From an uncultured Cycloclasticus sp. (GTDB lineage: Bacteria; Pseudomonadota; Gammaproteobacteria; Methylococcales; Cycloclasticaceae): DNA of 64,000 bases. Each line of letters starts with the position of its first letter. Positions within the stretch are counted from its first letter, which is position 1. The notes below the pieces were generated by a model that was not told the DNA's origin, ran no database searches, and saw only the letters and a program-made list of their open reading frames with translations. This document shows, piece after piece, positions 1-64,000 of this stretch. Location of the stretch: positions 124,001-188,000 of the forward strand of contig CAJXTU010000001.1 of NCBI GenBank assembly GCA_913060865.1, written 5' to 3'. The translations under genes were made by a program, and so were the position numbers.

Positions 1-301
1 TGCGAGCGACACTAGTGCCAGCGAACAGCGCACCAACAAGCCCAGGCCCAGCGGTATAGGCGATACCTGTTATATCGTCACGAGTGACATCGACCTTGGC
101 AAGGCACTGCGCAATGAGGGGAAGGAGTTTACGGACATGGTCGCGTGATGCCAGTTCGGGCACGACACCGCCATATTCTTCGTGCATCTCGACTTGGCTA
201 TATAAAGCATCACTGATCAATCCTTGCTCACCATATAGCGCTACGCCTGTTTCATCACAGGAGGTTTCAATTCCAAGAACAAGGTGAGGACGCTTTCTCA
301 T
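1..301 (-). CDS. tsaD: tRNA N6-adenosine threonylcarbamoyltransferase TsaD, 5' part only
   Basis: Reading the minus strand from ATG at 301-299 gives about 100 residues of the N-terminus of TsaD (Kae1/YgjD), cut by the window edge. Visible are the opening [13 protein letters not shown], the [18 protein letters not shown] stretch with two of the metal-binding region's histidines, and [17 protein letters not shown] near the cut. TsaD transfers the threonylcarbamoyl group made by TsaC onto A37 of ANN-decoding tRNAs in the cytoplasm. It is divergent from rpsU, the usual arrangement beside the macromolecular-synthesis operon. TsaC is encoded at 51956-52513. Confidence 0.95.
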
Positions 302-397
302 GTGTTTTTATGCCCGTAAGTCAAACTAAATGGAGGCGTATTATCCCTGAGATAAGGGTAAAAGTCTGTAGATAACTGAATTGACGGGATTTAGTTG

Positions 398-426
398 TTG
401 GCTTTAGCATAAGCTGGTTGTATAAT
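398..426 (+). promoter_or_regulatory. sigma70-type promoter of the rpsU-dnaG-rpoD operon
   Basis: A -35-like TTGGCT (398-403) is followed after 17 bases by a perfect -10 TATAAT (421-426). It sits 46 bases before the rpsU start codon in the divergent tsaD/rpsU gap. Sequence and position both fit the main promoter of this operon; the start site itself is inferred. Confidence 0.7.
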
Positions 427-471
427 CCGCGATCCTTTATATACCTTAATTTTAAGAAGAGAGAGAAATAC

Positions 472-699
472 ATGCCTTCAGTACGCGTTAAAGATAACGA
501 ACCATTTGATTTTGCATTACGCCGTTTTAAGCGTACATGCGAAAGAGCGGGTGTTTTGGCCGAATCACGTAAGCGTGAGTTTTATGAGAAGCCAACTGCA
601 GAGCGCAAGCGTAAAGCTGCTGCCGCAGTAAAACGCCACTTGAAAGGTTTGTCGCGTACACGTCGTGCATTAAACAATCTTCGTCGCGGTCGTAGCTAA
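472..699 (+). CDS. rpsU: 30S ribosomal protein bS21
   Basis: Small basic protein of 75 residues beginning [19 protein letters not shown], with the family's [12 protein letters not shown] segment and an arginine-rich tail. It belongs to the 30S subunit and supports translation initiation. The frame stays open upstream to a TTG at 418, but ATG at 472 gives the family N-terminus and lies just after a purine-rich AGAAGAGAG stretch. It is the first gene of the rpsU-GatB/YqeY-dnaG-rpoD unit. It is a few residues longer than E. coli bS21 (71 residues). Confidence 0.97.
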
Positions 700-726
700 T
701 AGCTACTTCCTGCGTAGGTTAAAAGT

Positions 727-1185
727 ATGGCTGAGCCAGTGAACGCTTTATCGCTTCGTATCCGAGAGGATATGAAGTTAGCAATGAAGGCGAAAGAAAA
801 AGAAAAGCTAGGTGTCATTCGTTTAATTCTTGCTGCGATTAAACAAAGAGAAGTTGATGAGCGTATAGAGCTAGATGATACGCAAGTCCTTCAATTACTA
901 GACAAAATGGTTAAGCAACGTCGCGACTCGATAGAGGCTTTTGATAAAGCAGGCCGTGATGACTTATCTATTGTTGAGCAAAAAGAAATGCTCATTATCC
1001 AAGACTATTTACCGCAACAATTGACAGAATCAGAAATTGATCAGCTGATAGATCAAGCAATAATTGATTCATCTGCGCAGGGTATGAAGGATATGGGTAA
1101 AGTAATGGGTATTCTTCGTCCTCAATTACAAGGTCGTGCCGACGTTGGCGCAGCCAGCGGTAAAATAAAGGCGAAGTTGTCTTAA
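727..1185 (+). CDS. GatB/YqeY domain-containing protein
   Basis: A 152-residue protein of the YqeY family, related to the tail domain of the GatB amidotransferase subunit. It shows the family features LRIREDMKLAMKAKEKEKL at the N-terminus, a central KQREVDERIELDD segment, and GMKDMGKVMGILRPQLQGRADV near the C-terminus. The domain is thought to contact tRNA; the function of the free-standing protein is not settled. It lies between rpsU and dnaG, its usual place in many bacteria. Start is ATG 27 bases after rpsU. Confidence 0.9.
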   Translation: MAEPVNALSLRIREDMKLAMKAKEKEKLGVIRLILAAIKQREVDERIELDDTQVLQLLDKMVKQRRDSIEAFDKAGRDDLSIVEQKEMLIIQDYLPQQLTESEIDQLIDQAIIDSSAQGMKDMGKVMGILRPQLQGRADVGAASGKIKAKLS

Positions 1186-1328
1186 CCAATTCGTCGTAAC
1201 GGTGGCTTACTGAGCTGGGTCATCAAAGAGAGTAGGTCGTCCCCGTGCTGCTCATTTAAATTCCAAGGCATGTTAGTGTAACCTATCGTTTCAATTTTGA
1301 AATATAGGACAAGAAGTACACGATTATA

Positions 1329-3053
1329 ATGGCAGGCAGAATCCCTCAACACTTTATTGATGATTTATTGGCCAGGACAGATATTGTCGATGTGATTGAC
1401 AGCCTGTTGCCATTAAAGAAAAAAGGCGCCAACTACTCCGCTTGTTGCCCATTCCATAACGAAAAAACCCCAAGTTTTACTGTCAGTCAAGACAAGCAGT
1501 TTTATCACTGCTTTGGATGTGGTGTCAGTGGTTCTGCGATTGGTTTTTTAATGGACTATAGTCATTACAGCTTTGTGGAAGCGATTGAGGAGCTGGCGAG
1601 TCGTGCTGGCGTTGAGGTTATGCACGAACAGGGTTTTGAGCCCGAAAAACCTAAAAGGGACCTAGCGCCACTCGTGCAAATGAACGCTAGTGTGGGGAAT
1701 TTTTACCAGCAACAATTGCGTCAGCATCACTTGGCTGATGGCGCGAAAAATTATCTAAAAAACAGAGGCTTAACCGGTGAGGTGGCAAAAGTATTCCAAT
1801 TGGGTTTTGCGCCAACGGGTTGGGATAATTTGCTGTCATCACTTGGGCGCGATGACAAATCGATAAATGAGCTTCGTGAGCTAGGGCTTGTGGTAACCAA
1901 TGAAAACAATAAGACCTATGATCGTTTTCGAGAACGAATTATTTTCCCTATTCGCAATAAGCGTGGGCAAACGATTGGCTTTGGAGGGCGTGTGCTTGAT
2001 AATGGCGAGCCCAAATATCTGAATTCACCAGAAACGCCGCTGTATCACAAAGGGCGAGAGGTTTATGGCTTATATGAAGCGCTTAAGTCGTCTAGTAAAA
2101 TTCATCGAATTATTGTGGTGGAAGGCTACTTGGACGTTATTTCACTTTATCAACAAGGCATTACCAATGTCGTCGCAGCATTAGGCACGGCGATTACTCG
2201 CGAGCACGTTGATTTGCTCTTTCGTTCAGTATCGGAGTTGGTTATATGTATGGATGGCGACTCAGCGGGGCAAAAAGCCGCTTGGCGAGCCGTGACGAAT
2301 GGGCTGCCTGCGCTGCGCAAAGGACGGCAAATAAAAGTGCTGTCACTCGACGAAGGTGAGGACCCTGATAGTTTAATTCGTGAGAAAGGCGCGGCGAATT
2401 TTGAACGGCTGGTTGATGAGGCTGAACCGTTATCAAGCTATTTTTTCGATTATTTATCAAAGCGACATCCTCTAACTACAATTGAAGGGCGTGCAAGCTT
2501 TATCGAAGAGGCTAAGCCGTTGCTAGAAACGTTGCCGGCGGGCACTTTTTCAGAATTAATGAAAAAGCAGTTAGCCCGAACAACCAATACGCAGAGCGCT
2601 AAGGCAGGGTCTTCATCTAAGCCTCGATTTGGCTCGCGACAACCGGCTCGAAAAAAGGCGGTGGCGCCTTTGTCGGCAATGCGACATTTGATAAAGCTTA
2701 TCCTTCATGAGCCAACCTTGGTGTTACAGCTTAATCCAGATGAGGCGTGGCTTAAGTTAAATGTGCCAGGAATGGATGTGTTAAATGAAATAATACAAGC
2801 CGTAAATAGTCAGCAGGATATGTCGCCAGCGATGTTATTAGAGCGCTTTCGTGGTAGTCAGAGTGAAAAAATAATTAATGTTTTGTTCGCCGAAGAACGG
2901 CTGATTGTCGGAGAGTTGGCTGAACACGAGTTTTTAGGGGCTATAGAGAGGCTTAAAGAGCAAGCAAAGTATGCTCGATATCACGAATTGGCAGAAAAGT
3001 CACAGAATTTAACCGACAAAGAAAAAAAAGAGTTCACGGAATTAATGAAATAG
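1329..3053 (+). CDS. dnaG: DNA primase DnaG
   Basis: A 574-residue primase that makes RNA primers at the replication fork with DnaB helicase. The N-terminal CHC2 zinc ligands are visible as C40, H43, C61 and C64 (CPFH and CFGC). The TOPRIM core follows, with [11 protein letters not shown] and the acidic MDGDSAG motif around residues 265-315. The C-terminal third is the poorly conserved helicase-binding region. Length is close to E. coli DnaG (581). The start ATG has only a weak AAGAAG-like ribosome site. A 143-base gap with no recognisable gene separates it from the GatB/YqeY gene. Confidence 0.97.
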
Positions 3054-3059
3054 AGGAAG

Positions 3060-3080
3060 ATTCCTAGATAAATTAGGAAT
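3060..3080 (+). other. hairpin between dnaG and rpoD
   Basis: ATTCCTA (3060-3066) pairs with TAGGAAT (3074-3080) around a 7-base loop, seven bases after the dnaG stop codon. There is no T-run, so it is not a classic terminator. In E. coli the dnaG-rpoD junction is an RNA processing site; a similar role here is an inference from position. Confidence 0.4.
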
Positions 3081-3138
3081 ATCTGCTAAAATACTCGGTT
3101 CAGTCGACGAAAATTTTATTTTAGTTCATAGGAACAAA

Positions 3139-4941
3139 ATGGATAAAGAACAGCAAAAAGAGCAAGCCACTAAAATCAAAGCCCTTATAAGTATGGGGCA
3201 TGAGCAAGGCTATTTAACCTATGCAGAGGTGAATGATCACTTGCCGCAGGATGTAGAGCCAGAACGCATTGAAGAAATCATCAGTATGATTTCAGACATG
3301 GGTATTGGTGTACATGAAGTTGCGCCCGAATCGGATACTGTTTCCGACGGTACTGTGGCTCAAACAGTCGATGAATCTGCTGCTGCTGAGGTCGCTGCGG
3401 TTGCTTTGGCAACGGTTGATAAAGAGCTAGGTCGAACGACAGACCCCGTCCGTATGTATATGCGTGAGATGGGCACGGTAGGCTTGTTAACCCGTGAAGG
3501 TGAGCTTGATATTGCAAAACGTATCGAAGAAGGGCAAAACGAAATGTTGGCAGCGATGGTACGCTACCCAGCCGTTGTCGCTTGTTTTTTTGATGTATTC
3601 GAGAAAATTAAAAATGAAGAATTACGTCTAGCCGATTATATTCCAGATTTTGTTGATCTAGAAGATGACTACGATTACACGCAACCAGCCGCTGCAAAAG
3701 ATGAGAATGCTCCGGAGATTCCGGCGCTAACAGTCGCTGATGTTCAGGTTCGTATTGATGAAATTATTGCAAAGTACAAAACCTGTACAAAGATTGTTGA
3801 TAAGCAAGGTTACTCAGCAGGTAGCTCTCAAAAAGAGTTTGATGAGTTGGCCTTATTGTTCATGGCGCTTAAATTTACACCCCGTTTCTTTGCCTTATTG
3901 TTGAATGTTATAAGAGAGAGCGTCGAATTAGTAAGAGCGCAAGAAAAAACCATCATTGATATTTGTGTTAAACAAGCAAAAATGCCACGTAAGTTATTTA
4001 TTGCGGGTTTTGTGAAGAACGAAAGTGATTTAACCTGGCTTGAAGACCACCTGAAAACAGATGAGCCTTTTGTTGCGGTCATAAAAGAAAACTTCCAGGA
4101 AATTAAAAAAGCACAACTTCGGCTTGCTAACGTAGAAAGCGAAAGCAAGTTAGTAACAGCAGAAATTAAAGACATTAACCGTCGCTTATCCATTGGCGAA
4201 GCAAAAATGCGCCGGGCTAAAAAAGAAATGGTTGAGGCCAATTTACGGTTGGTGATCTCCATTGCTAAAAAATACACAAACCGTGGATTGCAGTTTTTAG
4301 ACCTTATTCAAGAAGGAAATATTGGTCTAATGAAGGCTGTGGATAAATTTGAATATCGCCGAGGTTATAAGTTTTCTACGTATGCAACGTGGTGGATTCG
4401 CCAAGCGATTACGCGTTCAATTGCTGATCAAGCAAGAACGATTCGTATACCGGTTCATATGATTGAAACAATCAATAAATTGAACCGTATTTCGCGCCAA
4501 ATTCTACAAGAAAAAGGACGGGAAGCATTACCAGAAGAATTAGCAATAGAAATGGAAATGCCAGAAGATAAGGTTCGAAAAGTACTTAAAATTGCAAAAG
4601 AACCTATTTCAATGGGCACGCCGATTGGTGATGATGAAGATTCAAGCTTAGGTGACTTTATTGAAGATGCTAATGCTGTTTCACCTGTAGATTCAGCAAC
4701 TATTGAAAGTTTAAGAGAATCAACTCAGGATGTACTGGCTGGTTTAACCGCACGTGAAGCAAAGGTGATTAGAATGCGTTTCGGCATCAACATGAATACT
4801 GATCACACGTTGGAAGAAGTGGGTAAGCAGTTTGATGTAACACGTGAACGTATTCGTCAAATTGAAGCAAAAGCATTGCGCAAATTACGTCATCCATCAC
4901 GTACAGAACACCTTCGTAGTTTTATAGACTCTACGGAATAA
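3139..4941 (+). CDS. rpoD: RNA polymerase sigma factor RpoD (sigma70)
   Basis: Housekeeping sigma factor of 600 residues. Region 1.1 is at the N-terminus and region 1.2 is marked by [11 protein letters not shown] near residue 101. A non-conserved insert follows. Region 2 has [24 protein letters not shown] split by the core-binding and -10 recognition helices ([10 protein letters not shown]). Region 3 follows, and region 4 has the [21 protein letters not shown] helix-turn-helix that reads the -35 box. Last protein gene of the operon, directly before tRNA-Ile2. Confidence 0.98.
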
Positions 4942-4949
4942 ACCCTATC

Positions 4950-5026
4950 GGGCCTTTAGCTCAGTTGGTTAGAGCAGTGGACTCATAATCCATTGGTCGA
5001 AGGTTCAAGTCCTTCAAGGCCCACCA
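4950..5026 (+). tRNA. ileX: tRNA-Ile2 with anticodon CAU
   Basis: A complete 77-base cloverleaf. The acceptor GGGCCTT (4950-4956) pairs perfectly with AAGGCCC (5016-5022), followed by A and the encoded CCA. The anticodon loop is CTCATAA with CAT at 4984-4986. The T-arm contains GGTTCAAGTCC. CAU could mean elongator Met or Ile2 (lysidine-modified). The GGGCC-type acceptor, rather than the GGCTACG of tRNA-Met, and the position behind rpoD, where E. coli has ileX nearby, favour Ile2. A tRNAscan/TFAM class score would settle it. Confidence 0.9.
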
Positions 5027-5034
5027 ACTATATT

Positions 5035-5070
5035 AGCCCCAATTTCCTATGCAAGGGTTGGGGCTTTTTT
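5035..5070 (+). terminator. rho-independent terminator after tRNA-Ile2
   Basis: AGCCCCAA (5035-5042) pairs with TTGGGGCT (5058-5065) and is followed by a run of T to 5070. It closes the rpsU-rpoD-tRNA unit eight bases after the CCA end. Confidence 0.85.
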
Positions 5071-5327
5071 GTAGGTCACCCCAAAAGTCACCTGAAAAAG
5101 AAATTAATGGCAAGAGTTAGTCAGCTAAGCCGCGTATGGGGATACTCCGTACATGTGCCATGTTGTGTGCCAGAGTAGAGGGGGTACGTTTATAAAAGAA
5201 TTATCAGCTAATGTTTTTATTTCATCCATGTTAATCAGTTCCTTGTTTTGTTGAAATAGCGATATTACGTTTCCGTAGTTATGATCAGTTTAAAATGGGT
5301 AATCATTTTAGTTTTATAGTTTAAAAT

Positions 5328-5510
5328 CTACCAAGCCTTACCAGCACAAAACTCACTCCAAATACCTCTAAACCGAGAAGCTTGCTCCTCTAGGTAGACT
5401 GATTGAGTTCCGGACGAAACAAAGTGCTGCCAACCTAGATAGCCGCCAAAGCTATTTTTTGAATTAACTTCACCACAAATATGGGCAATATTTGTTAATA
5501 GCAGTAACCA
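5328..5510 (-). pseudogene. C-terminal fragment of a small CGEVN-motif protein
   Basis: On the minus strand 60 codons are open from 5510 to the TAG at 5330-5328, with a stop directly upstream and no proper start. The reading contains CGEVNSKNSFGGYLGWQHFV and ends in FRGIWSEFC plus a few residues. As I recall it, this is the C-terminal pattern (CGEVN.KNS.GGY.G...F) of a family of small secreted proteobacterial proteins of unknown function. The expected N-terminus was not found in the neighbouring frames, so it looks truncated. Confidence 0.6.
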
Positions 5511-5527
5511 TTAGCTTTTGTGTGTGT

Positions 5528-5549
5528 TGTGTACCAATTATGTGTACCA
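5528..5549. repeat. direct repeat of TGTGTACCA
   Basis: TGTGTACCA occurs at 5528-5536 and again at 5541-5549, offset by 13 bases. Closely spaced short direct repeats can be protein-binding sites such as recombinase arm sites, but nothing else here supports that reading. Confidence 0.35.
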
Positions 5550-5724
5550 TTTGGTTTTGAAGGTCGGTTATATGTGGCCTCGCTCCTCTGGTTTGTTTTA
5601 CATTAACCCCTCCCGCATAGACTCACTTTTCCCTGTAAAAAGCTTTTCTAAGGTGGTTTGTTTCTGGTTCTGTTAGAATTTATGAATATACAAGGATTAG
5701 TAAGTTAAATTTAAAGGATTAATT

Positions 5725-6186
5725 ATGAAAATTATAGTCGCGTTTTTTCTAGCTCTCTTGGTGGTTCAGCCAGCATATTCTCAGAGGTACAAATGTGAGT
5801 TAGGAGGTAAAGTCAGTTTTCAGCAGCGGCCTTGCTCTGGCGGGAAAGAAAGTATACTTAGTGCTCCGGTTCCAACTAAATCAGATATTGTTCCTGATGC
5901 CGAATATGATAAAGGCGTTACTTTAGGTGCCATTAATCTAAGGTATGAACCAGTTAATAGCATTGGTAGTACGTGGTTCGCTTATAAAGTTGGGGTTACT
6001 AATAACACTTCGGAAACAAGAGATATTCGACTCAAATATAATGCTTTAGATCATGACGGGTTTTTGATTAAAAGTATTCGTCTTCAGGGTAACGTTCCTC
6101 CTAATTCATACAAGACTTTGTCAGATAGAGATTATTTAGATAAGGCAGAGAAAGGGCGTGTTTATAAGTGGGAATTGGATAAATAA
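5725..6186 (+). CDS. small secreted DUF4124-like protein
   Basis: A 153-residue protein with a clear signal peptide (residues 1-19, hydrophobic core, cleavage near AYS-QR). The segment RYKCELGGKVSFQQRPCSGG resembles the DUF4124 pattern (Y.C....G...F.D.PC). The remainder looks like an extracytoplasmic beta-rich domain (VGVTNNTSETRDIRLKYNAL). Probably periplasmic; function unknown. It follows the gene-poor strip behind tRNA-Ile2 and precedes another small secreted protein, 62 bases downstream. AAAGGATT before the ATG is a fair ribosome site. Confidence 0.65.
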   Translation: MKIIVAFFLALLVVQPAYSQRYKCELGGKVSFQQRPCSGGKESILSAPVPTKSDIVPDAEYDKGVTLGAINLRYEPVNSIGSTWFAYKVGVTNNTSETRDIRLKYNALDHDGFLIKSIRLQGNVPPNSYKTLSDRDYLDKAEKGRVYKWELDK

Positions 6187-6248
6187 ACTTAAAACAACCC
6201 GTTGCCTATTAGGTCAAATTAACACTTTAGTAAACTACAAGGAATGTA

Positions 6249-6533
6249 ATGTCTAAACAAGTATTCGCAGTTATTTTAATATCCATTTTTATGATCCCAT
6301 CTATTTCTTTTGCAGGATATAGGTGTAGCTCTACAAATCTAGCGTCAGAAAGAGATACACGTGAAGAGGTGCGCAGTGACTGTGGTGATCCGGTTAGGGT
6401 TTACCATGATGTTGTTAGATACAGGGGGCACTGGGAGAATCGTGAAAGGTGGATTTATGAGAGAAACGGAAGAGTAAATGGACTTGATTTTTATGATGGT
6501 GTTTTGAGGGAGATTAGCCGAGTCAAAAGGTAA
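6249..6533 (+). CDS. small secreted DUF2845-like protein
   Basis: A 94-residue protein with a signal peptide (residues 1-22, ending SFA-GY). The mature part contains YRCSS, the CGDPVRV motif, WIYERNGRVNGLDFYDG and LREI, which match the pattern of the DUF2845 family of short periplasmic proteins of unknown function. The ribosome site AAGGAATG precedes the ATG. It forms a pair with the DUF4124-like gene. The 222 bases after it hold no gene that I recognise. Confidence 0.65.
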   Translation: MSKQVFAVILISIFMIPSISFAGYRCSSTNLASERDTREEVRSDCGDPVRVYHDVVRYRGHWENRERWIYERNGRVNGLDFYDGVLREISRVKR

Positions 6534-6755
6534 GCTGGGCTGAGGCTTAACTTGGTGCTATTCGGTAGCGTACTTCCCCCCCTCAGTCCACTAGTGCTTG
6601 TTTTTATCCAGAATTAATACCCTCAACGCCAAACCTTTTACTACAAAACAGAAGTTCAATTGAGGTATTTTTTAGGGTATGTCTGAAATCTGACTTCGGT
6701 AGACATTTAGTCATTATCCTAACATACGATGTTTGAGCTGCTAATAGAGTGCTTT

Positions 6756-8153
6756 CTATATGACATTTGAAAAACGTTGTTTAGCCTTTTGTTGGGTGTA
6801 ACGGTCAAAAGCCATACAAATATTTCTTATCAGTAGGTGGCCTGATGGTAGCACCTCAATTTTGTGGGCATCGTAGCGTATTAAGCCGTCCTGTGAAAAC
6901 TGCTCTAACTGTGTGTAAGCATCAGCAAAGTATTCGGCAAAGTTAATGTGGAGTTCTTTTTCAACAGCATCAATATCTAGGGCAAAGTGACAAATAAGCT
7001 TAGTGATGACGGTGCGGCGAATTTTATCGTCGGCATTTAGAGTGATGCCTTGAAAAATAGGCAATTCATCATGGTTAAGACTGTTTGTATAGTCTTCCAG
7101 TGTGCGCTGGTTTTGAGAATATGAATCTGCAATGCGCCCAATGGATGTAACGCCTAGGCCAATAAGGTCACACTCCGAGCGTGTGGAGTAGCCTTGGAAA
7201 TTTCGGTAGAGTTTGCCGTTACGTTGAGCAACAGCAAGTTCATCTTCTGGTTTGGCGAAATGATCCATGCCAATGTATGCGTACCCTGCGCTGGTTAGTT
7301 GATCGATTGACCGATGCAGTATTTCAAGCTTTACCTCTGGTTGAGGTAAATCATCATTATTCATTTGACGCTGCACTTTAAATCGATCTGGCATATGTGC
7401 GTAGTTAAAAATAGATAGCCGGTCGGGGTTGGCGGTATTAATCACTTTATCGAGTGTTTCAGAAAAGCTACGGGGGGTTTGATGTGGTAAACCATAAATC
7501 AGATCAAGGCTAATAGAGCGAAAGTTATTAGCGCGAGCGGCATCAATAACAGCAAACGTTTCTGCTTCACTTTGAATACGATTAACGGCTTTTTGGACGA
7601 TGGGGTTGAAATCTTGAACACCTAAGCTGAGGCGGTTGAAGCCAATGTCACGCAATAGAGCGATGGTTTTTTCATCAGCTTCACGCGGGTCAATTTCAAT
7701 TGAAAATTCGCCATTATCATCATCCGCTAAGTTGAAGTGCTGACGTGTAACCGACATCAGTTCTCGCATTTGATCGTGATTGATAAAGGTGGGTGTGCCG
7801 CCTCCCCAGTGAAGTTGTTCAACGGGGCGGCTAGAATCAAATAAAGCCGCTTGTAGGGCTATTTCTTTATGTAAATTTTTTAAGTAGGGTTCAGCGTGCT
7901 TACGGTTTTTGGTGATAATTTTGTTGCAGGCACAGTAAAAACATACGGTGTCACAAAATGGCAGGTGAAAATATAGGGATAGTGGGCCACCTCGTTGGTT
8001 AGATAGCTCAACTTGTTGCTGATAGTTATCAGTTGTGAAATTTTCACTAAACTCAACGGCTGTTGGGTAAGACGTATAACGTGGCCCTGATTTGTTATAG
8101 CGTTGAATGAGGTCGAGGTCAAAAGTTACAGTTTGTTCCAATGTTATAGCCAT
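6756..8153 (-). CDS. hemN: oxygen-independent coproporphyrinogen III oxidase HemN
   Basis: A 465-residue radical-SAM enzyme that decarboxylates coproporphyrinogen III to protoporphyrinogen IX without oxygen. Cluster ligands are C67, C71 and C74, with the neighbouring C76 typical of HemN (HLPFCDTVCFYCACNK). YTSYPTAVEF near the N-terminus and the GGGTPTF motif (SAM binding) are also present. Length and motifs match true HemN rather than HemW. It is divergent from trhP; a likely FNR/Anr site lies 64-77 bases upstream of its start. The aerobic counterpart HemF is at 52528-53445. Confidence 0.96.
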   Translation of the reverse strand: MAITLEQTVTFDLDLIQRYNKSGPRYTSYPTAVEFSENFTTDNYQQQVELSNQRGGPLSLYFHLPFCDTVCFYCACNKIITKNRKHAEPYLKNLHKEIALQAALFDSSRPVEQLHWGGGTPTFINHDQMRELMSVTRQHFNLADDDNGEFSIEIDPREADEKTIALLRDIGFNRLSLGVQDFNPIVQKAVNRIQSEAETFAVIDAARANNFRSISLDLIYGLPHQTPRSFSETLDKVINTANPDRLSIFNYAHMPDRFKVQRQMNNDDLPQPEVKLEILHRSIDQLTSAGYAYIGMDHFAKPEDELAVAQRNGKLYRNFQGYSTRSECDLIGLGVTSIGRIADSYSQNQRTLEDYTNSLNHDELPIFQGITLNADDKIRRTVITKLICHFALDIDAVEKELHINFAEYFADAYTQLEQFSQDGLIRYDAHKIEVLPSGHLLIRNICMAFDRYTQQKAKQRFSNVI

Positions 8154-8171
8154 CTAGCGGTTGTTCAGGGC

Positions 8172-8230
8172 ATTATATCGCTTAAAAGAAGCAGTCCCTG
8201 AGAAATAGCGTGATATCTGATATCAATCAA
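8172..8230 (-). promoter_or_regulatory. FNR/Anr-type site and -10 box upstream of hemN
   Basis: CTGAT-ATCA-ATCAA at 8217-8230 matches the FNR consensus TTGAT-N4-ATCAA at 9 of 10 positions. On the minus strand TATAAT occurs at 8177-8172, 19 bases before the hemN start. That puts the site centre near -58 of the likely start, roughly the class I position. The rest of the 334-base gap to trhP (8154-8487) shows no gene. Confidence 0.6.
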
Positions 8231-8487
8231 ATTGACCGCCAAATAATTCAGGTAAACTCACGCGATATTGAGTGTGTGGTGATTATTGGCTGGTTTATTG
8301 CTGAGCTAGGACATAGGTGTTGAGAGCCAAGCTGGCGGTTAGTCGTACATTGCAGCTAGTGAAAAGCGCGCTAATAGCTATGTTTTGGTACTGAAGTGGG
8401 CTTTGGTGGTTATGTGTAAGAGCGTAGGAAGTCAGTCTAAACGTAACCCAAAACTATAAAACGATGCCGATTTAATTTAGAAAGAAA

Positions 8488-9840
8488 ATGATAATGAAAT
8501 CTCCAGAACTACTACTGCCTGCGGGCAGTTTGCAACATATGCGCTACGCCTACGCCTTTGGTGCTGATGCTGTATATGCTGGGCAGCCGCGCTATAGCTT
8601 GCGAGTGCGAAATAATGACTTTCATAAACTGCCTGTTTTAGCGCAGGGAATTGAAGAGGCTCATGCTTTGGGCAAACAGTTTTTTGTGGCGAGTAATTTG
8701 ATGCCGCACAACACGAAAGTTAAAACGTATATGGCGGATATGGAGCCGGTTATTGCAATGAAACCGGATGCCTTGATTATGTCCGACCCGGGCTTGATTA
8801 TGATGGTGCGTGAACGGTGGCCTGATATGCCGATTCATTTATCAGTGCAAGCGAATACGGTGAATTATCAAACAGTAAAGTTTTGGCAGTCAGTGGGCTT
8901 GACGCGGGTTATTTTATCGCGTGAGTTATCGCTAGATGAGATTGAAGAAATTCGCCAACGTTGCCCCGATATTGAGTTAGAAGTTTTTGTTCACGGCGCG
9001 TTGTGTATTGCCTATTCGGGCCGTTGTTTATTATCCGGTTACTTTAACCACCGTGACCCAAATCAGGGTTCGTGTACTAATTCGTGCCGTTGGGATTATA
9101 AGACGCATACAACGGATGGCAACGATGATGCGCCTCAGAAAATAGATTTTAAAGCGTTTGAGGCGATGAATGAGAATGCTCTATCCGATTGTGGCGGTCA
9201 GCAACGACATCCTTTGGCAGATAATATTTACTTGATTGAAGAAGCCAATCGCCCCGGTGAATTAATGCCTATTTTTGAAGATGAGCACGGTACTTACATC
9301 ATGAATTCAAAGGATTTACGTGCTATTCAACATATTGAACGGTTAACAAAAATGGGTATTGATTCGTTAAAAATAGAAGGGCGAACCAAGTCGGTTTACT
9401 ATGTTTCGCGCACCGCGCAGATTTATCGTCGAGCGATTGAGGATGCAATGGCGGGTCAAACGTTTGATCCAACATTAATTGGTAAGCTAGATAATCTTGC
9501 TAATAGAGGGTATACCGATGGGTTCTATCAACGTCACCCGACACAGCAACAACAAAACTATATAAGGGGTTACTCAAGTAGTGATAGGCAGCAATTTGTT
9601 GGTGAAATTGCTGGTTATGATGAAACAATGCACTGCCTAGATATTACGGTTAAAAATAAGTTTAGTGTGGGTGATAAATTAGAACTTATTTTACCTACGG
9701 GTAATATTGAGTGGACACTCGAAAAAATGATGGATAAACAAGGCAATGCCATTGATGTTGCTCCTGGAAGCGGCCACAGTATAAAGTTGCCCTACAGGGG
9801 AGATGTGTCTAAACATGGCCTGTTGGCACGTTATTTATAA
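8488..9840 (+). CDS. trhP: tRNA hydroxylation protein TrhP (YegQ, peptidase U32 family)
   Basis: A 450-residue U32-family protein beginning with PELLLPAGSLQHMRYAYAFGADAVYAG, the YegQ hallmark. The U32 signature EVFVHGALCIAYSGRCLLS is around residues 165-183, and cysteines of the iron-sulphur site continue into GSCTNSCRWDY. YegQ/TrhP supports prephenate-dependent 5-hydroxylation of U34 in tRNA; it is not a protease in practice. Length agrees with E. coli YegQ (453). Two ATGs (8488 and 8494) share the AGAAAG ribosome site. Confidence 0.92.
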   Translation: MIMKSPELLLPAGSLQHMRYAYAFGADAVYAGQPRYSLRVRNNDFHKLPVLAQGIEEAHALGKQFFVASNLMPHNTKVKTYMADMEPVIAMKPDALIMSDPGLIMMVRERWPDMPIHLSVQANTVNYQTVKFWQSVGLTRVILSRELSLDEIEEIRQRCPDIELEVFVHGALCIAYSGRCLLSGYFNHRDPNQGSCTNSCRWDYKTHTTDGNDDAPQKIDFKAFEAMNENALSDCGGQQRHPLADNIYLIEEANRPGELMPIFEDEHGTYIMNSKDLRAIQHIERLTKMGIDSLKIEGRTKSVYYVSRTAQIYRRAIEDAMAGQTFDPTLIGKLDNLANRGYTDGFYQRHPTQQQQNYIRGYSSSDRQQFVGEIAGYDETMHCLDITVKNKFSVGDKLELILPTGNIEWTLEKMMDKQGNAIDVAPGSGHSIKLPYRGDVSKHGLLARYL

Positions 9841-9878
9841 AATTGAGATGATATTTCTTTAGCGAAGAACACATACAT

Positions 9879-10517
9879 ATGACAGTAGATTTAACGCGCC
9901 ATCGGCACGAATTCTTGCAGCAAGGGCTAAGCCGTAACGAGTTGGATGAAAACCCATTTAAGCAGTTTGATCATTGGTTTAAACAGGCGGATGAATTAGG
10001 TGTGCTAGAGCCTAGTGCGATGAGCTTAGCCACGTCCGACGGGGTTAATGTGGGTGTGCGAACAGTTCTATTAAAATTTTTCAATGAACAGGGTTTTGTC
10101 TTTTTTACTAACTATGAGTCTAAAAAGTCGAAACATATAGCGGTAAACCCCCAAGTGGCATTGCTGTTTCCGTGGTTATCGCTGGAAAGGCAGGTAAAAA
10201 TAACGGGTCGTGTAGAGAAAGTATCTCAGCTGGATTCCCTCAAATATTTTGCCAGTAGGCCGAAGGGCTCTCAACTAGGTGCATGGGCTTCTGAGCAATC
10301 TAGCCACCTTTCATCAAGGCAGATGCTGATGGGTCAATTTGAGGTCATGAAAGCAAAATTTGCCAAAGGGGAAGTGCCCTTGCCTGATTTTTGGGGCGGT
10401 TATCGCGTTATACCTAATAGTATTGAGTTTTGGCAAGGAAGAGAAAATCGTCTGCATGACCGCTTTATTTATGAAAAGTCAGGTAATGAGTGGGTGATTA
10501 GTCGCCTTGCGCCATAG
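9879..10517 (+). CDS. pdxH: pyridoxine/pyridoxamine 5'-phosphate oxidase
   Basis: A 212-residue FMN enzyme oxidising PNP or PMP to pyridoxal phosphate. Visible are the N-terminal [19 protein letters not shown] segment, the FMN-binding VRTVLLKFF and [13 protein letters not shown] motifs, and the C-terminal [12 protein letters not shown]...RLAP signature. Length equals the family norm. It lies 38 bases behind trhP on the same strand. Confidence 0.97.
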
Positions 10518-10645
10518 AGATAGAAAGGACGTTAAGGCAATAGACTAGATAAGTAGGCTTCAAACACTGGCGCTGGAAAGATTATTTTTTTGTTTTTGTA
10601 GTACTATTAATCTACTGAATGTTTACTTCAGGCAAAGGAGGCAAG

Positions 10646-12040
10646 GTGAAAATTTCATTCCACGGTGCAGCAAAAGGCGTGACGGGTTCATGTCATTTGG
10701 TTGAATGTGCAGGTAAACGTATCTTAATCGATTGCGGATTTTACCAAGGTGGTAGAGAGCTCATTGAGGAGAATGCAGAGCCTTTCGGTTTTGAGCCGGC
10801 GTCTATAGATTTTTTATTGTTAACTCACGCTCATTTAGATCATTGTGGACGTATCCCTTTACTCGTTAAGCGAGGGTTTAAAGGTGTTGTTATTACCACG
10901 GCAGCTTCATTGGAGCTGGCACGGTTAATTATGCTAGATTCCGCTGGTTTGCAAGAAGAAGAGGCCCGTTATCAACAACGTAAGGCAAAGCGGCAAGGTG
11001 CTAAATCGAGCAACCAAATTGAACCGCTGTATACCGTGCTAGATGCACTCAATAGTCTAGAGTTTTTTGGTAGACACGTTAACTATGGTGAGCCTGAACA
11101 GTTGGCAGATGGAATTAAAGCTACATTTCTTGATGCGGGTCATATACTGGGTTCGGCTTCTATTTATTTAGAACTTGAAGAGAGTAACCGTCAGCATAGC
11201 CTACTATTTTCAGGCGACCTAGGTTACGGCGGCAGAGCTATTTTAAACGCACCATCTACACCACCAAAGGCCGATAGCGTTATTATGGAAACGACTTATG
11301 GTGATCGCTTGCATAAACAACTTCAGCCCTCTATAGCAGAGCTTTACGACGTGATTAACGAAACGGTAGGGCGTGGCGGTAATGTCATTATTCCCACCTT
11401 TGCGATGGAACGGGCACAGGAAATACTCTATTTCTTGCGTGAAGGTATTCTAAATTCAAACATCAAACACTTCACCAATGTTTTTCTTGATTCACCGATG
11501 GCGATTTCTGCGACCCATATTTTTGAGCGGCACCCCGAATGCTACAACGCAGAGACATTAGAGCTTTTTAATGATGGTAAAGATCCTTTCGGTTTTCCAG
11601 GATTACATTTCACGCGCGAAACAACAGAGTCCATGTCGATAAACCAGGTCTCAGGTGGCGCAGTGATTATGGCTGGCTCAGGCATGTGTACGGGAGGGCG
11701 GGTTCGTCATCACTTAAAACATAATATATGGAACAAGCGAAATAGTATCGTATTCGTTGGGTTTGCGGCCCAGGGAACGCTGGCCCGAAGGATTATTGAT
11801 GGAGCGAAAACTGTAAAAATATTTGGGGAGGAGATTCCGGTCAGGTCAAGCATCCATACGATAGGTGGCTTTTCTGCTCACGCAGATCAAGCTGAATTAC
11901 TTGCTTGGCATGCAAAAACAGGCAACCCAAAGAGAACTTTTTTAGTTCATGGTGAGGAAAGAAGTATGCTCAAATTTGCGGATAAATTACAAAATACAAC
12001 GGTGGAAATGCCGTTATTGCATCAATCCTTTGAGCTATAG
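10646..12040 (+). CDS. beta-CASP metallo-beta-lactamase fold protein, RNA-processing exonuclease type
   Basis: A 464-residue protein. The metal motif HAHLDHCG lies near residue 61, the beta-CASP insertion follows, and the motif FSAHADQAELLAW lies near the C-terminus. These mark the Ysh1/CPSF73-like group (COG1236), which act on RNA 3' ends; the bacterial member's substrate is unknown. The frame extends to an ATG at 10619, but GTG at 10646 is preferred: AAAGGAGG (10634-10641) is placed four bases before it, and the protein then begins VKISFHGAAKGVTGSCH like its relatives. Confidence 0.85.
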   Translation: MKISFHGAAKGVTGSCHLVECAGKRILIDCGFYQGGRELIEENAEPFGFEPASIDFLLLTHAHLDHCGRIPLLVKRGFKGVVITTAASLELARLIMLDSAGLQEEEARYQQRKAKRQGAKSSNQIEPLYTVLDALNSLEFFGRHVNYGEPEQLADGIKATFLDAGHILGSASIYLELEESNRQHSLLFSGDLGYGGRAILNAPSTPPKADSVIMETTYGDRLHKQLQPSIAELYDVINETVGRGGNVIIPTFAMERAQEILYFLREGILNSNIKHFTNVFLDSPMAISATHIFERHPECYNAETLELFNDGKDPFGFPGLHFTRETTESMSINQVSGGAVIMAGSGMCTGGRVRHHLKHNIWNKRNSIVFVGFAAQGTLARRIIDGAKTVKIFGEEIPVRSSIHTIGGFSAHADQAELLAWHAKTGNPKRTFLVHGEERSMLKFADKLQNTTVEMPLLHQSFEL

Positions 12041-12272
12041 GCAACGCGGTTTATTTAATTCTTAGTCAAGCTAACACACTTGTGAAGTGTGGAGCGTTCT
12101 TACTGACATGAAAGGTTGAGGGGCTTCATTGGTGCTGTTAGTCATGCCGAGTAATTTATTTTGCCGTTTGAACATGTTAATGTTTTTAAACTAATGTCGA
12201 CCATTGAAAAATGATCAAATAAGCTCATTAGATTCTCATTAAACGTTAACAGTAAAATATAGGGGTGATGAT

Positions 12273-12890
12273 ATGAGTAATGACAAGGTTGTTGATATAC
12301 ACGCAAATAAAGCAGTTGATGTGTACTTTAATTTTAGAAGCCCTTATTGTTACTTAGCCTCTAAAAACATGTTCGCTATTTTTGATGAGTATCAGGTAGA
12401 CCTTTTGTGGAAACCTTTTGCTGGTTGGTCGGGTCGCTCATCGCCAGAAAGGGTAAAAACTAAAATACACCTAGTGCGACAAGACGTGGCGCGTAGTTGT
12501 AGAAAAATGGGTATTCCTTTTTCTCCCCCACCGATAGAAACAGACCCAACGTTGGCAGGTGCCATCTCGTTTGCTGCTGAAAGAGAAGGGTTGTTAAAGC
12601 CTTATATTATTGAGGTAATGAGAAAAGAGTGGGCGCAAGGTCGAAATATTGGTGAAATAAAGGTATTGCTTGAAGTGGCTGACATCATCGGCTTATCGCA
12701 TGGACTTGTTGAGCAGGCCAGTGCCGACGAATCATACCTCGTTAAAATGGATGATCATTGGCAAGAAGCACAATCAAAAGGAGTGATCGGCGTGCCATCG
12801 TTTACTGTTGAGGATCAAGTCTTTTGGGGAAATGACCGAATTGATTCGTTAAAAGATCATCTGCACGAATTGAGATTAAGGAAAATATAA
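12273..12890 (+). CDS. 2-hydroxychromene-2-carboxylate isomerase / DsbA-like thioredoxin-fold protein
   Basis: A 205-residue protein of the kappa-GST/HCCA isomerase family. VDVYFNFRSPYCYLAS at residues 15-30 is the thioredoxin-fold start, with serine in SPY as the expected glutathione-activating residue. GVIGVPSFTVEDQVFWGNDR carries the cis-proline loop. Characterised members isomerise 2-hydroxychromene-2-carboxylate in naphthalene breakdown using glutathione; many others have unknown substrates. The stop codon overlaps the next gene's start (TAATG), so the two are probably translated together. Upstream AGGGGTGAT is a good ribosome site. Confidence 0.8.
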   Translation: MSNDKVVDIHANKAVDVYFNFRSPYCYLASKNMFAIFDEYQVDLLWKPFAGWSGRSSPERVKTKIHLVRQDVARSCRKMGIPFSPPPIETDPTLAGAISFAAEREGLLKPYIIEVMRKEWAQGRNIGEIKVLLEVADIIGLSHGLVEQASADESYLVKMDDHWQEAQSKGVIGVPSFTVEDQVFWGNDRIDSLKDHLHELRLRKI

Positions 12891-13528
12891 TGCAGGCGGA
12901 CGAATATTCAATAACGCTTTATCAACGTCCGGATTGTCCCTTTTGTTGGAAGGCACGAATAGTCGTATTTGAAAGCGAGGTGAACTTAAAAGAGGTTGTG
13001 GTTGAGTTAAATAAAAAGCACCCTGATGTTGTCTCTTTAAACCCAAATGCAACGGTGCCAGTTTTGGTTGATGGAGACTTGGTGATATGTGAATCAACCG
13101 AGATTATTGACTACCTGCTTGATAAGTTTCCAGAGACACAGCTAATGCCTGGGTCGCCTAAAACTAGGGCTAGAATCAGACAGCTGCATAGCTATAGTGA
13201 TAGCAAATTAGGTAAAATTCTATTTCCATATATCAAAGAAAAGCGTGATAGCGCAGATCACGTAGCCAGTGCTGAGTTGAAGGAATCTACCCAGCAGGCC
13301 TGGTTTGATGCACAGTCAGTATTGGCAGAACAATTGGGCGAAGGTGATTTTTTTGCCGGTGGTTTCTCGGTGGCAGAATGTGCGTTAATTCCACGATTTT
13401 GTTTGGCAATCACACATGGCTTGCCGATAGATGGGAAATTCCAAAACCTAAAAAACTGGTATGCACGGTGCGCACAACGGCCATCGTTTGTGAAAGCACT
13501 GCCTCAACACTTTCCGGGTCTAGCGTAG
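12890..13528 (+). CDS. glutathione S-transferase family protein with CPFC glutaredoxin-like site
   Basis: A 212-residue protein. The N-terminal thioredoxin-fold domain has YQRPDCPFCWKARI (CPFC near residue 16), the cis-proline NATVPVLVDG, and the glutathione-contacting CESTEIIDYL. An all-helical C-terminal domain follows. A cysteine pair rather than Tyr/Ser suggests an omega- or beta-like, thiol-transfer type GST. Its start shares a base with the stop of the HCCA isomerase-like gene, pointing to a shared glutathione-dependent job. Substrate unknown. Confidence 0.8.
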   Translation: MQADEYSITLYQRPDCPFCWKARIVVFESEVNLKEVVVELNKKHPDVVSLNPNATVPVLVDGDLVICESTEIIDYLLDKFPETQLMPGSPKTRARIRQLHSYSDSKLGKILFPYIKEKRDSADHVASAELKESTQQAWFDAQSVLAEQLGEGDFFAGGFSVAECALIPRFCLAITHGLPIDGKFQNLKNWYARCAQRPSFVKALPQHFPGLA

Positions 13529-13616
13529 TTTGAATCAATGCTTTCTTGTCTTTAACGGCTAGTTTAATACACGTTATATGATATGGTTTAAGTAGAAATA
13601 AATTAGGTGCCATATT

Positions 13617-14753
13617 GTGAATATTAAGGTTATTACAGGCTTTATTTTATTGTTGCTGGCGACGTTAGCTTGGTTTTATTTTAGCGGTGAAAAATCAATA
13701 CCGGTGCGTTTAATTTCTGTCAGTACGGGGCAGGTAGATTTAACCGTCTCTAATACCCGTTCGGGTACCATTAAAGCGTGTAATCGGTCGCGCTTATCAT
13801 TGCCTATTGGCGGACAAATTGCAGAATTATTTGTTAGCGAAGGAGACCAGGTTAAGAAAGACCAAGTATTAATTCGATTGTGGAATAAAGACCAGCAAGC
13901 ACGATTTTCAGAGGCGCAAGCAAGGCTGGAGATGGCTAAGCTAACAGTGGTTGAAAGTTGCTACTTAGCGGATCTTAATAAGCGTGAACATAAACGCTTA
14001 GTGGGCTTGGCAAAAAAAGACTTAGTGTCCGCCGACCGGTTAGATACAGCGAGTACCACAGCGAACATTTCAGTGGCGAGTTGTAGTAAGGCTAAAGCAA
14101 GCAAAGACAGTAGTGCAGCGACGATGCAATTACAAAAAGCGATTCTTGAAAAAACAGAGTTGACCGCTCCTTTTGCAGGTGTAATTGCTGAAATTAACGG
14201 TGAAGTGGGGGAATACATTACGCCGTCCCCTTCAGGCGTTGCAACACCACCAGCGGTAGATCTAATTGCCGATGGCTGTTTGTATGTACAGGCCCCGGTG
14301 GATGAAGTAGATGCATCCAAAATTCAAAAAGGAATGCGCGTACATGTCACCTTAGATGCTTTTCGCGGTGAACAATTTGAGGGTACTGTATCGCGAATTG
14401 CGCCGTATGTGAAAGAGCTTGAAAAGCAGGCGCGAACGGTAGATATAGACGTTAAACTGATTGATAAAGAACAGCATAAAAAACTGCTAATTGGCTATAG
14501 TGCTGATGTGGATGTGGTTATTCAGCAGCAAAAAAATACCCTTAGGTTACCTACGGAAACGGTAATTGATGGCAATAAAGTGCTTTTATATAAGCCATCA
14601 AATGAACAACTGGTACTAAAAGAGTTTACCCCTGGACTGAGTAACTGGCGCTATACAGAAATTAAAGCGGGTTTGACAGATGGTGACCGGGTACTGCTAT
14701 CGCTAGATGTTGACGGAGCGGTTGATGGAGCAAGGGTCAGCGTTGCAGAATGA
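13617..14753 (+). CDS. periplasmic adaptor (MacA/HlyD family) of an ABC efflux system
   Basis: A 378-residue membrane-fusion protein starting at GTG. Residues 5-24 form one membrane anchor. Then come the lipoyl half (LSLPIGGQIAELFVSEGDQVKKDQVL), a helical hairpin rich in Ala and Lys, the second lipoyl half (LTAPFAGVIAEINGEVGEYI), and a beta-barrel. Unusually many cysteines sit in the hairpin region. It overlaps the ATPase gene by four bases and heads a four-gene unit, so it most likely links the two permeases to an outer-membrane channel. No TolC-type gene is nearby. The substrate cannot be read from the sequence. Confidence 0.85.
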   Translation: MNIKVITGFILLLLATLAWFYFSGEKSIPVRLISVSTGQVDLTVSNTRSGTIKACNRSRLSLPIGGQIAELFVSEGDQVKKDQVLIRLWNKDQQARFSEAQARLEMAKLTVVESCYLADLNKREHKRLVGLAKKDLVSADRLDTASTTANISVASCSKAKASKDSSAATMQLQKAILEKTELTAPFAGVIAEINGEVGEYITPSPSGVATPPAVDLIADGCLYVQAPVDEVDASKIQKGMRVHVTLDAFRGEQFEGTVSRIAPYVKELEKQARTVDIDVKLIDKEQHKKLLIGYSADVDVVIQQQKNTLRLPTETVIDGNKVLLYKPSNEQLVLKEFTPGLSNWRYTEIKAGLTDGDRVLLSLDVDGAVDGARVSVAE

Positions 14754-15409
14754 TAGAGCTCAGCCATTTAGATAAACGTTTCCAAATTGGCGATCAAACG
14801 GTTCATGCCTTAGATGATGTTTCATTACGCATTGAACAAGGCGAATACATAGCGGTTATGGGGCCGTCTGGTTCTGGAAAATCTACGCTAATGAATATTC
14901 TAGGTTTATTAGATAGGGCAAATTCTGGCGACTATGTACTAGATGGAATTAATGTATCTAAACTGAATGAAGCTGAGCGTACGAGAGTAAGAAGTGAAAA
15001 AATTGGTTTTGTGTTTCAATCCTATCATTTGGTGCCGCGGCTCACCGCACGAGAAAATATTGAATTGCCGATGATGCTGTCGGGGGTTCCAGCCAAAAAA
15101 CGCAAACAAAAGGTAGACGATGTTCTTAATAAACTGGAGCTGATGGATCGTGCGCATCATAGCCCCAACCAACTGTCGGGTGGACAGCGACAACGGGTTG
15201 CAATAGGTCGCGCTATTGTGATGAAACCGAGCATTTTATTGGCGGATGAGCCGACGGGCAACTTAGATTCTAAGTCTGGAGAAGGTGTCACGAAGTTGTT
15301 GGAATCGCTAAACGCAGAAGGCATCACGTTGATGGTTGTTACACATGATCCAACGTTAGGTGACCGCGCACAAAGGCAATTGAATATGCTGGATGGGCGG
15401 ATAGTCTAA
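14750..15409 (+). CDS. ABC transporter ATP-binding protein, MacB/LolD type
   Basis: A 219-residue ATPase. Walker A is GPSGSGKST (residues 39-47), the Q-loop is in FVFQSYHLVPRLTARENIELPM, the signature is LSGGQRQRVAIGRA, Walker B is ILLADEPTGNLD, and the switch His is in VVTHDP. These motifs place it in the MacB/LolD/FtsE branch of mechanotransmission transporters. It is translated with the adaptor (ATGA overlap) and followed after two bases by the first permease. Confidence 0.93.
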   Translation: MIELSHLDKRFQIGDQTVHALDDVSLRIEQGEYIAVMGPSGSGKSTLMNILGLLDRANSGDYVLDGINVSKLNEAERTRVRSEKIGFVFQSYHLVPRLTARENIELPMMLSGVPAKKRKQKVDDVLNKLELMDRAHHSPNQLSGGQRQRVAIGRAIVMKPSILLADEPTGNLDSKSGEGVTKLLESLNAEGITLMVVTHDPTLGDRAQRQLNMLDGRIV

Positions 15410-15411
15410 CG

Positions 15412-16635
15412 ATGCTTTGGCCAGACATTGTGGGCTTTATTACGCATGTCTTAAGTCGGCACCGCTTTCGTACAATCGTTTTATGGGTGGCGATAGCGAT
15501 TGGTGTCGTTGCCGTAAATTTACTGACGGCACTCGGGGAAGGGGCAAAATCGTATGTACTTAAAGAGTTTAATGTATTGGGGCGAAATACGCTTATCGTC
15601 TTACCCGGCAAAAAAGAAACAACTGGGGGAATGCCGCCTATAACCGGTGAGTCACCAAGGCCGCTTACGTTAAAAGATGCAACATCAGTTTCTCGCTTAT
15701 CAGGTGTCAACGCTGTGGCACCCATTGTGGTGGGTAACCTTGAAGCGTCTTATGCCGGTAAAATACGTGAAGTGTTGACGGTTGGAAGTAGCAGAGATTT
15801 TTTTATTATTCGCCAATTAAATGTAGCCCAAGGCCAAATGCTACCGGTTTTAGACCTAGATAAAAGTGAAGCTGTATGTGTTATCGGAAACAAATTACGT
15901 AAAGAATTATTTAAAAACGAACCAGCTTTAGGTCAATGGATTAGGTTGGCGGATAGTCGATTTCGTGTCATAGGCGTATTAAAAAAGGGTGGAACCAGTT
16001 TTGGCTTTGATATGGACGATGTGATTATTATCCCAGTTGCAAATGCGCAGTCCTTGTTTAACGTAGATGGATTATTTCGTTTGTTTACGGAAGTGAGGAT
16101 ATATCAAGAACTTGATAGCGTTAAGCGAGCCATTGCTGAGTTACTGAAAGAACGGCATGAAGGTGAAGAAGACGTCACTGTAATTTCTCAAGACGCTATG
16201 TTGTCTTCAGTGCAAGAAATACTCGATACCTTAACCATCGCTGTTGCAGGTATCGCGTCTATCAGCATGTTAGTTGCCGGTATTTTGATCATGAATATGA
16301 TGATGATTACTGTTTCTCAGCGAGTTAAGGAAATTGGCTTGCTTAAAGCGCTAGGGGCTACATCGTCAACGGTACGTGTATTGTTTTTATGCGAAGCAGG
16401 CCTAATAGCAACAATGGCATCGGTATCGGGCTTGCTTTTGAGCTACTTGATTATCTTATTCGCGAACATGTATTTTAGTGAAATTCAGTTTCACTCACCT
16501 TGGTGGGCACAATGCGGTTCAATATTGTTAGCAATACTGTTTGCGCTTGTGTTTTCTTGGTTGCCTGCACAAAGGGCTTCAACACTCTCACCTGTCGAAG
16601 CACTGCAAGGTAAACAACAGAAGGAGATTGTGTGA
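15412..16635 (+). CDS. ABC transporter permease, MacB/FtsX type (first of two paralogues)
   Basis: A 407-residue permease with the MacB/FtsX layout: one N-terminal membrane helix (about 22-42), a long periplasmic domain (NTLIVLPGKKETTGG onward), and three C-terminal helices starting near IAVAGIASISMLVAGILIMN. The FtsX-like segment VKEIGLLKALGAT couples to the ATPase. It is clearly related to the next gene along its whole length. Its last four bases overlap that gene (GTGA). Confidence 0.92.
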   Translation: MLWPDIVGFITHVLSRHRFRTIVLWVAIAIGVVAVNLLTALGEGAKSYVLKEFNVLGRNTLIVLPGKKETTGGMPPITGESPRPLTLKDATSVSRLSGVNAVAPIVVGNLEASYAGKIREVLTVGSSRDFFIIRQLNVAQGQMLPVLDLDKSEAVCVIGNKLRKELFKNEPALGQWIRLADSRFRVIGVLKKGGTSFGFDMDDVIIIPVANAQSLFNVDGLFRLFTEVRIYQELDSVKRAIAELLKERHEGEEDVTVISQDAMLSSVQEILDTLTIAVAGIASISMLVAGILIMNMMMITVSQRVKEIGLLKALGATSSTVRVLFLCEAGLIATMASVSGLLLSYLIILFANMYFSEIQFHSPWWAQCGSILLAILFALVFSWLPAQRASTLSPVEALQGKQQKEIV

Positions 16636-17825
16636 ACTGGATTGATAGTGCTCATTGGGTATTTACCTCGGTACTGAGCCATCGGTTCAGAAGTTTGTTA
16701 ACGGCTCTAGGTATGGCCATTGGTATTGCGTCAGTTACGTTACTGACTGCAATAGGAGAAGGTGTTCAACAATATGTGTTGGATAGTTTTTCACAATTTG
16801 GTGCTCGAATTATTGCGATTAACCCTGGTTTGAAAGAAACGCATGGTGCAGGTGGTTTATTGTCTTCAGTGCGGCCGCTAACACTAGGAGATGCTCAAGC
16901 GCTGAAGCAGTTAACGGGCATTGAAAAAGTCGTGCCTGTTGTGCAAGGGTCGGGGGTTGTGGAGTTTATTAATAGGCAACGTAGCGGCATGATTTTGGGG
17001 GTAGGGCCAGATATGAGTGACGCATGGGGCTTCAACGTTGCGCAAGGGCATTTTTTCTCGGGGAATTTGGAAGATGCTCGTTCGACAGCGGTTTTGGGCT
17101 ATACCATGAAAAAAGAATTGTTTGGTGAGACTAACCCGCTCGGTCAGCATATTCGTGTTGGCGGTCAGAGATTTCGTGTGATTGGTACAATTGAAAAGAA
17201 AGGCCAAATGCTGGGCATTGATATGGATGATACGATCTATATTCCAGCTCAAAATGGTTTGCAGTTGTTTAATAGAGAGTCCTTGATGGAAATTGATGTG
17301 GTTTTTTCGGCTAACACATCACTCGGGAGCATTGAAAAGCGTATTAAGCAAATAATGATTGATCGTCATGGGCGGGAAGATGTCACGCTTACCACGCAAA
17401 ATGACATGCTGGAGTCGATGGGTAAAATACTGTCTATTTTGAAGTTATCGGTGGGTGCGTTAGGTGCTATTTCACTGCTTGTTGGCGCGGTGGGTATTCT
17501 GGCCATTATGACGACAACGGTGAGGGAAAGAACGGCTGAAGTGGGCCTGCTTCGAGCGATTGGCGCAGATAAAAAGGCGATTCTTAGTTTGTTTTTAGGT
17601 GAGGCTATTGTATTAGCGTTACTGGGTGGGGTATTTGGTTTGCTTTTGTTGCTATTGTTGACGGGGTTATTACAACTTTTCTTGCCAGGATTGCCAGTAA
17701 CATTTAGCCTTTTCTTCTTAGGTTTAGCGCTATTTATATCAGCTGCAATTGGCCTTATTGCTGGTGTTTTCCCCGCAGGGCAAGCGGCAAATTTGGACCC
17801 TATTAAAGCGCTACACGAAGAGTAA
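16632..17825 (+). CDS. ABC transporter permease, MacB/FtsX type (second of two paralogues)
   Basis: A 397-residue paralogue of the preceding permease, starting at GTG. It shares LTA.GEG, the NPGLKETHGAGG periplasmic start, VRPLTLGDA, the GMDMDD-like LGIDMDDTIYIP element and the C-terminal ERTAEVGLLRAIGA coupling motif. The two permeases probably form a heterodimer with an ATPase dimer. The stop codon at 17823-17825 directly abuts the stop of the convergent MFS gene. Confidence 0.92.
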   Translation: MNWIDSAHWVFTSVLSHRFRSLLTALGMAIGIASVTLLTAIGEGVQQYVLDSFSQFGARIIAINPGLKETHGAGGLLSSVRPLTLGDAQALKQLTGIEKVVPVVQGSGVVEFINRQRSGMILGVGPDMSDAWGFNVAQGHFFSGNLEDARSTAVLGYTMKKELFGETNPLGQHIRVGGQRFRVIGTIEKKGQMLGIDMDDTIYIPAQNGLQLFNRESLMEIDVVFSANTSLGSIEKRIKQIMIDRHGREDVTLTTQNDMLESMGKILSILKLSVGALGAISLLVGAVGILAIMTTTVRERTAEVGLLRAIGADKKAILSLFLGEAIVLALLGGVFGLLLLLLLTGLLQLFLPGLPVTFSLFFLGLALFISAAIGLIAGVFPAGQAANLDPIKALHEE

Positions 17826-19007
17826 CTAACGGCTAGGCTTAGGCTGAAGTGTTTTTAAACCCTGTGCCAACACAATGATGCTGATAGTCAAAAGAAGGTA
17901 AAGAGGGTACAAGTTTTGCCAGTTGTGTTGTTCACCGATTAGGAATCCTGCAAGTGGTGGCCCTAATAAAATCCCTGGCCCTTGACCGGTAATAACGATG
18001 CCTATAACGCGGCCTGTATCAATGGGGTTGTCGGCCAAACGAGGGCTTTGAGCAAAAATGGCCGTGGGAATCATACCTAAGAAGAGTCCCATTAACGCTA
18101 ACAGGATTAAACCAAGCTCAGCTGAGTAGTTCGCGTGTAATAGTAAGGTAATGATTGTAGCTAAGGCGGCGGCTGGGTAGCTCATCATTCGAAACCAAGG
18201 AACACCGCGGTGAATAAGAAAGCCGCTCAGTAAATTCCCAGGAATGATACAGGCGGGTAATAGAGTCGTAATAATTAAGGCTGTACTTGAGCTTACCTGG
18301 TAAGTACCAATAAGATAACTAGGCAGATAGGTGACCATGCTAAAGAATGAGCCTGTAAAACAGGTGAATATCAGTCCCATGAGGATTGCTCTATAAACAA
18401 CCGGCCGGGACAGCTTCTTATTAATGGTATTAACAACGGCACGTGTTGGGTCAACGAGTCGTATATATAGTATTAGTAATGGAAGGGCAATAAATGCCGA
18501 CGCACTCCAAAGCCAGCGCCAGCCAAATTGCTCTAAAATCAGCGGTGACATTAAAAAGATCAGTACACTTCCAACGGGCATCCATAATGCCCAAACGCCC
18601 ATGGTTAAGCCTATATCGGAGGGTTTGGATAAATGTGAGATCAACGTCGGTCCAGCCACAGAAACGAGTATAACGGCGACTCCTTCAACAATACGGCTAA
18701 ATATTAGCTCGTTAGCGGAGTTGATAAATAAGCTAAAGCTAGCAGAAACAACAATCAGGCCTAAAGCGATTTGTAAGACTTTTTTGGGACCATACTTGTG
18801 TGACAATGATCCTACGAAGGTGCCCAATAAAACGGTGGCCAAGGCGGCAGACGACATAACCCAACCAACTTGGATAACGCTGAGTGACAGTTCTTTTTGT
18901 ATTTCTAATAAGGCAGGACTGGCTTTCGTGACAGTTATCGCCGCGGCAATACCGGTTAGAAAGCTTAACCAAATACCACCCCATAGTGTTTTTTTAAGTG
19001 CATTCAT
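17826..19007 (-). CDS. MFS transporter
   Basis: A 393-residue major-facilitator protein with about 12 membrane helices, including the motif-A-like GTFVGSLSHKYGPKKVLQ after helix 2 and a PVGSVLIFLMSPLI stretch. The open frame runs 26 codons further, but ATG at 19007-19005 overlaps the upstream gene's TGA (ATGA) and starts MNALKKTLWGGIWLSFLTGI, a normal first helix. Substrate unknown. Last gene of a three-transporter minus-strand unit. Confidence 0.85.
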   Translation of the reverse strand: MNALKKTLWGGIWLSFLTGIAAAITVTKASPALLEIQKELSLSVIQVGWVMSSAALATVLLGTFVGSLSHKYGPKKVLQIALGLIVVSASFSLFINSANELIFSRIVEGVAVILVSVAGPTLISHLSKPSDIGLTMGVWALWMPVGSVLIFLMSPLILEQFGWRWLWSASAFIALPLLILYIRLVDPTRAVVNTINKKLSRPVVYRAILMGLIFTCFTGSFFSMVTYLPSYLIGTYQVSSSTALIITTLLPACIIPGNLLSGFLIHRGVPWFRMMSYPAAALATIITLLLHANYSAELGLILLALMGLFLGMIPTAIFAQSPRLADNPIDTGRVIGIVITGQGPGILLGPPLAGFLIGEQHNWQNLYPLYLLLTISIIVLAQGLKTLQPKPSR

Positions 19008-19930
19008 ACTAATGAGGCTAAATAGTCGGATAGGCTGGGGGCTAGAAGAAGGTAGCAAGCAGTCCCTAGCGTTAAGGCTGTGCAAAAAAGTGAAGAGTCC
19101 AGTTTAAAGCGGTCTGCTAAAGCAATGCCGACGATAACTGGTGGTGCGGCGGCTGTGATACTCGTGATGATTAACACTTCACCGCTCAAGCCAACAGGAA
19201 TGCCACTGGCGAATGCTACGGCCGGGCTAATAATAAGTTTAATCAGCATGGCGGGGATTGTTAAAAGAATATATTTAAGGCTACTTATTCTAAAATTCAC
19301 GCCTACCATAAGCAGTAGCATAGGGACGGTTGCTTGCCCCATCATTTTAAAAGCTTGGATGATGCTTTCGTGTGGCACCCATTGAAAATATCGAAGCGCT
19401 AAGGCTATTAATATAGCCCAAACGGGCGGCATCAATAGTAACTCACGACCTAGATGGCCACCCGCGATACGCGTCCCAAAGTGTGCGGCAACCAATACGG
19501 CAATAATCCACACAAAGGGTACCGTCGCCAGCAGGTCATAAATTAAAGGAATGCTAGCCATATCAGCCCCAAACAGTGCTTCAACAGCAGGCAAGGAGAT
19601 ACCCATTCCATTGCCAAAGCTAGCAGCTAAAACTAAAGCGCCAGCTTGGGGACGAGTTATGTACCCTGCACGAAGGAGCAAAGAAAATAGTATTAAACTC
19701 AGGCCCAAACAGAGGCTGATGGTAATAATGCCGGTAATGGGAACTTGATACAGTTCTTCTTTAAGAGGCGTTGTTAGGATGACGTATAAAATTAAGGTGG
19801 GTGCCAGCAAGTTAACCACTAAGGCGCTTAAGGTACTTCTTAAATGTTGTGTAGTGATGCCGCCAGGTTCAAATTTGTGCCATGCCACACCTGCAGACAG
19901 AATTAAAACCATCGGTATTAAACTACTCAT
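19004..19930 (-). CDS. AEC (auxin efflux carrier) family transporter
   Basis: A 308-residue membrane protein with about ten helices and the AEC family look: the LVVNLLAPTLILYVIL region near residue 36, an AASFGNGMGISLPAVEALFG crossover region, and a second inverted half. Bacterial members move small carboxylates such as malate. It starts one base after the stop of the upstream MFS gene and overlaps the downstream one by four bases, so the three are co-translated. Confidence 0.82.
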   Translation of the reverse strand: MSSLIPMVLILSAGVAWHKFEPGGITTQHLRSTLSALVVNLLAPTLILYVILTTPLKEELYQVPITGIITISLCLGLSLILFSLLLRAGYITRPQAGALVLAASFGNGMGISLPAVEALFGADMASIPLIYDLLATVPFVWIIAVLVAAHFGTRIAGGHLGRELLLMPPVWAILIALALRYFQWVPHESIIQAFKMMGQATVPMLLLMVGVNFRISSLKYILLTIPAMLIKLIISPAVAFASGIPVGLSGEVLIITSITAAAPPVIVGIALADRFKLDSSLFCTALTLGTACYLLLAPSLSDYLASLV

Positions 19931-21511
19931 TTAAGCTTTACCTGCAATTTGAATTGAAATAGCAGGGGTGCTGTCCCCAACATGCATCGTCATTACTTGG
20001 TCACGAATCGACATTTCAGCATAAGTCATTCGATCTCGTTGGCGTAAGACCTCAAGCCACGACTCAGACATGTAAACCTCAGAAAATAATTGATGGTCAT
20101 TGGCATCGTGAAATATTTGCCAGAAATACGCACCATTTCTTTTCCGATTAACCCGCATTTTCTTCATCAAACAGAGAAATTCATCTGTTTTATCTTGAGG
20201 AATTTGATACTGAATAGTGACCATAACAGGGCCTTTATCGCCGGGCACGGAGTCTTCATCAATGGTTATGGGCCATTGTGTCGTAGCGGATGGGTCCAAG
20301 CTGTCATTCGCGAGTGCAAAACGTCGACTCAACAGCAAGGTGAGTAGCAATCCACAGGAAGCAACGAATATCGAAACGCTAGAGCCATAATGGTCAGACA
20401 AGCTTCCCCACGTCAAGCTGCCAAAACCCATACTGCCACCAAAGGTGAGCATCACAAGGGAGATAGTCCGCGCGCGGACCCAATTTGGCACCACCATTTG
20501 TGCAGATAAAATAAAAGATGAAAAGCTAGAAATCCATGCGCTACCAAGAGCAACTAACGTTAAGCCTAATGTATATAAGTTTGGTTTATAGGCTAAGAGA
20601 ATTAACGGTAGCGATAAAAGAACGGTAGATAGCGAAATAATTTGATTGCGTGTTAATAGGCGATGAAACTTAGGCAATAAGAAAGCGCCTAGAATTGTCC
20701 CTAAGCCAACCACGGCCATTGAAATACCGAAGCTTTGGGCACCCATGTTCATTTCGCGAATAACAATAATCGGTAATAAAGCCCAAGAGACACTGGCAAA
20801 AAAGAAAAACATAGCGCTTCGGAATAATACGACACGTAATGAACGAACATTTCGTGTGTAGCGCAAGCCAGCTTTAAAGGCCCCCATAAATCGCTCAACA
20901 GGAAGAGCAGATGGGTTATCTAATTTTTCTGGCTTCCAAATGGCTAAGGCAAAAATTAAGCCGGTGAACGAAACGGCGTTAAGGATGAACACCCCTGTTG
21001 GCCCAGATTGAAAAATAACAAACCCACCAATAGCAGGGCCGATAGCTCGTGTAATATTGGTGCTTAAGGTGTTAAGGGTAATAGCATTTGGCAATTGTTC
21101 CCTAGGTGCAAAATCAGGCACACTGGCCGCCCAAGCCGGTCTCATCATTGCGTTGCCAGCACCTAAGGCAAACGTGAATAGCAGTAAGCTTAGTGGAGTA
21201 ACTGCATCAAAAAAAGCGCTAATTGCTAGGGCAGTTGCCGTAATAAACAGCGCGATATGTAGGCCCAGTAACATCCGACGATGGTCAATTAAATCCGCCA
21301 ACGTGCCAGACGGGTATGCCAAAAATAAAAATGGTAAGGTGATAGCTGTTTGGATTAAAGCGATATAAAGATCTGAGGTTGGCATAGAGGCCATAAGCCA
21401 AGTAGTGCCAATTTCTGTCATCCACGTACCAACATTTGAAATGGTCATGGCAATCCACATCATCTTGAAAACAGGCGATTTAAATGGAGTCGTTAATGAA
21501 TGAGTGCTCAA
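19931..21511 (-). CDS. MFS transporter of the MFS_3/EntS-like type with a C-terminal soluble domain
   Basis: A 526-residue protein. Residues 1-410 have about 11-12 helices and the GTLADLIDHRRMLLG loop. Residues about 430-520 are soluble and contain VTIQYQIPQDKTDEFLCLM, NGAYFWQIFHDANDH and SWLEVLRQRDRMT, resembling a dimeric alpha-beta barrel (antibiotic-biosynthesis-monooxygenase-like) tail that many PF05977 members carry. It is the first gene of the three-transporter unit. Substrate unknown. Confidence 0.85.
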   Translation of the reverse strand: MSTHSLTTPFKSPVFKMMWIAMTISNVGTWMTEIGTTWLMASMPTSDLYIALIQTAITLPFLFLAYPSGTLADLIDHRRMLLGLHIALFITATALAISAFFDAVTPLSLLLFTFALGAGNAMMRPAWAASVPDFAPREQLPNAITLNTLSTNITRAIGPAIGGFVIFQSGPTGVFILNAVSFTGLIFALAIWKPEKLDNPSALPVERFMGAFKAGLRYTRNVRSLRVVLFRSAMFFFFASVSWALLPIIVIREMNMGAQSFGISMAVVGLGTILGAFLLPKFHRLLTRNQIISLSTVLLSLPLILLAYKPNLYTLGLTLVALGSAWISSFSSFILSAQMVVPNWVRARTISLVMLTFGGSMGFGSLTWGSLSDHYGSSVSIFVASCGLLLTLLLSRRFALANDSLDPSATTQWPITIDEDSVPGDKGPVMVTIQYQIPQDKTDEFLCLMKKMRVNRKRNGAYFWQIFHDANDHQLFSEVYMSESWLEVLRQRDRMTYAEMSIRDQVMTMHVGDSTPAISIQIAGKA

Positions 21512-21659
21512 TGATTGGTTGCGAGGCTAGTTAGGCAAGAAGTTTTATTATAACAGGACTTTATTTGCAACCAGTGATTGGAGTTATGTTTGCACAGAGT
21601 GAAAAGGTATTCATTTATGCACTTATTAATGATGCAAGGTCGTCGATATGTGAGAAAAG

Positions 21660-21893
21660 CTAAGTTGGTGATGATAAGCCAAGGACTGATATGATTTTAT
21701 TTGATTCTTCTATCATCTTGCCGACTTGTGCTTGGAGTTGTTTAGCGGATAAGGCGGGGTTTGAGCTGGAAGGGCGTATACACTTGCTCAAAATGATTTT
21801 TATGATTGGGGTCTAGCGCGAGTAAACGGACAATAATATGGGTAGGAGGGGCAGCTCTTCTAATTGCTTTTCCACGTCAGTAATTGTCATCAT
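21660..21893 (-). pseudogene. decayed HDOD-like gene
   Basis: The minus strand from ATG 21893 reads MTITDVEKQLEELPLLPI. It must shift frame to continue IIVRLLALDPNHKNHFEQVY (21837 down) and shift back for NPALSAKQLQ before the TAG at 21662-21660. The LP.LP...VRLLAL.........F..V.....PAL pattern resembles the start of HDOD domains. Two compensating frameshifts and the short length indicate a relic. The last segment, after SAKQLQ, fits HDOD poorly. Confidence 0.45.
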
Positions 21894-22002
21894 AGTTTTA
21901 TTTTGGCATTTTTAAATAAATCTTAATATTAAAATGTGAGTAAATTAATAAGCCTGTTTATTTCTCTATTTTTTCGACGATAGTTCTTAAGTGTTTATAG
22001 AG

Positions 22003-22034
22003 GCACCTTATTGTTAAATAAGGTGCACTTTTTT
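22003..22034 (+). terminator. strong hairpin with a plus-strand T-run
   Basis: GCACCTTATT (22003-22012) pairs with AATAAGGTGC (22017-22026) around GTTA. On the plus strand a run of six T follows (22029-22034). It lies just beyond the 3' end of the minus-strand Pmp3 gene, whose transcript would form the hairpin without the T-run. It may end a plus-strand RNA or act on both strands. Confidence 0.5.
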
Positions 22035-22053
22035 GAACAGGCTATAAGTTGAG

Positions 22054-22215
22054 TTACTTAGTCACTAACCATAAAGCATGAATAATTCCCGGAATAAAGA
22101 AAAATATGCATAGCGCTATATTAATGATGAAATCTTTTCCCGCTCCGTGTTTTAGAAAGACAGCCACAGGAGGTAGAAATATAGCTAGAATTATTTGTAT
22201 GATTTTGTTATCCAT
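22054..22215 (-). CDS. Pmp3/YqaE family small membrane protein
   Basis: A 53-residue protein starting ATG at 22215-22213 behind AAAGGGATC. It has two membrane helices: LAIFLPPVAVFLKHG (residues 10-24), which includes the family's FLPP.AVFL.HG signature, and a second (residues 31-52) with INIALC and IPGIIHALW. This matches the Pmp3/YqaE/stress-induced hydrophobic peptide family (PF01679), linked to membrane potential and stress. The rest of the surrounding 860-base gap holds the HDOD-like relic and a hairpin. Confidence 0.9.
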   Translation of the reverse strand: MDNKIIQIILAIFLPPVAVFLKHGAGKDFIINIALCIFFFIPGIIHALWLVTK

Positions 22216-22370
22216 AGCGATCCCTTTAATTTAAGTATGTTTGAAATACGATACGAGGCTTTGAAATAAGCGGCGAAGCGTTAGTGAATTATACATAAAT
22301 AGGCTGTTTTATTAGTTTTAAAAGACTGACTAAGTCGCGCGCGATAAGCTGTTATTTGTATATAAATACT

Positions 22371-23750
22371 TCATGCTAATAGCAAAGCGCACAATATGGT
22401 AATGATGGCAGCGCCAATAAAATTTAAAATAAGGCCCTCTTTAGCCATTTGTTCAGTATGGATATGTCCACTACTAAATACGATTGTGTTGGGTGCGGTG
22501 GCAACGGGCAGCATAAATGCACAACTCGCGCTAAAGGTGGCGGGTATCATTAGCAACAAGGGGTCTAAATTTGCATTAAGGGCTGTGGCAGCTAGTACGG
22601 GCATAAGCATAGCGGTGGTAGCAGTATTACTGGTCGCTTCGGTCATGAAGGTGACACTTAATGCGATGATGGCAATCATAATGATGATACTAAATGAAGT
22701 AACGCTGGATAACTGTTCACCTAATTGAGTACTAAGGCCAGAAACAACAAACGCTTTGGCAAGGCAAATACCGCCACTAAATAACAATAAAATTCCCCAT
22801 GGCACTTGCTGCGCAGTTTTCCAATCCAATAATTTTTGTTTGTTGCCATTGGGAATAATAAATAAAGCAATAACGGCTAGTAGTGCGACGGATGCATCAT
22901 TGGCTTGAGGTAACGCTAGCCAATCGCTCCAACCACCAAAAGGTTCACGGCGTGTAATCCATAATAGGGCGGTGAGGCCAAATATGATCATAACCCGCCG
23001 TTCATGCGTACTCCATTCGCCAACAGTAGGTAAGTGAAACTCGCCTTCGTTGTGTAAGTTTCGTGTAAGCCAAAGCCAGACGATAGGGATTAGGGTGATC
23101 AGCAAGGGCAAGCTCCACATCATCCATTGGGTAAAGCTGATTTGTAATCCGGTATTTTCTTCGTATACTTGCATGAAGATTAAGTTAGGGGGTGTTCCAA
23201 TAGGGGTGCCAATGCCACCGATGCTGGCAGCATAAGCCAAGCCTAATAATAATGGCAGGGCGAGTGCTTTATTATCGCTACTACTAATAATCGCTAAGGC
23301 GACGGGTAATAGCATAAGCGTAGCGGCGGTATTTGAAATCCACATGCTAAGAGCAGCCGCGGCGACCATAAAGCCCATAACGAGTCGTTTAGGGTTGTTG
23401 CTACCAAACCAATGAACCATAGTAAGCGCTAAACGTCGATGTGCACCGCAATGAGAAATAGCGGTAGATAGTAAAAACCCACCTAAGAGTAATAACACCA
23501 ATTTATTGCCATACGCAGCGGCCACTTGTTCACTTGTTAGCACGCCGGTGAGTGGAAAAATGGCAATCGGTAAGAGAGAGGTAATTGGAATGGGGACGGG
23601 CTCAAATATCCACCAGGTTACACACCACACAGCAATGGCGGCGGTGATGGCGATAGGTTTAGGCATGCTGTCTTGGACATAAAAAAACAGTACAGCAGAC
23701 AATAAAGGTCCGACTATTAAGCTGATGGTCTTTAAAGGGAAGTGAGTCAC
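22371..23750 (-). CDS. DASS/SLC13 family anion symporter
   Basis: A 459-residue membrane protein starting at GTG, with 11 or more helices and two clamshell halves. The sodium-site-like SNTAATLMLLP and its repeat SNTATTAMLMP mark the divalent anion:sodium symporter family. GTPIGTPPNLIFM is also typical. Substrates in the family are dicarboxylates, citrate, sulfate or phosphate; this one cannot be assigned. Its GTG shares a base with the TAG of the upstream 41-residue peptide. Confidence 0.88.
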   Translation of the reverse strand: MTHFPLKTISLIVGPLLSAVLFFYVQDSMPKPIAITAAIAVWCVTWWIFEPVPIPITSLLPIAIFPLTGVLTSEQVAAAYGNKLVLLLLGGFLLSTAISHCGAHRRLALTMVHWFGSNNPKRLVMGFMVAAAALSMWISNTAATLMLLPVALAIISSSDNKALALPLLLGLAYAASIGGIGTPIGTPPNLIFMQVYEENTGLQISFTQWMMWSLPLLITLIPIVWLWLTRNLHNEGEFHLPTVGEWSTHERRVMIIFGLTALLWITRREPFGGWSDWLALPQANDASVALLAVIALFIIPNGNKQKLLDWKTAQQVPWGILLLFSGGICLAKAFVVSGLSTQLGEQLSSVTSFSIIIMIAIIALSVTFMTEATSNTATTAMLMPVLAATALNANLDPLLLMIPATFSASCAFMLPVATAPNTIVFSSGHIHTEQMAKEGLILNFIGAAIITILCALLLA

Positions 23751-23875
23751 TATAAAATATCCCCAAAGAGCTCATCGGCAAACGACCCGGGGGCATAAAA
23801 GTCATCAGCTGCCTGTAAATAGGGCGAAAAAATAAATACTAGGGTTAGAAGTAACGCGACTTTATTTTTTTGCAT
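23750..23875 (-). CDS. 41-residue secreted peptide coupled to the DASS symporter
   Basis: ATG at 23875-23873 opens a 41-codon frame reading MQKNKVALLLTLVFIFSPYL followed by QAADDFYAPGSFADELFGDI and a final Leu. The first about 23 residues are a textbook signal peptide with cleavage likely at LQA-AD; the mature part would be about 18 acidic residues. Its TAG overlaps the GTG of the symporter gene (TAGTG), which suggests translational coupling. No clear ribosome site is seen, and the peptide is not one I recognise. Confidence 0.5.
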   Translation of the reverse strand: MQKNKVALLLTLVFIFSPYLQAADDFYAPGSFADELFGDIL

Positions 23876-23912
23876 AAGAGAGATGAATAAAATTTAGGTG
23901 GTTGTGTCGCTA

Positions 23913-26069
23913 CTACCGTTTTTTCTTGTTGTGCTTAATGGGTTTATAACCTTGCGAGGTATGTTTAGTGATGAATTTTTTAGCACCAGCCTGTGTTGCG
24001 TGTTTATTGCTTGGTGGTTTGCTAGGAATTAGGCAGTTTGGCCCTTCTCCAATGAGGTGCTTTTTGCCGGATTTTAATAATAAATCTTTGATGACCTTCC
24101 AGTTTGCAGGGTCGTGATAACGAAGTAAGGCTTTGTGTAAACGGCGTTGCTCAATTTTTCTGACGGTGTTTATTTTTTCGCTTTTATAACTGAGGCCTTT
24201 GAGAGGGTTTCTGCCCGTGTGGTACATCGCGGTGGCAGTGGCCATCGGCGATGGATAAAAAGTTTGTACTTGGTCGGCTTGGAATTTATTTTTTTTCAGC
24301 CATAAAGCAAGGTTAACCATGTCTTCGTCTTCTGTGCCGGGATGGGCTGCGATAAAGTACGGAATGAGGTATTGTTTTTTACCGCCTTTCTTGGTGAATT
24401 TATCAAACATGGTTTTAAAGCGCTCGTAGGTACCAATGCCCGGTTTCATCATCTTCGATAATGGGGCTTTTTCGGTATGTTCGGGCGCAATTTTTAGGTA
24501 CCCGCCTACGTGGTGGGTAACGAGTTCTTCCACGTATTCAGGCGATTCTACCGCTAGGTCATAACGTAAGCCAGAAGCAATTAAAACCCGTTTAACGCCT
24601 TTTATTTTTCGTGCCTTTTTATACAGCTTAATCAGCGGGTCATGATCGGTGTTCAAATTATCACAAATGCCAGGGTAGACACAGGAAGGTCGACGACAAG
24701 CGGCTTCTATAGCTGGGTCTTTACAGGCTAGGCGGTACATATTGGCGGTGGGGCCACCAAGATCGGAGATTGTGCCGGTAAACCCAGGCGTTTTGTCGCG
24801 AATGTCTTCAATCTCGTTCAGAATGGATTGCTCCGAGCGATTCTGAATAATGCGTCCTTCGTGTTCCGTGATAGAACAAAAAGTACAGCCGCCAAAGCAT
24901 CCGCGCATGATGTTAATGGAAAAACGAATCATTTCGTAAGCTGGAATGCGCTGTCCTTCGTATTTTGGGTGTGGCACACGTTGGTATGGCAAGCCAAATA
25001 CTTCATCCATCTCTTCGGTGGATAACGGAATGGGAGGTGGATTTAGCCAAACATCTGTGCCGTCGTTGTTTTGCACGAGCGCACGCGCATTACCAGGGTT
25101 GGTCTCTAAATGTAAAACCCGAGAAGCATGTGCGTATAAAACAGGATCACTTTTTACTTTTTTATAAGAAGGTAAGCGGATGACGGTTTTAGCACGATCT
25201 GTTTTGCTGTGTTTCGGCAGAAAATGCAGAGTGACCACTTGGCTGCCATCATTGCCGTTCCCGACACTACTGATTTGGCATTTTCCGCCAGTCGCTGCGG
25301 CTAATTCTTCGTCTGATTGATAGGGGTTATGGTGAGGGTCTATTTTACCTGGCCGATCAACGCGGGTTGAGTCAATGAGTGTCCATGTGTCCGGCAGGGT
25401 GTCGCGTATAAATGATGTGCCGCGAATGTCTTGAATGTTAGCGATAGGTTCGCCTTGAGAAAGACGGTGCGCGACTTCTACAATAGCTCTTTCAGCATTA
25501 CCATAGAGCAGAATATCCGCTTGGGAGTCCACTAAGATAGAACGCCGGACAGCATCATCCCAGTAATCGTAGTGAGCAATTCGTCGCAAACTGGCTTCAA
25601 TGCTTCCAAGTACCGTGGGCACCTCGGGGAAGGCCTCTTTGCAGCGTTGAGTGTAAACAATAACGGCCCGGTCAGGCCGATGGCCGGCCTTGTCGTTCGG
25701 CGAGTAAGCGTCATCAGAGCGGGCGCGTTTATCTGCAGTGTAGCGGTTAATCATCGAGTCCATATTGCCGGCAGCGATACCAAAGAATAGGTTTGGTTTG
25801 CCTAGTGCTGAAAAGTCATCACTACTTTGCCAGTTAGGTTGGTCGATAATACCAACGCGAAAGCCCTGCTTTTCAAGTAGTCGACCGATAACGGCCATGC
25901 CAAAGCTGGGGTGATCGACATACGCATCACCCGTCACGATAATGATATCGCAGCTGTCCCAACCGAGAACGTCCATTTCGGCGCGAGTGGTTGGTAAAAA
26001 AGGGGCGGTACCATAGCACTCAGCCCAATATTTCGGGTATGACGAGAGCTGTTCAGCGATGGGCATCAT
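23913..26069 (-). CDS. YgiQ family radical SAM protein
   Basis: A 718-residue protein with the YgiQ N-terminal domain ([23 protein letters not shown]...[13 protein letters not shown]), the radical-SAM cluster motif in [13 protein letters not shown] around residue 390, and the basic C-terminal tail ending KHNKKKR. Function unknown despite wide conservation. It overlaps the DUF1499 gene by four bases (ATGA). Confidence 0.93.
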
Positions 26070-26485
26070 TGAATGATGCCCTCGCTTTTTAGTAAGGTTC
26101 GGAGTTTTTCAACGCGCCGACGATTGACGCCAAAGTCATAATAGCCTGTGCGCGAGGCAGAGCGGACATGAATGATTTGCTGTTCAGAGTTAATGATTAA
26201 ATCTAAGTCATCAACAAACCCAAAGACACGACTGGTTATTTCCGCATGAATACGATGTTCATCATGGATAACGCTGATATTGTTGTCGAGATGTTTAAGT
26301 GCTTCGACAAGCTGTTCCCTATTAAAGCGAGAGACATCTTTTAACTGAAACGGTGCAATAGCATGTTTATCGCTGGTCACGCTAGAGACGCAGTTGGGCT
26401 TATCTGGGCAAGGTTGTAGTTCGTTTTTATTTGCGGAAACTTGTGAGCACATAGTGAGGATAAAGAATATGAATAGTTTTCTCAT
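26066..26485 (-). CDS. DUF1499 domain secreted protein
   Basis: A 139-residue protein with an N-terminal signal peptide (residues 1-18, SQVSA-NK). The DUF1499 opening [14 protein letters not shown] is followed by [12 protein letters not shown] and the closing [20 protein letters not shown], all family hallmarks. Function unknown. It overlaps tatC by four bases upstream and ygiQ downstream, so it is probably made from the his-tat transcript. Confidence 0.88.
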
Positions 26486-27234
26486 TGAGTAGTTTTAGTT
26501 TCAGTTTGTGGAACAAATTTTTTGGACATAAATAAGCCTATTTCAAAAAGTAGCCACATCGGTAAGGCCAATAAGGTTTGTGAAATAATATCAGGTGGTG
26601 TTAATAACATACCGACAACAAAGGCGCCGACAATAATATAAGGCCGTTTTTCAGCTAAGCTTTGCGGTGTTGATACGCCGGTTTTAACCAATAAAAACGT
26701 TGCAATAGGAACTTGGAATGCCATGCCGAAAGCGAAAAACAGCGTTAAAATAAAGTCCAAATATTTACTAATATCAGTCATGACGGCAACGCCTTCAGGT
26801 GCCGTTGCGGTTAGAAATTGGAAAATAAGGGGCATCACGACAAAATAGGCGAATAGCATGCCGCTATAAAATAACAAGGTGGCTGCGCTGATTAAGGGCA
26901 ATGCAATGCGCTGTTCATGTTTGTATAGACCGGGCGAAATGAATAACCAGATTTGGTAGAAAATCCATGGAATGCTAATAAATACAGATAGCATTAGCGT
27001 TAGTTTCAGAGGTGTCAGAAAGGGCGAAATTACTTCAATGGCCACCATACTGGTGCCTTCTGGCATGTGAATTAGCAGCGGTTGGGCGACGAGCGAATAA
27101 ATATCGTTCGCAAAAGGCGCTAGGGGTAAGAAAATGGCTAACATGCCAATGAGCGCGTGGATAAGACGCGTGCGTAACTCAACTAAGTGAGAAACGAAGC
27201 TGGTTTCTTGGTCGTTAGGGTCAATGTCTGACAT
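26482..27234 (-). CDS. tatC: Sec-independent protein translocase TatC
   Basis: A 250-residue inner-membrane protein with six helices that recognises twin-arginine signal peptides. The N-terminal FVSHLVELRTRLIHA and the periplasmic FISPGLYKHEQRIALP are the family signatures. It is 45 bases downstream of tatA; the tatB gene usually found between them is missing here. Confidence 0.96.
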   Translation of the reverse strand: MSDIDPNDQETSFVSHLVELRTRLIHALIGMLAIFLPLAPFANDIYSLVAQPLLIHMPEGTSMVAIEVISPFLTPLKLTLMLSVFISIPWIFYQIWLFISPGLYKHEQRIALPLISAATLLFYSGMLFAYFVVMPLIFQFLTATAPEGVAVMTDISKYLDFILTLFFAFGMAFQVPIATFLLVKTGVSTPQSLAEKRPYIIVGAFVVGMLLTPPDIISQTLLALPMWLLFEIGLFMSKKFVPQTETKTTQ

Positions 27235-27279
27235 AGGGTAAAACGTTATCGGTTAAAGGCAACCGATATAAAGGGTTGG

Positions 27280-27492
27280 CTATTTATTAGTGTCGTCTTT
27301 ATCGACGTCATCGTTAGCTACAGATTTATGCTCATCAGTGCCTTTTTTTTCTTCGCCTTCTTTCATAGCGCCTTTAAAGCCCTTTATCGCGCCACCTAAA
27401 TCACCGCCAAGGTTACGTAAGCGTTTTGTGCCGAACAATAGTAAGACAATAACGAGAACAATAATTAACTGCCAAATGCCAATGCCGCCCAT
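27280..27492 (-). CDS. tatA: twin-arginine translocase subunit TatA
   Basis: A 70-residue protein with a short membrane helix ([17 protein letters not shown], residues 5-21), the [10 protein letters not shown] hinge, an amphipathic helix with [12 protein letters not shown], and an acidic tail. The FGTKRL form and the short length point to TatA rather than TatB. It follows hisE, a common gammaproteobacterial arrangement. Confidence 0.93.
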
Positions 27493-27527
27493 GATATTCC
27501 TAGTTGCTTTGTTTGTGTAGATTCATT

Positions 27528-27845
27528 CTACTTGTTTCTATTGGCTTTTTCATCTAAACCGGAGAGGCCAAAGCGGCGCTCAAGTTCTTTCAGTACATCG
27601 TCAGCGCTTAGATCTTGTTGTGCCAATAGGACGAGCGAGTGAAACCATAGGTCCGCTGTTTCATAAATAATTTGCTCTTTATCGCCAGACTTTGCGGCAA
27701 TCACCGTTTCGGTGGCTTCTTCCCCAATTTTCTTAAGAATAGTATCGAGGCCTTTATCGTACAAGTGGGCGACATAAGATGAGGCTGGGTCATCTTGCTT
27801 GCGCTGTTGTAATACGGCTTCAAGTTGCTTCAGTATAGAGCTCAT
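27528..27845 (-). CDS. hisE: phosphoribosyl-ATP pyrophosphatase HisE
   Basis: A 105-residue all-helical MazG-like enzyme hydrolysing phosphoribosyl-ATP to phosphoribosyl-AMP, step 2 of histidine synthesis. [20 protein letters not shown] and [13 protein letters not shown] hold the acidic metal ligands (EExxE and ExxD). Separate from hisI here, overlapping it by four bases. Confidence 0.95.
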
Positions 27846-28228
27846 TTTGAATAGATTTTTTTAGGGTCTTTTAAAACGGGGTCGGTTTCTTGCCACTTTC
27901 CATCAACAAGTTTCCGGTAAAAACAACGTTCGCGACCCGTGTGACAGGCGATACCGCCTTTTTGTTCAACAGAAAGTAGAATAACATCTTCGTCGCAGTC
28001 TATGCGGATATCAATAATTTTTTGCTGATGGCCAGATTCTTCGCCTTTATGCCATAGTTTATTGCGTGAACGAGACCAATAAACAGCGTGACCTTGCTCA
28101 GCAGTAAGTTGTAGGGCTTGCTTGTTCATCCAAGCGACCATCAGGATTTTTCCTGTTGTATGATCTTGTGCAATTGCTGGGACTAGGCCTTTCTCATCCC
28201 ATTTTACGTCATCGAGCCAAGTGTTCAC
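27842..28228 (-). CDS. hisI: phosphoribosyl-AMP cyclohydrolase HisI
   Basis: A 128-residue zinc enzyme opening the adenine ring of phosphoribosyl-AMP, step 3 of the pathway. It shows [13 protein letters not shown], the [16 protein letters not shown] motif, DCDEDVILL and the cysteines of [11 protein letters not shown]. Overlaps hisF by four bases. Confidence 0.96.
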
Positions 28229-28998
28229 AAACGAACCTCAATACCGTTATCTTGCATATGTTGTTTAGCTTCGCCAATGCTGTACTCAGCAAAGTGAAAA
28301 ATGCTAGCAGCTAGGACAGCATCGGCTTTACCTTTTGTAACGCCATCGACAAGGTGGTCTAACGTGCCTACGCCGCCAGATGCAATAACAGGGACTTCAA
28401 CGGCTTCACTGATGGCACGAGTTAGCTCCAGATCAAATCCGATCTTTGTACCATCACGGTCCATGCTGGTGAGTAAGATTTCACCTGCACCAAAACTCAC
28501 CATTTTTATGGCCCATTCGATAGCGTCTATACCGGTTGCTTTACGACCACCATGGGTAAATATTTCCCAGCGTTTGGGCTCGCCAGGTTTATTAACAGAT
28601 TTTGCATCAATGGCCACAACAATGCATTGGGAGCCAAATCGTTCGGCAGCCTCTTTAACAAAGTTGGGGTTTACAATGGCGGCGCTATTGATGCCGACTT
28701 TATCGGCACCTGCCTTTAACATGCGGCTAATGTCAGCTAATTCTCGAATTCCGCCACCAACAGTTAGCGGAATAAAAACTTCGTCTGCCACTTGTTCGAT
28801 AACGTGAACGATGGTGTCTCGGTTATCAGATGTCGCGGTGATATCAAGGAAGGTAATTTCGTCCGCGCCTTCGCGGTCATATCGTCTAGCGACTTCTACA
28901 GGGTCACCTGCGTCGCGAATATCAACGAACTGGACGCCCTTAACGACGCGTCCATTATCAACATCTAAGCAGGGAATAATGCGTTTGGCGAGCCCCAT
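28225..28998 (-). CDS. hisF: imidazole glycerol phosphate synthase subunit HisF
   Basis: A 257-residue TIM barrel forming IGP and AICAR from PRFAR with ammonia from HisH. The catalytic aspartates are in [14 protein letters not shown] (start) and VVAIDAKS (middle); phosphate loops include LTVGGGI and ASGGVG. Two bases after hisA. Confidence 0.97.
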
Positions 28999-29000
28999 GA

Positions 29001-29735
29001 TTATGGGTAAGACTCGGCGATCTTTTCGCCTTCTGCGAAATCAAGGCTGCCTTCATAAATAGCGCGCCCAGTAATGGCACCCATAATGCCGTCATCAGCC
29101 ACTTTGCCGAGTGCGTGAATGTCATCCATATTGGTGATGCCGCCAGACGCGATAACAGGTATACGAATGGAACGTGCGAGTTTAGCCGTTGCTTCAACAT
29201 TGACGCCTTTCATCATGCCGTCGCGTCCAATGTCGGTATAAATAATAGACTCGACGCCATTATTTTCGAATTGCTGAGCTAGATCAATGACATCGTGATT
29301 AGATAGCTTAGACCAGCCGTCGATAGCCACTTTGCCGTCTTTAGCGTCAAGGCCGACGATGATATGACCGGGAAATTCTGCGCAAACATCGCCAACAAAA
29401 TGCGGAGTATTCACCGCTTTCGTACCAATGATAACGTATTGAACGCCTGCATTAAGGTAGGTTTGAATGGTGTCTTCATCACGGATGCCACCGCCTACTT
29501 GGATGATTAAATCCGGATGAGCCTGAGCAATATCGTGAACAACGCCAGCATTGACTGGTTTGCCCGCAAACGCGCCATCAAGGTCTACAAGGTGGAGGCG
29601 TTTAGCGCCTTCATTCACCCACCGGCTTGCGACCTCTACAGGATTGTCTGAAAAAATAGTTTCATCGTCCATGCGACCTTGGCGTAAACGAACGCACTTT
29701 CCTTCTTTAAGATCAATAGCGGGGATAAGAATCAT
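29001..29735 (-). CDS. hisA: HisA, ProFAR isomerase
   Basis: A 244-residue TIM barrel that opens the ribose of ProFAR. Motifs are [17 protein letters not shown] at the start, VGGGIRD in the middle, [11 protein letters not shown] and VIASGGI near the end. Homologous to HisF next door; lies between hisH and hisF. Confidence 0.97.
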
Positions 29736-29755
29736 TTTGAATATTCCTGATAGTG

Positions 29756-30400
29756 TTAGGACTGACCGTCCCAGTTTAAAAAATTTTTAAGTAATTGTAA
29801 TCCGGCGTGCTGACTTTTTTCAGGGTGAAATTGCACAGCAACAATATTTTTCCACTTTATGGCACAAGGGAAAGGGTTTGGGTAGTTTGTTGTGGCTGAA
29901 ATGTGTTCGTTATCCATTTTTTCAGCGTGATAGCTATGAACAAAATAAAAGCGCTCTTTTTGTGCTATATCTATAAAAAGTGGGTTTGCATTTTTTTGAT
30001 TAACTTCATTCCAGCCCATATGTGGTATTTTTAACTTATTATCATGCTCATCTTTGCTATTTGATGGGAATTTAATAACGTTCCCCGGGATTATTCCTAA
30101 GCACTCAACACCACCATTTTCATTACTATGGTCTAATAAAGCTTGCATGCCAATACAGATGCCAAGTAATGGTTTGTCTTTGGCGGCTTGCTTGATGGTT
30201 TCGTCTAAACCCACTTTGTGTATGGCCGACATGCAGTCGCGAATGGCACCAACACCAGGAAAAACAATATGATCTGCAGATAAAATGACATTTTTATCTG
30301 CAGTGACAATAATGCTGGTGTCTGGTGAGGCGGTTTTTAATGCTTTTTCAATAGAATGGAGGTTTCCCATTCCATAGTCGATAACGGCAACGGTAGCCAT
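29756..30400 (-). CDS. hisH: imidazole glycerol phosphate synthase glutaminase HisH
   Basis: A 214-residue class I glutamine amidotransferase feeding ammonia to HisF. The nucleophile is C82 in [12 protein letters not shown]; the His/Glu pair is in [10 protein letters not shown] near the C-terminus. [14 protein letters not shown] opens the protein as in all HisH. Confidence 0.97.
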
Positions 30401-30421
30401 AATGTTGGTCTCGTGTAAGTG

Positions 30422-31015
30422 TTACAAACAGCCTTTTGTTGAAGGCATAATACCTTCCATTCGAGAATCTCTAGCTAAGGAAAAGCGAAGTGCGCGACCA
30501 AAGGCTTTGAAAATAGTTTCCGCAACGTGATGTGCATTAACCCCCTTCAAATTATCAATGTGTAACGTCATATTAGCGTGGTTCACAAAGCCTTGGAAAA
30601 ATTCACGAAATAAATCGACATCAAAGTCACCGATTCGTGCGCGGGGGAATTCAACATCATACACTAGGCCTGGGCGTCCAGAAAAGTCGATAACAACGCG
30701 GGATAAGGCCTCATCTAATGGCACATAAGCATGACCATAGCGGTAAATGCCTTTACGGTCACCGAGAGCATCTGTTACAGCTTTGCCAAGTGTGATGCCA
30801 AGGTCTTCAACCGTGTGATGAGCATCAATATGTAGATCGCCATTTGCATTAATATCCAAATCAATCATGCCGTGACGTGCAATTTGATCGAGCATGTGTT
30901 CTAGAAAAGGGATACCGGTAGAAAAATTAGTTTTGCCAGAACCATCTAGATTGATAGAAACGGAAATTTGGGTTTCAAGTGTGTCGCGATTAACAGTTGC
31001 GGTTCTGTTATTCAT
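30422..31015 (-). CDS. hisB: imidazoleglycerol-phosphate dehydratase HisB
   Basis: A 197-residue, dehydratase-only HisB (no phosphatase domain), step 6 of histidine synthesis. Metal-site motifs are [26 protein letters not shown] and [14 protein letters not shown]. First gene of hisB-H-A-F-I-E-tatA-tatC-DUF1499-ygiQ on the minus strand; hisG, hisD and hisC are not in the window. Confidence 0.97.
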
Positions 31016-31107
31016 TTGTAGGGTGTGTGCTTAGTTGCGAGTAAGTTGCATTTTCCCAATAACGCGTGGGGATAGCAAGTATGAAGTTCTTGTTTGTAAT
31101 TTATTCG

Positions 31108-31362
31108 TTAGCCACCAACAATGGGTGGCCAAATTGCTAATATGTCACCATCGTTTAGGCGCTTAGTAGGGCGGTCTTCTTTGTTGATATAAACTCCATT
31201 AAGGATAACTAGGTGGAGATTTTTGTCTGCTAAGTTAACACGTTCGACGAGGCTGTTAATCGTGTCATTTTCAAGAAGTGTGATTTGCTTTATTTCCCCA
31301 GCAATGTTTTCGGCTGAAGACTTGGCTAAGGAAGCAAAGAGTTTTAATGTAATGTGCGGCAT
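31108..31362 (-). CDS. MoaD/ThiS family sulfur carrier protein
   Basis: An 84-residue ubiquitin-fold protein: HITLKLFASLAKSS at the start, NGVYINKEDRPTKRLNDGD in the middle and a C-terminal Gly-Gly (PPIVGG), the residue that becomes a thiocarboxylate. Next to an aldehyde ferredoxin oxidoreductase gene it most likely donates sulfur for the tungsten/molybdopterin cofactor. A terminator hairpin stands directly before its ATG and no ribosome site is visible, which is odd. Confidence 0.8.
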   Translation of the reverse strand: MPHITLKLFASLAKSSAENIAGEIKQITLLENDTINSLVERVNLADKNLHLVILNGVYINKEDRPTKRLNDGDILAIWPPIVGG

Positions 31363-31365
31363 AAT

Positions 31366-31399
31366 AAAAAAACGAGGCGGTATATATACCGCCTCGTTT
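31366..31399 (-). terminator. terminator hairpin between the AOR gene and moaD-like gene
   Basis: A perfect inverted repeat fills 31370-31399 (half-site AACGAGGCGGTATA at 31371-31384 with its complement at 31385-31398). On the minus strand it is followed by a run of seven T (31372-31366), the form of a rho-independent terminator. It starts about ten bases after the AOR stop codon and its T-run ends three bases before the moaD-like ATG. Confidence 0.8.
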
Positions 31400-31409
31400 A
31401 TAGTTTTAG

Positions 31410-33275
31410 TTATAAAGGTAGGCTGAGGCGTTTTCTTGTTGCATCTGTAAGGGTGCCATCAGTATTCCAACCACGTATTTCATAGTAATTAGGCAACATC
31501 TTGTCGAGCTCACAAACATGACCTTTTGCAGGGCCTTCTTTGATAGGCTCCTCAAGTAACCGTGGTGGTAAGGTGTCATCGGCAGCTGTGAATCCAGCGC
31601 TATTGTTGAACTCACGTTCCATATTCCAAACGCGCTCACCCAATAGCATTAATTTTTCTGCCGTCCAGTCGCCTTCACAGGCAGCATCTAATTGGTCAGC
31701 GACTTCTTCAACGCCTTGCGCAAAAGAAGAGAAGGTGCAAATACCTGCTGAATCAAAAATACTGGTCGTATCTTGAAAGGCCATCAGTAATTCTGCTTTG
31801 CCTTCAGTGGCCAGCGGGTCGGTCTTAAATGGAATACCGGCTGTTTCTGAACCATTGGTGTAGCCTCGAACATGGCAAGCGCCTCGGTTCGATGTGGCGT
31901 AACCAAGCCCCATACCCTGTACGGCACGAGCATCATAAGCAGGGAACTCTTGGCCTTTTACGACGATAGCTAAGTCTGGACGGCCATATTTAGTGCAGAA
32001 ACGTAAGGAGCTTTGAGCAAGCTCTTTACCAAACCCTTCGTGTTTACCAATAAGTTCCACGCACTTAACCATTGCTTCGGCATTACCAAAGTTTAGTTCA
32101 ATACCGCCGGTGTCTTCTTTGGTTAGTATGCCTAATTCGTAAAGCTCCATTGCAGCGGCAATGGTTGCACCGGCAGAAATAGGGTCAAAGGCTTGCTCGT
32201 TGCTAACAAAGTTTGCATAAGTAACCGCATCCAAGTCATCCACACCCGTGTCAACCCCAAACGCCCAAGCTGCTTCGTACTCGTTGCCACCTGAATTACT
32301 TTTGAAGTGTTTGTGTAGGTCGTCTCTATTTTTAATGGTGAAATGTTCTGGGTCGATTGTTGAAATTCGGCCGCAAGCAATGGTGCATGCAAAGCAAGCT
32401 CCAGGGCGCGTTAGGTTGGCTTTGCCGTCGCTTTCTCTAGGCACCATCATGGCTTCACTAGAGAGTTTTGCAGCGCCTTCAAACGTACTATCGCGCCAGT
32501 TTCTAGTGGGTAGTGCGCCCACTTCATTCATATGGTTCATCATTACATTGGTGCCTAAGGCACCTAGCCCTTGGGCCATTTCATTGTTGGCAATGATTTC
32601 TTTTGTTTTTTGAGTTGCGGCAAAAAAACGTTTAGGGTCTTTGATATTGCCAACACCTTTGCTACCACGAAGTGTCACGGCTTTTACATTCTTAGACCCC
32701 ATAACGGTGCCAACGCCAGATCGGCCTGCTGCGCGATGAAGGTCGTTAACAATAGCTGAATATAGGTTTCCATTTTCGCCTGGAACGCCGATTGCTGCAA
32801 TTCTGAGTTGCGGGTCTTGGTGTTTATTATGTAGCCATTCATCGGCTTCCCAAACAGACTTACCCCAAATTTCATCAGCAGGTAAAATCTCGCATTTTTC
32901 ATTAGCGATGTTGATATAGACTGGAGAGCTAGCCTTTCCTTCAAGAATAATCATGTCCCAGCCAGCACATTTCATCTCATTGCCGAAAAAGCCACCAGAA
33001 TTTGAGCAAGCAAGTGCATTTGTTAGAGGGCTTTTAGTCACACAAGAGTAACGGCCACCTGTTGAAGCCATTGTTCCTGTTAGTGGGCCTGTCACCATAT
33101 AGAGCTTGTTTTCTGGGGCGAGGGGCTCGACGGTTGGGTCCACTTCTTCTGTGAGGTACTTTGTTGCTAGACCCCTTTGACCTAAATAGAGTTCAGCCCA
33201 TTCCATATTGAGTGGTTCTTCGGCAGATGTTCGGTCAGTTAAATTTATGCGTAATACTTTTTTAGTCCAGCTCAT
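31410..33275 (-). CDS. aldehyde ferredoxin oxidoreductase, tungsten-pterin type
   Basis: A 621-residue AOR-family enzyme; these oxidise aldehydes to acids with tungsten bis-pterin and one [4Fe-4S] cluster, passing electrons to ferredoxin. Cluster ligands appear as C294, C297, C301 (CFACTIAC) and C513 (AGICTF), the same spacing type as Pyrococcus AOR. The N-terminal domain has RYSCVTKSPLT, SGGFFG and AAGRSGVGTVMGSKNVKAV. Single subunit; no ferredoxin or tungstate transporter gene lies nearby. A MoaD-like gene follows and a small gene diverges upstream. Unusual among mostly aerobic gammaproteobacteria, so transfer is possible. Confidence 0.93.
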   Translation of the reverse strand: MSWTKKVLRINLTDRTSAEEPLNMEWAELYLGQRGLATKYLTEEVDPTVEPLAPENKLYMVTGPLTGTMASTGGRYSCVTKSPLTNALACSNSGGFFGNEMKCAGWDMIILEGKASSPVYINIANEKCEILPADEIWGKSVWEADEWLHNKHQDPQLRIAAIGVPGENGNLYSAIVNDLHRAAGRSGVGTVMGSKNVKAVTLRGSKGVGNIKDPKRFFAATQKTKEIIANNEMAQGLGALGTNVMMNHMNEVGALPTRNWRDSTFEGAAKLSSEAMMVPRESDGKANLTRPGACFACTIACGRISTIDPEHFTIKNRDDLHKHFKSNSGGNEYEAAWAFGVDTGVDDLDAVTYANFVSNEQAFDPISAGATIAAAMELYELGILTKEDTGGIELNFGNAEAMVKCVELIGKHEGFGKELAQSSLRFCTKYGRPDLAIVVKGQEFPAYDARAVQGMGLGYATSNRGACHVRGYTNGSETAGIPFKTDPLATEGKAELLMAFQDTTSIFDSAGICTFSSFAQGVEEVADQLDAACEGDWTAEKLMLLGERVWNMEREFNNSAGFTAADDTLPPRLLEEPIKEGPAKGHVCELDKMLPNYYEIRGWNTDGTLTDATRKRLSLPL

Positions 33276-33371
33276 GTTCTCAACCTCTTAATATTAGAAT
33301 TCTCTGGACATATTAATTCTGATGTTCAGTAAAGACAATATATTTTATTGAAAAAATGTATGTTAGCTGAC

Positions 33372-33389
33372 TGTAAGCATATACTTACA
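33372..33389. promoter_or_regulatory. palindrome in the gap between AOR and the divergent small gene
   Basis: TGTAAG (33372-33377) and CTTACA (33384-33389) form a perfect inverted repeat around CATATA. It overlaps a -10-like TATACT (33380-33385) pointing at the small gene and lies about 100 bases upstream of the AOR start. It has the size of a dimeric-regulator site, but no regulator gene is adjacent. Confidence 0.4.
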
Positions 33390-33405
33390 TTGATTGAGGT
33401 AGTGG

Positions 33406-33576
33406 ATGATGACTTATAGCGGAGAGTGTCTCTATACTTCAACTGTCGCTAAAGAAATTTATGGGAAGGATCCCAATAAACACGGATTGTTTGCTACGGA
33501 CGCGCCAAGGATAGCGCTATCAGCATGGATTGCTGGAAGGACGATTTTTTGCCAACCAAGCATGGCGACCATTTAA
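33406..33576 (+). CDS. 56-residue small protein, divergent from AOR
   Basis: ATG at 33406 is placed five bases after GAGGT (33396-33400), opening a 56-codon frame that starts MMTYSGECLYTSTVAKEIYG, continues KDPNKHGLFATDAPRIALSA and ends CQPSMATI. There is no signal peptide or clear membrane helix; two cysteines (positions 8 and 49). A strong terminator begins one base after the stop. The combination of ribosome site, open frame and terminator argues for a real gene. I do not recognise the family. Confidence 0.6.
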   Translation: MMTYSGECLYTSTVAKEIYGKDPNKHGLFATDAPRIALSAWIAGRTIFCQPSMATI

Positions 33577-33606
33577 CCGACGGATTTTATTCCGTCGGTT
33601 TTTTTT
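33577..33606 (+). terminator. rho-independent terminator of the 56-residue gene
   Basis: CCGACGGA (33577-33584) pairs with TCCGTCGG (33591-33598) and eight T follow (33599-33606). It starts directly after the TAA of the small gene. typA ends at 33626 on the other strand and may use the hairpin too, but lacks a T-run in that direction. Confidence 0.88.
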
Positions 33607-33625
33607 GGTCTGAATATTAACGTAC

Positions 33626-35446
33626 TTAAGATTTAGGTCCCCTTGATGCACGTTTACGTTCGTTTTCTGTCAGTAGTTTTTTCCTTAAGCGTATGTGCTG
33701 AGGGGTTACTTCCACTAATTCATCATCTTCAATAAACTCAAGCGCTTGCTCTAAGGTCATGATGATTGGTGGCGTTAAGGTGAGGGCTTCATCGGTACCA
33801 GATGCGCGTACGTTGGTGAGTTGTTTTCCTTTAGTGGGGTTAACAACTAGGTCGTTGCCACGAGAATGAAGGCCGACGATTTGCCCTTCGTACACCTCTT
33901 CGGCGTGCCCTAGGAATAACTTGCCTCTTTCTTGCAGGTTGAATAGACCGAATGCTAACGTTTTGCCTTTAACCATAGAGACCAGAACGCCATTTTGTCG
34001 AGAACTTATTTCTCCGTCTTTAACTTCACCATAATGATCGAATACGCTGGTCATGATGCCAGAGCCAGAGGTGAGTGTAAGGAAATGACCGCGGAAACCA
34101 ATTAAACCACGAGAGGGGCTCATAAACTCAAGACGCATGCGACCTTTGCCGTCAGGCTCCATATTGGTGAGCTCAGCTTTGCGTAAGCCCATTTCTTCCA
34201 TGATGGGCCCTTGATGTTGTTCTTCAATATCAATAACCACCATTTCAAACGGTTCTTGCAGTTTGCCATCAATTTCTTTTTGAATAACTTCAGGTCGCGC
34301 AACACCTAATTCATAGCCTTCGCGGCGCATGGTTTCGATGAGTACAGACAAATGTAATTCACCACGGCCAGATACGATAAATTTATCGGGTGAGTCGCCC
34401 GGCTCAACGCGTAAAGCAACATTATGAATAAGCTCTTGGTTTAACCTATCCCTAATGTTACGGGAAGTAACAAACTTACCATCTTGGCCAGCAAATGGAG
34501 AGTTATTAACAGAAAAGGTCATGCTAACGGTTGGCTCATCAACTGAAAGAGGGGGCATGGCTTCTACATTGTCAGGGTCGCATAAGGTATCGGAAATGCC
34601 TAAGCCATCAATACCGTTGATACAAATGATATCGCCGGCGAATGCTTCTTCTACATCAATTCGTTCAAGGCCTAAGTGCCCTTTAACATTCAGTACTTTA
34701 CCTTTGCGTTGTTTGTTTTCACTGTCAACAATGGTTACCGTTTGTCCAGGCTTTATGCTGCCACGAGTAACTCGACCAACACCAATAACACCAACGTAGC
34801 TATCGTAGGCTAAGGATGAAATTTGCATTTGGAACGGACCATTTACGTCAACGACTGGAGTCGGGACATTGTCTCTGATGATTTCAAACAAAGGCGTCAT
34901 GTTATCAGCTAGCTGATCAGCTTCTGGGCCAGCAACGCCGTTAATAGCGGAAGCATAAATAACAGGGAAATCAAGCTGTTCATCGGTTGCGCCGAGTTTG
35001 TCGAACAGGTCAAACACTTGATCAATAACCCAGTCGGGGCGTGAGCCAGGACGGTCTACTTTATTGATAACGACGATAGGCTTTAGACCTTGTTCAAACG
35101 CTTTAGAGGTAACAAAACGAGTTTGTGGCATTGGGCCATCAACGGCATCAACCAATAATAGAACGCAATCGACCATCGATAGAACTCGCTCTACTTCGCC
35201 ACCGAAATCGGCGTGCCCCGGTGTGTCCACAATATTGATATGAATACCTTCCCACTCGATCGCGGTATTTTTTGCGAGAATAGTAATGCCACGCTCTTTT
35301 TCTTGATCGTTGGAGTCCATGATGCGTTCTGTGCCGCTGTTTTTACGGTCTAAAGTGCCGGATTGCTCGAGCAATTTATCAACGAGAGTGGTTTTACCGT
35401 GGTCAACGTGGGCAATGATGGCGATATTACGAAGGTTCTGTTTCAC
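33626..35446 (-). CDS. typA: ribosome-associated GTPase TypA/BipA
   Basis: A 606-residue translational GTPase of the EF-G/LepA kind, involved in ribosome assembly and stress growth. Domain G motifs are AHVDHGKTT (G1), the ERGITI switch, DTPGHADF (G3) and NKVDRPG (G4). The TypA-specific C-terminal domain with [20 protein letters not shown] and [11 protein letters not shown] is complete. Length is normal. Confidence 0.97.
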
Positions 35447-35511
35447 GAAAATGGGTTCCTATGATTGGGTGGGTGTTGGTGGGTATTTTAAGAAATAGTT
35501 TGGGGTGAGCG

Positions 35512-35910
35512 TTAGCTTTGTTCCCAAGGGAGCTTGTGAAAACGCCAGCCACCTAATGTTCCGCGGTGGTTGTTGTTATCTTTGTCGCCTTCAAAACCTT
35601 CGTCCATATTGTATAGAGTTTGATAGCCGGCTTGCTCAAGTAACTTAGCGGCGTCCATTGAGCGAGCGCCACTTCTACACATTAAGATAACAGGTGTTGA
35701 TTTAGAAGGGATGTGTTTCTCAGCTTGTTCAATAAAGTTCGGAAGGACATCCCAATTAGGAGGTCTTTTCAGAGGTACGTGAATGGCGCCGATGGGGTGC
35801 CCTATAAAAGAAAACTCAATGTATGTTCGTGTATCAATCAATACAGCTTGTGAGTCGCTGTCGAGAATCTCGTGTGCTTGGGTCGGTGAGATACTTTGAA
35901 TGATAGACAT
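35512..35910 (-). CDS. rhodanese-like domain protein
   Basis: A 132-residue single rhodanese domain. The active-site loop CRSGARS (near residue 94) carries the catalytic cysteine; AVLIDTRTYIEFSFIGHPIGAIHVP is the typical first half. No signal peptide, so cytoplasmic. Likely a sulfur carrier or thiosulfate sulfurtransferase; substrate unknown. Stands between typA and the methyltransferase gene as a single gene. Confidence 0.9.
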   Translation of the reverse strand: MSIIQSISPTQAHEILDSDSQAVLIDTRTYIEFSFIGHPIGAIHVPLKRPPNWDVLPNFIEQAEKHIPSKSTPVILMCRSGARSMDAAKLLEQAGYQTLYNMDEGFEGDKDNNNHRGTLGGWRFHKLPWEQS

Positions 35911-35977
35911 AACTGCCCCTTTAAATTAATGTTAGCCGAGTATTATACAACGATATCTCTACTGGAGTGAGAAGGTT

Positions 35978-36556
35978 TCATTGTGAGGGTTTTTGGGCGA
36001 TGAGAATAGCTTCATTTCGAATGCCCTTGTCTACGTCGCCAATCTTCCCTTCTTCATGGTAAATAATGGGTGTTAATGGAGAAAATAAAGATAACAGTTC
36101 TCCCTTTTCCAATAAAAACTTAGGGTTGCTCGGTCCGCCTGGCAGTGCTTTTTCACGTGTAAATGTTTGATAAAACAATAAGCCGCCAGGTTTTATTGCC
36201 TTGATAATTTTGTTGGTGAGTTGCCGATTTAAAAAGCGCGAAACACTAATAACATCATAATGAGCTGTTGGAAATGGTGCGCTATCAAGATTAATGACTA
36301 GTGCGTTGAGGGTGCTTGAGTTAGTTTTGTTATTGTTGATGTGATTGATAGCAATGGGGGAGATATCCCAAGCGTTAACACCCAAGCCCTTTTCTTCTAG
36401 AAAAAATGCATTTCCCCCAACACCGCAGGCAAGATCAAGAGCTTTTCCTTGTTTGGGCAGTAGGTGTTCATAACGAGATAATACGATCGCAGGCTGAGGC
36501 TTTGTAATCGTTTGTTTACGATAAATATCATCCCATTTTTTTTGTAAGTCAGACAT
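35978..36556 (-). CDS. class I SAM-dependent methyltransferase
   Basis: A 192-residue methyltransferase with motif I ALDLACGVGGNAFFLEEKG, WDISPIAI (motif II) and the FYQTFTREK region. It resembles TehB-type small-molecule methyltransferases. The open frame runs 29 codons upstream inside trkH, but ATG at 36556-36554 shares a base with the trkH stop (TAATG) and starts MSDLQKKWDDIYRK, a normal family N-terminus. Substrate unknown. Last gene of the def-trkH run. Confidence 0.85.
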   Translation of the reverse strand: MSDLQKKWDDIYRKQTITKPQPAIVLSRYEHLLPKQGKALDLACGVGGNAFFLEEKGLGVNAWDISPIAINHINNNKTNSSTLNALVINLDSAPFPTAHYDVISVSRFLNRQLTNKIIKAIKPGGLLFYQTFTREKALPGGPSNPKFLLEKGELLSLFSPLTPIIYHEEGKIGDVDKGIRNEAILIAQKPSQ

Positions 36557-37995
36557 TAATCGCGCCAGAAAACAGGGCTGAATAAGACGAGTAAGGTGAA
36601 TATTTCTAGACGACCTAGCAGCATAGCAAAACAAGCAATCCATTTACTAGCGTCGGGCAAGGTGAGGTAGCTGCTACTAATGTCGCCTAGCCCAGGACCT
36701 AAATTATTGAGTGTTGCTGCGACGGCAGAAAAGGCCGTGACTTGATCAAGCCCGGTCATCATCATGAGTATCATTAGCAAACCAAAAGATAAAATATAGG
36801 CGGAAAAAAAACTCCATACCGCATTAATAACAGGCCGAGAAACGACGTGTTGATCAAGTTTTATGGGCATATCGGCATGTGGGTGAATAAGGTGAGTAAT
36901 TTCTTTGCCTAACTGCTTCAGCATAATCAAAATTCGGATCACCTTAATACCACCGGCAGTGGATCCAGCGCAACCACCATAAAAACTCATGAAGATGAGC
37001 AGTACAGGAATAAATAAGGGCCAGCTTGCGTGGTTGGTTGAGGTGAAGCCTGCCGTTGTAGCGAATGAAACAACCTGAAATAGGGTTTGCTCAAAGATGT
37101 TGGAATGGCCTAAATAAAAAAAGACGGCGCAGATAATAAGTGTGTGTATAGCGAGTATGGATAGGTAGGCTTTAAGTTCGCTATTTTGGGTATATATTTT
37201 TAAATTAAGGGATTTAGCAACCTTAAAGTGTAACGCAAAATTTATTCCAGCTATGACCATGAAAGCAATGCAAATATAATTTAAGGCGGAGCTGTTAAAA
37301 AAGGCAAAACTTGCATCATGAGTTGAAAATCCACCAATGGAAATGGTACTAAAGCTATGCGTTAAGGCATCAAAAAAAGTCATGCCGCCAGCCCAGTAGG
37401 CTAATGTACACGCAATGGTTAAACCGAGGTATATCTCCCATAACGCCTTAGCTGTTTCAGTAATGCGAGGCGTTAACTTGGCATCTTTAACTGGGCCAGG
37501 CGTTTCGGCCTTATATAGCTGCATTCCACCAATCCCTAGCATGGGTAAAATGGCGACCGCGAGTACAACGATACCCATACCGCCAAACCACTGAAGTTGT
37601 TGGCGATAAAAAAGAATCGATTTGGGCAGTTCATCTAGCCCCGTTATCACGGTTGCACCTGTTGTGGTTAGGCCTGAAATGGATTCAAAAATAGCATCCG
37701 TAAGTGATAGCGAAGGCATGCTTGAAACATAAAAAGGGATGGCGCCTGACAGGCCTAAGCTTATCCAGAAGATAGCGGCAATAATGAAACCGTCACGAGT
37801 TCTTAGGTCTTCTTTTGCATTTTTAGCGCTTAGCCAAAGTATAAAACCAGTCAAGAAAATAGTGAGAAAGCCAATAACAAAGGGTTGATGGTTTTGTTCG
37901 TTGTAAATAAAGGAAACGATAATAGGCGGTAGCATAGTAATGCTAAATAAGCCTAATAGTAGGCCGGATATTCGCCGAATAACGTTGTAATGCAT
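36556..37995 (-). CDS. trkH: potassium uptake protein TrkH/TrkG
   Basis: A 479-residue membrane protein built from four pore repeats, visible as ISGLTTTGATVI, SFSTISIGGFSTHD, SFATTAGFTSTNHA and the C-terminal FSAVAATLNNLGPGL filter loops. GGCAGSTAGGIKVIR is a family hallmark. It works with TrkA, encoded two bases upstream. Confidence 0.95.
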   Translation of the reverse strand: MHYNVIRRISGLLLGLFSITMLPPIIVSFIYNEQNHQPFVIGFLTIFLTGFILWLSAKNAKEDLRTRDGFIIAAIFWISLGLSGAIPFYVSSMPSLSLTDAIFESISGLTTTGATVITGLDELPKSILFYRQQLQWFGGMGIVVLAVAILPMLGIGGMQLYKAETPGPVKDAKLTPRITETAKALWEIYLGLTIACTLAYWAGGMTFFDALTHSFSTISIGGFSTHDASFAFFNSSALNYICIAFMVIAGINFALHFKVAKSLNLKIYTQNSELKAYLSILAIHTLIICAVFFYLGHSNIFEQTLFQVVSFATTAGFTSTNHASWPLFIPVLLIFMSFYGGCAGSTAGGIKVIRILIMLKQLGKEITHLIHPHADMPIKLDQHVVSRPVINAVWSFFSAYILSFGLLMILMMMTGLDQVTAFSAVAATLNNLGPGLGDISSSYLTLPDASKWIACFAMLLGRLEIFTLLVLFSPVFWRD

Positions 37996-37997
37996 GG

Positions 37998-39389
37998 TTA
38001 CTTGATGAGCCGGCTAAGGAGTGATTTCGTAGGCTTAAAAAGCAATTCTACTTGATGAACTAATGATTTGTCGGCAATAAAAATAATAAGGTGGTCACCC
38101 TCGTTAACGACAACATCTTTCTTTGTGGGAAGGGGGATATTTTTTCTAACGAGGCCAATAACGAGGCTGCCATCTGGCAGTTTAATATCACGTATCGTTT
38201 TCCCAGCGAGCGTGTTTTTTGCCTCATTAGGTTGAATAATAACTTCTAACGCTTCGGCTTTACCTCGCAATAAAGAATGAACACTGGATATATTGCCTTG
38301 CCTAACTTGCGATAGGATTTTCCCGATGGTGGTGTGTTGTGGGTAAATGACGTTATCGATGGAGCCGTTGTCGACCATGTTCATATAGGCATTTCTATCA
38401 ACTAGGCTCATAACCACTTTAGCGCCTAAGCTTTTAGCTAGCATAGAGCAGAGGATATTCGTTTCATCATCACTGGTTAGCGTGCAGAAGACGTCCGTTC
38501 TATCAATGTTCTCGTCGAGTAGGAATGCTTCATCGGTCGCGTCACCGCTGAGCACGATGCTATGGTCTAGTTGCTCAGATAGTTCGTAAGCTTTCTGGGG
38601 GCTTTTAGTGATGATTTTAACTTGTAGGGTGTTTTCAAGTTCTTTTGCTAAACCAAGGCCAATACGGCCACCACCGGCGATAATTAATCGTTTGTATGCT
38701 TTGTCTTGGTTGAATAACAGGCTGAGGACTCTTTGAATGTCATTAGAGGGTGCGATAAAGAAAACGCGATCATTTTCTTCAATAATGGTTTCATAGTTAG
38801 GAATAATGATTTCATTTTTTCTATAAATGAGGCCTATTCTCGCGTAGATCCCTTGTAATTGTTGGGTTAGCTCGGCGAGTGATTTTCCGATTAATGCGCA
38901 GTCTTGATTACATTTGGTTTCAACGAGGCTAAGAGTGCCGTTAGCGAAGGATAAAACCTGTTGTGACCCAGGGTGTAAAATGAGGCTTTTAATGAACTGT
39001 ACGATCTCATTTTCAGGGTTGATAATGACATCAATAGGTATGGCATTAGCATTGAAAAGCTGATCTTGTACATCTAAAAAGGTTTTTGCCCGCACCCGTG
39101 CAATTTTTTGTGGAACCTTGAATAGGTGGTGAGCCACCTGGCAAGCCATCATGTTCGTTTCGTCACTGTCGGTTGCGGCAATGACGATATCAGCATGTTT
39201 TATGCCTGCGCTTTCTAGCACATCAGGGTGAGATACGTTTCCACAAATAGCAGAAACATCTAAGCGCTCACAGGCTGCATCTATGACGCTTTGGCTTTTA
39301 TCGATTAACGTGATATCGATATTTTCATTAGACAGGTTACTGGCAACAGTAAAGCCAACGCGGCCAGCGCCTAAAATAATAATTCTCAT
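37998..39389 (-). CDS. trkA: Trk potassium transporter peripheral subunit TrkA
   Basis: A 463-residue gating protein with two tandem units, each an NAD(H)-binding RCK domain followed by a TrkA-C domain. The glycine loops are ILGAGRVGFTVASNL (residues 4-18) and IAGGGRIGLGLAKEL in the second half. It sits on the cytoplasmic side of TrkH. Lies between ntrX and trkH, the standard order. Confidence 0.96.
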   Translation of the reverse strand: MRIIILGAGRVGFTVASNLSNENIDITLIDKSQSVIDAACERLDVSAICGNVSHPDVLESAGIKHADIVIAATDSDETNMMACQVAHHLFKVPQKIARVRAKTFLDVQDQLFNANAIPIDVIINPENEIVQFIKSLILHPGSQQVLSFANGTLSLVETKCNQDCALIGKSLAELTQQLQGIYARIGLIYRKNEIIIPNYETIIEENDRVFFIAPSNDIQRVLSLLFNQDKAYKRLIIAGGGRIGLGLAKELENTLQVKIITKSPQKAYELSEQLDHSIVLSGDATDEAFLLDENIDRTDVFCTLTSDDETNILCSMLAKSLGAKVVMSLVDRNAYMNMVDNGSIDNVIYPQHTTIGKILSQVRQGNISSVHSLLRGKAEALEVIIQPNEAKNTLAGKTIRDIKLPDGSLVIGLVRKNIPLPTKKDVVVNEGDHLIIFIADKSLVHQVELLFKPTKSLLSRLIK

Positions 39390-39410
39390 AGAGTAAAGTG
39401 GTGAGTTGGT

Positions 39411-40778
39411 CTAGCGCTTTGCTCTAAACTCGATGCCCAAGGCATGGAGCTTACGGTAAAGGTGAGTTCTTTCCATGCCAGCCGTTTTTGCCAGCTTAGT
39501 GACGCTGCCTTGGTGTTGATTAAGATGGTAGTCAAGGTAGGCTTTTTCAAATTGTGCTCGAGCATCTTTAAGAGGTAGGTCATAAAAGACAGGTATATCG
39601 TTAGATGTTATGACGGATCTTGCCGGTTCACCAAGTGTTGTTTTCACTTCAGTTAGGCCAATCTCGTCCCCAATACCTAGTATTAATAGGCGTTGAACCA
39701 CATTTCTTAGTTCACGTATATTCCCTAGCCACGTATGGTCGCTTAAAAATTGCTGCGCTGCAATGGTAAATTTGCGTTTAGGTAAATTTTCTCGTTTTAT
39801 ATAATGTTGGAGATAAAAATCTAAGAGCAACGGTATATCCTCTTTTCTATCCCTTAGTGAGGGCAAATGCAGGCAGGCTACGTTGAGTAAATAGTATAAG
39901 TCTTGCCTGAATTCACCTTTTTGAATAGCTTCTTCAAGGTCTTGCCGAGTCGAGGCGATGATCCTTACGTCAGCTTTGACTTCTTCGTGGCCGCCAATAC
40001 GCTGAAATGATTTGGATTCTAAAGCGCTGAGTAAACGATGTTGGACTTCGCTGTCCATGTCGCCAATTTCATCGATGAATAAGGTACCGTGATTTGCCTT
40101 TTCAAGCAGGCCGTAGTGAATAGAGTTGCCTTCTTCGCGGCCAAAAAATTCTTCTAAAACATTGTGAGAGGTGAGAGTGCCTGTATTAAGTTCAATAAAC
40201 GGCCCTTGTTTCCTTGTGCTGTATTCATGAATATACCGCGCCAACGTTTCTTTCCCACTTCCAGGTTCGCCGGTTAATAACACGCGTGTATCGTGTTGCC
40301 CTAATCTGCGAGATTGCTCAAGAAGTTGTTGAATTTGTTGGCTATTCCCTAACGGTTCTTGAATGTTATTGGCGTATTGTTTGAGGTCTATATTTTCTTG
40401 TTTGAGCTTTTCTGCCTCAAGTGCGCGCTCAACAGTTAATAATAGTTTTGCTATTGATAGGGGTTTTTCTAAAAAATCATAAGCGCCAAGACGAGTGGCC
40501 TCTACCGCCGTTTCAACGGTACCGTGCCCAGACATCATGATCACCGGGCATGATAAGTCGCCCGCTGTAGACCACTCTTTTAGTAAGCTGACGCCGTCAG
40601 TATCGGGCATCCAGATATCGAGCAAGATCAAATCATGTCGGCACTCATGACGCGCTTTCTGCGCCATCGCTGCGTTATCGGCAGTGGATACCTCATAGTT
40701 TTCATCTTCGAGAATGTCACAGATTAAACTACGAATATCTGGTTCATCGTCAATAACAAGAATATGAGGTTTGTTCAT
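39411..40778 (-). CDS. ntrX: NtrX-like response regulator with AAA+ domain
   Basis: A 455-residue regulator. Receiver domain with LLDIWMPD (phospho-acceptor D54) and DFLEKPLS; AAA+ domain with Walker A GEPGSGKE and LFIDEIGDM; Fis-type helix-turn-helix at the C-terminus (QGSVTKLAKTAGMERTHLYRKL). The GAFTGA loop that contacts sigma54 is replaced by FFGREEGNSIHYGLLEKA, as in other NtrX proteins, so direct sigma54 activation is doubtful. Partner kinase NtrY is directly upstream. Confidence 0.9.
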   Translation of the reverse strand: MNKPHILVIDDEPDIRSLICDILEDENYEVSTADNAAMAQKARHECRHDLILLDIWMPDTDGVSLLKEWSTAGDLSCPVIMMSGHGTVETAVEATRLGAYDFLEKPLSIAKLLLTVERALEAEKLKQENIDLKQYANNIQEPLGNSQQIQQLLEQSRRLGQHDTRVLLTGEPGSGKETLARYIHEYSTRKQGPFIELNTGTLTSHNVLEEFFGREEGNSIHYGLLEKANHGTLFIDEIGDMDSEVQHRLLSALESKSFQRIGGHEEVKADVRIIASTRQDLEEAIQKGEFRQDLYYLLNVACLHLPSLRDRKEDIPLLLDFYLQHYIKRENLPKRKFTIAAQQFLSDHTWLGNIRELRNVVQRLLILGIGDEIGLTEVKTTLGEPARSVITSNDIPVFYDLPLKDARAQFEKAYLDYHLNQHQGSVTKLAKTAGMERTHLYRKLHALGIEFRAKR

Positions 40779-40807
40779 AAAGCGTTTCCGTAAATCGAAG
40801 GGTTTAA

Positions 40808-42955
40808 TTAAAGGGTAGTGACCGGTAGTTGAATAATGAAATTGGCGCCTTGGGGTGTAACGGGTTTGATAATAATCGTGCCGCCGTGTTCCTCAATAAT
40901 TTTTTTAACAATAGCAAGCCCAAGGCCTGTGCCTTTATCTTTGGTTGTTGCATAAGGCTCGAAAATGCGTTCAATGTCGGAATTATCTACTCCTAGGCCA
41001 TTATCAGCAATACAAATTTCGATTGAATCACTGTCTTTTTGATATCTAGCCGAGATGCTTATTTTACCTCCATTGATACCGGCAATAGCTTCTTGTGCAT
41101 TTTTTATCAAATTAATGAGTACTTGCCTCAGTCGAATAGGGTCTGCATAAGTGCTAGGTAAATGCTCGTCAATGGTGAGTATAAGGTGCTGTATTTGGCC
41201 CTGATACAAGGTGCTAATGTCATCAATAAGGTGACTTATGGATATAACTTGAGGCTTCGATTGTGGCGGACGTGCAAAATTAGAGAAGTCATTGACCATG
41301 CTTTTCATAGCGCTAACTTGTTGCACGATGGTGTCGGTCGATTTTTTGAGCACCTTATTGGCGTCGTCATCAAGCTGAGCGTGTAGTTTTCTTTGTAAAC
41401 GTTCAGCGGATAATTGTATGGGTGTTAACGGGTTTTTAATTTCATGGGCCAGACGTTGAGCCACTTCACTCCATGCAGCATTTCTTTGTGACTGGATGAT
41501 GGGTGTGACGTCATCAAAAATTAAAACGTAACCGGATAATGTCTTGTCGGCGGCGTAAAGAGGCGCGCCTTTTAACAGTAAGGTTTTCTTTTGGTGGTTG
41601 ATAGAAAAAACAAATTCGTGTTGCCACTGCTTCTCTTTGGATGAAAAATTGTCAATTAATAAAGTTGTGAAGGAGTCAAGTTCAGGGCATTTGATGGCAA
41701 TTTCTTCTAGTGAGAATTCGATACAGGCCGTTAATGGGTGCTCAAGAATTTGATCGGCACCATGGTTTGTCGTTTTCAGTCTCAGTGAAAGGTCAAAGCC
41801 TAAAACGCCATTGGAAAGATGGCTTAATACGGTTTCTAGATAAGCGTGTTGGTTCTCGGCATCTCGTTGGGCATTATTGGCCTCTGTTCGAGAGCTAGCA
41901 ATGCGTAATATCATGGCGTTAAATGAATTAATGAGAAACCCAAGTTCGTCTTGGCGGTCACTCTTTAGCGTTGTCTCGTAATCTCCGCTAGCGACATCTT
42001 GAGTTCCCTTGACTAGTTGGCGAATGGGCGCAACGAGCTCTCTGGCAAAAACAAAAGCCGCCCAACTAGCGGCTAATATGCTAAAAATAAGAGCTAAAGA
42101 AAGGGTTAAGGTGAAACTGAACTTTAAAGAGTCGCGTAAATAGTTAAATTCTTGATAAGCGGTATAGGCATCTTCTACCGAGTCAGCTAGTTCACTAATG
42201 TCTTCGGGTACAGTGTATATGGCTTGCAAGTAGCGTTTGGGATTAGTATTTTTAATTTCAACGATGGTTCGTACAACCAGACCTCTATCTTGGTTTGGCT
42301 CTAAGCCAATAAACTCGCGATTCTGCTTGGCTAGCAATAGTGTTGAGCTGTCAGGGGTGTTGGGAATCAGCACGCCGGGGTCAAGGTTAGTTGTTGCTAT
42401 AATTTGGCCCTGCTTTGAAAAAGCAGTTAATTCACTGGCATTTGTTTGAGCGCGAAGACCAGCTAGCGTTAAGGATAAAAAGATATCCGATTTATTTTCT
42501 AATTGACTGGCTAAGTGGCGGGTTTCTTTCATTAGTGAAATGGTTCGATTGTCTAATGAGCGACGGCTTAATGTTAATGAGCTTTGCATCGCATTATCAA
42601 TTTTTGCATCGAACCAACTGTCAATACTTTGATGCAAAAGCTGACTAGAAAAGTAAAAAACGATACCCGTCGGAATGACGGAAATAGCAAAAAAAAGTAA
42701 AACAATCCGAACCGTGATGCGCGACCCGACGGCTTGCTGTTTGAACTGATGCCAAAGCCAACGAATATTTGAAATGAGTAAGCCAAATAAAAACAAAGTC
42801 CCAGCTATATTGATGAGAATCAACACAGAAAATAAATCGCTGAACTGAGAGTGTGATTCCGTGGCATGACTCATCAAGTACAGACTGAAAAGTAAGCTGA
42901 GCAATACCCCAGTGGGAATGAAATAGGTTCTTTTCTTTATTGAGTTAAAGGCCAT
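40808..42955 (-). CDS. ntrY: NtrY-like sensor histidine kinase
   Basis: A 715-residue membrane kinase. Several N-terminal membrane helices and a periplasmic part are followed by a HAMP domain, a PAS-like region (HAYLETVLSHLSNGVLGFD), HisKA with the phospho-acceptor in RLAHEIKNPLTPIQLSAERL, and HATPase with ADNGLGVD and KGTGLGLAIVKKI. Senses an unknown envelope or redox/nitrogen cue. Its start overlaps the DUF4390 gene by 19 bases. Confidence 0.93.
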   Translation of the reverse strand: MAFNSIKKRTYFIPTGVLLSLLFSLYLMSHATESHSQFSDLFSVLILINIAGTLFLFGLLISNIRWLWHQFKQQAVGSRITVRIVLLFFAISVIPTGIVFYFSSQLLHQSIDSWFDAKIDNAMQSSLTLSRRSLDNRTISLMKETRHLASQLENKSDIFLSLTLAGLRAQTNASELTAFSKQGQIIATTNLDPGVLIPNTPDSSTLLLAKQNREFIGLEPNQDRGLVVRTIVEIKNTNPKRYLQAIYTVPEDISELADSVEDAYTAYQEFNYLRDSLKFSFTLTLSLALIFSILAASWAAFVFARELVAPIRQLVKGTQDVASGDYETTLKSDRQDELGFLINSFNAMILRIASSRTEANNAQRDAENQHAYLETVLSHLSNGVLGFDLSLRLKTTNHGADQILEHPLTACIEFSLEEIAIKCPELDSFTTLLIDNFSSKEKQWQHEFVFSINHQKKTLLLKGAPLYAADKTLSGYVLIFDDVTPIIQSQRNAAWSEVAQRLAHEIKNPLTPIQLSAERLQRKLHAQLDDDANKVLKKSTDTIVQQVSAMKSMVNDFSNFARPPQSKPQVISISHLIDDISTLYQGQIQHLILTIDEHLPSTYADPIRLRQVLINLIKNAQEAIAGINGGKISISARYQKDSDSIEICIADNGLGVDNSDIERIFEPYATTKDKGTGLGLAIVKKIIEEHGGTIIIKPVTPQGANFIIQLPVTTL

Positions 42956-43530
42956 TGGAATGTGTTGCTGCGTAAGTACCAGCCTGGAGTTATGTAAGCT
43001 AAGGGCCGCATTGGGAGAGGTAGAGCTTCAATATTAAGGTAGGCCTTTAGCGTAATATTAGCGCTAACAATATTGCTGCTTCTTATCGCATGTATAGGAA
43101 TGTCATTAAGCACACCTAAAGCATGAAGAGCCGTTGAAAGGCTGGAAAAATTATGTTCTAAATTAGTTGTTTTATCGGAGACTTGATAAATTTCAGACAG
43201 CGTATGGTATTTGATTTGATACGGTAATGTGACGCTATTGAGGTATTTATCCCAGAGCCATTTTCTTGGTTCGATAATGGATAAGTCGACGTTGAACGTT
43301 AGGGTGATACCGTTGTGTAAGGCTTTTATCGCCTCATCACTCAATTTGTAATTTATGTGGGCGTTTAATAGGTAAGTTTGATCCTGAAAAGACAAACTAG
43401 CTGCTTTTATGTGAATAGTCGACTGTTCGTCGGCTACGCCGCTGGCTGCTGTGATTAATAAACCGAGGCAGAGCACCCAATGTAGTATGTGCCGGGTAAA
43501 GTGTATTGGTTTTATATTTTTGTTAAGCAT
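42937..43530 (-). CDS. DUF4390 domain protein
   Basis: A 197-residue protein with an N-terminal signal/anchor segment (about residues 12-31) and a predicted beta-rich periplasmic part (IHIKAASLSFQDQTYLLNAHINYKL split over strands; RPLAYITPGWYLRSNTFQW at the end). The family's usual place is between rsmB and ntrY, as here. It overlaps both by 19 bases. Function unknown; the conserved link to NtrY suggests a role in its sensing, which is inference. Confidence 0.85.
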   Translation of the reverse strand: MLNKNIKPIHFTRHILHWVLCLGLLITAASGVADEQSTIHIKAASLSFQDQTYLLNAHINYKLSDEAIKALHNGITLTFNVDLSIIEPRKWLWDKYLNSVTLPYQIKYHTLSEIYQVSDKTTNLEHNFSSLSTALHALGVLNDIPIHAIRSSNIVSANITLKAYLNIEALPLPMRPLAYITPGWYLRSNTFQWPLTQ

Positions 43531-44822
43531 GCGTAGTAAAAGCCATCCATATTATTATCACCGGGCAAAATTTGTTGTCCATGCTCACAAGGTTGGCCCC
43601 ATTCGGCTGTTATTTTTACTTCTTTTGAATCAGCGTGTTCGCGCATAAAGGCAGAGATTTGCTGGCTGTTTTCTGAAGATAATATAGAGCAGGTAGCATA
43701 TAAAAGCACACCATTTTTGCTGAGTAGTGGCCAAATGGTATTGAGTAAGTCGTGTTGTAGTTTTATTAGAGCGGGAATGTCGGATGCCTTTCGCAGTAAC
43801 TTAATGTCGGGGTGCCGTCGAATAACGCCGGTAGCTGAGCAAGGAGCATCCAGCAAAATACGGTCAAAAGTTTTACCATCAAACCATTCATTCGGCTCAA
43901 GTCCGTCGACGGTCATTACGTCGGCGTTTAGTTGCAGCCGTTGAAGGTTCTCTATAACGCGTTGATTGCGGTTTTCATCGATATCAATCGCTAATAGAGA
44001 CACCGTGCTCGGTGCAGCTTCAAGAATATGTGCTGTTTTTCCACCGGGCGCGGCACAAACATCTAAGATATGTTGACCATCTTTAATATCTAATAGTGTG
44101 GCGGCCAATTGGGCGGCGCCGTCTTGAACGGATGACGCGCCTTGCCAAAAATCGGGTAGCTGGTCGACATTTACTGAGTGATCAAGCGTTAAACCAACAG
44201 AGTTGAAAGGGTTTTCTATTGCGCTAATGCCACTGCCTTCTAATTGTTTGAGATAAGTGCTTCGCGACGTTTTTTTCTGATTAACCCGTATAGACATCGG
44301 TGGATACTGATTGTTGGCATCTAGGATATCGATAACTTTTTTACCCCAGTTTTTTGTTAGCTCTTGTATAAGCCAGTTTGGGTGAGAGGTGCGCAAATTA
44401 AGATTTTCATCGACGGTTTTCTCTAGCGATTCTCTATTACGCAAGAAATTCCGTAACACGCCATTGAGTACGCCTTTGGCCCAGCTTTTTTTTCCATTTC
44501 GGCATAGATTAACGGTTTCAGAAACAGCAGCGTGGTCGGGCGTGCTGAGGTAGATAATTTGATAAAGTCCGACTAAGGCCAGCACGGTAATATCTAAATC
44601 TTTTGGCTTGAATGTTTTTTTTAGTAACAGCTTGAGGATGCCGTTCAAGCGATCGTGCCAGCGAAGTGTGCCGTAACAAAGCTCATGACAAAAAGCGCGT
44701 TCTCTAGCTTCTAACTCTTCAGTAATGCTCAGTGCATCGGTGAGTGACTTGCCTTGCTTAAGAACGGCGCAAATAACGACAACAGCCGTTTCTCGAGCAG
44801 ACCGTGGGGCTTTATTTTTCAA
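43512..44822 (-). CDS. rsmB: 16S rRNA (cytosine-967) methyltransferase RsmB
   Basis: A 436-residue enzyme with an N-terminal NusB-like domain and a C-terminal methyltransferase domain: VCAAPGGKTAHILEA (SAM site), LLDAPCSATGVIRRHPDIK (first conserved Cys) and YATCSILSSEN (catalytic Cys). Starts at TTG eight bases after fmt; no earlier ATG suits the family N-terminus. Confidence 0.96.
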   Translation of the reverse strand: MKNKAPRSARETAVVVICAVLKQGKSLTDALSITEELEARERAFCHELCYGTLRWHDRLNGILKLLLKKTFKPKDLDITVLALVGLYQIIYLSTPDHAAVSETVNLCRNGKKSWAKGVLNGVLRNFLRNRESLEKTVDENLNLRTSHPNWLIQELTKNWGKKVIDILDANNQYPPMSIRVNQKKTSRSTYLKQLEGSGISAIENPFNSVGLTLDHSVNVDQLPDFWQGASSVQDGAAQLAATLLDIKDGQHILDVCAAPGGKTAHILEAAPSTVSLLAIDIDENRNQRVIENLQRLQLNADVMTVDGLEPNEWFDGKTFDRILLDAPCSATGVIRRHPDIKLLRKASDIPALIKLQHDLLNTIWPLLSKNGVLLYATCSILSSENSQQISAFMREHADSKEVKITAEWGQPCEHGQQILPGDNNMDGFYYACLTKI

Positions 44823-44829
44823 CGTGAGG

Positions 44830-45753
44830 TTATCCTAATGTGATGTTGTTAACTTGATGCGCTGACAAGTAATCACTAGCGGACATGCGACGTTTGTTGG
44901 CGGGTTGTAGTTCGGTGATGTCGAGAAAATAATCGGCACAAGCGACCAATAACTTGTTTTTTTCGGTTTTTATTTGTCCGGGTTGCAAAGTAGACGGTTC
45001 AGCCGTTGTTTCTGCTTGCCATATTCGTAAAGGCTTGCCGTCGATCAACGTATGTGCCACAGGCCATGGGTTGTAACCTTGGATAGAGCGTTGAACTGAT
45101 GAGGCGGTTTGGTTCCAGTTAATCAAAGCTTCTTGTTTGGTAAGCTTGTGAGCATACGTCACGTCAGCGTCTGATTGAGCTTTAGGGGTTAGCTCTCTTT
45201 TTGTGACTTTGGGTAGTAAGTTGAGCAGGGCATCGGCACCTAATATAGCTAACTTATCGTGCAGACTGCTGGAGGTGTCGTTAAGTGCAATGGGGCAACT
45301 AACCTTTAATAGCATATCACCCGTGTCGAGACCTTTATCCATTTGCATTAGGGTGACACCGGTTTCTTTGTCGCCTGCCAAAATAGCACGTTGAATAGGC
45401 GCGGCGCCACGCCAACGGGGTAATAAGGAGGCGTGAATATTAATGCAGCCGAATTGCGGTGTTTTTAAAACGTTCTCGGGCAAAATAATGCCGTAGGCAA
45501 CGACAATCATTAGATCTGCCTGGTAGCGAGCCAATGCCTCTAGTGATTCAGGCGATTTAAAATTAACCGGCTGTTCGACGGGTATTTGTGACGGTAAAGC
45601 GCATTGCTTGACTGGGCTGAATTGGATTTTTCGCCCTCGACCTGCAGGTCTATCAGGTTGTGTGTAAACGGCGCAAATATCATGCTCACTTGAGATAAGT
45701 GCTTGAAGCGTAGGCACAGAGAAATCAGGCGTGCCGGCAAAAATAATTTTCAT
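44830..45753 (-). CDS. fmt: methionyl-tRNA formyltransferase
   Basis: A 307-residue enzyme formylating initiator Met-tRNA. N-terminal FAGTPDFSVPTLQALI, the catalytic NIHASLLPRWRGAAPIQ with Asn and His, and MDKGLDTGDML are all present, plus the C-terminal tRNA-binding domain. Ten bases after def. Confidence 0.97.
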   Translation of the reverse strand: MKIIFAGTPDFSVPTLQALISSEHDICAVYTQPDRPAGRGRKIQFSPVKQCALPSQIPVEQPVNFKSPESLEALARYQADLMIVVAYGIILPENVLKTPQFGCINIHASLLPRWRGAAPIQRAILAGDKETGVTLMQMDKGLDTGDMLLKVSCPIALNDTSSSLHDKLAILGADALLNLLPKVTKRELTPKAQSDADVTYAHKLTKQEALINWNQTASSVQRSIQGYNPWPVAHTLIDGKPLRIWQAETTAEPSTLQPGQIKTEKNKLLVACADYFLDITELQPANKRRMSASDYLSAHQVNNITLG

Positions 45754-45763
45754 GATGAAGGTG

Positions 45764-46297
45764 TTATAGCGTGGAGGAGGGTTGTTTAACTTGTTGAGCC
45801 AGTTCTTTATCCATTTGTATAAGCTTTTTTCTAATACGATTACGTTTCAAGGGTGATAGGTAATCGACAAATAATTTACCATCTAAATGATCTATTTCGT
45901 GCTGGATGCAAACGGCTAAAAGCCCTTCCGCTGTTAGCTCAAACGCTTCACCTTGTTGGTTAAGGGCGTTAACTGTAATGTGTTCGGCCCTTTCAACGTT
46001 TTCGTAAAAACCGGGAACCGATAGGCAACCTTCTTGCATAATTTCAACGCCATCTTTGTGTGTAATAACTGGGTTGATAAGGCATAAAGGTTCGTCTTTG
46101 TCTTCCGATATATCTATCACAATAAGGCGTTTATGAAAGTTTACTTGTGTAGCAGCCAGCCCGATGCCTGGTGCGTCGTACATGGTCTCATACATGTCAT
46201 CGATAAAACGACGTAGTTTGTCATCTATCGTGATGATATTAACCGCTTTGGTTCTAAGGCGTTTATCTGGAAAGTGAAGAATGTCTAATTTTGCCAT
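45764..46297 (-). CDS. def: peptide deformylase
   Basis: A 177-residue metalloenzyme removing formyl groups from nascent proteins. The three motifs are [16 protein letters not shown] (metal Cys) and QHEIDHLDG (two metal His and catalytic Glu). First gene of the long minus-strand run and divergent from the LysM gene. Confidence 0.98.
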
Positions 46298-46436
46298 AAT
46301 TTAATATTTAAGAAAGAAATGTGCGTTTGTGCTCAATTGTTTAGGGTGAATTCTAACGAATTTAGGTTAAACTTTGAATAGTGAATATTTTAGGCTAGAC
46401 TTAGAATATTCTTGTTTGCCAATAAAAAGGAAGATC

Positions 46437-47459
46437 ATGGCTATGAAAAAATTATTAGTGTTGCTGTTTTGCGTGTTACTCAGTTGGAATGTGCTGGCGG
46501 ATGATATTAAGTTAAACCCATCTCATCCAGAACGTTATGTTGTCGTAAAAGGTGACACGCTGTGGGATATTTCTGCACGTTTTTTACAAACGCCTTGGCG
46601 TTGGCCGGATATTTGGCAAGCCAATGATCAGATTGCAAACCCGCATTTAATTTATCCCGGCGATATTATAGAGCTATCCTTTATCGATGGTGTGCCGAGA
46701 TTGACTCTGAAAAGAGGGGACGGGAAATTGTCGCCGTCTATTCGTCGATCTAGCTTAGATGATGCGATTCCAGCGATACCGATTGATGCTATTGCGCCCT
46801 TCTTAAACAACCCCAGAGTGATGACGCAAGAAGAGTACGATTCTGCACCCTATATCGTAGCCTTTGATGACGAGCATATTCTTGGTAGCCCTGGCTATAA
46901 AGCATATGTTCGTTCATTTTTAGATGGTATCGACGATGGTTACACCATTGTGCGACAAGGCGAAGAGTATTTAGATGGCGAAACAGGTGAATCGTTAGGT
47001 TTTGAATCTATTTATATTGCTGAATCAGCAGTAACACTTAAAGGTGATCCTGCTACTGTTATGCTATCTAAATCTACCCGAGAAGTGCGTAAAGGAGATC
47101 GTTTGTTGCCGGCGATTGAAGGGCCGATTGTGCAAAATTATTTCCCTCATGCGCCCGATAGCGATATTAAGGGGCGAATTGTCGGTGTAGTGGACGGTGT
47201 CTCCCAGGTTGCGAGGTTCGATGTTGTTGTCATTGACCGAGGTATGCAAGACGGCGTTGAAGTGGGGCATGTGTTGGAAATTGATCGCGCTGGCGAAACG
47301 GTAAGAGATGTTATTGCTGGTGGTGGAAAAAAAGTCACCTTGCCTGATGAAAAAGCGGGCGTTCTTATGGTGTTTCGTGTCTTTGACCGAGTCAGTTATG
47401 GGTTGATCATGGAAAGTAAGCGAGTCATACATCGACATGATGTAGTTCGTACACCCTAG
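46437..47459 (+). CDS. LysM peptidoglycan-binding domain protein
   Basis: A 340-residue secreted protein. Signal peptide residues 1-20 (LLVLLFCVLLSWNVLA-DD), then one LysM motif (YVVVKGDTLWDISARFL...IYPGDIIEL) at about 34-84, then a long beta-rich C-terminal region. Such a gene regularly stands between def (divergent) and dprA in gammaproteobacteria. An upstream TTG at 46374 is in frame, but ATG at 46437 has AAAGGAAG before it and gives the signal peptide. Confidence 0.9.
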   Translation: MAMKKLLVLLFCVLLSWNVLADDIKLNPSHPERYVVVKGDTLWDISARFLQTPWRWPDIWQANDQIANPHLIYPGDIIELSFIDGVPRLTLKRGDGKLSPSIRRSSLDDAIPAIPIDAIAPFLNNPRVMTQEEYDSAPYIVAFDDEHILGSPGYKAYVRSFLDGIDDGYTIVRQGEEYLDGETGESLGFESIYIAESAVTLKGDPATVMLSKSTREVRKGDRLLPAIEGPIVQNYFPHAPDSDIKGRIVGVVDGVSQVARFDVVVIDRGMQDGVEVGHVLEIDRAGETVRDVIAGGGKKVTLPDEKAGVLMVFRVFDRVSYGLIMESKRVIHRHDVVRTP

Positions 47460-47461
47460 CA

Positions 47462-48622
47462 TTGAATCGTCTCAACGGGCCTGACGAAGAAGCCTCTTCG
47501 TCAGGCCTTTCTATTTCTGACGTTCGTTTTTGGCTTGCTTTATGGCGAGTTAAAGGTGTTGGTGCAAAGACATATTTATCCTTATTGGAGGTCTTTTCTA
47601 AGCCATCGCGGGTTTTTTCAGCGTCAACTCAAGAATTAAAGAATGCCGGTCTATCATCAGTTGTTGCTCAACGAATAAAGCAGGTTGACTACAGTGAAAT
47701 AGAGCCGGATTTAAAGTGGCTAGAACGTAAAGGTTGCCACGTGGTGTGTTGGTGTGATGCAGATTACCCCGCCTTATTGAAAGAAATTCCGGATCCACCA
47801 CCAATTTTATTTATTCGTGGGGATCGTAGCTTGTTAAGTTCATTGCAAATAGCAATGGTGGGGACCAGAAACCCATCACCGGTGGCGCTTAAAACGGCTC
47901 AAGCGTTCGCAAAAAATTTTGCACAGTTTGGCCTAACTGTCACCAGTGGGTTAGCCTTAGGGGTGGACCAAGCGGCTCATAAAGGCGCATTAGAAGCGCG
48001 TGGGAAAACAATTGCGGTAGCAGCTACCGGGCTGGATAGGGTTTACCCTGCGGGCCATAAGTCTCTTGCTGAAGAGATTATTAAAACAGGCGCCATTGTG
48101 TCGGAATTTCCAATTGGTACTCAACCAAAACCTGGGTATTTTCCTAGGCGAAATCGAATTATTAGTGGTTTAAGTTTAGGCGTGCTAGTGGTCGAGGCGG
48201 CAATCAAGAGTGGAACACTAGTGACGGCTAAACATGCCATGGAGCAAGGTCGTGAGGTGTTTGCGATACCGGGCTCTATTCACAATCCGTTAGCAAAGGG
48301 CTGCCATTATCTGATTCAGCAGGGCGCTAAATTAATTGAAACGGCCGATGATGTGCTTGAGGAGTTGGGGCAACTATCGTTAGTGGCGTTGAACGAAGGT
48401 AATAACGAGGCAAATGAAACGATGTTGAGTGCTTCACCCGTGGAGCATGAGTATGCAGCTTTACTTGAAAAAATAGCATTTGACCCCACGTCAGTGGATG
48501 AGCTAATAGCAGAAACTGATTTTACAGCAGAAGAAATTTCGTCTATGTTACTAGTATTGGAGCTCCAAGGTTTAGTATCATCTGCCCCTGGAGGCCTTTT
48601 CTATCGGTGTTCAATCGAATAA
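47462..48622 (+). CDS. dprA: DNA-processing protein DprA/Smf
   Basis: A 386-residue protein that loads RecA on incoming single-stranded DNA in natural transformation. N-terminal helix-hairpin-helix/SAM-like region (GVGAKTYLSLL), Rossmann core with GTRNPSPVALKTAQAFAKNF, SGLALGVDQAAHKGAL, FPRRNRIISGLS, and a C-terminal winged-helix domain. Starts at TTG two bases after the LysM stop; no clear ribosome site. Confidence 0.95.
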   Translation: MNRLNGPDEEASSSGLSISDVRFWLALWRVKGVGAKTYLSLLEVFSKPSRVFSASTQELKNAGLSSVVAQRIKQVDYSEIEPDLKWLERKGCHVVCWCDADYPALLKEIPDPPPILFIRGDRSLLSSLQIAMVGTRNPSPVALKTAQAFAKNFAQFGLTVTSGLALGVDQAAHKGALEARGKTIAVAATGLDRVYPAGHKSLAEEIIKTGAIVSEFPIGTQPKPGYFPRRNRIISGLSLGVLVVEAAIKSGTLVTAKHAMEQGREVFAIPGSIHNPLAKGCHYLIQQGAKLIETADDVLEELGQLSLVALNEGNNEANETMLSASPVEHEYAALLEKIAFDPTSVDELIAETDFTAEEISSMLLVLELQGLVSSAPGGLFYRCSIE

Positions 48623-48643
48623 ATAGAGATAAAATTGAAATAA

Positions 48644-49120
48644 ATGAAAGAAACTATTTTTGAAGTACTGGTGTATCTATTTGAGCATTACATCGACGTA
48701 GGCGAAGAAAAGGTCATTGAGCAAGACAAGCTAAAAACGGAGCTATTAGAGGCCGGTTTTACAGAAAATTATGTCGATAGAGCCTTTGATTGGATGGATG
48801 AATTAACGCTTCAGCCATCTGTGGTAGTCGAAAACTATGTGGGTCAAGGCTCCATTAGAATTTACTCTGCTGAAGAGCGTTTACGTTTTGATGTTGATGC
48901 GCAAGGCTTCTTATTATTTTTAGAGCAAGCCGGAATCATCGATATGACACGTCGCGAATTAATCATTGATAGAGCGATGGCGTTAGGTGACGCGGTTCTT
49001 ACAGTGGACCATGTAAAGTGGGTGGCGCTAATGGTGTTATTCAGCCAATCAGGAATGGAAGGACACTATTCACAAATGGAAGAGCTGGTTTACGGCGATA
49101 TCCCCTTTGAACTCCATTAG
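48644..49120 (+). CDS. smg: Smg family protein (DUF494)
   Basis: A 158-residue, acidic, mostly helical protein with the Smg/DUF494 pattern: MKETIFEVLVYLFEHY at the start, LRFDVDAQGFLLFLEQAGII, and VKWVALMVLFSQ near the end. Function unknown; conserved next to dprA and topA, as here. Confidence 0.92.
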   Translation: MKETIFEVLVYLFEHYIDVGEEKVIEQDKLKTELLEAGFTENYVDRAFDWMDELTLQPSVVVENYVGQGSIRIYSAEERLRFDVDAQGFLLFLEQAGIIDMTRRELIIDRAMALGDAVLTVDHVKWVALMVLFSQSGMEGHYSQMEELVYGDIPFELH

Positions 49121-49128
49121 GTAAGTAT

Positions 49129-51423
49129 ATGTCAGCCTTAGTTATTGTTGAATCACCGGCGAAAGCCAAAACGATTGAGAAGTATCTCGGTAAGGGTTTT
49201 ACAGTGCTCGCTTCGTACGGTCACGTTAGGGACTTAGTACCGAAAGAGGGCGCGGTTGACCCAGATAACGATTTTGCCATGAAGTATTCCTTAGTTGAAA
49301 GGAATCAGCGCCATGTGCAAGCCATTACAAAGGCAATGAAAAAAGCCGATGAGCTTTATCTCGCAACCGATCCGGATAGAGAGGGTGAAGCTATTTCTTG
49401 GCATGTTTCCGAGTTATTAAGAGAGAAAAATTTACTGAAAGGTAAGCCCGTTCATCGGGTTGTTTTTCACGAGATCACTAAGAAATCGATTCAAAAAGCG
49501 ATAAAAGAGCCACGTGAGTTATCAATGGATATGGTGGATGCCCAGCAAGCGAGGCGTGCGCTAGATTATTTGGTTGGTTTTAATTTGTCGCCTTTGTTAT
49601 GGAAGAAAATCAGGCGTGGTTTATCTGCAGGACGTGTTCAAAGCCCTGCATTAAGGCTTATTGTTGAGCGTGAATTAGAAATAGAAGCCTTCAATAGTCG
49701 TGAATATTGGAGTATTGAAGCGGCGACCGAAGTGGCTAAGCAATCATTCAAAGCAAAGTTAACACACGTTGATGGCGAAAAACTAACGCAGTTTAGCGTT
49801 GAAAATTCAGAAAACGCGAATAAAATAAAAGACGATATTGTTGCTGTTGCAGCCAATAAATTGTTGGTTAAAAAGCTACAAAAAAAACAGCGAAAACGTA
49901 ACCCAGCAGCTCCATTTACAACCTCAACGCTTCAGCAAGAAGCCGCTAGGAAGCTAGGCTTTACAACCAAAAAGACGATGCAAATAGCCCAGCAACTGTA
50001 TGAAGGGGTGACGATTGGGTCTGAGTCAGTTGGTTTGATAACCTATATGAGAACAGACTCGGTGAACTTGGCTGGTGAGGCGGTTGACGAGATTCGTCAG
50101 CTGATTCAATCGCGTTATGGTAAAGAGAACTTACCTAAAGAAGCACCGGTTTACAAAACGAAATCCAAAAATGCTCAAGAGGCACATGAGGCTATTCGCC
50201 CAAGTTCAGCAGAAAGAGTACCTGAAGAAATTAGAGGCTCTTTGTCGAATGATCAATATAAACTTTATTTATTGATCTGGAAAAGGGTGGTTGCTAGCCA
50301 AATGGTTCACGCGCTTATTGATGGGGTTAGTGCAGACCTCACTTGCGGTAAAGGCTATGTTTTTCGTGCAACGGGCTCAACGGTGAGCAAGCCAGGCTTC
50401 ATGTCTGTGTATCTTGAAGGCAAGGATGACAGTAAAGAAGATGATGATAACAAGGAAAAGATGTTGCCGCCTTTGGAAGAGGGCAAACTGATTGATTTGT
50501 TAGACATTATGACTAATCAACATTTTACCGAACCGCCACCGCGTTATGGCGAAGCGAGTTTAGTTAAGTCACTTGAAGAGCATGGAATTGGTCGCCCGTC
50601 GACGTATGCATCAATTATTTCGACCCTGCAAAATCGTGACTATGTTGAACTGGAAAGTAAGCGTTTTTATCCTACTGACGTTGGTCGTATCGTTAATAAA
50701 TTTTTAACGCAGCATTTTACTAACTATGTTGATTATGATTTTACCGCTAAATTAGAAGATGGCTTAGATGCTGTTTCAAGAGGTGAAACGAAATGGTTGC
50801 CGTTAATGAAGACTTTTTGGCAGCCCTTTAAAGCCTTGATTGACGATAAAGAGGTAAGCGTTCAGCGCAGTGATGTTACGCAAGAGTCGATGGATGAACA
50901 ATGCCCAGAGTGCGGCAAACAGTTATCTATCCGTTTAGGTAAAAACGGTCGATTTATTGGTTGTACGGATTACCCTGAATGTAGCTATACGCGGAACCTT
51001 AATGACGATTCAGCTTCAGCAGAACCAGAAGTCGTAGAAGGAAGAAGCTGCCCTAAGTGCGAGTCGAATTTAATTATTCGTACGGGGCGTTATGGTAAAT
51101 TCATCGGTTGTAGCGCCTATCCTGATTGCAAGCATATGGAACCGTTAGAAAAACCAAAAGACACCAATGTAGTTTGTCCAGATTGTAAAAAAGGCACTAT
51201 CCTTGAACGCAAATCTAGAAAAGGAAAGATATTTTATTCCTGCTCTAACTACCCTAAATGTAAATATGCGCTGTGGAATGAGCCCATTAATGAGTCATGC
51301 CCAAATTGCCAGTGGCCTATTTTAACAATTAAAACCACTAAACGACGGGGTACTGAGAAAGTATGCCCACAGCAAGATTGTTCCTATGTGACACCTTGTG
51401 AAGAAATAACTAAACCAGAATAA
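49129..51423 (+). CDS. topA: DNA topoisomerase I
   Basis: A 764-residue type IA enzyme relaxing negative supercoils. TOPRIM domain ALVIVESPAKAKTIEKYLG and the DPDREGE acidic triad; the catalytic tyrosine lies in GLITYMRTDSV. The C-terminus has four zinc-finger repeats, each CPxC-type, between about residues 585 and 760. Shorter than E. coli TopA (865). Confidence 0.97.
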   Translation: MSALVIVESPAKAKTIEKYLGKGFTVLASYGHVRDLVPKEGAVDPDNDFAMKYSLVERNQRHVQAITKAMKKADELYLATDPDREGEAISWHVSELLREKNLLKGKPVHRVVFHEITKKSIQKAIKEPRELSMDMVDAQQARRALDYLVGFNLSPLLWKKIRRGLSAGRVQSPALRLIVERELEIEAFNSREYWSIEAATEVAKQSFKAKLTHVDGEKLTQFSVENSENANKIKDDIVAVAANKLLVKKLQKKQRKRNPAAPFTTSTLQQEAARKLGFTTKKTMQIAQQLYEGVTIGSESVGLITYMRTDSVNLAGEAVDEIRQLIQSRYGKENLPKEAPVYKTKSKNAQEAHEAIRPSSAERVPEEIRGSLSNDQYKLYLLIWKRVVASQMVHALIDGVSADLTCGKGYVFRATGSTVSKPGFMSVYLEGKDDSKEDDDNKEKMLPPLEEGKLIDLLDIMTNQHFTEPPPRYGEASLVKSLEEHGIGRPSTYASIISTLQNRDYVELESKRFYPTDVGRIVNKFLTQHFTNYVDYDFTAKLEDGLDAVSRGETKWLPLMKTFWQPFKALIDDKEVSVQRSDVTQESMDEQCPECGKQLSIRLGKNGRFIGCTDYPECSYTRNLNDDSASAEPEVVEGRSCPKCESNLIIRTGRYGKFIGCSAYPDCKHMEPLEKPKDTNVVCPDCKKGTILERKSRKGKIFYSCSNYPKCKYALWNEPINESCPNCQWPILTIKTTKRRGTEKVCPQQDCSYVTPCEEITKPE

Positions 51424-51436
51424 ATGAGAGATTATC

Positions 51437-51952
51437 ATGCAAAATAAAAAATTATTTGTTGCCGTTTTAATGGGGTCGGACTCTGACTTCCCTGTGATGC
51501 AAAACACGCTAGACGTTTTAAAGAGTTTGGCTATCCCCTATGAAGTAAGAATAACCTCGGCACATAGAACGCCAGCAGAAACACATGCTTACGTGACGGA
51601 TGCCGATGCGAGAGGTTGTGCGGTCTTTATTGCTGCTGCAGGTTTGGCTGCTCATTTAGCCGGTGCTGTTGCTGCTAATACAGTTAAGCCGGTTATTGGT
51701 GTGCCGTTAGATGCAGGCTCATTACAGGGAGCGGATGCGTTGTTATCTACCGTGCAAATGCCCGGAGGTGTTCCTGTAGCTAGTGTTGCGATTGGTAAGC
51801 CAGGCGCAAAAAATGCGGCGTACCTTGCCGCACAAATTTTAGCGCTGGTTGATACTGATATTGCGCAGCGTGTACGAGCCGACAGAAAAGCAGCAGGTGA
51901 GGCTGTCATTAAGAAAAACGAAGAGCTTCAAGCGTCTCTCCAGCAAGGGTAG
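51437..51952 (+). CDS. purE: 5-(carboxyamino)imidazole ribonucleotide mutase PurE
   Basis: A 171-residue purine enzyme. Motifs MGSDSDFPVMQ, ITSAHRTP and VQMPGGVPVASVAIG are present. The glycine-rich loop reads AAAGLAAHLAG instead of the E. coli GAGGAAHLPG. purK, its usual partner directly downstream, is absent; tsaC follows after three bases. PurK may be elsewhere, or this may be a variant acting alone. Confidence 0.92.
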   Translation: MQNKKLFVAVLMGSDSDFPVMQNTLDVLKSLAIPYEVRITSAHRTPAETHAYVTDADARGCAVFIAAAGLAAHLAGAVAANTVKPVIGVPLDAGSLQGADALLSTVQMPGGVPVASVAIGKPGAKNAAYLAAQILALVDTDIAQRVRADRKAAGEAVIKKNEELQASLQQG

Positions 51953-51955
51953 CGT

Positions 51956-53445
<1,490 letters not shown>

Positions 53446-53454
53446 TCTGACGTT

Positions 53455-54123
53455 TTAAGATTCATTACTGGCTTCATCAAGAGCCAGTTGGCTAGAAGCC
53501 TCCTCTGACTGCCTGTTTTTTTCGGCTAATTGCTGAATCACTTCATCAAGACCGCCTGCTTTTTTGATGGTTTTAGCAAAGCTAGCTTTGTAATTTGTGA
53601 CCATGCTAATACCCTCGATGATGACATCATAGGCTTTCCACTCGCCTGCTTTATTGACGGCCATGCGGTAGTTAACAGCAACAGGAGGACGAGAGGCTTG
53701 AATAACTTCTGTTTTAACGGAGACTCTTGTTTTTGTCGGGTCAAGTGTCATAGGTAAAAAATGTATCGTCCATTCTTCAAATTCGTTAAAAGCGGTTGCA
53801 TAGGTGTTTACTAACAAGCCTTTGAACTCTTTTTGAAACTGAGTTTTTTGTTCGTCGCTTGCTTTACGCCAGTATTTGCCTAAAACAAGTTTAGAAATTT
53901 TGTCTAAATCAACGCGAGGTTCAAGAACTTCGTTAACGAGCTGAAAAATATAGTCACGATCATTAAGCTTCTCTTTGTTATTTTTTAGGATCTCGTAGAG
54001 AAGGTCAGACGTATCTTGAATGACTTGTTGCGGCCCATTTATATCATTTGCGTTTGAAAATGATGCGAAGCCCATTAGAAACACTAAGAGCCCAATACTT
54101 GAAAATCCTTTTAATTTGTTCAT
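53455..54123 (-). CDS. mlaC: MlaC/Ttg2D family phospholipid-binding periplasmic protein
   Basis: A 222-residue secreted protein (signal peptide 1-25, SNA-ND). The MlaC/Tol-Ttg2 core shows VDLDKISKLVLGKYWRKAS, FKGLLVNTYATAF and WKAYDVIIEGISMVTNYKASF. It shuttles phospholipids between MlaA at the outer membrane and MlaFEDB. It is alone here, away from the other mla genes, and has an acidic C-terminal tail. A toluene-tolerance-type paralogue is also possible. Confidence 0.88.
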   Translation of the reverse strand: MNKLKGFSSIGLLVFLMGFASFSNANDINGPQQVIQDTSDLLYEILKNNKEKLNDRDYIFQLVNEVLEPRVDLDKISKLVLGKYWRKASDEQKTQFQKEFKGLLVNTYATAFNEFEEWTIHFLPMTLDPTKTRVSVKTEVIQASRPPVAVNYRMAVNKAGEWKAYDVIIEGISMVTNYKASFAKTIKKAGGLDEVIQQLAEKNRQSEEASSQLALDEASNES

Positions 54124-54176
54124 TATTTATGCCTTTTTATTTTTGTAGATACTAATTATATAGACCTTGTATTAGG

Positions 54177-54642
54177 TCATTCCATTGCAGCATCGATTGC
54201 TTCGATAACGACGCTTTCTATTTCTTGTAATATAAGTAAAGCGGGGCTGCTTTGTCCAATAAAACTAGGTTTAACAAACAATATATGTGTTTCACCTGCA
54301 TGCTCAATGACTGTTAATCGCATTGGGCACAATGCGAGCATTGATGGGTCTTTATTGTTCACTTTGTTAGCGTACCAACCGTTGCAAAAAACCATGCTGC
54401 GGATGCCGCCTAGCTTGTTTTGATTATAATCATCGACCCACTTTTCTTTGAAGCGGGAAATGTTTTCACCAATTATTAGCTTTAAAAACAATATAAAAAT
54501 TACGCTGTTCAAGTTCTTGGTAAACTGAATTGAAAGCGTCATCTAATGTCATATCGCCAGTTATTTCGTAAACACGGTCACTATATGCCCAAATAGACAG
54601 TGTTGAAAAGCATAAGAGCAAAATGCTTAATAAAAGTTTCAT
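54177..54642 (-). pseudogene. DUF302 family secreted protein, frameshifted
   Basis: ATG at 54642 starts a signal peptide (KLLLSILLLCFSTLSIWA) and about 35 further residues up to VFKANNW, then TGA at 54468-54466. Removing one base near 54471-54479 would join it as VFKANIGENISRFKEKW to the rest of a DUF302 protein (MVFCNGWYANKV, CPMRLTV, LFVKPS, EIESVV) ending at 54177. The remainder is intact, so this is a recent single-base insertion, or a sequencing error in the AATAAT stretch. Confidence 0.8.
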
Positions 54643-54714
54643 AGCTGTTTAATATAAGCGCCTTAGGTGCATCATTGAGCAAGTATAGTGGTTAAAATTA
54701 ATATTTCTAGGGTA

Positions 54715-54733
54715 AACGATTCACTTAATCGTT
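54715..54733. promoter_or_regulatory. inverted repeat upstream of hemB
   Basis: AACGATT (54715-54721) and AATCGTT (54727-54733) form a perfect inverted repeat around CACTT, 30 bases before the hemB start. It could be an operator or leader hairpin; no T-run follows. Confidence 0.35.
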
Positions 54734-54756
54734 AAAATACGAACAGATAATTATAG

Positions 54757-55788
<1,032 letters not shown>

Positions 55789-55790
55789 CG

Positions 55791-56600
55791 ATGGATCGAT
55801 ATGCCGTTTTTGGCTATCCCATTGGGCATAGCAAGTCACCGATAATACATCAACAGTTTGCAGCCCAGACTAAGCAAACACTGAGTTATGAGGCAATAGA
55901 AGTAAAGCCTGGGGTGTTCAGTGCAACAATGGATGATTTTTTTCAATCGGGCGGTAAAGGGGTGAATTGTACGGTTCCATTGAAAGAACTGGCGTATGAG
56001 AAAGTGGACCAGTTAACAGAACGGGCTCAATTTAGTGGCGCGGTTAATACCGTCAAATTGATGGATGACGGAACATTGTTGGGTGATAACACCGACGGGC
56101 TTGGTTTGTTAACGGATTTATGCGCTAACCTTGGTTTATCGCTGGCAGGTAAAAGGGTATTGGTGTTGGGCGCCGGGGGTGCAGCGAGAGGAATTCTCGG
56201 TCCGTTATTGGATGCGAAACCATCTGTGCTTTATTTGGCAAACAGAACAGTATCGAAAGCTGAGGCGATGAAGGCGTTGTTTGCCTCGGTAGGGCGAATT
56301 ACCCCAACAAGTTATGAAAAATTAGTGGGCGAGCAATTTGATTTAATTATTAATGCCACGTCTGCCAGTTTAAACGACTCTTTGCCTGCTATAAGGGAGG
56401 GATTATTGTCGCCTAATGGGGTTTGTTATGACTTGGCGTATAGTGAACAACCAACAGCATTTGTACGTTGGGGTTTGCGTGAAGGCGCCCGTTTGTCCGT
56501 TGATGGTCGAGGCATGTTAGTAGAACAAGCGGCACATGCGTTTAAACTTTGGCGTGGCGTGATGCCCGATACAGCCCAAGTCTTAGAGGGGTTAAAATAA
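55791..56600 (+). CDS. aroE: shikimate dehydrogenase
   Basis: A 269-residue NADP-dependent enzyme of aromatic amino acid synthesis. N-terminal YAVFGYPIGHSKSPIIHQ, the catalytic Lys in NCTVPLKELAY, GDNTDGLG, and the nucleotide loop VLGAGGAARGIL are all clear. Probably co-transcribed with hemB (two-base gap). Confidence 0.97.
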   Translation: MDRYAVFGYPIGHSKSPIIHQQFAAQTKQTLSYEAIEVKPGVFSATMDDFFQSGGKGVNCTVPLKELAYEKVDQLTERAQFSGAVNTVKLMDDGTLLGDNTDGLGLLTDLCANLGLSLAGKRVLVLGAGGAARGILGPLLDAKPSVLYLANRTVSKAEAMKALFASVGRITPTSYEKLVGEQFDLIINATSASLNDSLPAIREGLLSPNGVCYDLAYSEQPTAFVRWGLREGARLSVDGRGMLVEQAAHAFKLWRGVMPDTAQVLEGLK

Positions 56601-56628
56601 ACTCAAAAATGTTGCTTACTTTACGTGT

Positions 56629-57801
56629 TTAAATCGATGAAGTAACGTCGTCAGCCCACTGGCAAGCATCTATATATTGGGTTGAATAATCCTGATCAAT
56701 AGGCCAATTAAGTTGTTGTTCGTGGTCAATGATGATGCTTAATACGCGGCCCATCTCACCTTTTTGTTCCAATAGTGCTTCTAGAATCTCATCTTTCAAT
56801 GGCATTAGTTTTAGAGCCTCTTTCATCGTGATATCTAATAAAGCATCTATTGTGGAAAGAAGCCCCATTAGGAAAAAGCTGTTCGGGTTTTTCTCAGTGT
56901 TTTCTAATGCAATTAATTCTGCCAATTTGGCGCGCACTAAGGCATGCTTTATAAGCTCTAAGGGTTTAGAAGGAATGCTACGTAAGCTGATTAACGTAAC
57001 CCATTTTTTTGTTTCATTGATACCTAGAATAACAATCGCCTGTTTAATTCGCTCAATAGGGTTTTTGAATGAAAAATTGGCAGAGTTTAAATACTTTAAA
57101 AGCATGTGAGTGAGGTTTGGGTCCCTTTCGACCGTACTTTCAAGCTCGGTGATTGAAATGTCAGTTCGGTTAATATCAGCGAGGAGTTTGGTGATGGCTA
57201 ATGTGCTGGCGCTGACAGCTTTTCCTTGTACTAACTCTGGTTTACAAAAGAAATAACCTTGAAATAGCTCGCAGCCAATGTCCTTATAGGCCTTGAATTC
57301 GTCGAGGGTCTCAACTTTTTCTGCTAAAAACTGAATAGGGTATGGCTGAAGCTTTTCGATTAATGCCTTGTTTACATCGATTGAAGTGACGGTTAAGTCA
57401 AACTTTATAATCGAGGCTAATGCTATAAGAGGGTCCCAGTCTGGTGTATAAACGAAGTCATCAAGAGCGAAAGAAAATCCTTTAGCTGAAAGTTCTTGAG
57501 CCCTTTTGACAAGCTTAGAGTCAGGTTGAATGTCTTCAAGTAATTCTAATATAACTTGCTCAGAGGGTAGCGCTTCAATGAGTGGGCTAAATAAATCGTC
57601 ATACGACATATTTAGAAAAATGAAGTGGTTGTTGGCAGCTTTTTTTAAACCTAAGTCTAAAGCAGAAGAGGCGATTACCTCCGCTGTAATAGAGTGTGAC
57701 TGCGGTGCTTCATCTTGAATGGGGCGATATAAAAATTCGTATGCGTAGAGTTCTAAAGAGCTATTGAGTATGGGTTGTCGGGCAAAAGAAAATTTGGGCA
57801 T
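56629..57801 (-). CDS. EAL-HDOD domain protein (YuxH type)
   Basis: A 390-residue protein with an N-terminal EAL-like domain (about 1-200) and a C-terminal HDOD domain (about 200-380). The catalytic ExL is degenerate (YAYEFLYRP), and metal-binding residues of active phosphodiesterases appear missing; the domain likely binds or has lost c-di-GMP. The HDOD domain has LADINRTDISITELES and MLLKYLNSANFSFKNP. Relatives such as CdgJ influence motility and chemotaxis. Converges with aroE with a 28-base gap. Confidence 0.88.
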   Translation of the reverse strand: MPKFSFARQPILNSSLELYAYEFLYRPIQDEAPQSHSITAEVIASSALDLGLKKAANNHFIFLNMSYDDLFSPLIEALPSEQVILELLEDIQPDSKLVKRAQELSAKGFSFALDDFVYTPDWDPLIALASIIKFDLTVTSIDVNKALIEKLQPYPIQFLAEKVETLDEFKAYKDIGCELFQGYFFCKPELVQGKAVSASTLAITKLLADINRTDISITELESTVERDPNLTHMLLKYLNSANFSFKNPIERIKQAIVILGINETKKWVTLISLRSIPSKPLELIKHALVRAKLAELIALENTEKNPNSFFLMGLLSTIDALLDITMKEALKLMPLKDEILEALLEQKGEMGRVLSIIIDHEQQLNWPIDQDYSTQYIDACQWADDVTSSI

Positions 57802-57858
57802 ATAAACGCTGGGTGAATAACTTAAAAGATGCTTTACAGTCTAGTTGGAATTAAGTAA

Positions 57859-58395
57859 TTAGGTTGTCTCGGTGATATATTTGTTTTTCAACCGAACATA
57901 GTTCTGTGGCGAATAGCTTAGGAATTTTGCTTCCTTATCATTAATTTCGCGTGCTTTTTTAACTGGGGAACCAACGTACAAATAGCCGCTTTCTAATTCT
58001 TTGCCTGGTGGAACTAAGCTTCCTGCGCCGATCATGACTTTGTCATTCACAATAGCGCCATCCATAACAATAGCACCCATGCCAATCAAGCAATGATTAC
58101 CAATCGTACAGCCATGTAAGGTCACGTTATGGCCAACGGTCACATCGGTTCCAATGGTGAGAGGGTAGCCTCCAGGGTTGAAGTCGCTAGCGTGAGTGAC
58201 ATGTAACACGCTACCATCTTGCACATTCGAGCGGGCGCCAATTTTAATCTGATGAATGTCTCCGCGAACAACGGCTAATGGCCAAATGGACACATCTTCT
58301 CCTAGTTCAACGTCACCAATAACAACGGCGGTGTCGTGTATATAGGCTGATTCATGAATAGAAGGTGTTTTAGTATCAAAAGATTTAACGTGCAT
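57859..58395 (-). CDS. gamma carbonic anhydrase family protein (YrdA-like)
   Basis: A 178-residue left-handed beta-helix protein of hexapeptide repeats. Metal-site histidines are visible in LHVTHASD and VGHNVTLHGC. Start motif FDTKTPSIHESAYIHDTAVVIGD is typical. Catalysis in YrdA/Cam-like proteins is not always found. It is divergent from lemA. Confidence 0.92.
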   Translation of the reverse strand: MHVKSFDTKTPSIHESAYIHDTAVVIGDVELGEDVSIWPLAVVRGDIHQIKIGARSNVQDGSVLHVTHASDFNPGGYPLTIGTDVTVGHNVTLHGCTIGNHCLIGMGAIVMDGAIVNDKVMIGAGSLVPPGKELESGYLYVGSPVKKAREINDKEAKFLSYSPQNYVRLKNKYITETT

Positions 58396-58446
58396 ACGTG
58401 AGTTCCTGTTCTATACTTTAAGTGAAATTTTTTAAATGGAGAAAAC

Positions 58447-59019
58447 ATGAGTGTATCAGGATTTATTACCCTTGCTGTGATTGTCGTTTTAGTGGGCTAT
58501 GGTGTGGCGCTCTATAACAGCTTAGTAAGCTTGAAACATAGTGTGTCTAAAGCGTGGTCAAATATTGACGTATTACTGAAACAGCGCCATGACGAGCTGC
58601 CAAAGTTGGTTGAAACGTGTAAGCAGTATATGAAACACGAGCAGGAAACGTTTGAAAAAGTGATGCAGGCGCGCTCAGGGGTGTCTAGCGCGTTAGGAAA
58701 GTCCGATGTGGCGGCATTGGGGCAAGCAGAAACAAAAATGCGTCAAGGCTTGATGAATTTGTTTGCCGTCGCTGAAGCCTACCCTGATTTAAAAGCGAAC
58801 GACTCATTCCAAGAGTTACAAAACAGAATCAGTCAGCTTGAAAATAATATTGCGGATAGACGCGAATTTTATAATGAAAGCGTGAACCTAAATAACGTAC
58901 GCATTGAGCAATTCCCAGATCTTTTAATTGCCAAGTTTTTTAGCTTTAAGTCATTTGATTTGTTGGAATTTGAAGAGTCGGAAATTGTAGACGTTAGTGT
59001 TAAAAAATTATTTGAATGA
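58447..59019 (+). CDS. lemA: LemA family membrane protein
   Basis: A 190-residue protein with one N-terminal helix (about 5-24) followed by a long helical bundle: SVSKAWSNIDVLLKQRHDELPKLV split over the LemA signature, and RISQLENNIADRREFYNESV. Function unknown. Its stop overlaps the next gene's start, a LemA-GIDE pairing also seen in other bacteria. Confidence 0.93.
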   Translation: MSVSGFITLAVIVVLVGYGVALYNSLVSLKHSVSKAWSNIDVLLKQRHDELPKLVETCKQYMKHEQETFEKVMQARSGVSSALGKSDVAALGQAETKMRQGLMNLFAVAEAYPDLKANDSFQELQNRISQLENNIADRREFYNESVNLNNVRIEQFPDLLIAKFFSFKSFDLLEFEESEIVDVSVKKLFE

Positions 59020-59957
59020 TGAATGATGTGGCGCAGGCCATTACGCGTTTACCCGAGGACGAGTTCTGGTTATATTTTATTGCTGCTTGTATAGCGTCGC
59101 TCGTAAGTCTTTATTTCTATTTTCGGTATTTATGGCGTTATCGTATTATGCAAGATACGCCAACGGCTTTAATTCGTTCCGCGTCACAAGGGTATAACGA
59201 ATTTAGTGGGGTGGCAAAGATGTTGCCTGGTGAGCCGATTATTGCGCCGCTAACAAAGCATGAGTGCGTTTGGTATCAATATAAAGTGGAAGAAAAGCAA
59301 TCACATTATGTGCGTGGCCGTAGTCGTACGTCTTGGTGCTTGTATGAATCAGGGGTAAGCGACGGCATTTTCGCGTTACACGGTCGAACCGGTAAGGCAA
59401 TGGTTAATCCAGATGATGCGGAGGTTATTTACTCAGTGTCTGATACTTGGTATGGCAGTACACCTTATCCGAGCGCAGGCCCGAGAGGGTTTAGCTCAGG
59501 GGTATTTGCAATGGGTAAACGTTACCGTTATAGCGAAAAGCGTATCCATGAAAATGATGGCTTGTATGTACTAGGGGATTTTAGGTCTTTTAGGGAAACC
59601 CAATTACCTTCGCAAGATGAAGCATTAGCCGTAATTTTAAGAACATGGAAAAGCAATCCAGATGTGCTTTTGAATCGATTTGATAAAAATAGAGATGGCT
59701 ATATAGATGAGGTTGAATGGGAGAAGGCGGTATTAATTGCGAAAAAACAATTAACACAAAAACCTGAAAGACCGGGTGAAAAGCACATAGATCACCTGAT
59801 AGAAAAACCAACGAGTAGTCGAAAACCTTTTTTAATTTCAACAAAAGATGAAACAAAACTTATAGCAAGCTTTCAATATAAGTCTTGGGGAGCGCTGTTT
59901 CTATTTTTTGTATTAGGTGCGTTAGCAGTATGGATGGTTAATATTCGTGTGTGGTAA
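59016..59957 (+). CDS. GIDE domain membrane protein with an EF-hand
   Basis: A 313-residue protein. Membrane helix 1 at about 18-37, GIDE-like domain (residues about 50-200, with GVAKMLPGEPIIAPLT, CVWYQYKVEE and GLYVLGDF), then an EF-hand loop at D223-E234 (DKNRDGYIDEVE) with every calcium ligand position filled, and membrane helix 2 at about 292-311. GIDE is related to the domain in the mitochondrial E3 ligase MUL1, but no RING domain is seen. The EF-hand is between the membrane segments. Function unknown; coupled with lemA. Confidence 0.82.
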   Translation: MMNDVAQAITRLPEDEFWLYFIAACIASLVSLYFYFRYLWRYRIMQDTPTALIRSASQGYNEFSGVAKMLPGEPIIAPLTKHECVWYQYKVEEKQSHYVRGRSRTSWCLYESGVSDGIFALHGRTGKAMVNPDDAEVIYSVSDTWYGSTPYPSAGPRGFSSGVFAMGKRYRYSEKRIHENDGLYVLGDFRSFRETQLPSQDEALAVILRTWKSNPDVLLNRFDKNRDGYIDEVEWEKAVLIAKKQLTQKPERPGEKHIDHLIEKPTSSRKPFLISTKDETKLIASFQYKSWGALFLFFVLGALAVWMVNIRVW

Positions 59958-60441
59958 CGGTTTCCTTTGTTGTAATAAATGTCTGCCAGTTGTTCAATTG
60001 ATCGGTTGTTAGAGTGCCACTATGTGAATGAGGTTGGTGTTGGGCATCAAAGAAATAACTGCGTGGCAATTCTCCAAACCATTTTGAGTCAATGCTGTTT
60101 CTAATTTTGGCAGTTGGTTCATTAGCAAAAATCCATGTGTCAGACTGGTTTAATTGATATTCAATTAAAACATCTTGTACTTCACTTGCCATCGCTAAAG
60201 AGTCTGTAGAAACAATGATGAGGTGGCTACCAGGGTAGCCTCTTTTCCAACGACTAAGCGTGTCGAATTCTTTGTAACACGCAGGGCAATCGAGAGACCA
60301 AAATACCAATAAAAAAGGCTGTTGGTGATAATGCATCGACAGTTGTCGAAGGCTATTAGAATCCCACTGTTTTAACGTTAACGTATCAGCTAGGCTTATT
60401 TGACAGAGAAATAAGCTGCATAAAAGGAGTTTATTTATCAC
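59938..60441 (-). CDS. TlpA-like thioredoxin-fold protein
   Basis: A 167-residue secreted protein (signal peptide 1-18, ISLA-DT). The redox motif is C52-P-A-C55 in FWSLDCPACYKEF, and the fold continues through LIIVSTDS and ELPRSYFFDA (cis-proline region). Likely a periplasmic reductase or disulfide-handling protein. It overlaps the BNR-repeat gene by four bases and its 3' end overlaps the convergent GIDE gene by 20 bases. Confidence 0.85.
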   Translation of the reverse strand: MINKLLLCSLFLCQISLADTLTLKQWDSNSLRQLSMHYHQQPFLLVFWSLDCPACYKEFDTLSRWKRGYPGSHLIIVSTDSLAMASEVQDVLIEYQLNQSDTWIFANEPTAKIRNSIDSKWFGELPRSYFFDAQHQPHSHSGTLTTDQLNNWQTFITTKETVTTHEY

Positions 60442-61652
60442 TGTTTTGGGCTCGGTTCGTCAAGTGGTATCAAGCGTAAACCTTCATCTGATGTTTGCCA
60501 TGCGAGAAAAATATTATTAGCATTATTTATTAAGAAGGGGTGGTCTGAGTTGCCTGAGGTTGATGCAACGATGGTTGGTTTTGACCAATGGATACCTTTA
60601 TCGAGAGATTGGCGTATTTTTATACGTGACTGATTGTCTTCAAAAGTTTTCCAAGCTAACCAAACGATGTTATTAAATTGTTTAACCTGAGGGTGGCTGG
60701 CTTGTGGGGAAGTATCCACTTCAATGATGTTTGTTGTGGTGTTTGAGTTGTTTTGGAAAGTGCCGTAGTAAATTCCCTTGTGTAACGCTCCATTGCTGAA
60801 CCATGCTAGGTGAGTGAGGCCATGAGAGGAGTTGTCTATATCAGGCCCATGGTGTGGGCAGGCATCTGTTTTCCATTCGTCTACAGTTGCTCTGTTAATA
60901 TTAGATGCTCTGGTGGGTGTAAGAGTTGCAATGGCGTGGTCGCGGATCCCACCTGAAAAAATATGTCGCCACATGACCGTCGCATTCTGGTCACCATTAT
61001 TTTCAATAGCTATGCGGCAACACTCACAGGTGTGTTCAGCGGCTTTTATGTTGGTTGAGAAGGTAGTGCCGTGGTCAGTTGATACCGAATAATACAGAGA
61101 GATGCCTGCATAATCTTGTCCGATTTTTTTCGCAGCAGCGCTATCCCGCTTATCTAACCACGCGATATATACAAGGCCTGAGGGCGTGACCGTCAGAGCA
61201 TCAAATCGATGCCCAATGGGTAATCCATCATCATTGATAGTCTTGATCGGCTCAAAGTGATGGCCACCATCGATGGATCGGGAAAAGCGAATATCGCCGG
61301 TAAAACGGCCGGGCGTTTTTTCAGTCCAGCTAACAAAAATATTGTTGTCGTTATCGAGTTGTATTTTGGGCCTGTTTTCACCGTTGCTGTATATCGACTG
61401 GGGGGCTTGGTTGACTTTTATGGGCGAGGAATATCGCTGACCGTTATCATCAGAATGTGAAACGTAAACAAAGTTGTTTTGAGTGAAGGTCGTCCAAAGC
61501 CGACCTTGGTGATCAAAAATTGAGGTAGGTGTTTTGCCGCAATGGACAGAAATTTGTTCTTGTTCGCAGTTGGCGTAACTCGGTGTGAGGAAAAAGCAAA
61601 GCACTAGGAACAGTATTAACGCCTTTAGTGCTTGTGGTTTAACTATTTGCAT
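60438..61652 (-). CDS. BNR/sialidase-like beta-propeller protein with CECC and CPHH motifs
   Basis: A 404-residue secreted protein (signal peptide to about SYA-NC). It has several BNR/Asp-box-type repeats (SDDNGQRYSS, SIDGGHHFEP, STDHGTTFST, SLDKGIHWSK), predicting a six-bladed propeller. C209-E-C-C212 and C265-P-H-H268 are unusual and look like a metal or redox site. Sialidase activity is unlikely from sequence (no clear arginine triad was identified). ATG at 61652 is preferred over the in-frame TTG at 61673, which overlaps the receptor gene. It lies between a TonB receptor and a TlpA-like protein. Confidence 0.7.
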   Translation of the reverse strand: MQIVKPQALKALILFLVLCFFLTPSYANCEQEQISVHCGKTPTSIFDHQGRLWTTFTQNNFVYVSHSDDNGQRYSSPIKVNQAPQSIYSNGENRPKIQLDNDNNIFVSWTEKTPGRFTGDIRFSRSIDGGHHFEPIKTINDDGLPIGHRFDALTVTPSGLVYIAWLDKRDSAAAKKIGQDYAGISLYYSVSTDHGTTFSTNIKAAEHTCECCRIAIENNGDQNATVMWRHIFSGGIRDHAIATLTPTRASNINRATVDEWKTDACPHHGPDIDNSSHGLTHLAWFSNGALHKGIYYGTFQNNSNTTTNIIEVDTSPQASHPQVKQFNNIVWLAWKTFEDNQSRIKIRQSLDKGIHWSKPTIVASTSGNSDHPFLINNANNIFLAWQTSDEGLRLIPLDEPSPKQ

Positions 61653-61659
61653 ATTCGCG

Positions 61660-63948
61660 TTATTCAAGAACAAGTTTCGCCTCTAAGAAGAAAGTTCGTG
61701 ATGGCCAAGGGTGATGAACGTAAGCTTCTTCATTAAATATATTATCAACCCCTAGGCTAAACTGAGTTGTTTTAGTAGCTTGCCAATTCATTTTCGCGTT
61801 GACGAAGATATATTCATCTTGTGCTCCGAAGACTTGTTCTTCGTCATCACTGTTATCTAAATCGCCATAGCTATTGCTGGCATAGCGTATACCGCCATGC
61901 GCTTCAAGATTCTTAGCCAATGGGTAGTCGGCTAACAAGTTAGCGCGCCAATTGGGTAAGCGAGGGAAGGAGTTTCCTTCTAACGAGGTGTCTAATTTAT
62001 TTTTGCTGATTTCAGCGTCCGTGTAACTGACGTTAAAACGTGTATTTAGCTGAGTGCCCATGAGCCTGTTTTGGTTATAGACGAATTCTGCACCTTTGGT
62101 TTTAACGGTATCAACCGGTAGAAAAGTTCGAAGTGTTCCGCCGTTTACGGTGACATTTTGACTAAAAATTACGTCATCAACATCTTCATAAAACAGATTG
62201 AAGCGTACAAAGCCATCTTTGATTTGGTGCTCGATCATTAAGTTTTGGAAAATACCGTCTTCGGGTTCGAGATTAGCATCGGCAACAGAGACTTGTAACG
62301 CTTCGTTAACATTTTGATACAGCTCTTCGGTAACTGGGAACCGTAAAGCGCGTGCTGCAGAGTATCGAATCGTCGTTTTATCGGTCATGAAGTGAGCCAA
62401 TGAAAATTTAGGCGAGAAGCCACTTTCATGGCGGTCATCGTGCTTTTCTGAGCCGGTTAAAAAGCCGTCAGCATTATCATCAAAGAAGCCATTTTCTCCG
62501 CGCCAATCGTCATAGCGAAGACCTAAAGAAAGGTCCCACTTTGGGTCAAACAACCAGCCCCATTGTGCAAAAATAGAGTGTGTGAATGTTTCACCACCGC
62601 TTGCGCCACGGGTAGTGCCTTTTATATTATTGATGGCGTCATACCGAAAAGGCTCGATTTCTAGTTCATATTGACTGTAATTGTAACCGAGGGATAGACG
62701 TTGATTTTCATCGCCTCTTAACGTCTCGGTGCCAATTTTTGCATCGAGAGTTTTCCATCCGGTGTCGTCATATTCTGTTAACCGGCCACCAAAGGCGGTA
62801 TTTGCTGCGACAAACGTTGGATCTTCAGGGTTGCGACCGGTGCGTTCTTCTTCGTCTTTTAGAATATCGAAGCTCGTAGCATAAATATCAAAAATCCAAT
62901 CGCTATCGTCACCTAACGGCCCTGTTAACCCCAGCCCTAGGAGTAAGCTTTCGCGGTCATGAGTGCGTTCTTGGAATACGCTAGCGCCGTAGCTGCTGGT
63001 CGTAAAATTTGTTCCACTAAGTGTCGTGACATTGTTGTCATAAACGGAGTTTCCAGATGCGTCAGTGAGAAAATTATTGACCTCATCTTGTTCTCTCTTT
63101 CTATCTTCATAAGCGACGCTACCACGAATTTGATAGTCGCCAATATCGTAGTTGGCTTTAATTTTAAATAAGTCGGTGGTGACATGATCCGGGCCAGAAT
63201 CGCCATAGTAAGTGACTGGATTACCATGCTCCTCAGTGCCAGGCGTTGCCCCGCTGACTACTGTTCCGCCTGCGCCTGATTCGCTAGCGGCAAACTGTGT
63301 TTGAGGCTGACTGTCATTCTCTAAGTGGCTATAAGAGAGATAAAGGCCTAAATTGCCAAATTTATCCTCAAAAGACGCAAAGCCCTTACCACCATTGAAG
63401 TATTCATTGGTGTCTAACGTATCGTAATCTTGACTGAATAAAGTTCCTTGTAAAACAATGCGACGTTTTTGGGGGTCGCGTGTTTTAAGCTTAACAACGC
63501 CACCCATTGAATTGCCGCCATATTCGGCAGAGTAAGGCCCATAAATAACCTCCGCACTTTCAACTTCATCTGATCCAACCAATGACCAGCGTGGTGAGCC
63601 GGAATAACTGGTTTGTAAAAAGTAATGTAGCGGTAGGCCATCGGCAGTTACCATTGTTCTAGTTGTTTGAAACATGTTTGATCCGCGAATACCGATAGTG
63701 CCATTTGAGTCGCCGATATAACGCTTACGAATGATGAGGTTTGGCTCGTGAGAAACAATGTCTTCAGTTGTCGTTACATTGATGCCTCTTGCCTGTTCGG
63801 CGGTGATTTTTGATGTAGGGCTAACAATGCTGGTATCGCGAAAAAGTAGGTCGCTTGAAACAGTTAATGTGGGTATTGTTTCATCAGATAGGGCTGCGGT
63901 GCCATGTAAAATACTAAGCGTGACAATAAGGGGTTTAGTTATTCGCAT
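61660..63948 (-). CDS. TonB-dependent outer-membrane receptor
   Basis: A 762-residue receptor (signal peptide about 1-23). Plug domain with IVSHEPNLIIRKRYIGDSNG and TIGIRGSNMF, ESAEVIYGPYSAEYGGNSMG (TonB plug end), then a 22-strand barrel closing in WPSRTFFLEAKLVLE. Ligand unknown; relatives take up metals, hemes or siderophores. ATG at 63948 is behind TTGGAA; an in-frame TTG at 63960 is less likely. First gene of the receptor-BNR-TlpA unit; its promoter lies mostly beyond the window. Confidence 0.93.
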   Translation of the reverse strand: MRITKPLIVTLSILHGTAALSDETIPTLTVSSDLLFRDTSIVSPTSKITAEQARGINVTTTEDIVSHEPNLIIRKRYIGDSNGTIGIRGSNMFQTTRTMVTADGLPLHYFLQTSYSGSPRWSLVGSDEVESAEVIYGPYSAEYGGNSMGGVVKLKTRDPQKRRIVLQGTLFSQDYDTLDTNEYFNGGKGFASFEDKFGNLGLYLSYSHLENDSQPQTQFAASESGAGGTVVSGATPGTEEHGNPVTYYGDSGPDHVTTDLFKIKANYDIGDYQIRGSVAYEDRKREQDEVNNFLTDASGNSVYDNNVTTLSGTNFTTSSYGASVFQERTHDRESLLLGLGLTGPLGDDSDWIFDIYATSFDILKDEEERTGRNPEDPTFVAANTAFGGRLTEYDDTGWKTLDAKIGTETLRGDENQRLSLGYNYSQYELEIEPFRYDAINNIKGTTRGASGGETFTHSIFAQWGWLFDPKWDLSLGLRYDDWRGENGFFDDNADGFLTGSEKHDDRHESGFSPKFSLAHFMTDKTTIRYSAARALRFPVTEELYQNVNEALQVSVADANLEPEDGIFQNLMIEHQIKDGFVRFNLFYEDVDDVIFSQNVTVNGGTLRTFLPVDTVKTKGAEFVYNQNRLMGTQLNTRFNVSYTDAEISKNKLDTSLEGNSFPRLPNWRANLLADYPLAKNLEAHGGIRYASNSYGDLDNSDDEEQVFGAQDEYIFVNAKMNWQATKTTQFSLGVDNIFNEEAYVHHPWPSRTFFLEAKLVLE

Positions 63949-64000
63949 TATTATTTCCAATTGATGAGTTAATCGACGAATTTTATAGACTGCTTCTTGA

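Follow-up and report, generated by a model that had tools for sequence, protein, structure and literature searches.

A conserved hairpin between an aldehyde:ferredoxin oxidoreductase gene and a MoaD-like gene in Cycloclasticus: a probable leaky terminator and mRNA protector

In Cycloclasticus, a marine bacterium that degrades oil, the short gap between the gene of a tungsten enzyme of the aldehyde:ferredoxin oxidoreductase (AOR) family and the MoaD-like sulfur-carrier gene behind it holds an RNA hairpin. Its base pairing is maintained between species while its letters change. Sequence comparison and analogy with described operons suggest that this hairpin is probably an internal terminator with some leakage and, in addition, a protector of the AOR mRNA, an arrangement that would provide much AOR and little MoaD. 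The analysis started from one stretch of 64,000 nucleotides of an uncultured Cycloclasticus sp. (contig CAJXTU010000001.1 of assembly GCA_913060865.1), here called the window, whose relevant features are collected in Table 1.

A stable hairpin fills the AOR-moaD junction

On the minus strand, the window carries the genes typA, AOR, MoaD-like (moaD below), hisB, hisH, hisA and hisF in this order, where the typA and his names, like the tat names used further below, are presumed from the translations. The stop codon of AOR (TAA, 31412-31410) is separated from the ATG of moaD (31362-31360) by a 47-nt gap, which contains a palindrome and a run of seven T. The palindrome AAACGAGGCGGTATATATACCGCCTCGTTT (31399-31370, minus strand) has 30 bases and forms 13 pairs, seven of them G-C, around a 4-nt loop; the seven T (31372-31366) are followed by ATT and then by the start codon. 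An earlier note on this DNA had described a perfect 30-base inverted repeat and seven T, with three bases between the last T and the ATG, and this description proved accurate. RNA folding, which it had proposed as a check, returned a stable hairpin for each of two cuts (-22.5 and -21.3 kcal/mol; z -5.85 and -5.06), with 0/200 shuffles as stable in either case; shuffles made by script were first-order Markov resamples and not exact dinucleotide shuffles. The window copy combines the two marks of an intrinsic terminator, a stable G+C-rich hairpin (about -21 kcal/mol) and a T-run directly 3' of the stem (T at 8/9 positions), the second of which is not present in every relative.

A survey covered 464 kb of the same genome (409 genes, called as in the other surveys by a simple codon-score script, with 309 codirectional neighbours). 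Of its 32 gaps of 30-70 nt between codirectional genes, only the one between AOR and moaD contained a stem-loop with an energy of -10 kcal/mol or lower. The 136 codirectional gaps of 25-300 nt contained 21 hairpins that reached at least -12 kcal/mol, and the AOR-moaD hairpin lies nearest to a start codon, at a distance of 7 nt, followed by others at 17, 22 and 27 nt.

Table 1. Features of the AOR-moaD region, in window coordinates
Feature	Position	Strand	Evidence
AOR-family aldehyde:ferredoxin oxidoreductase gene, 621 aa	31410..33275	minus	AFOR_N and AFOR_C matches; strong SD, aSD pairing -7.0 kcal/mol
30-base palindrome / RNA hairpin, 13 pairs	31370..31399	minus	10 nt 3' of AOR stop; position kept in 12/12 readable orthologous junctions
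Seven-T run (3 T inside stem, 4 beyond)	31366..31372	minus	sequence
ThiS/MoaD-like sulfur-carrier gene, 84 aa, C-terminal GG, without SD	31108..31362	minus	PF02597, 30.4 bits (cut-off 22.5)
Promoter-like element between moaD and hisB (TTGCTA, 17 nt, GAAAAT)	31048..31079	minus	conservation in 10 species; putative function

The stem is conserved as a structure across the genus

AOR was present in 18/18 searched genomes of the genus and falls into two groups, AOR1 (13 loci, 86-100% identical to the AOR of the window) and AOR2 (11 loci at 69-71% identity and one fragment). L010, whose contig ends at AOR, was left out of the junction counts. In the 12 readable AOR1 loci, moaD is always found 3' of AOR and typA always upstream, and hisB follows moaD in 10 of them, the other two contigs ending earlier. 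Comparison of the junction among relatives, likewise proposed in the earlier note, detected the hairpin in all 12 (the counts are not independent, as the species share ancestry), and the letters of this hairpin differ strongly between species. Its distance from the AOR stop is 6-17 nt, and 0-18 nt separate it from the moaD ATG. When the 12 junctions were aligned, standard pairs made up 93.4% of pair cells, compared with 73.1% after shuffling and 31-54% when partners were slid by 1-3 columns; both sides were altered at 8/9 stem pairs, and letters were conserved only around the ATG. Judged by these alignments, the junction hairpin is real and selected, with selection acting on the structure and leaving the letters free.

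The T-run is more variable. Among the nine nucleotides after the stem, eight are T in L003 and L004, seven in L014 and L015, six in L009, L012 and L013, four in L005, L006 and L011, three in L007 and two in L008. The stem is therefore kept more firmly in the genus than the T-run, and because only 2-4 T of 9 follow the stem in L005-L008 and L011, intrinsic termination appears doubtful in these five of the 12 species, which counts against a terminator. Over all 12 junctions, the T fraction after the hairpin is 0.60, compared with 0.26 in the rest of the gap.

A bulge-free finder located a terminator-like hairpin in 10/12 AOR2 loci (the fragment included) and missed L016 and L020, the former of which folds into a hairpin with a bulge (z -2.2). 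The AOR2 surroundings (L016-L026) differ in gene content: behind the terminator-like hairpin, several carry a gene that we take to be of FAD type from its MxHVIIGAGPAG-like N-terminus, and a MoaD-like gene follows directly or further on.

Hairpins follow AOR genes beyond Cycloclasticus

AOR-family matches were detected in 51/369 gammaproteobacterial genomes searched. A first set of 80 loci from genome contigs contained 37 AORs with a codirectional gene at 40-150 nt and 43 loci without such a pair. A stem-loop at or below -10 kcal/mol that also exceeded all 30 shuffles was present after AOR in 30/37 of these gaps but only in 3/108 gaps between other codirectional pairs of the same loci. Within Cycloclasticus the counts were 12/12 and 0/30, and outside the genus 18/25 and 3/78. 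The second, class-wide set comprised 53 fetched loci with AOR called in 47, 29 of which had no pair at 40-150 nt; here, a hairpin followed AOR in 12/18 gaps, compared with 4/55 for other pairs. The two sets have no identical gap in common, although L048 and L162 represent one and the same piece of DNA. A stricter z test on the fold of the whole gap gave 14/37 versus 1/106 in the first set and 6/18 versus 3/55 in the second, a weakened yet still present enrichment. T was also enriched after the AOR hairpins in comparison with the rest of the gap (0.56 versus 0.29 for 29 hairpins, 0.56 versus 0.20 for 12 hairpins), which favours a terminator-like role on average.

The identity of the downstream gene does not define these hairpins. 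The next gene in the second set opens with a dinucleotide-binding motif (MxHVIIGAGPAG and similar) in 33/47 cases, and the AOR hairpin is also present where the following gene is not moaD. Four AOR-moaD junctions from Rhodospirillaceae or Alphaproteobacteria contain a hairpin, three by the stem-loop finder (L064, L069 and L107, with 0/40, 1/40 and 0/40 shuffles as good) and one by folding (L088, z -3.25). The next gene lies closer than 40 nt to AOR in 20/47 loci of the second set, and a significant hairpin was found in 2/20 of these. On the basis of these comparisons, the hairpin is common but not universal, and appears tied to the 3' end of AOR rather than to moaD.

A different layout was observed for the distant AORs of L207, L208, L212 and L214 (50-55% identity), which are followed at -4 to 36 nt by small MoaD-like ORFs, so labelled by reading the sequence with no family search behind the label, and whose gaps hold no hairpin; in L214, a hairpin lies inside the next ORF. 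By its sequence, this tightly coupled pair of AOR and putative MoaD-like gene is an alternative to the hairpin layout.

The MoaD-like gene has a true start codon but no SD

The small protein encoded downstream of AOR matches the ThiS family above the Pfam cut-off and ends in PPIVGG, as is characteristic of sulfur carriers. It reaches none of the NCBIfam subfamily cut-offs for SAMP1, moaD_arch and thiS and is for this reason termed MoaD-like only. Three ThiS-family places exist in the genome of the window. As one of the others adjoins ORFs that we take to be moaE- and moaC-like, the copy linked to AOR looks like a dedicated extra.

The absence of a ribosome site at moaD, pointed out in the earlier note, was confirmed, as bases -20 to -4 of the window copy show no pairing to the 16S tail (+0.7 kcal/mol). 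Scores above -1 kcal/mol are found for 23% of the 409 genes and for 30% of 2000 random positions, but none of the 12 species has an SD at moaD, and pairing is never better than -0.9 kcal/mol. The AOR starts, which were read in 21/24 loci (L004, L010 and L011 missing), score from -2.9 to -9.3 kcal/mol, 20 of the 21 at -4.7 or better. The note had also considered another start codon for moaD. However, all 12 moaD starts encode the N-terminal pattern M-(P/S)-x-(I/V)-T-(V/L)-K-L-F-A, and the dN/dS values obtained for five of six pairs are low: about 0.16 (to the nearest relative L004), 0.08 and 0.05 for three close pairs, and about 0.04 and 0.06 for two pairs with saturated dS. These values indicate that moaD is under purifying selection as a protein and, together with the shared N-terminal motif, that the annotated ATG is the true start.

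Codon adaptation among the 409 genes places moaD at the 3rd percentile, a rough value for a short gene, and AOR at the 41st, with a stretch around one ribosomal protein L2 match, whose genes were not individually named, serving as the reference. A high value had been expected for AOR; the average one does not suggest very high AOR expression and counts against the preferred reading.

A conserved promoter-like element precedes hisB but not moaD

The spacer between moaD and hisB contains CTTGCTATC and GTTATTGGGAAAATGC, which show few changes, and 27 columns of the aligned spacer are invariant among 10 species. This element fits a promoter with 17-nt spacing, with 8/12 consensus matches, which is under the threshold of our promoter scan. 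The scan listed no minus-strand site near the hairpin; it is a weak test that misses the conserved element before hisB too. A stronger argument is provided by the AOR-moaD junction alignment, in which no conserved promoter was found, whereas the element before hisB is visible in 10 species. No terminator-like site on the minus strand was listed by the scan between moaD and hisB in the window, and in 10 species the synonymous sites towards the 3' end of AOR, where the final bin comprised 9 codons, showed no unusual conservation. In view of the conserved element, hisB is probably transcribed from a start of its own, and transcription of moaD probably depends on read-through from AOR; the element itself may serve as the his promoter or as a site for a regulator.

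The idea of a separate promoter for moaD, raised in the earlier note, therefore did not gain support from the scan or from the junction alignment, and an own moaD promoter was dropped as a candidate. A leaderless moaD start from a promoter in the T-run was rejected as well, as the TATTAT in question overlaps the ATG, transcription would start within the gene, and the motif is not conserved. The observations that bear on a single AOR-moaD transcription unit, the putative operon assumed below, are the conserved synteny and the lack of a conserved promoter before moaD.

Interpretation of the junction hairpin

The most probable role of the hairpin is that of an element forming the 3' end of the AOR transcript within an AOR-moaD transcription unit. 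Most RNA polymerases that pass AOR would halt at the hairpin and its T-run, and the resulting AOR mRNA would end in a stem-loop resisting 3' exonucleases. The smaller share of polymerases would read through to yield a bicistronic AOR-moaD RNA, on which moaD, being without an SD, would be translated weakly, so that the catalytic subunit would be far in excess of its dedicated sulfur carrier. A precedent comes from ABC-importer operons, where stem-loops right behind the first gene, whose U content ranges from high to almost zero, act as partial terminators, set stoichiometry and also affect the stability of the upstream RNA, as described in excerpts of PMC9045158. The earlier suggestion that read-through sets a low ratio of MoaD to AOR is retained as the best reading because of the terminator-like hairpin, the poor translation signals and the failure to see an own promoter; the part of it that linked read-through to cofactor status is not. 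Further points against the preferred reading are the 18/20 closely spaced AORs without a significant hairpin, the loci L207, L208, L212 and L214 with none in the gap, the weaker enrichment under the stricter test, and the repression by ribosomes of E. coli terminators close to a stop codon, which is taken up below.

The main rival, which we consider unlikely, is a pure mRNA-decay element of the malE-malF type. Transcription would proceed through moaD, an RNase would cut in or before moaD, and the hairpin would shield the AOR part only. This would account for the retention of the hairpin in the five species with a poor T-run, and according to the portion of PMC5927463 drawn on here, about 12% of the polycistronic mRNAs of E. 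coli are reshaped by differential decay, the stable portion carrying at its 3' end a hairpin that has no U-tract. Against this rival, T is enriched after AOR hairpins overall, and the window copy has the full seven-T run that is the mark of a terminator.

A decidedly less likely possibility is that the hairpin acts as a translation-gated valve, with an RNase then freeing a moaD mRNA that has almost no leader. Ribosomes of E. coli repress a terminator nearly completely when it lies within several bp of a stop codon, and efficiency reaches a plateau beyond about 30 bp, one 18-bp construct being already at about 0.8 (passages of PMC4824070). By analogy, given the 10 nt between stop and hairpin in the window, read-through could depend on AOR translation. 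A ribosome finishing AOR would hold the hairpin, which starts 6-17 nt after the stop, open, and polymerase would enter moaD only under efficient AOR translation. Cleavage by an RNase in the A/T-rich linker just below the hairpin would then yield the nearly leaderless mRNA, which would explain why an SD is kept in 0/12 species. If true, the supply of sulfur carrier would track enzyme synthesis without any sensor.

Complete termination, with AOR as a single-gene unit and moaD either silent or transcribed from an unseen promoter in the AOR end or the hairpin, is very unlikely. The window hairpin does look strong (13 pairs, 8 T of 9). Against this stand the purifying selection on moaD, the missing promoter-like site near the hairpin (in the weak scan) and in the junction alignment, where one is visible before hisB, and the ordinary synonymous sites near the AOR end; moreover, a promoter within AOR would face the same hairpin.

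A cofactor-sensing attenuator, in which tungsten or molybdenum cofactor status would shift an antiterminator/terminator pair, is highly improbable and was rejected as a candidate, although the terminator-like hairpin does lie between an enzyme and its cofactor gene. Within the tested range (150 nt of the AOR end and the gap), alternative pairing of the 5' arm nominally exceeded the shuffled mean in 9/12 species, the largest excess being about 1.3 sd, so that no alternative helix was clearly better than shuffled arms in the 12 species. The alternative gains 1.6-9.9 kcal/mol, less than the 12.0-22.9 kcal/mol of the hairpin in every species. Neither Moco/Tuco nor any other Rfam family except a tRNA was found in the window at gathering scores, looser thresholds being applied upstream of AOR only. 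The letters and loop of the hairpin are not conserved, and similar elements are also seen behind AOR genes that have a presumably FAD-type gene in the place of moaD. The cofactor response proposed earlier is for these reasons not upheld.

Finally, a DNA element, be it a palindromic protein-binding site or a mobile repeat, can be practically discounted despite the perfect palindrome, as the letters vary between species with pairing kept, and a genome search at E 0.001 found no second copy; no plasmid match was found.

Neighbouring features

A candidate Gac/Rsm-type small RNA is located on the plus strand between typA and AOR (33372-33606). Such small RNAs are recognised by a GacA box and GGA loops. 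The candidate is preceded by an inverted repeat, TGTAAG-N6-CTTACA (33372-33389, plus strand), 44-45 nt before a -10-like TATACT (33433-33438, plus strand) that is kept in 10/12 aligned loci. The RNA itself would span about 160 nt (33446-33606), with 6-9 GGA per species and its own plus-strand terminator, and both sides are changed at 16/46 predicted pairs (12 of 13 AOR1 loci; L004 not included). A csrA gene is present in the genome. The GacA-box-like repeat alone is weak evidence, because, with one mismatch allowed, the genome contains the box 8 times and the reversed pattern 5 times. Only two copies of the box match exactly, and there is no such small RNA at the other one (L218). Rfam returned only matches under gathering score at this candidate, and Cycloclasticus is not mentioned among the literature matches listed for Gac/Rsm-type small RNAs. 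An ORF of 56 aa that lies upstream of AOR and has a good SD was rejected as a gene, since its protein is not conserved and has no Pfam match, which led to the small-RNA reading instead. On the other side, tatA-like and tatC-like genes (26482-27492, minus strand) follow the his genes, 45 nt apart, a gap too small for a tatB-like gene.

Comparison with known systems

The element is probably of an ordinary kind, in a setting for which no description is known among the literature searched. A hairpin after AOR was named in no title or abstract opening among the listed matches of the AOR and tungsten literature, and the parts of the AOR literature covered by the search contain no account of the balance of AOR against helper proteins. 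For Cycloclasticus, excerpts of PMC12510462 list AOR as a candidate for the oxidation of aldehydes when pentane is used. A structure kept after AOR with its letters free suggests selection on expression ratio or mRNA stability, and the hairpin may offer a simple handle on the amount of MoaD-like carrier that a tungsten enzyme requires. It may also lead operon predictors to separate AOR from its helper gene.

The Moco/Tuco RNA motif (portions of PMC2408646) shares the association with molybdenum or tungsten cofactor genes, but no match to it reaches the gathering score here, and the present site is located after an enzyme gene and not in a leader. Hairpins of the malE-malF type, to judge from sections of PMC5927463, have in common a conserved, stable hairpin after the upstream gene; they carry no U-tract behind it, in contrast to the T enrichment of the AOR hairpins and the full T-run of the window. 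The terminators of Clostridia ABC-importer clusters, as far as the excerpted text of PMC9045158 describes them, also consist of a stem-loop directly after the first and most needed gene, with variable U content and the next cluster gene behind it. The present case differs in that it concerns an AOR locus of Proteobacteria, its effect is predicted, and the hairpin abuts a start codon without an SD. Joining of AOR and MoaD-like genes in one operon is seen in aorABCDE of Aromatoleum aromaticum (sections of PMC6365974), which encodes three structural subunits and two MoaD-like proteins, whereas the Cycloclasticus unit would consist of one AOR and one MoaD-like gene.
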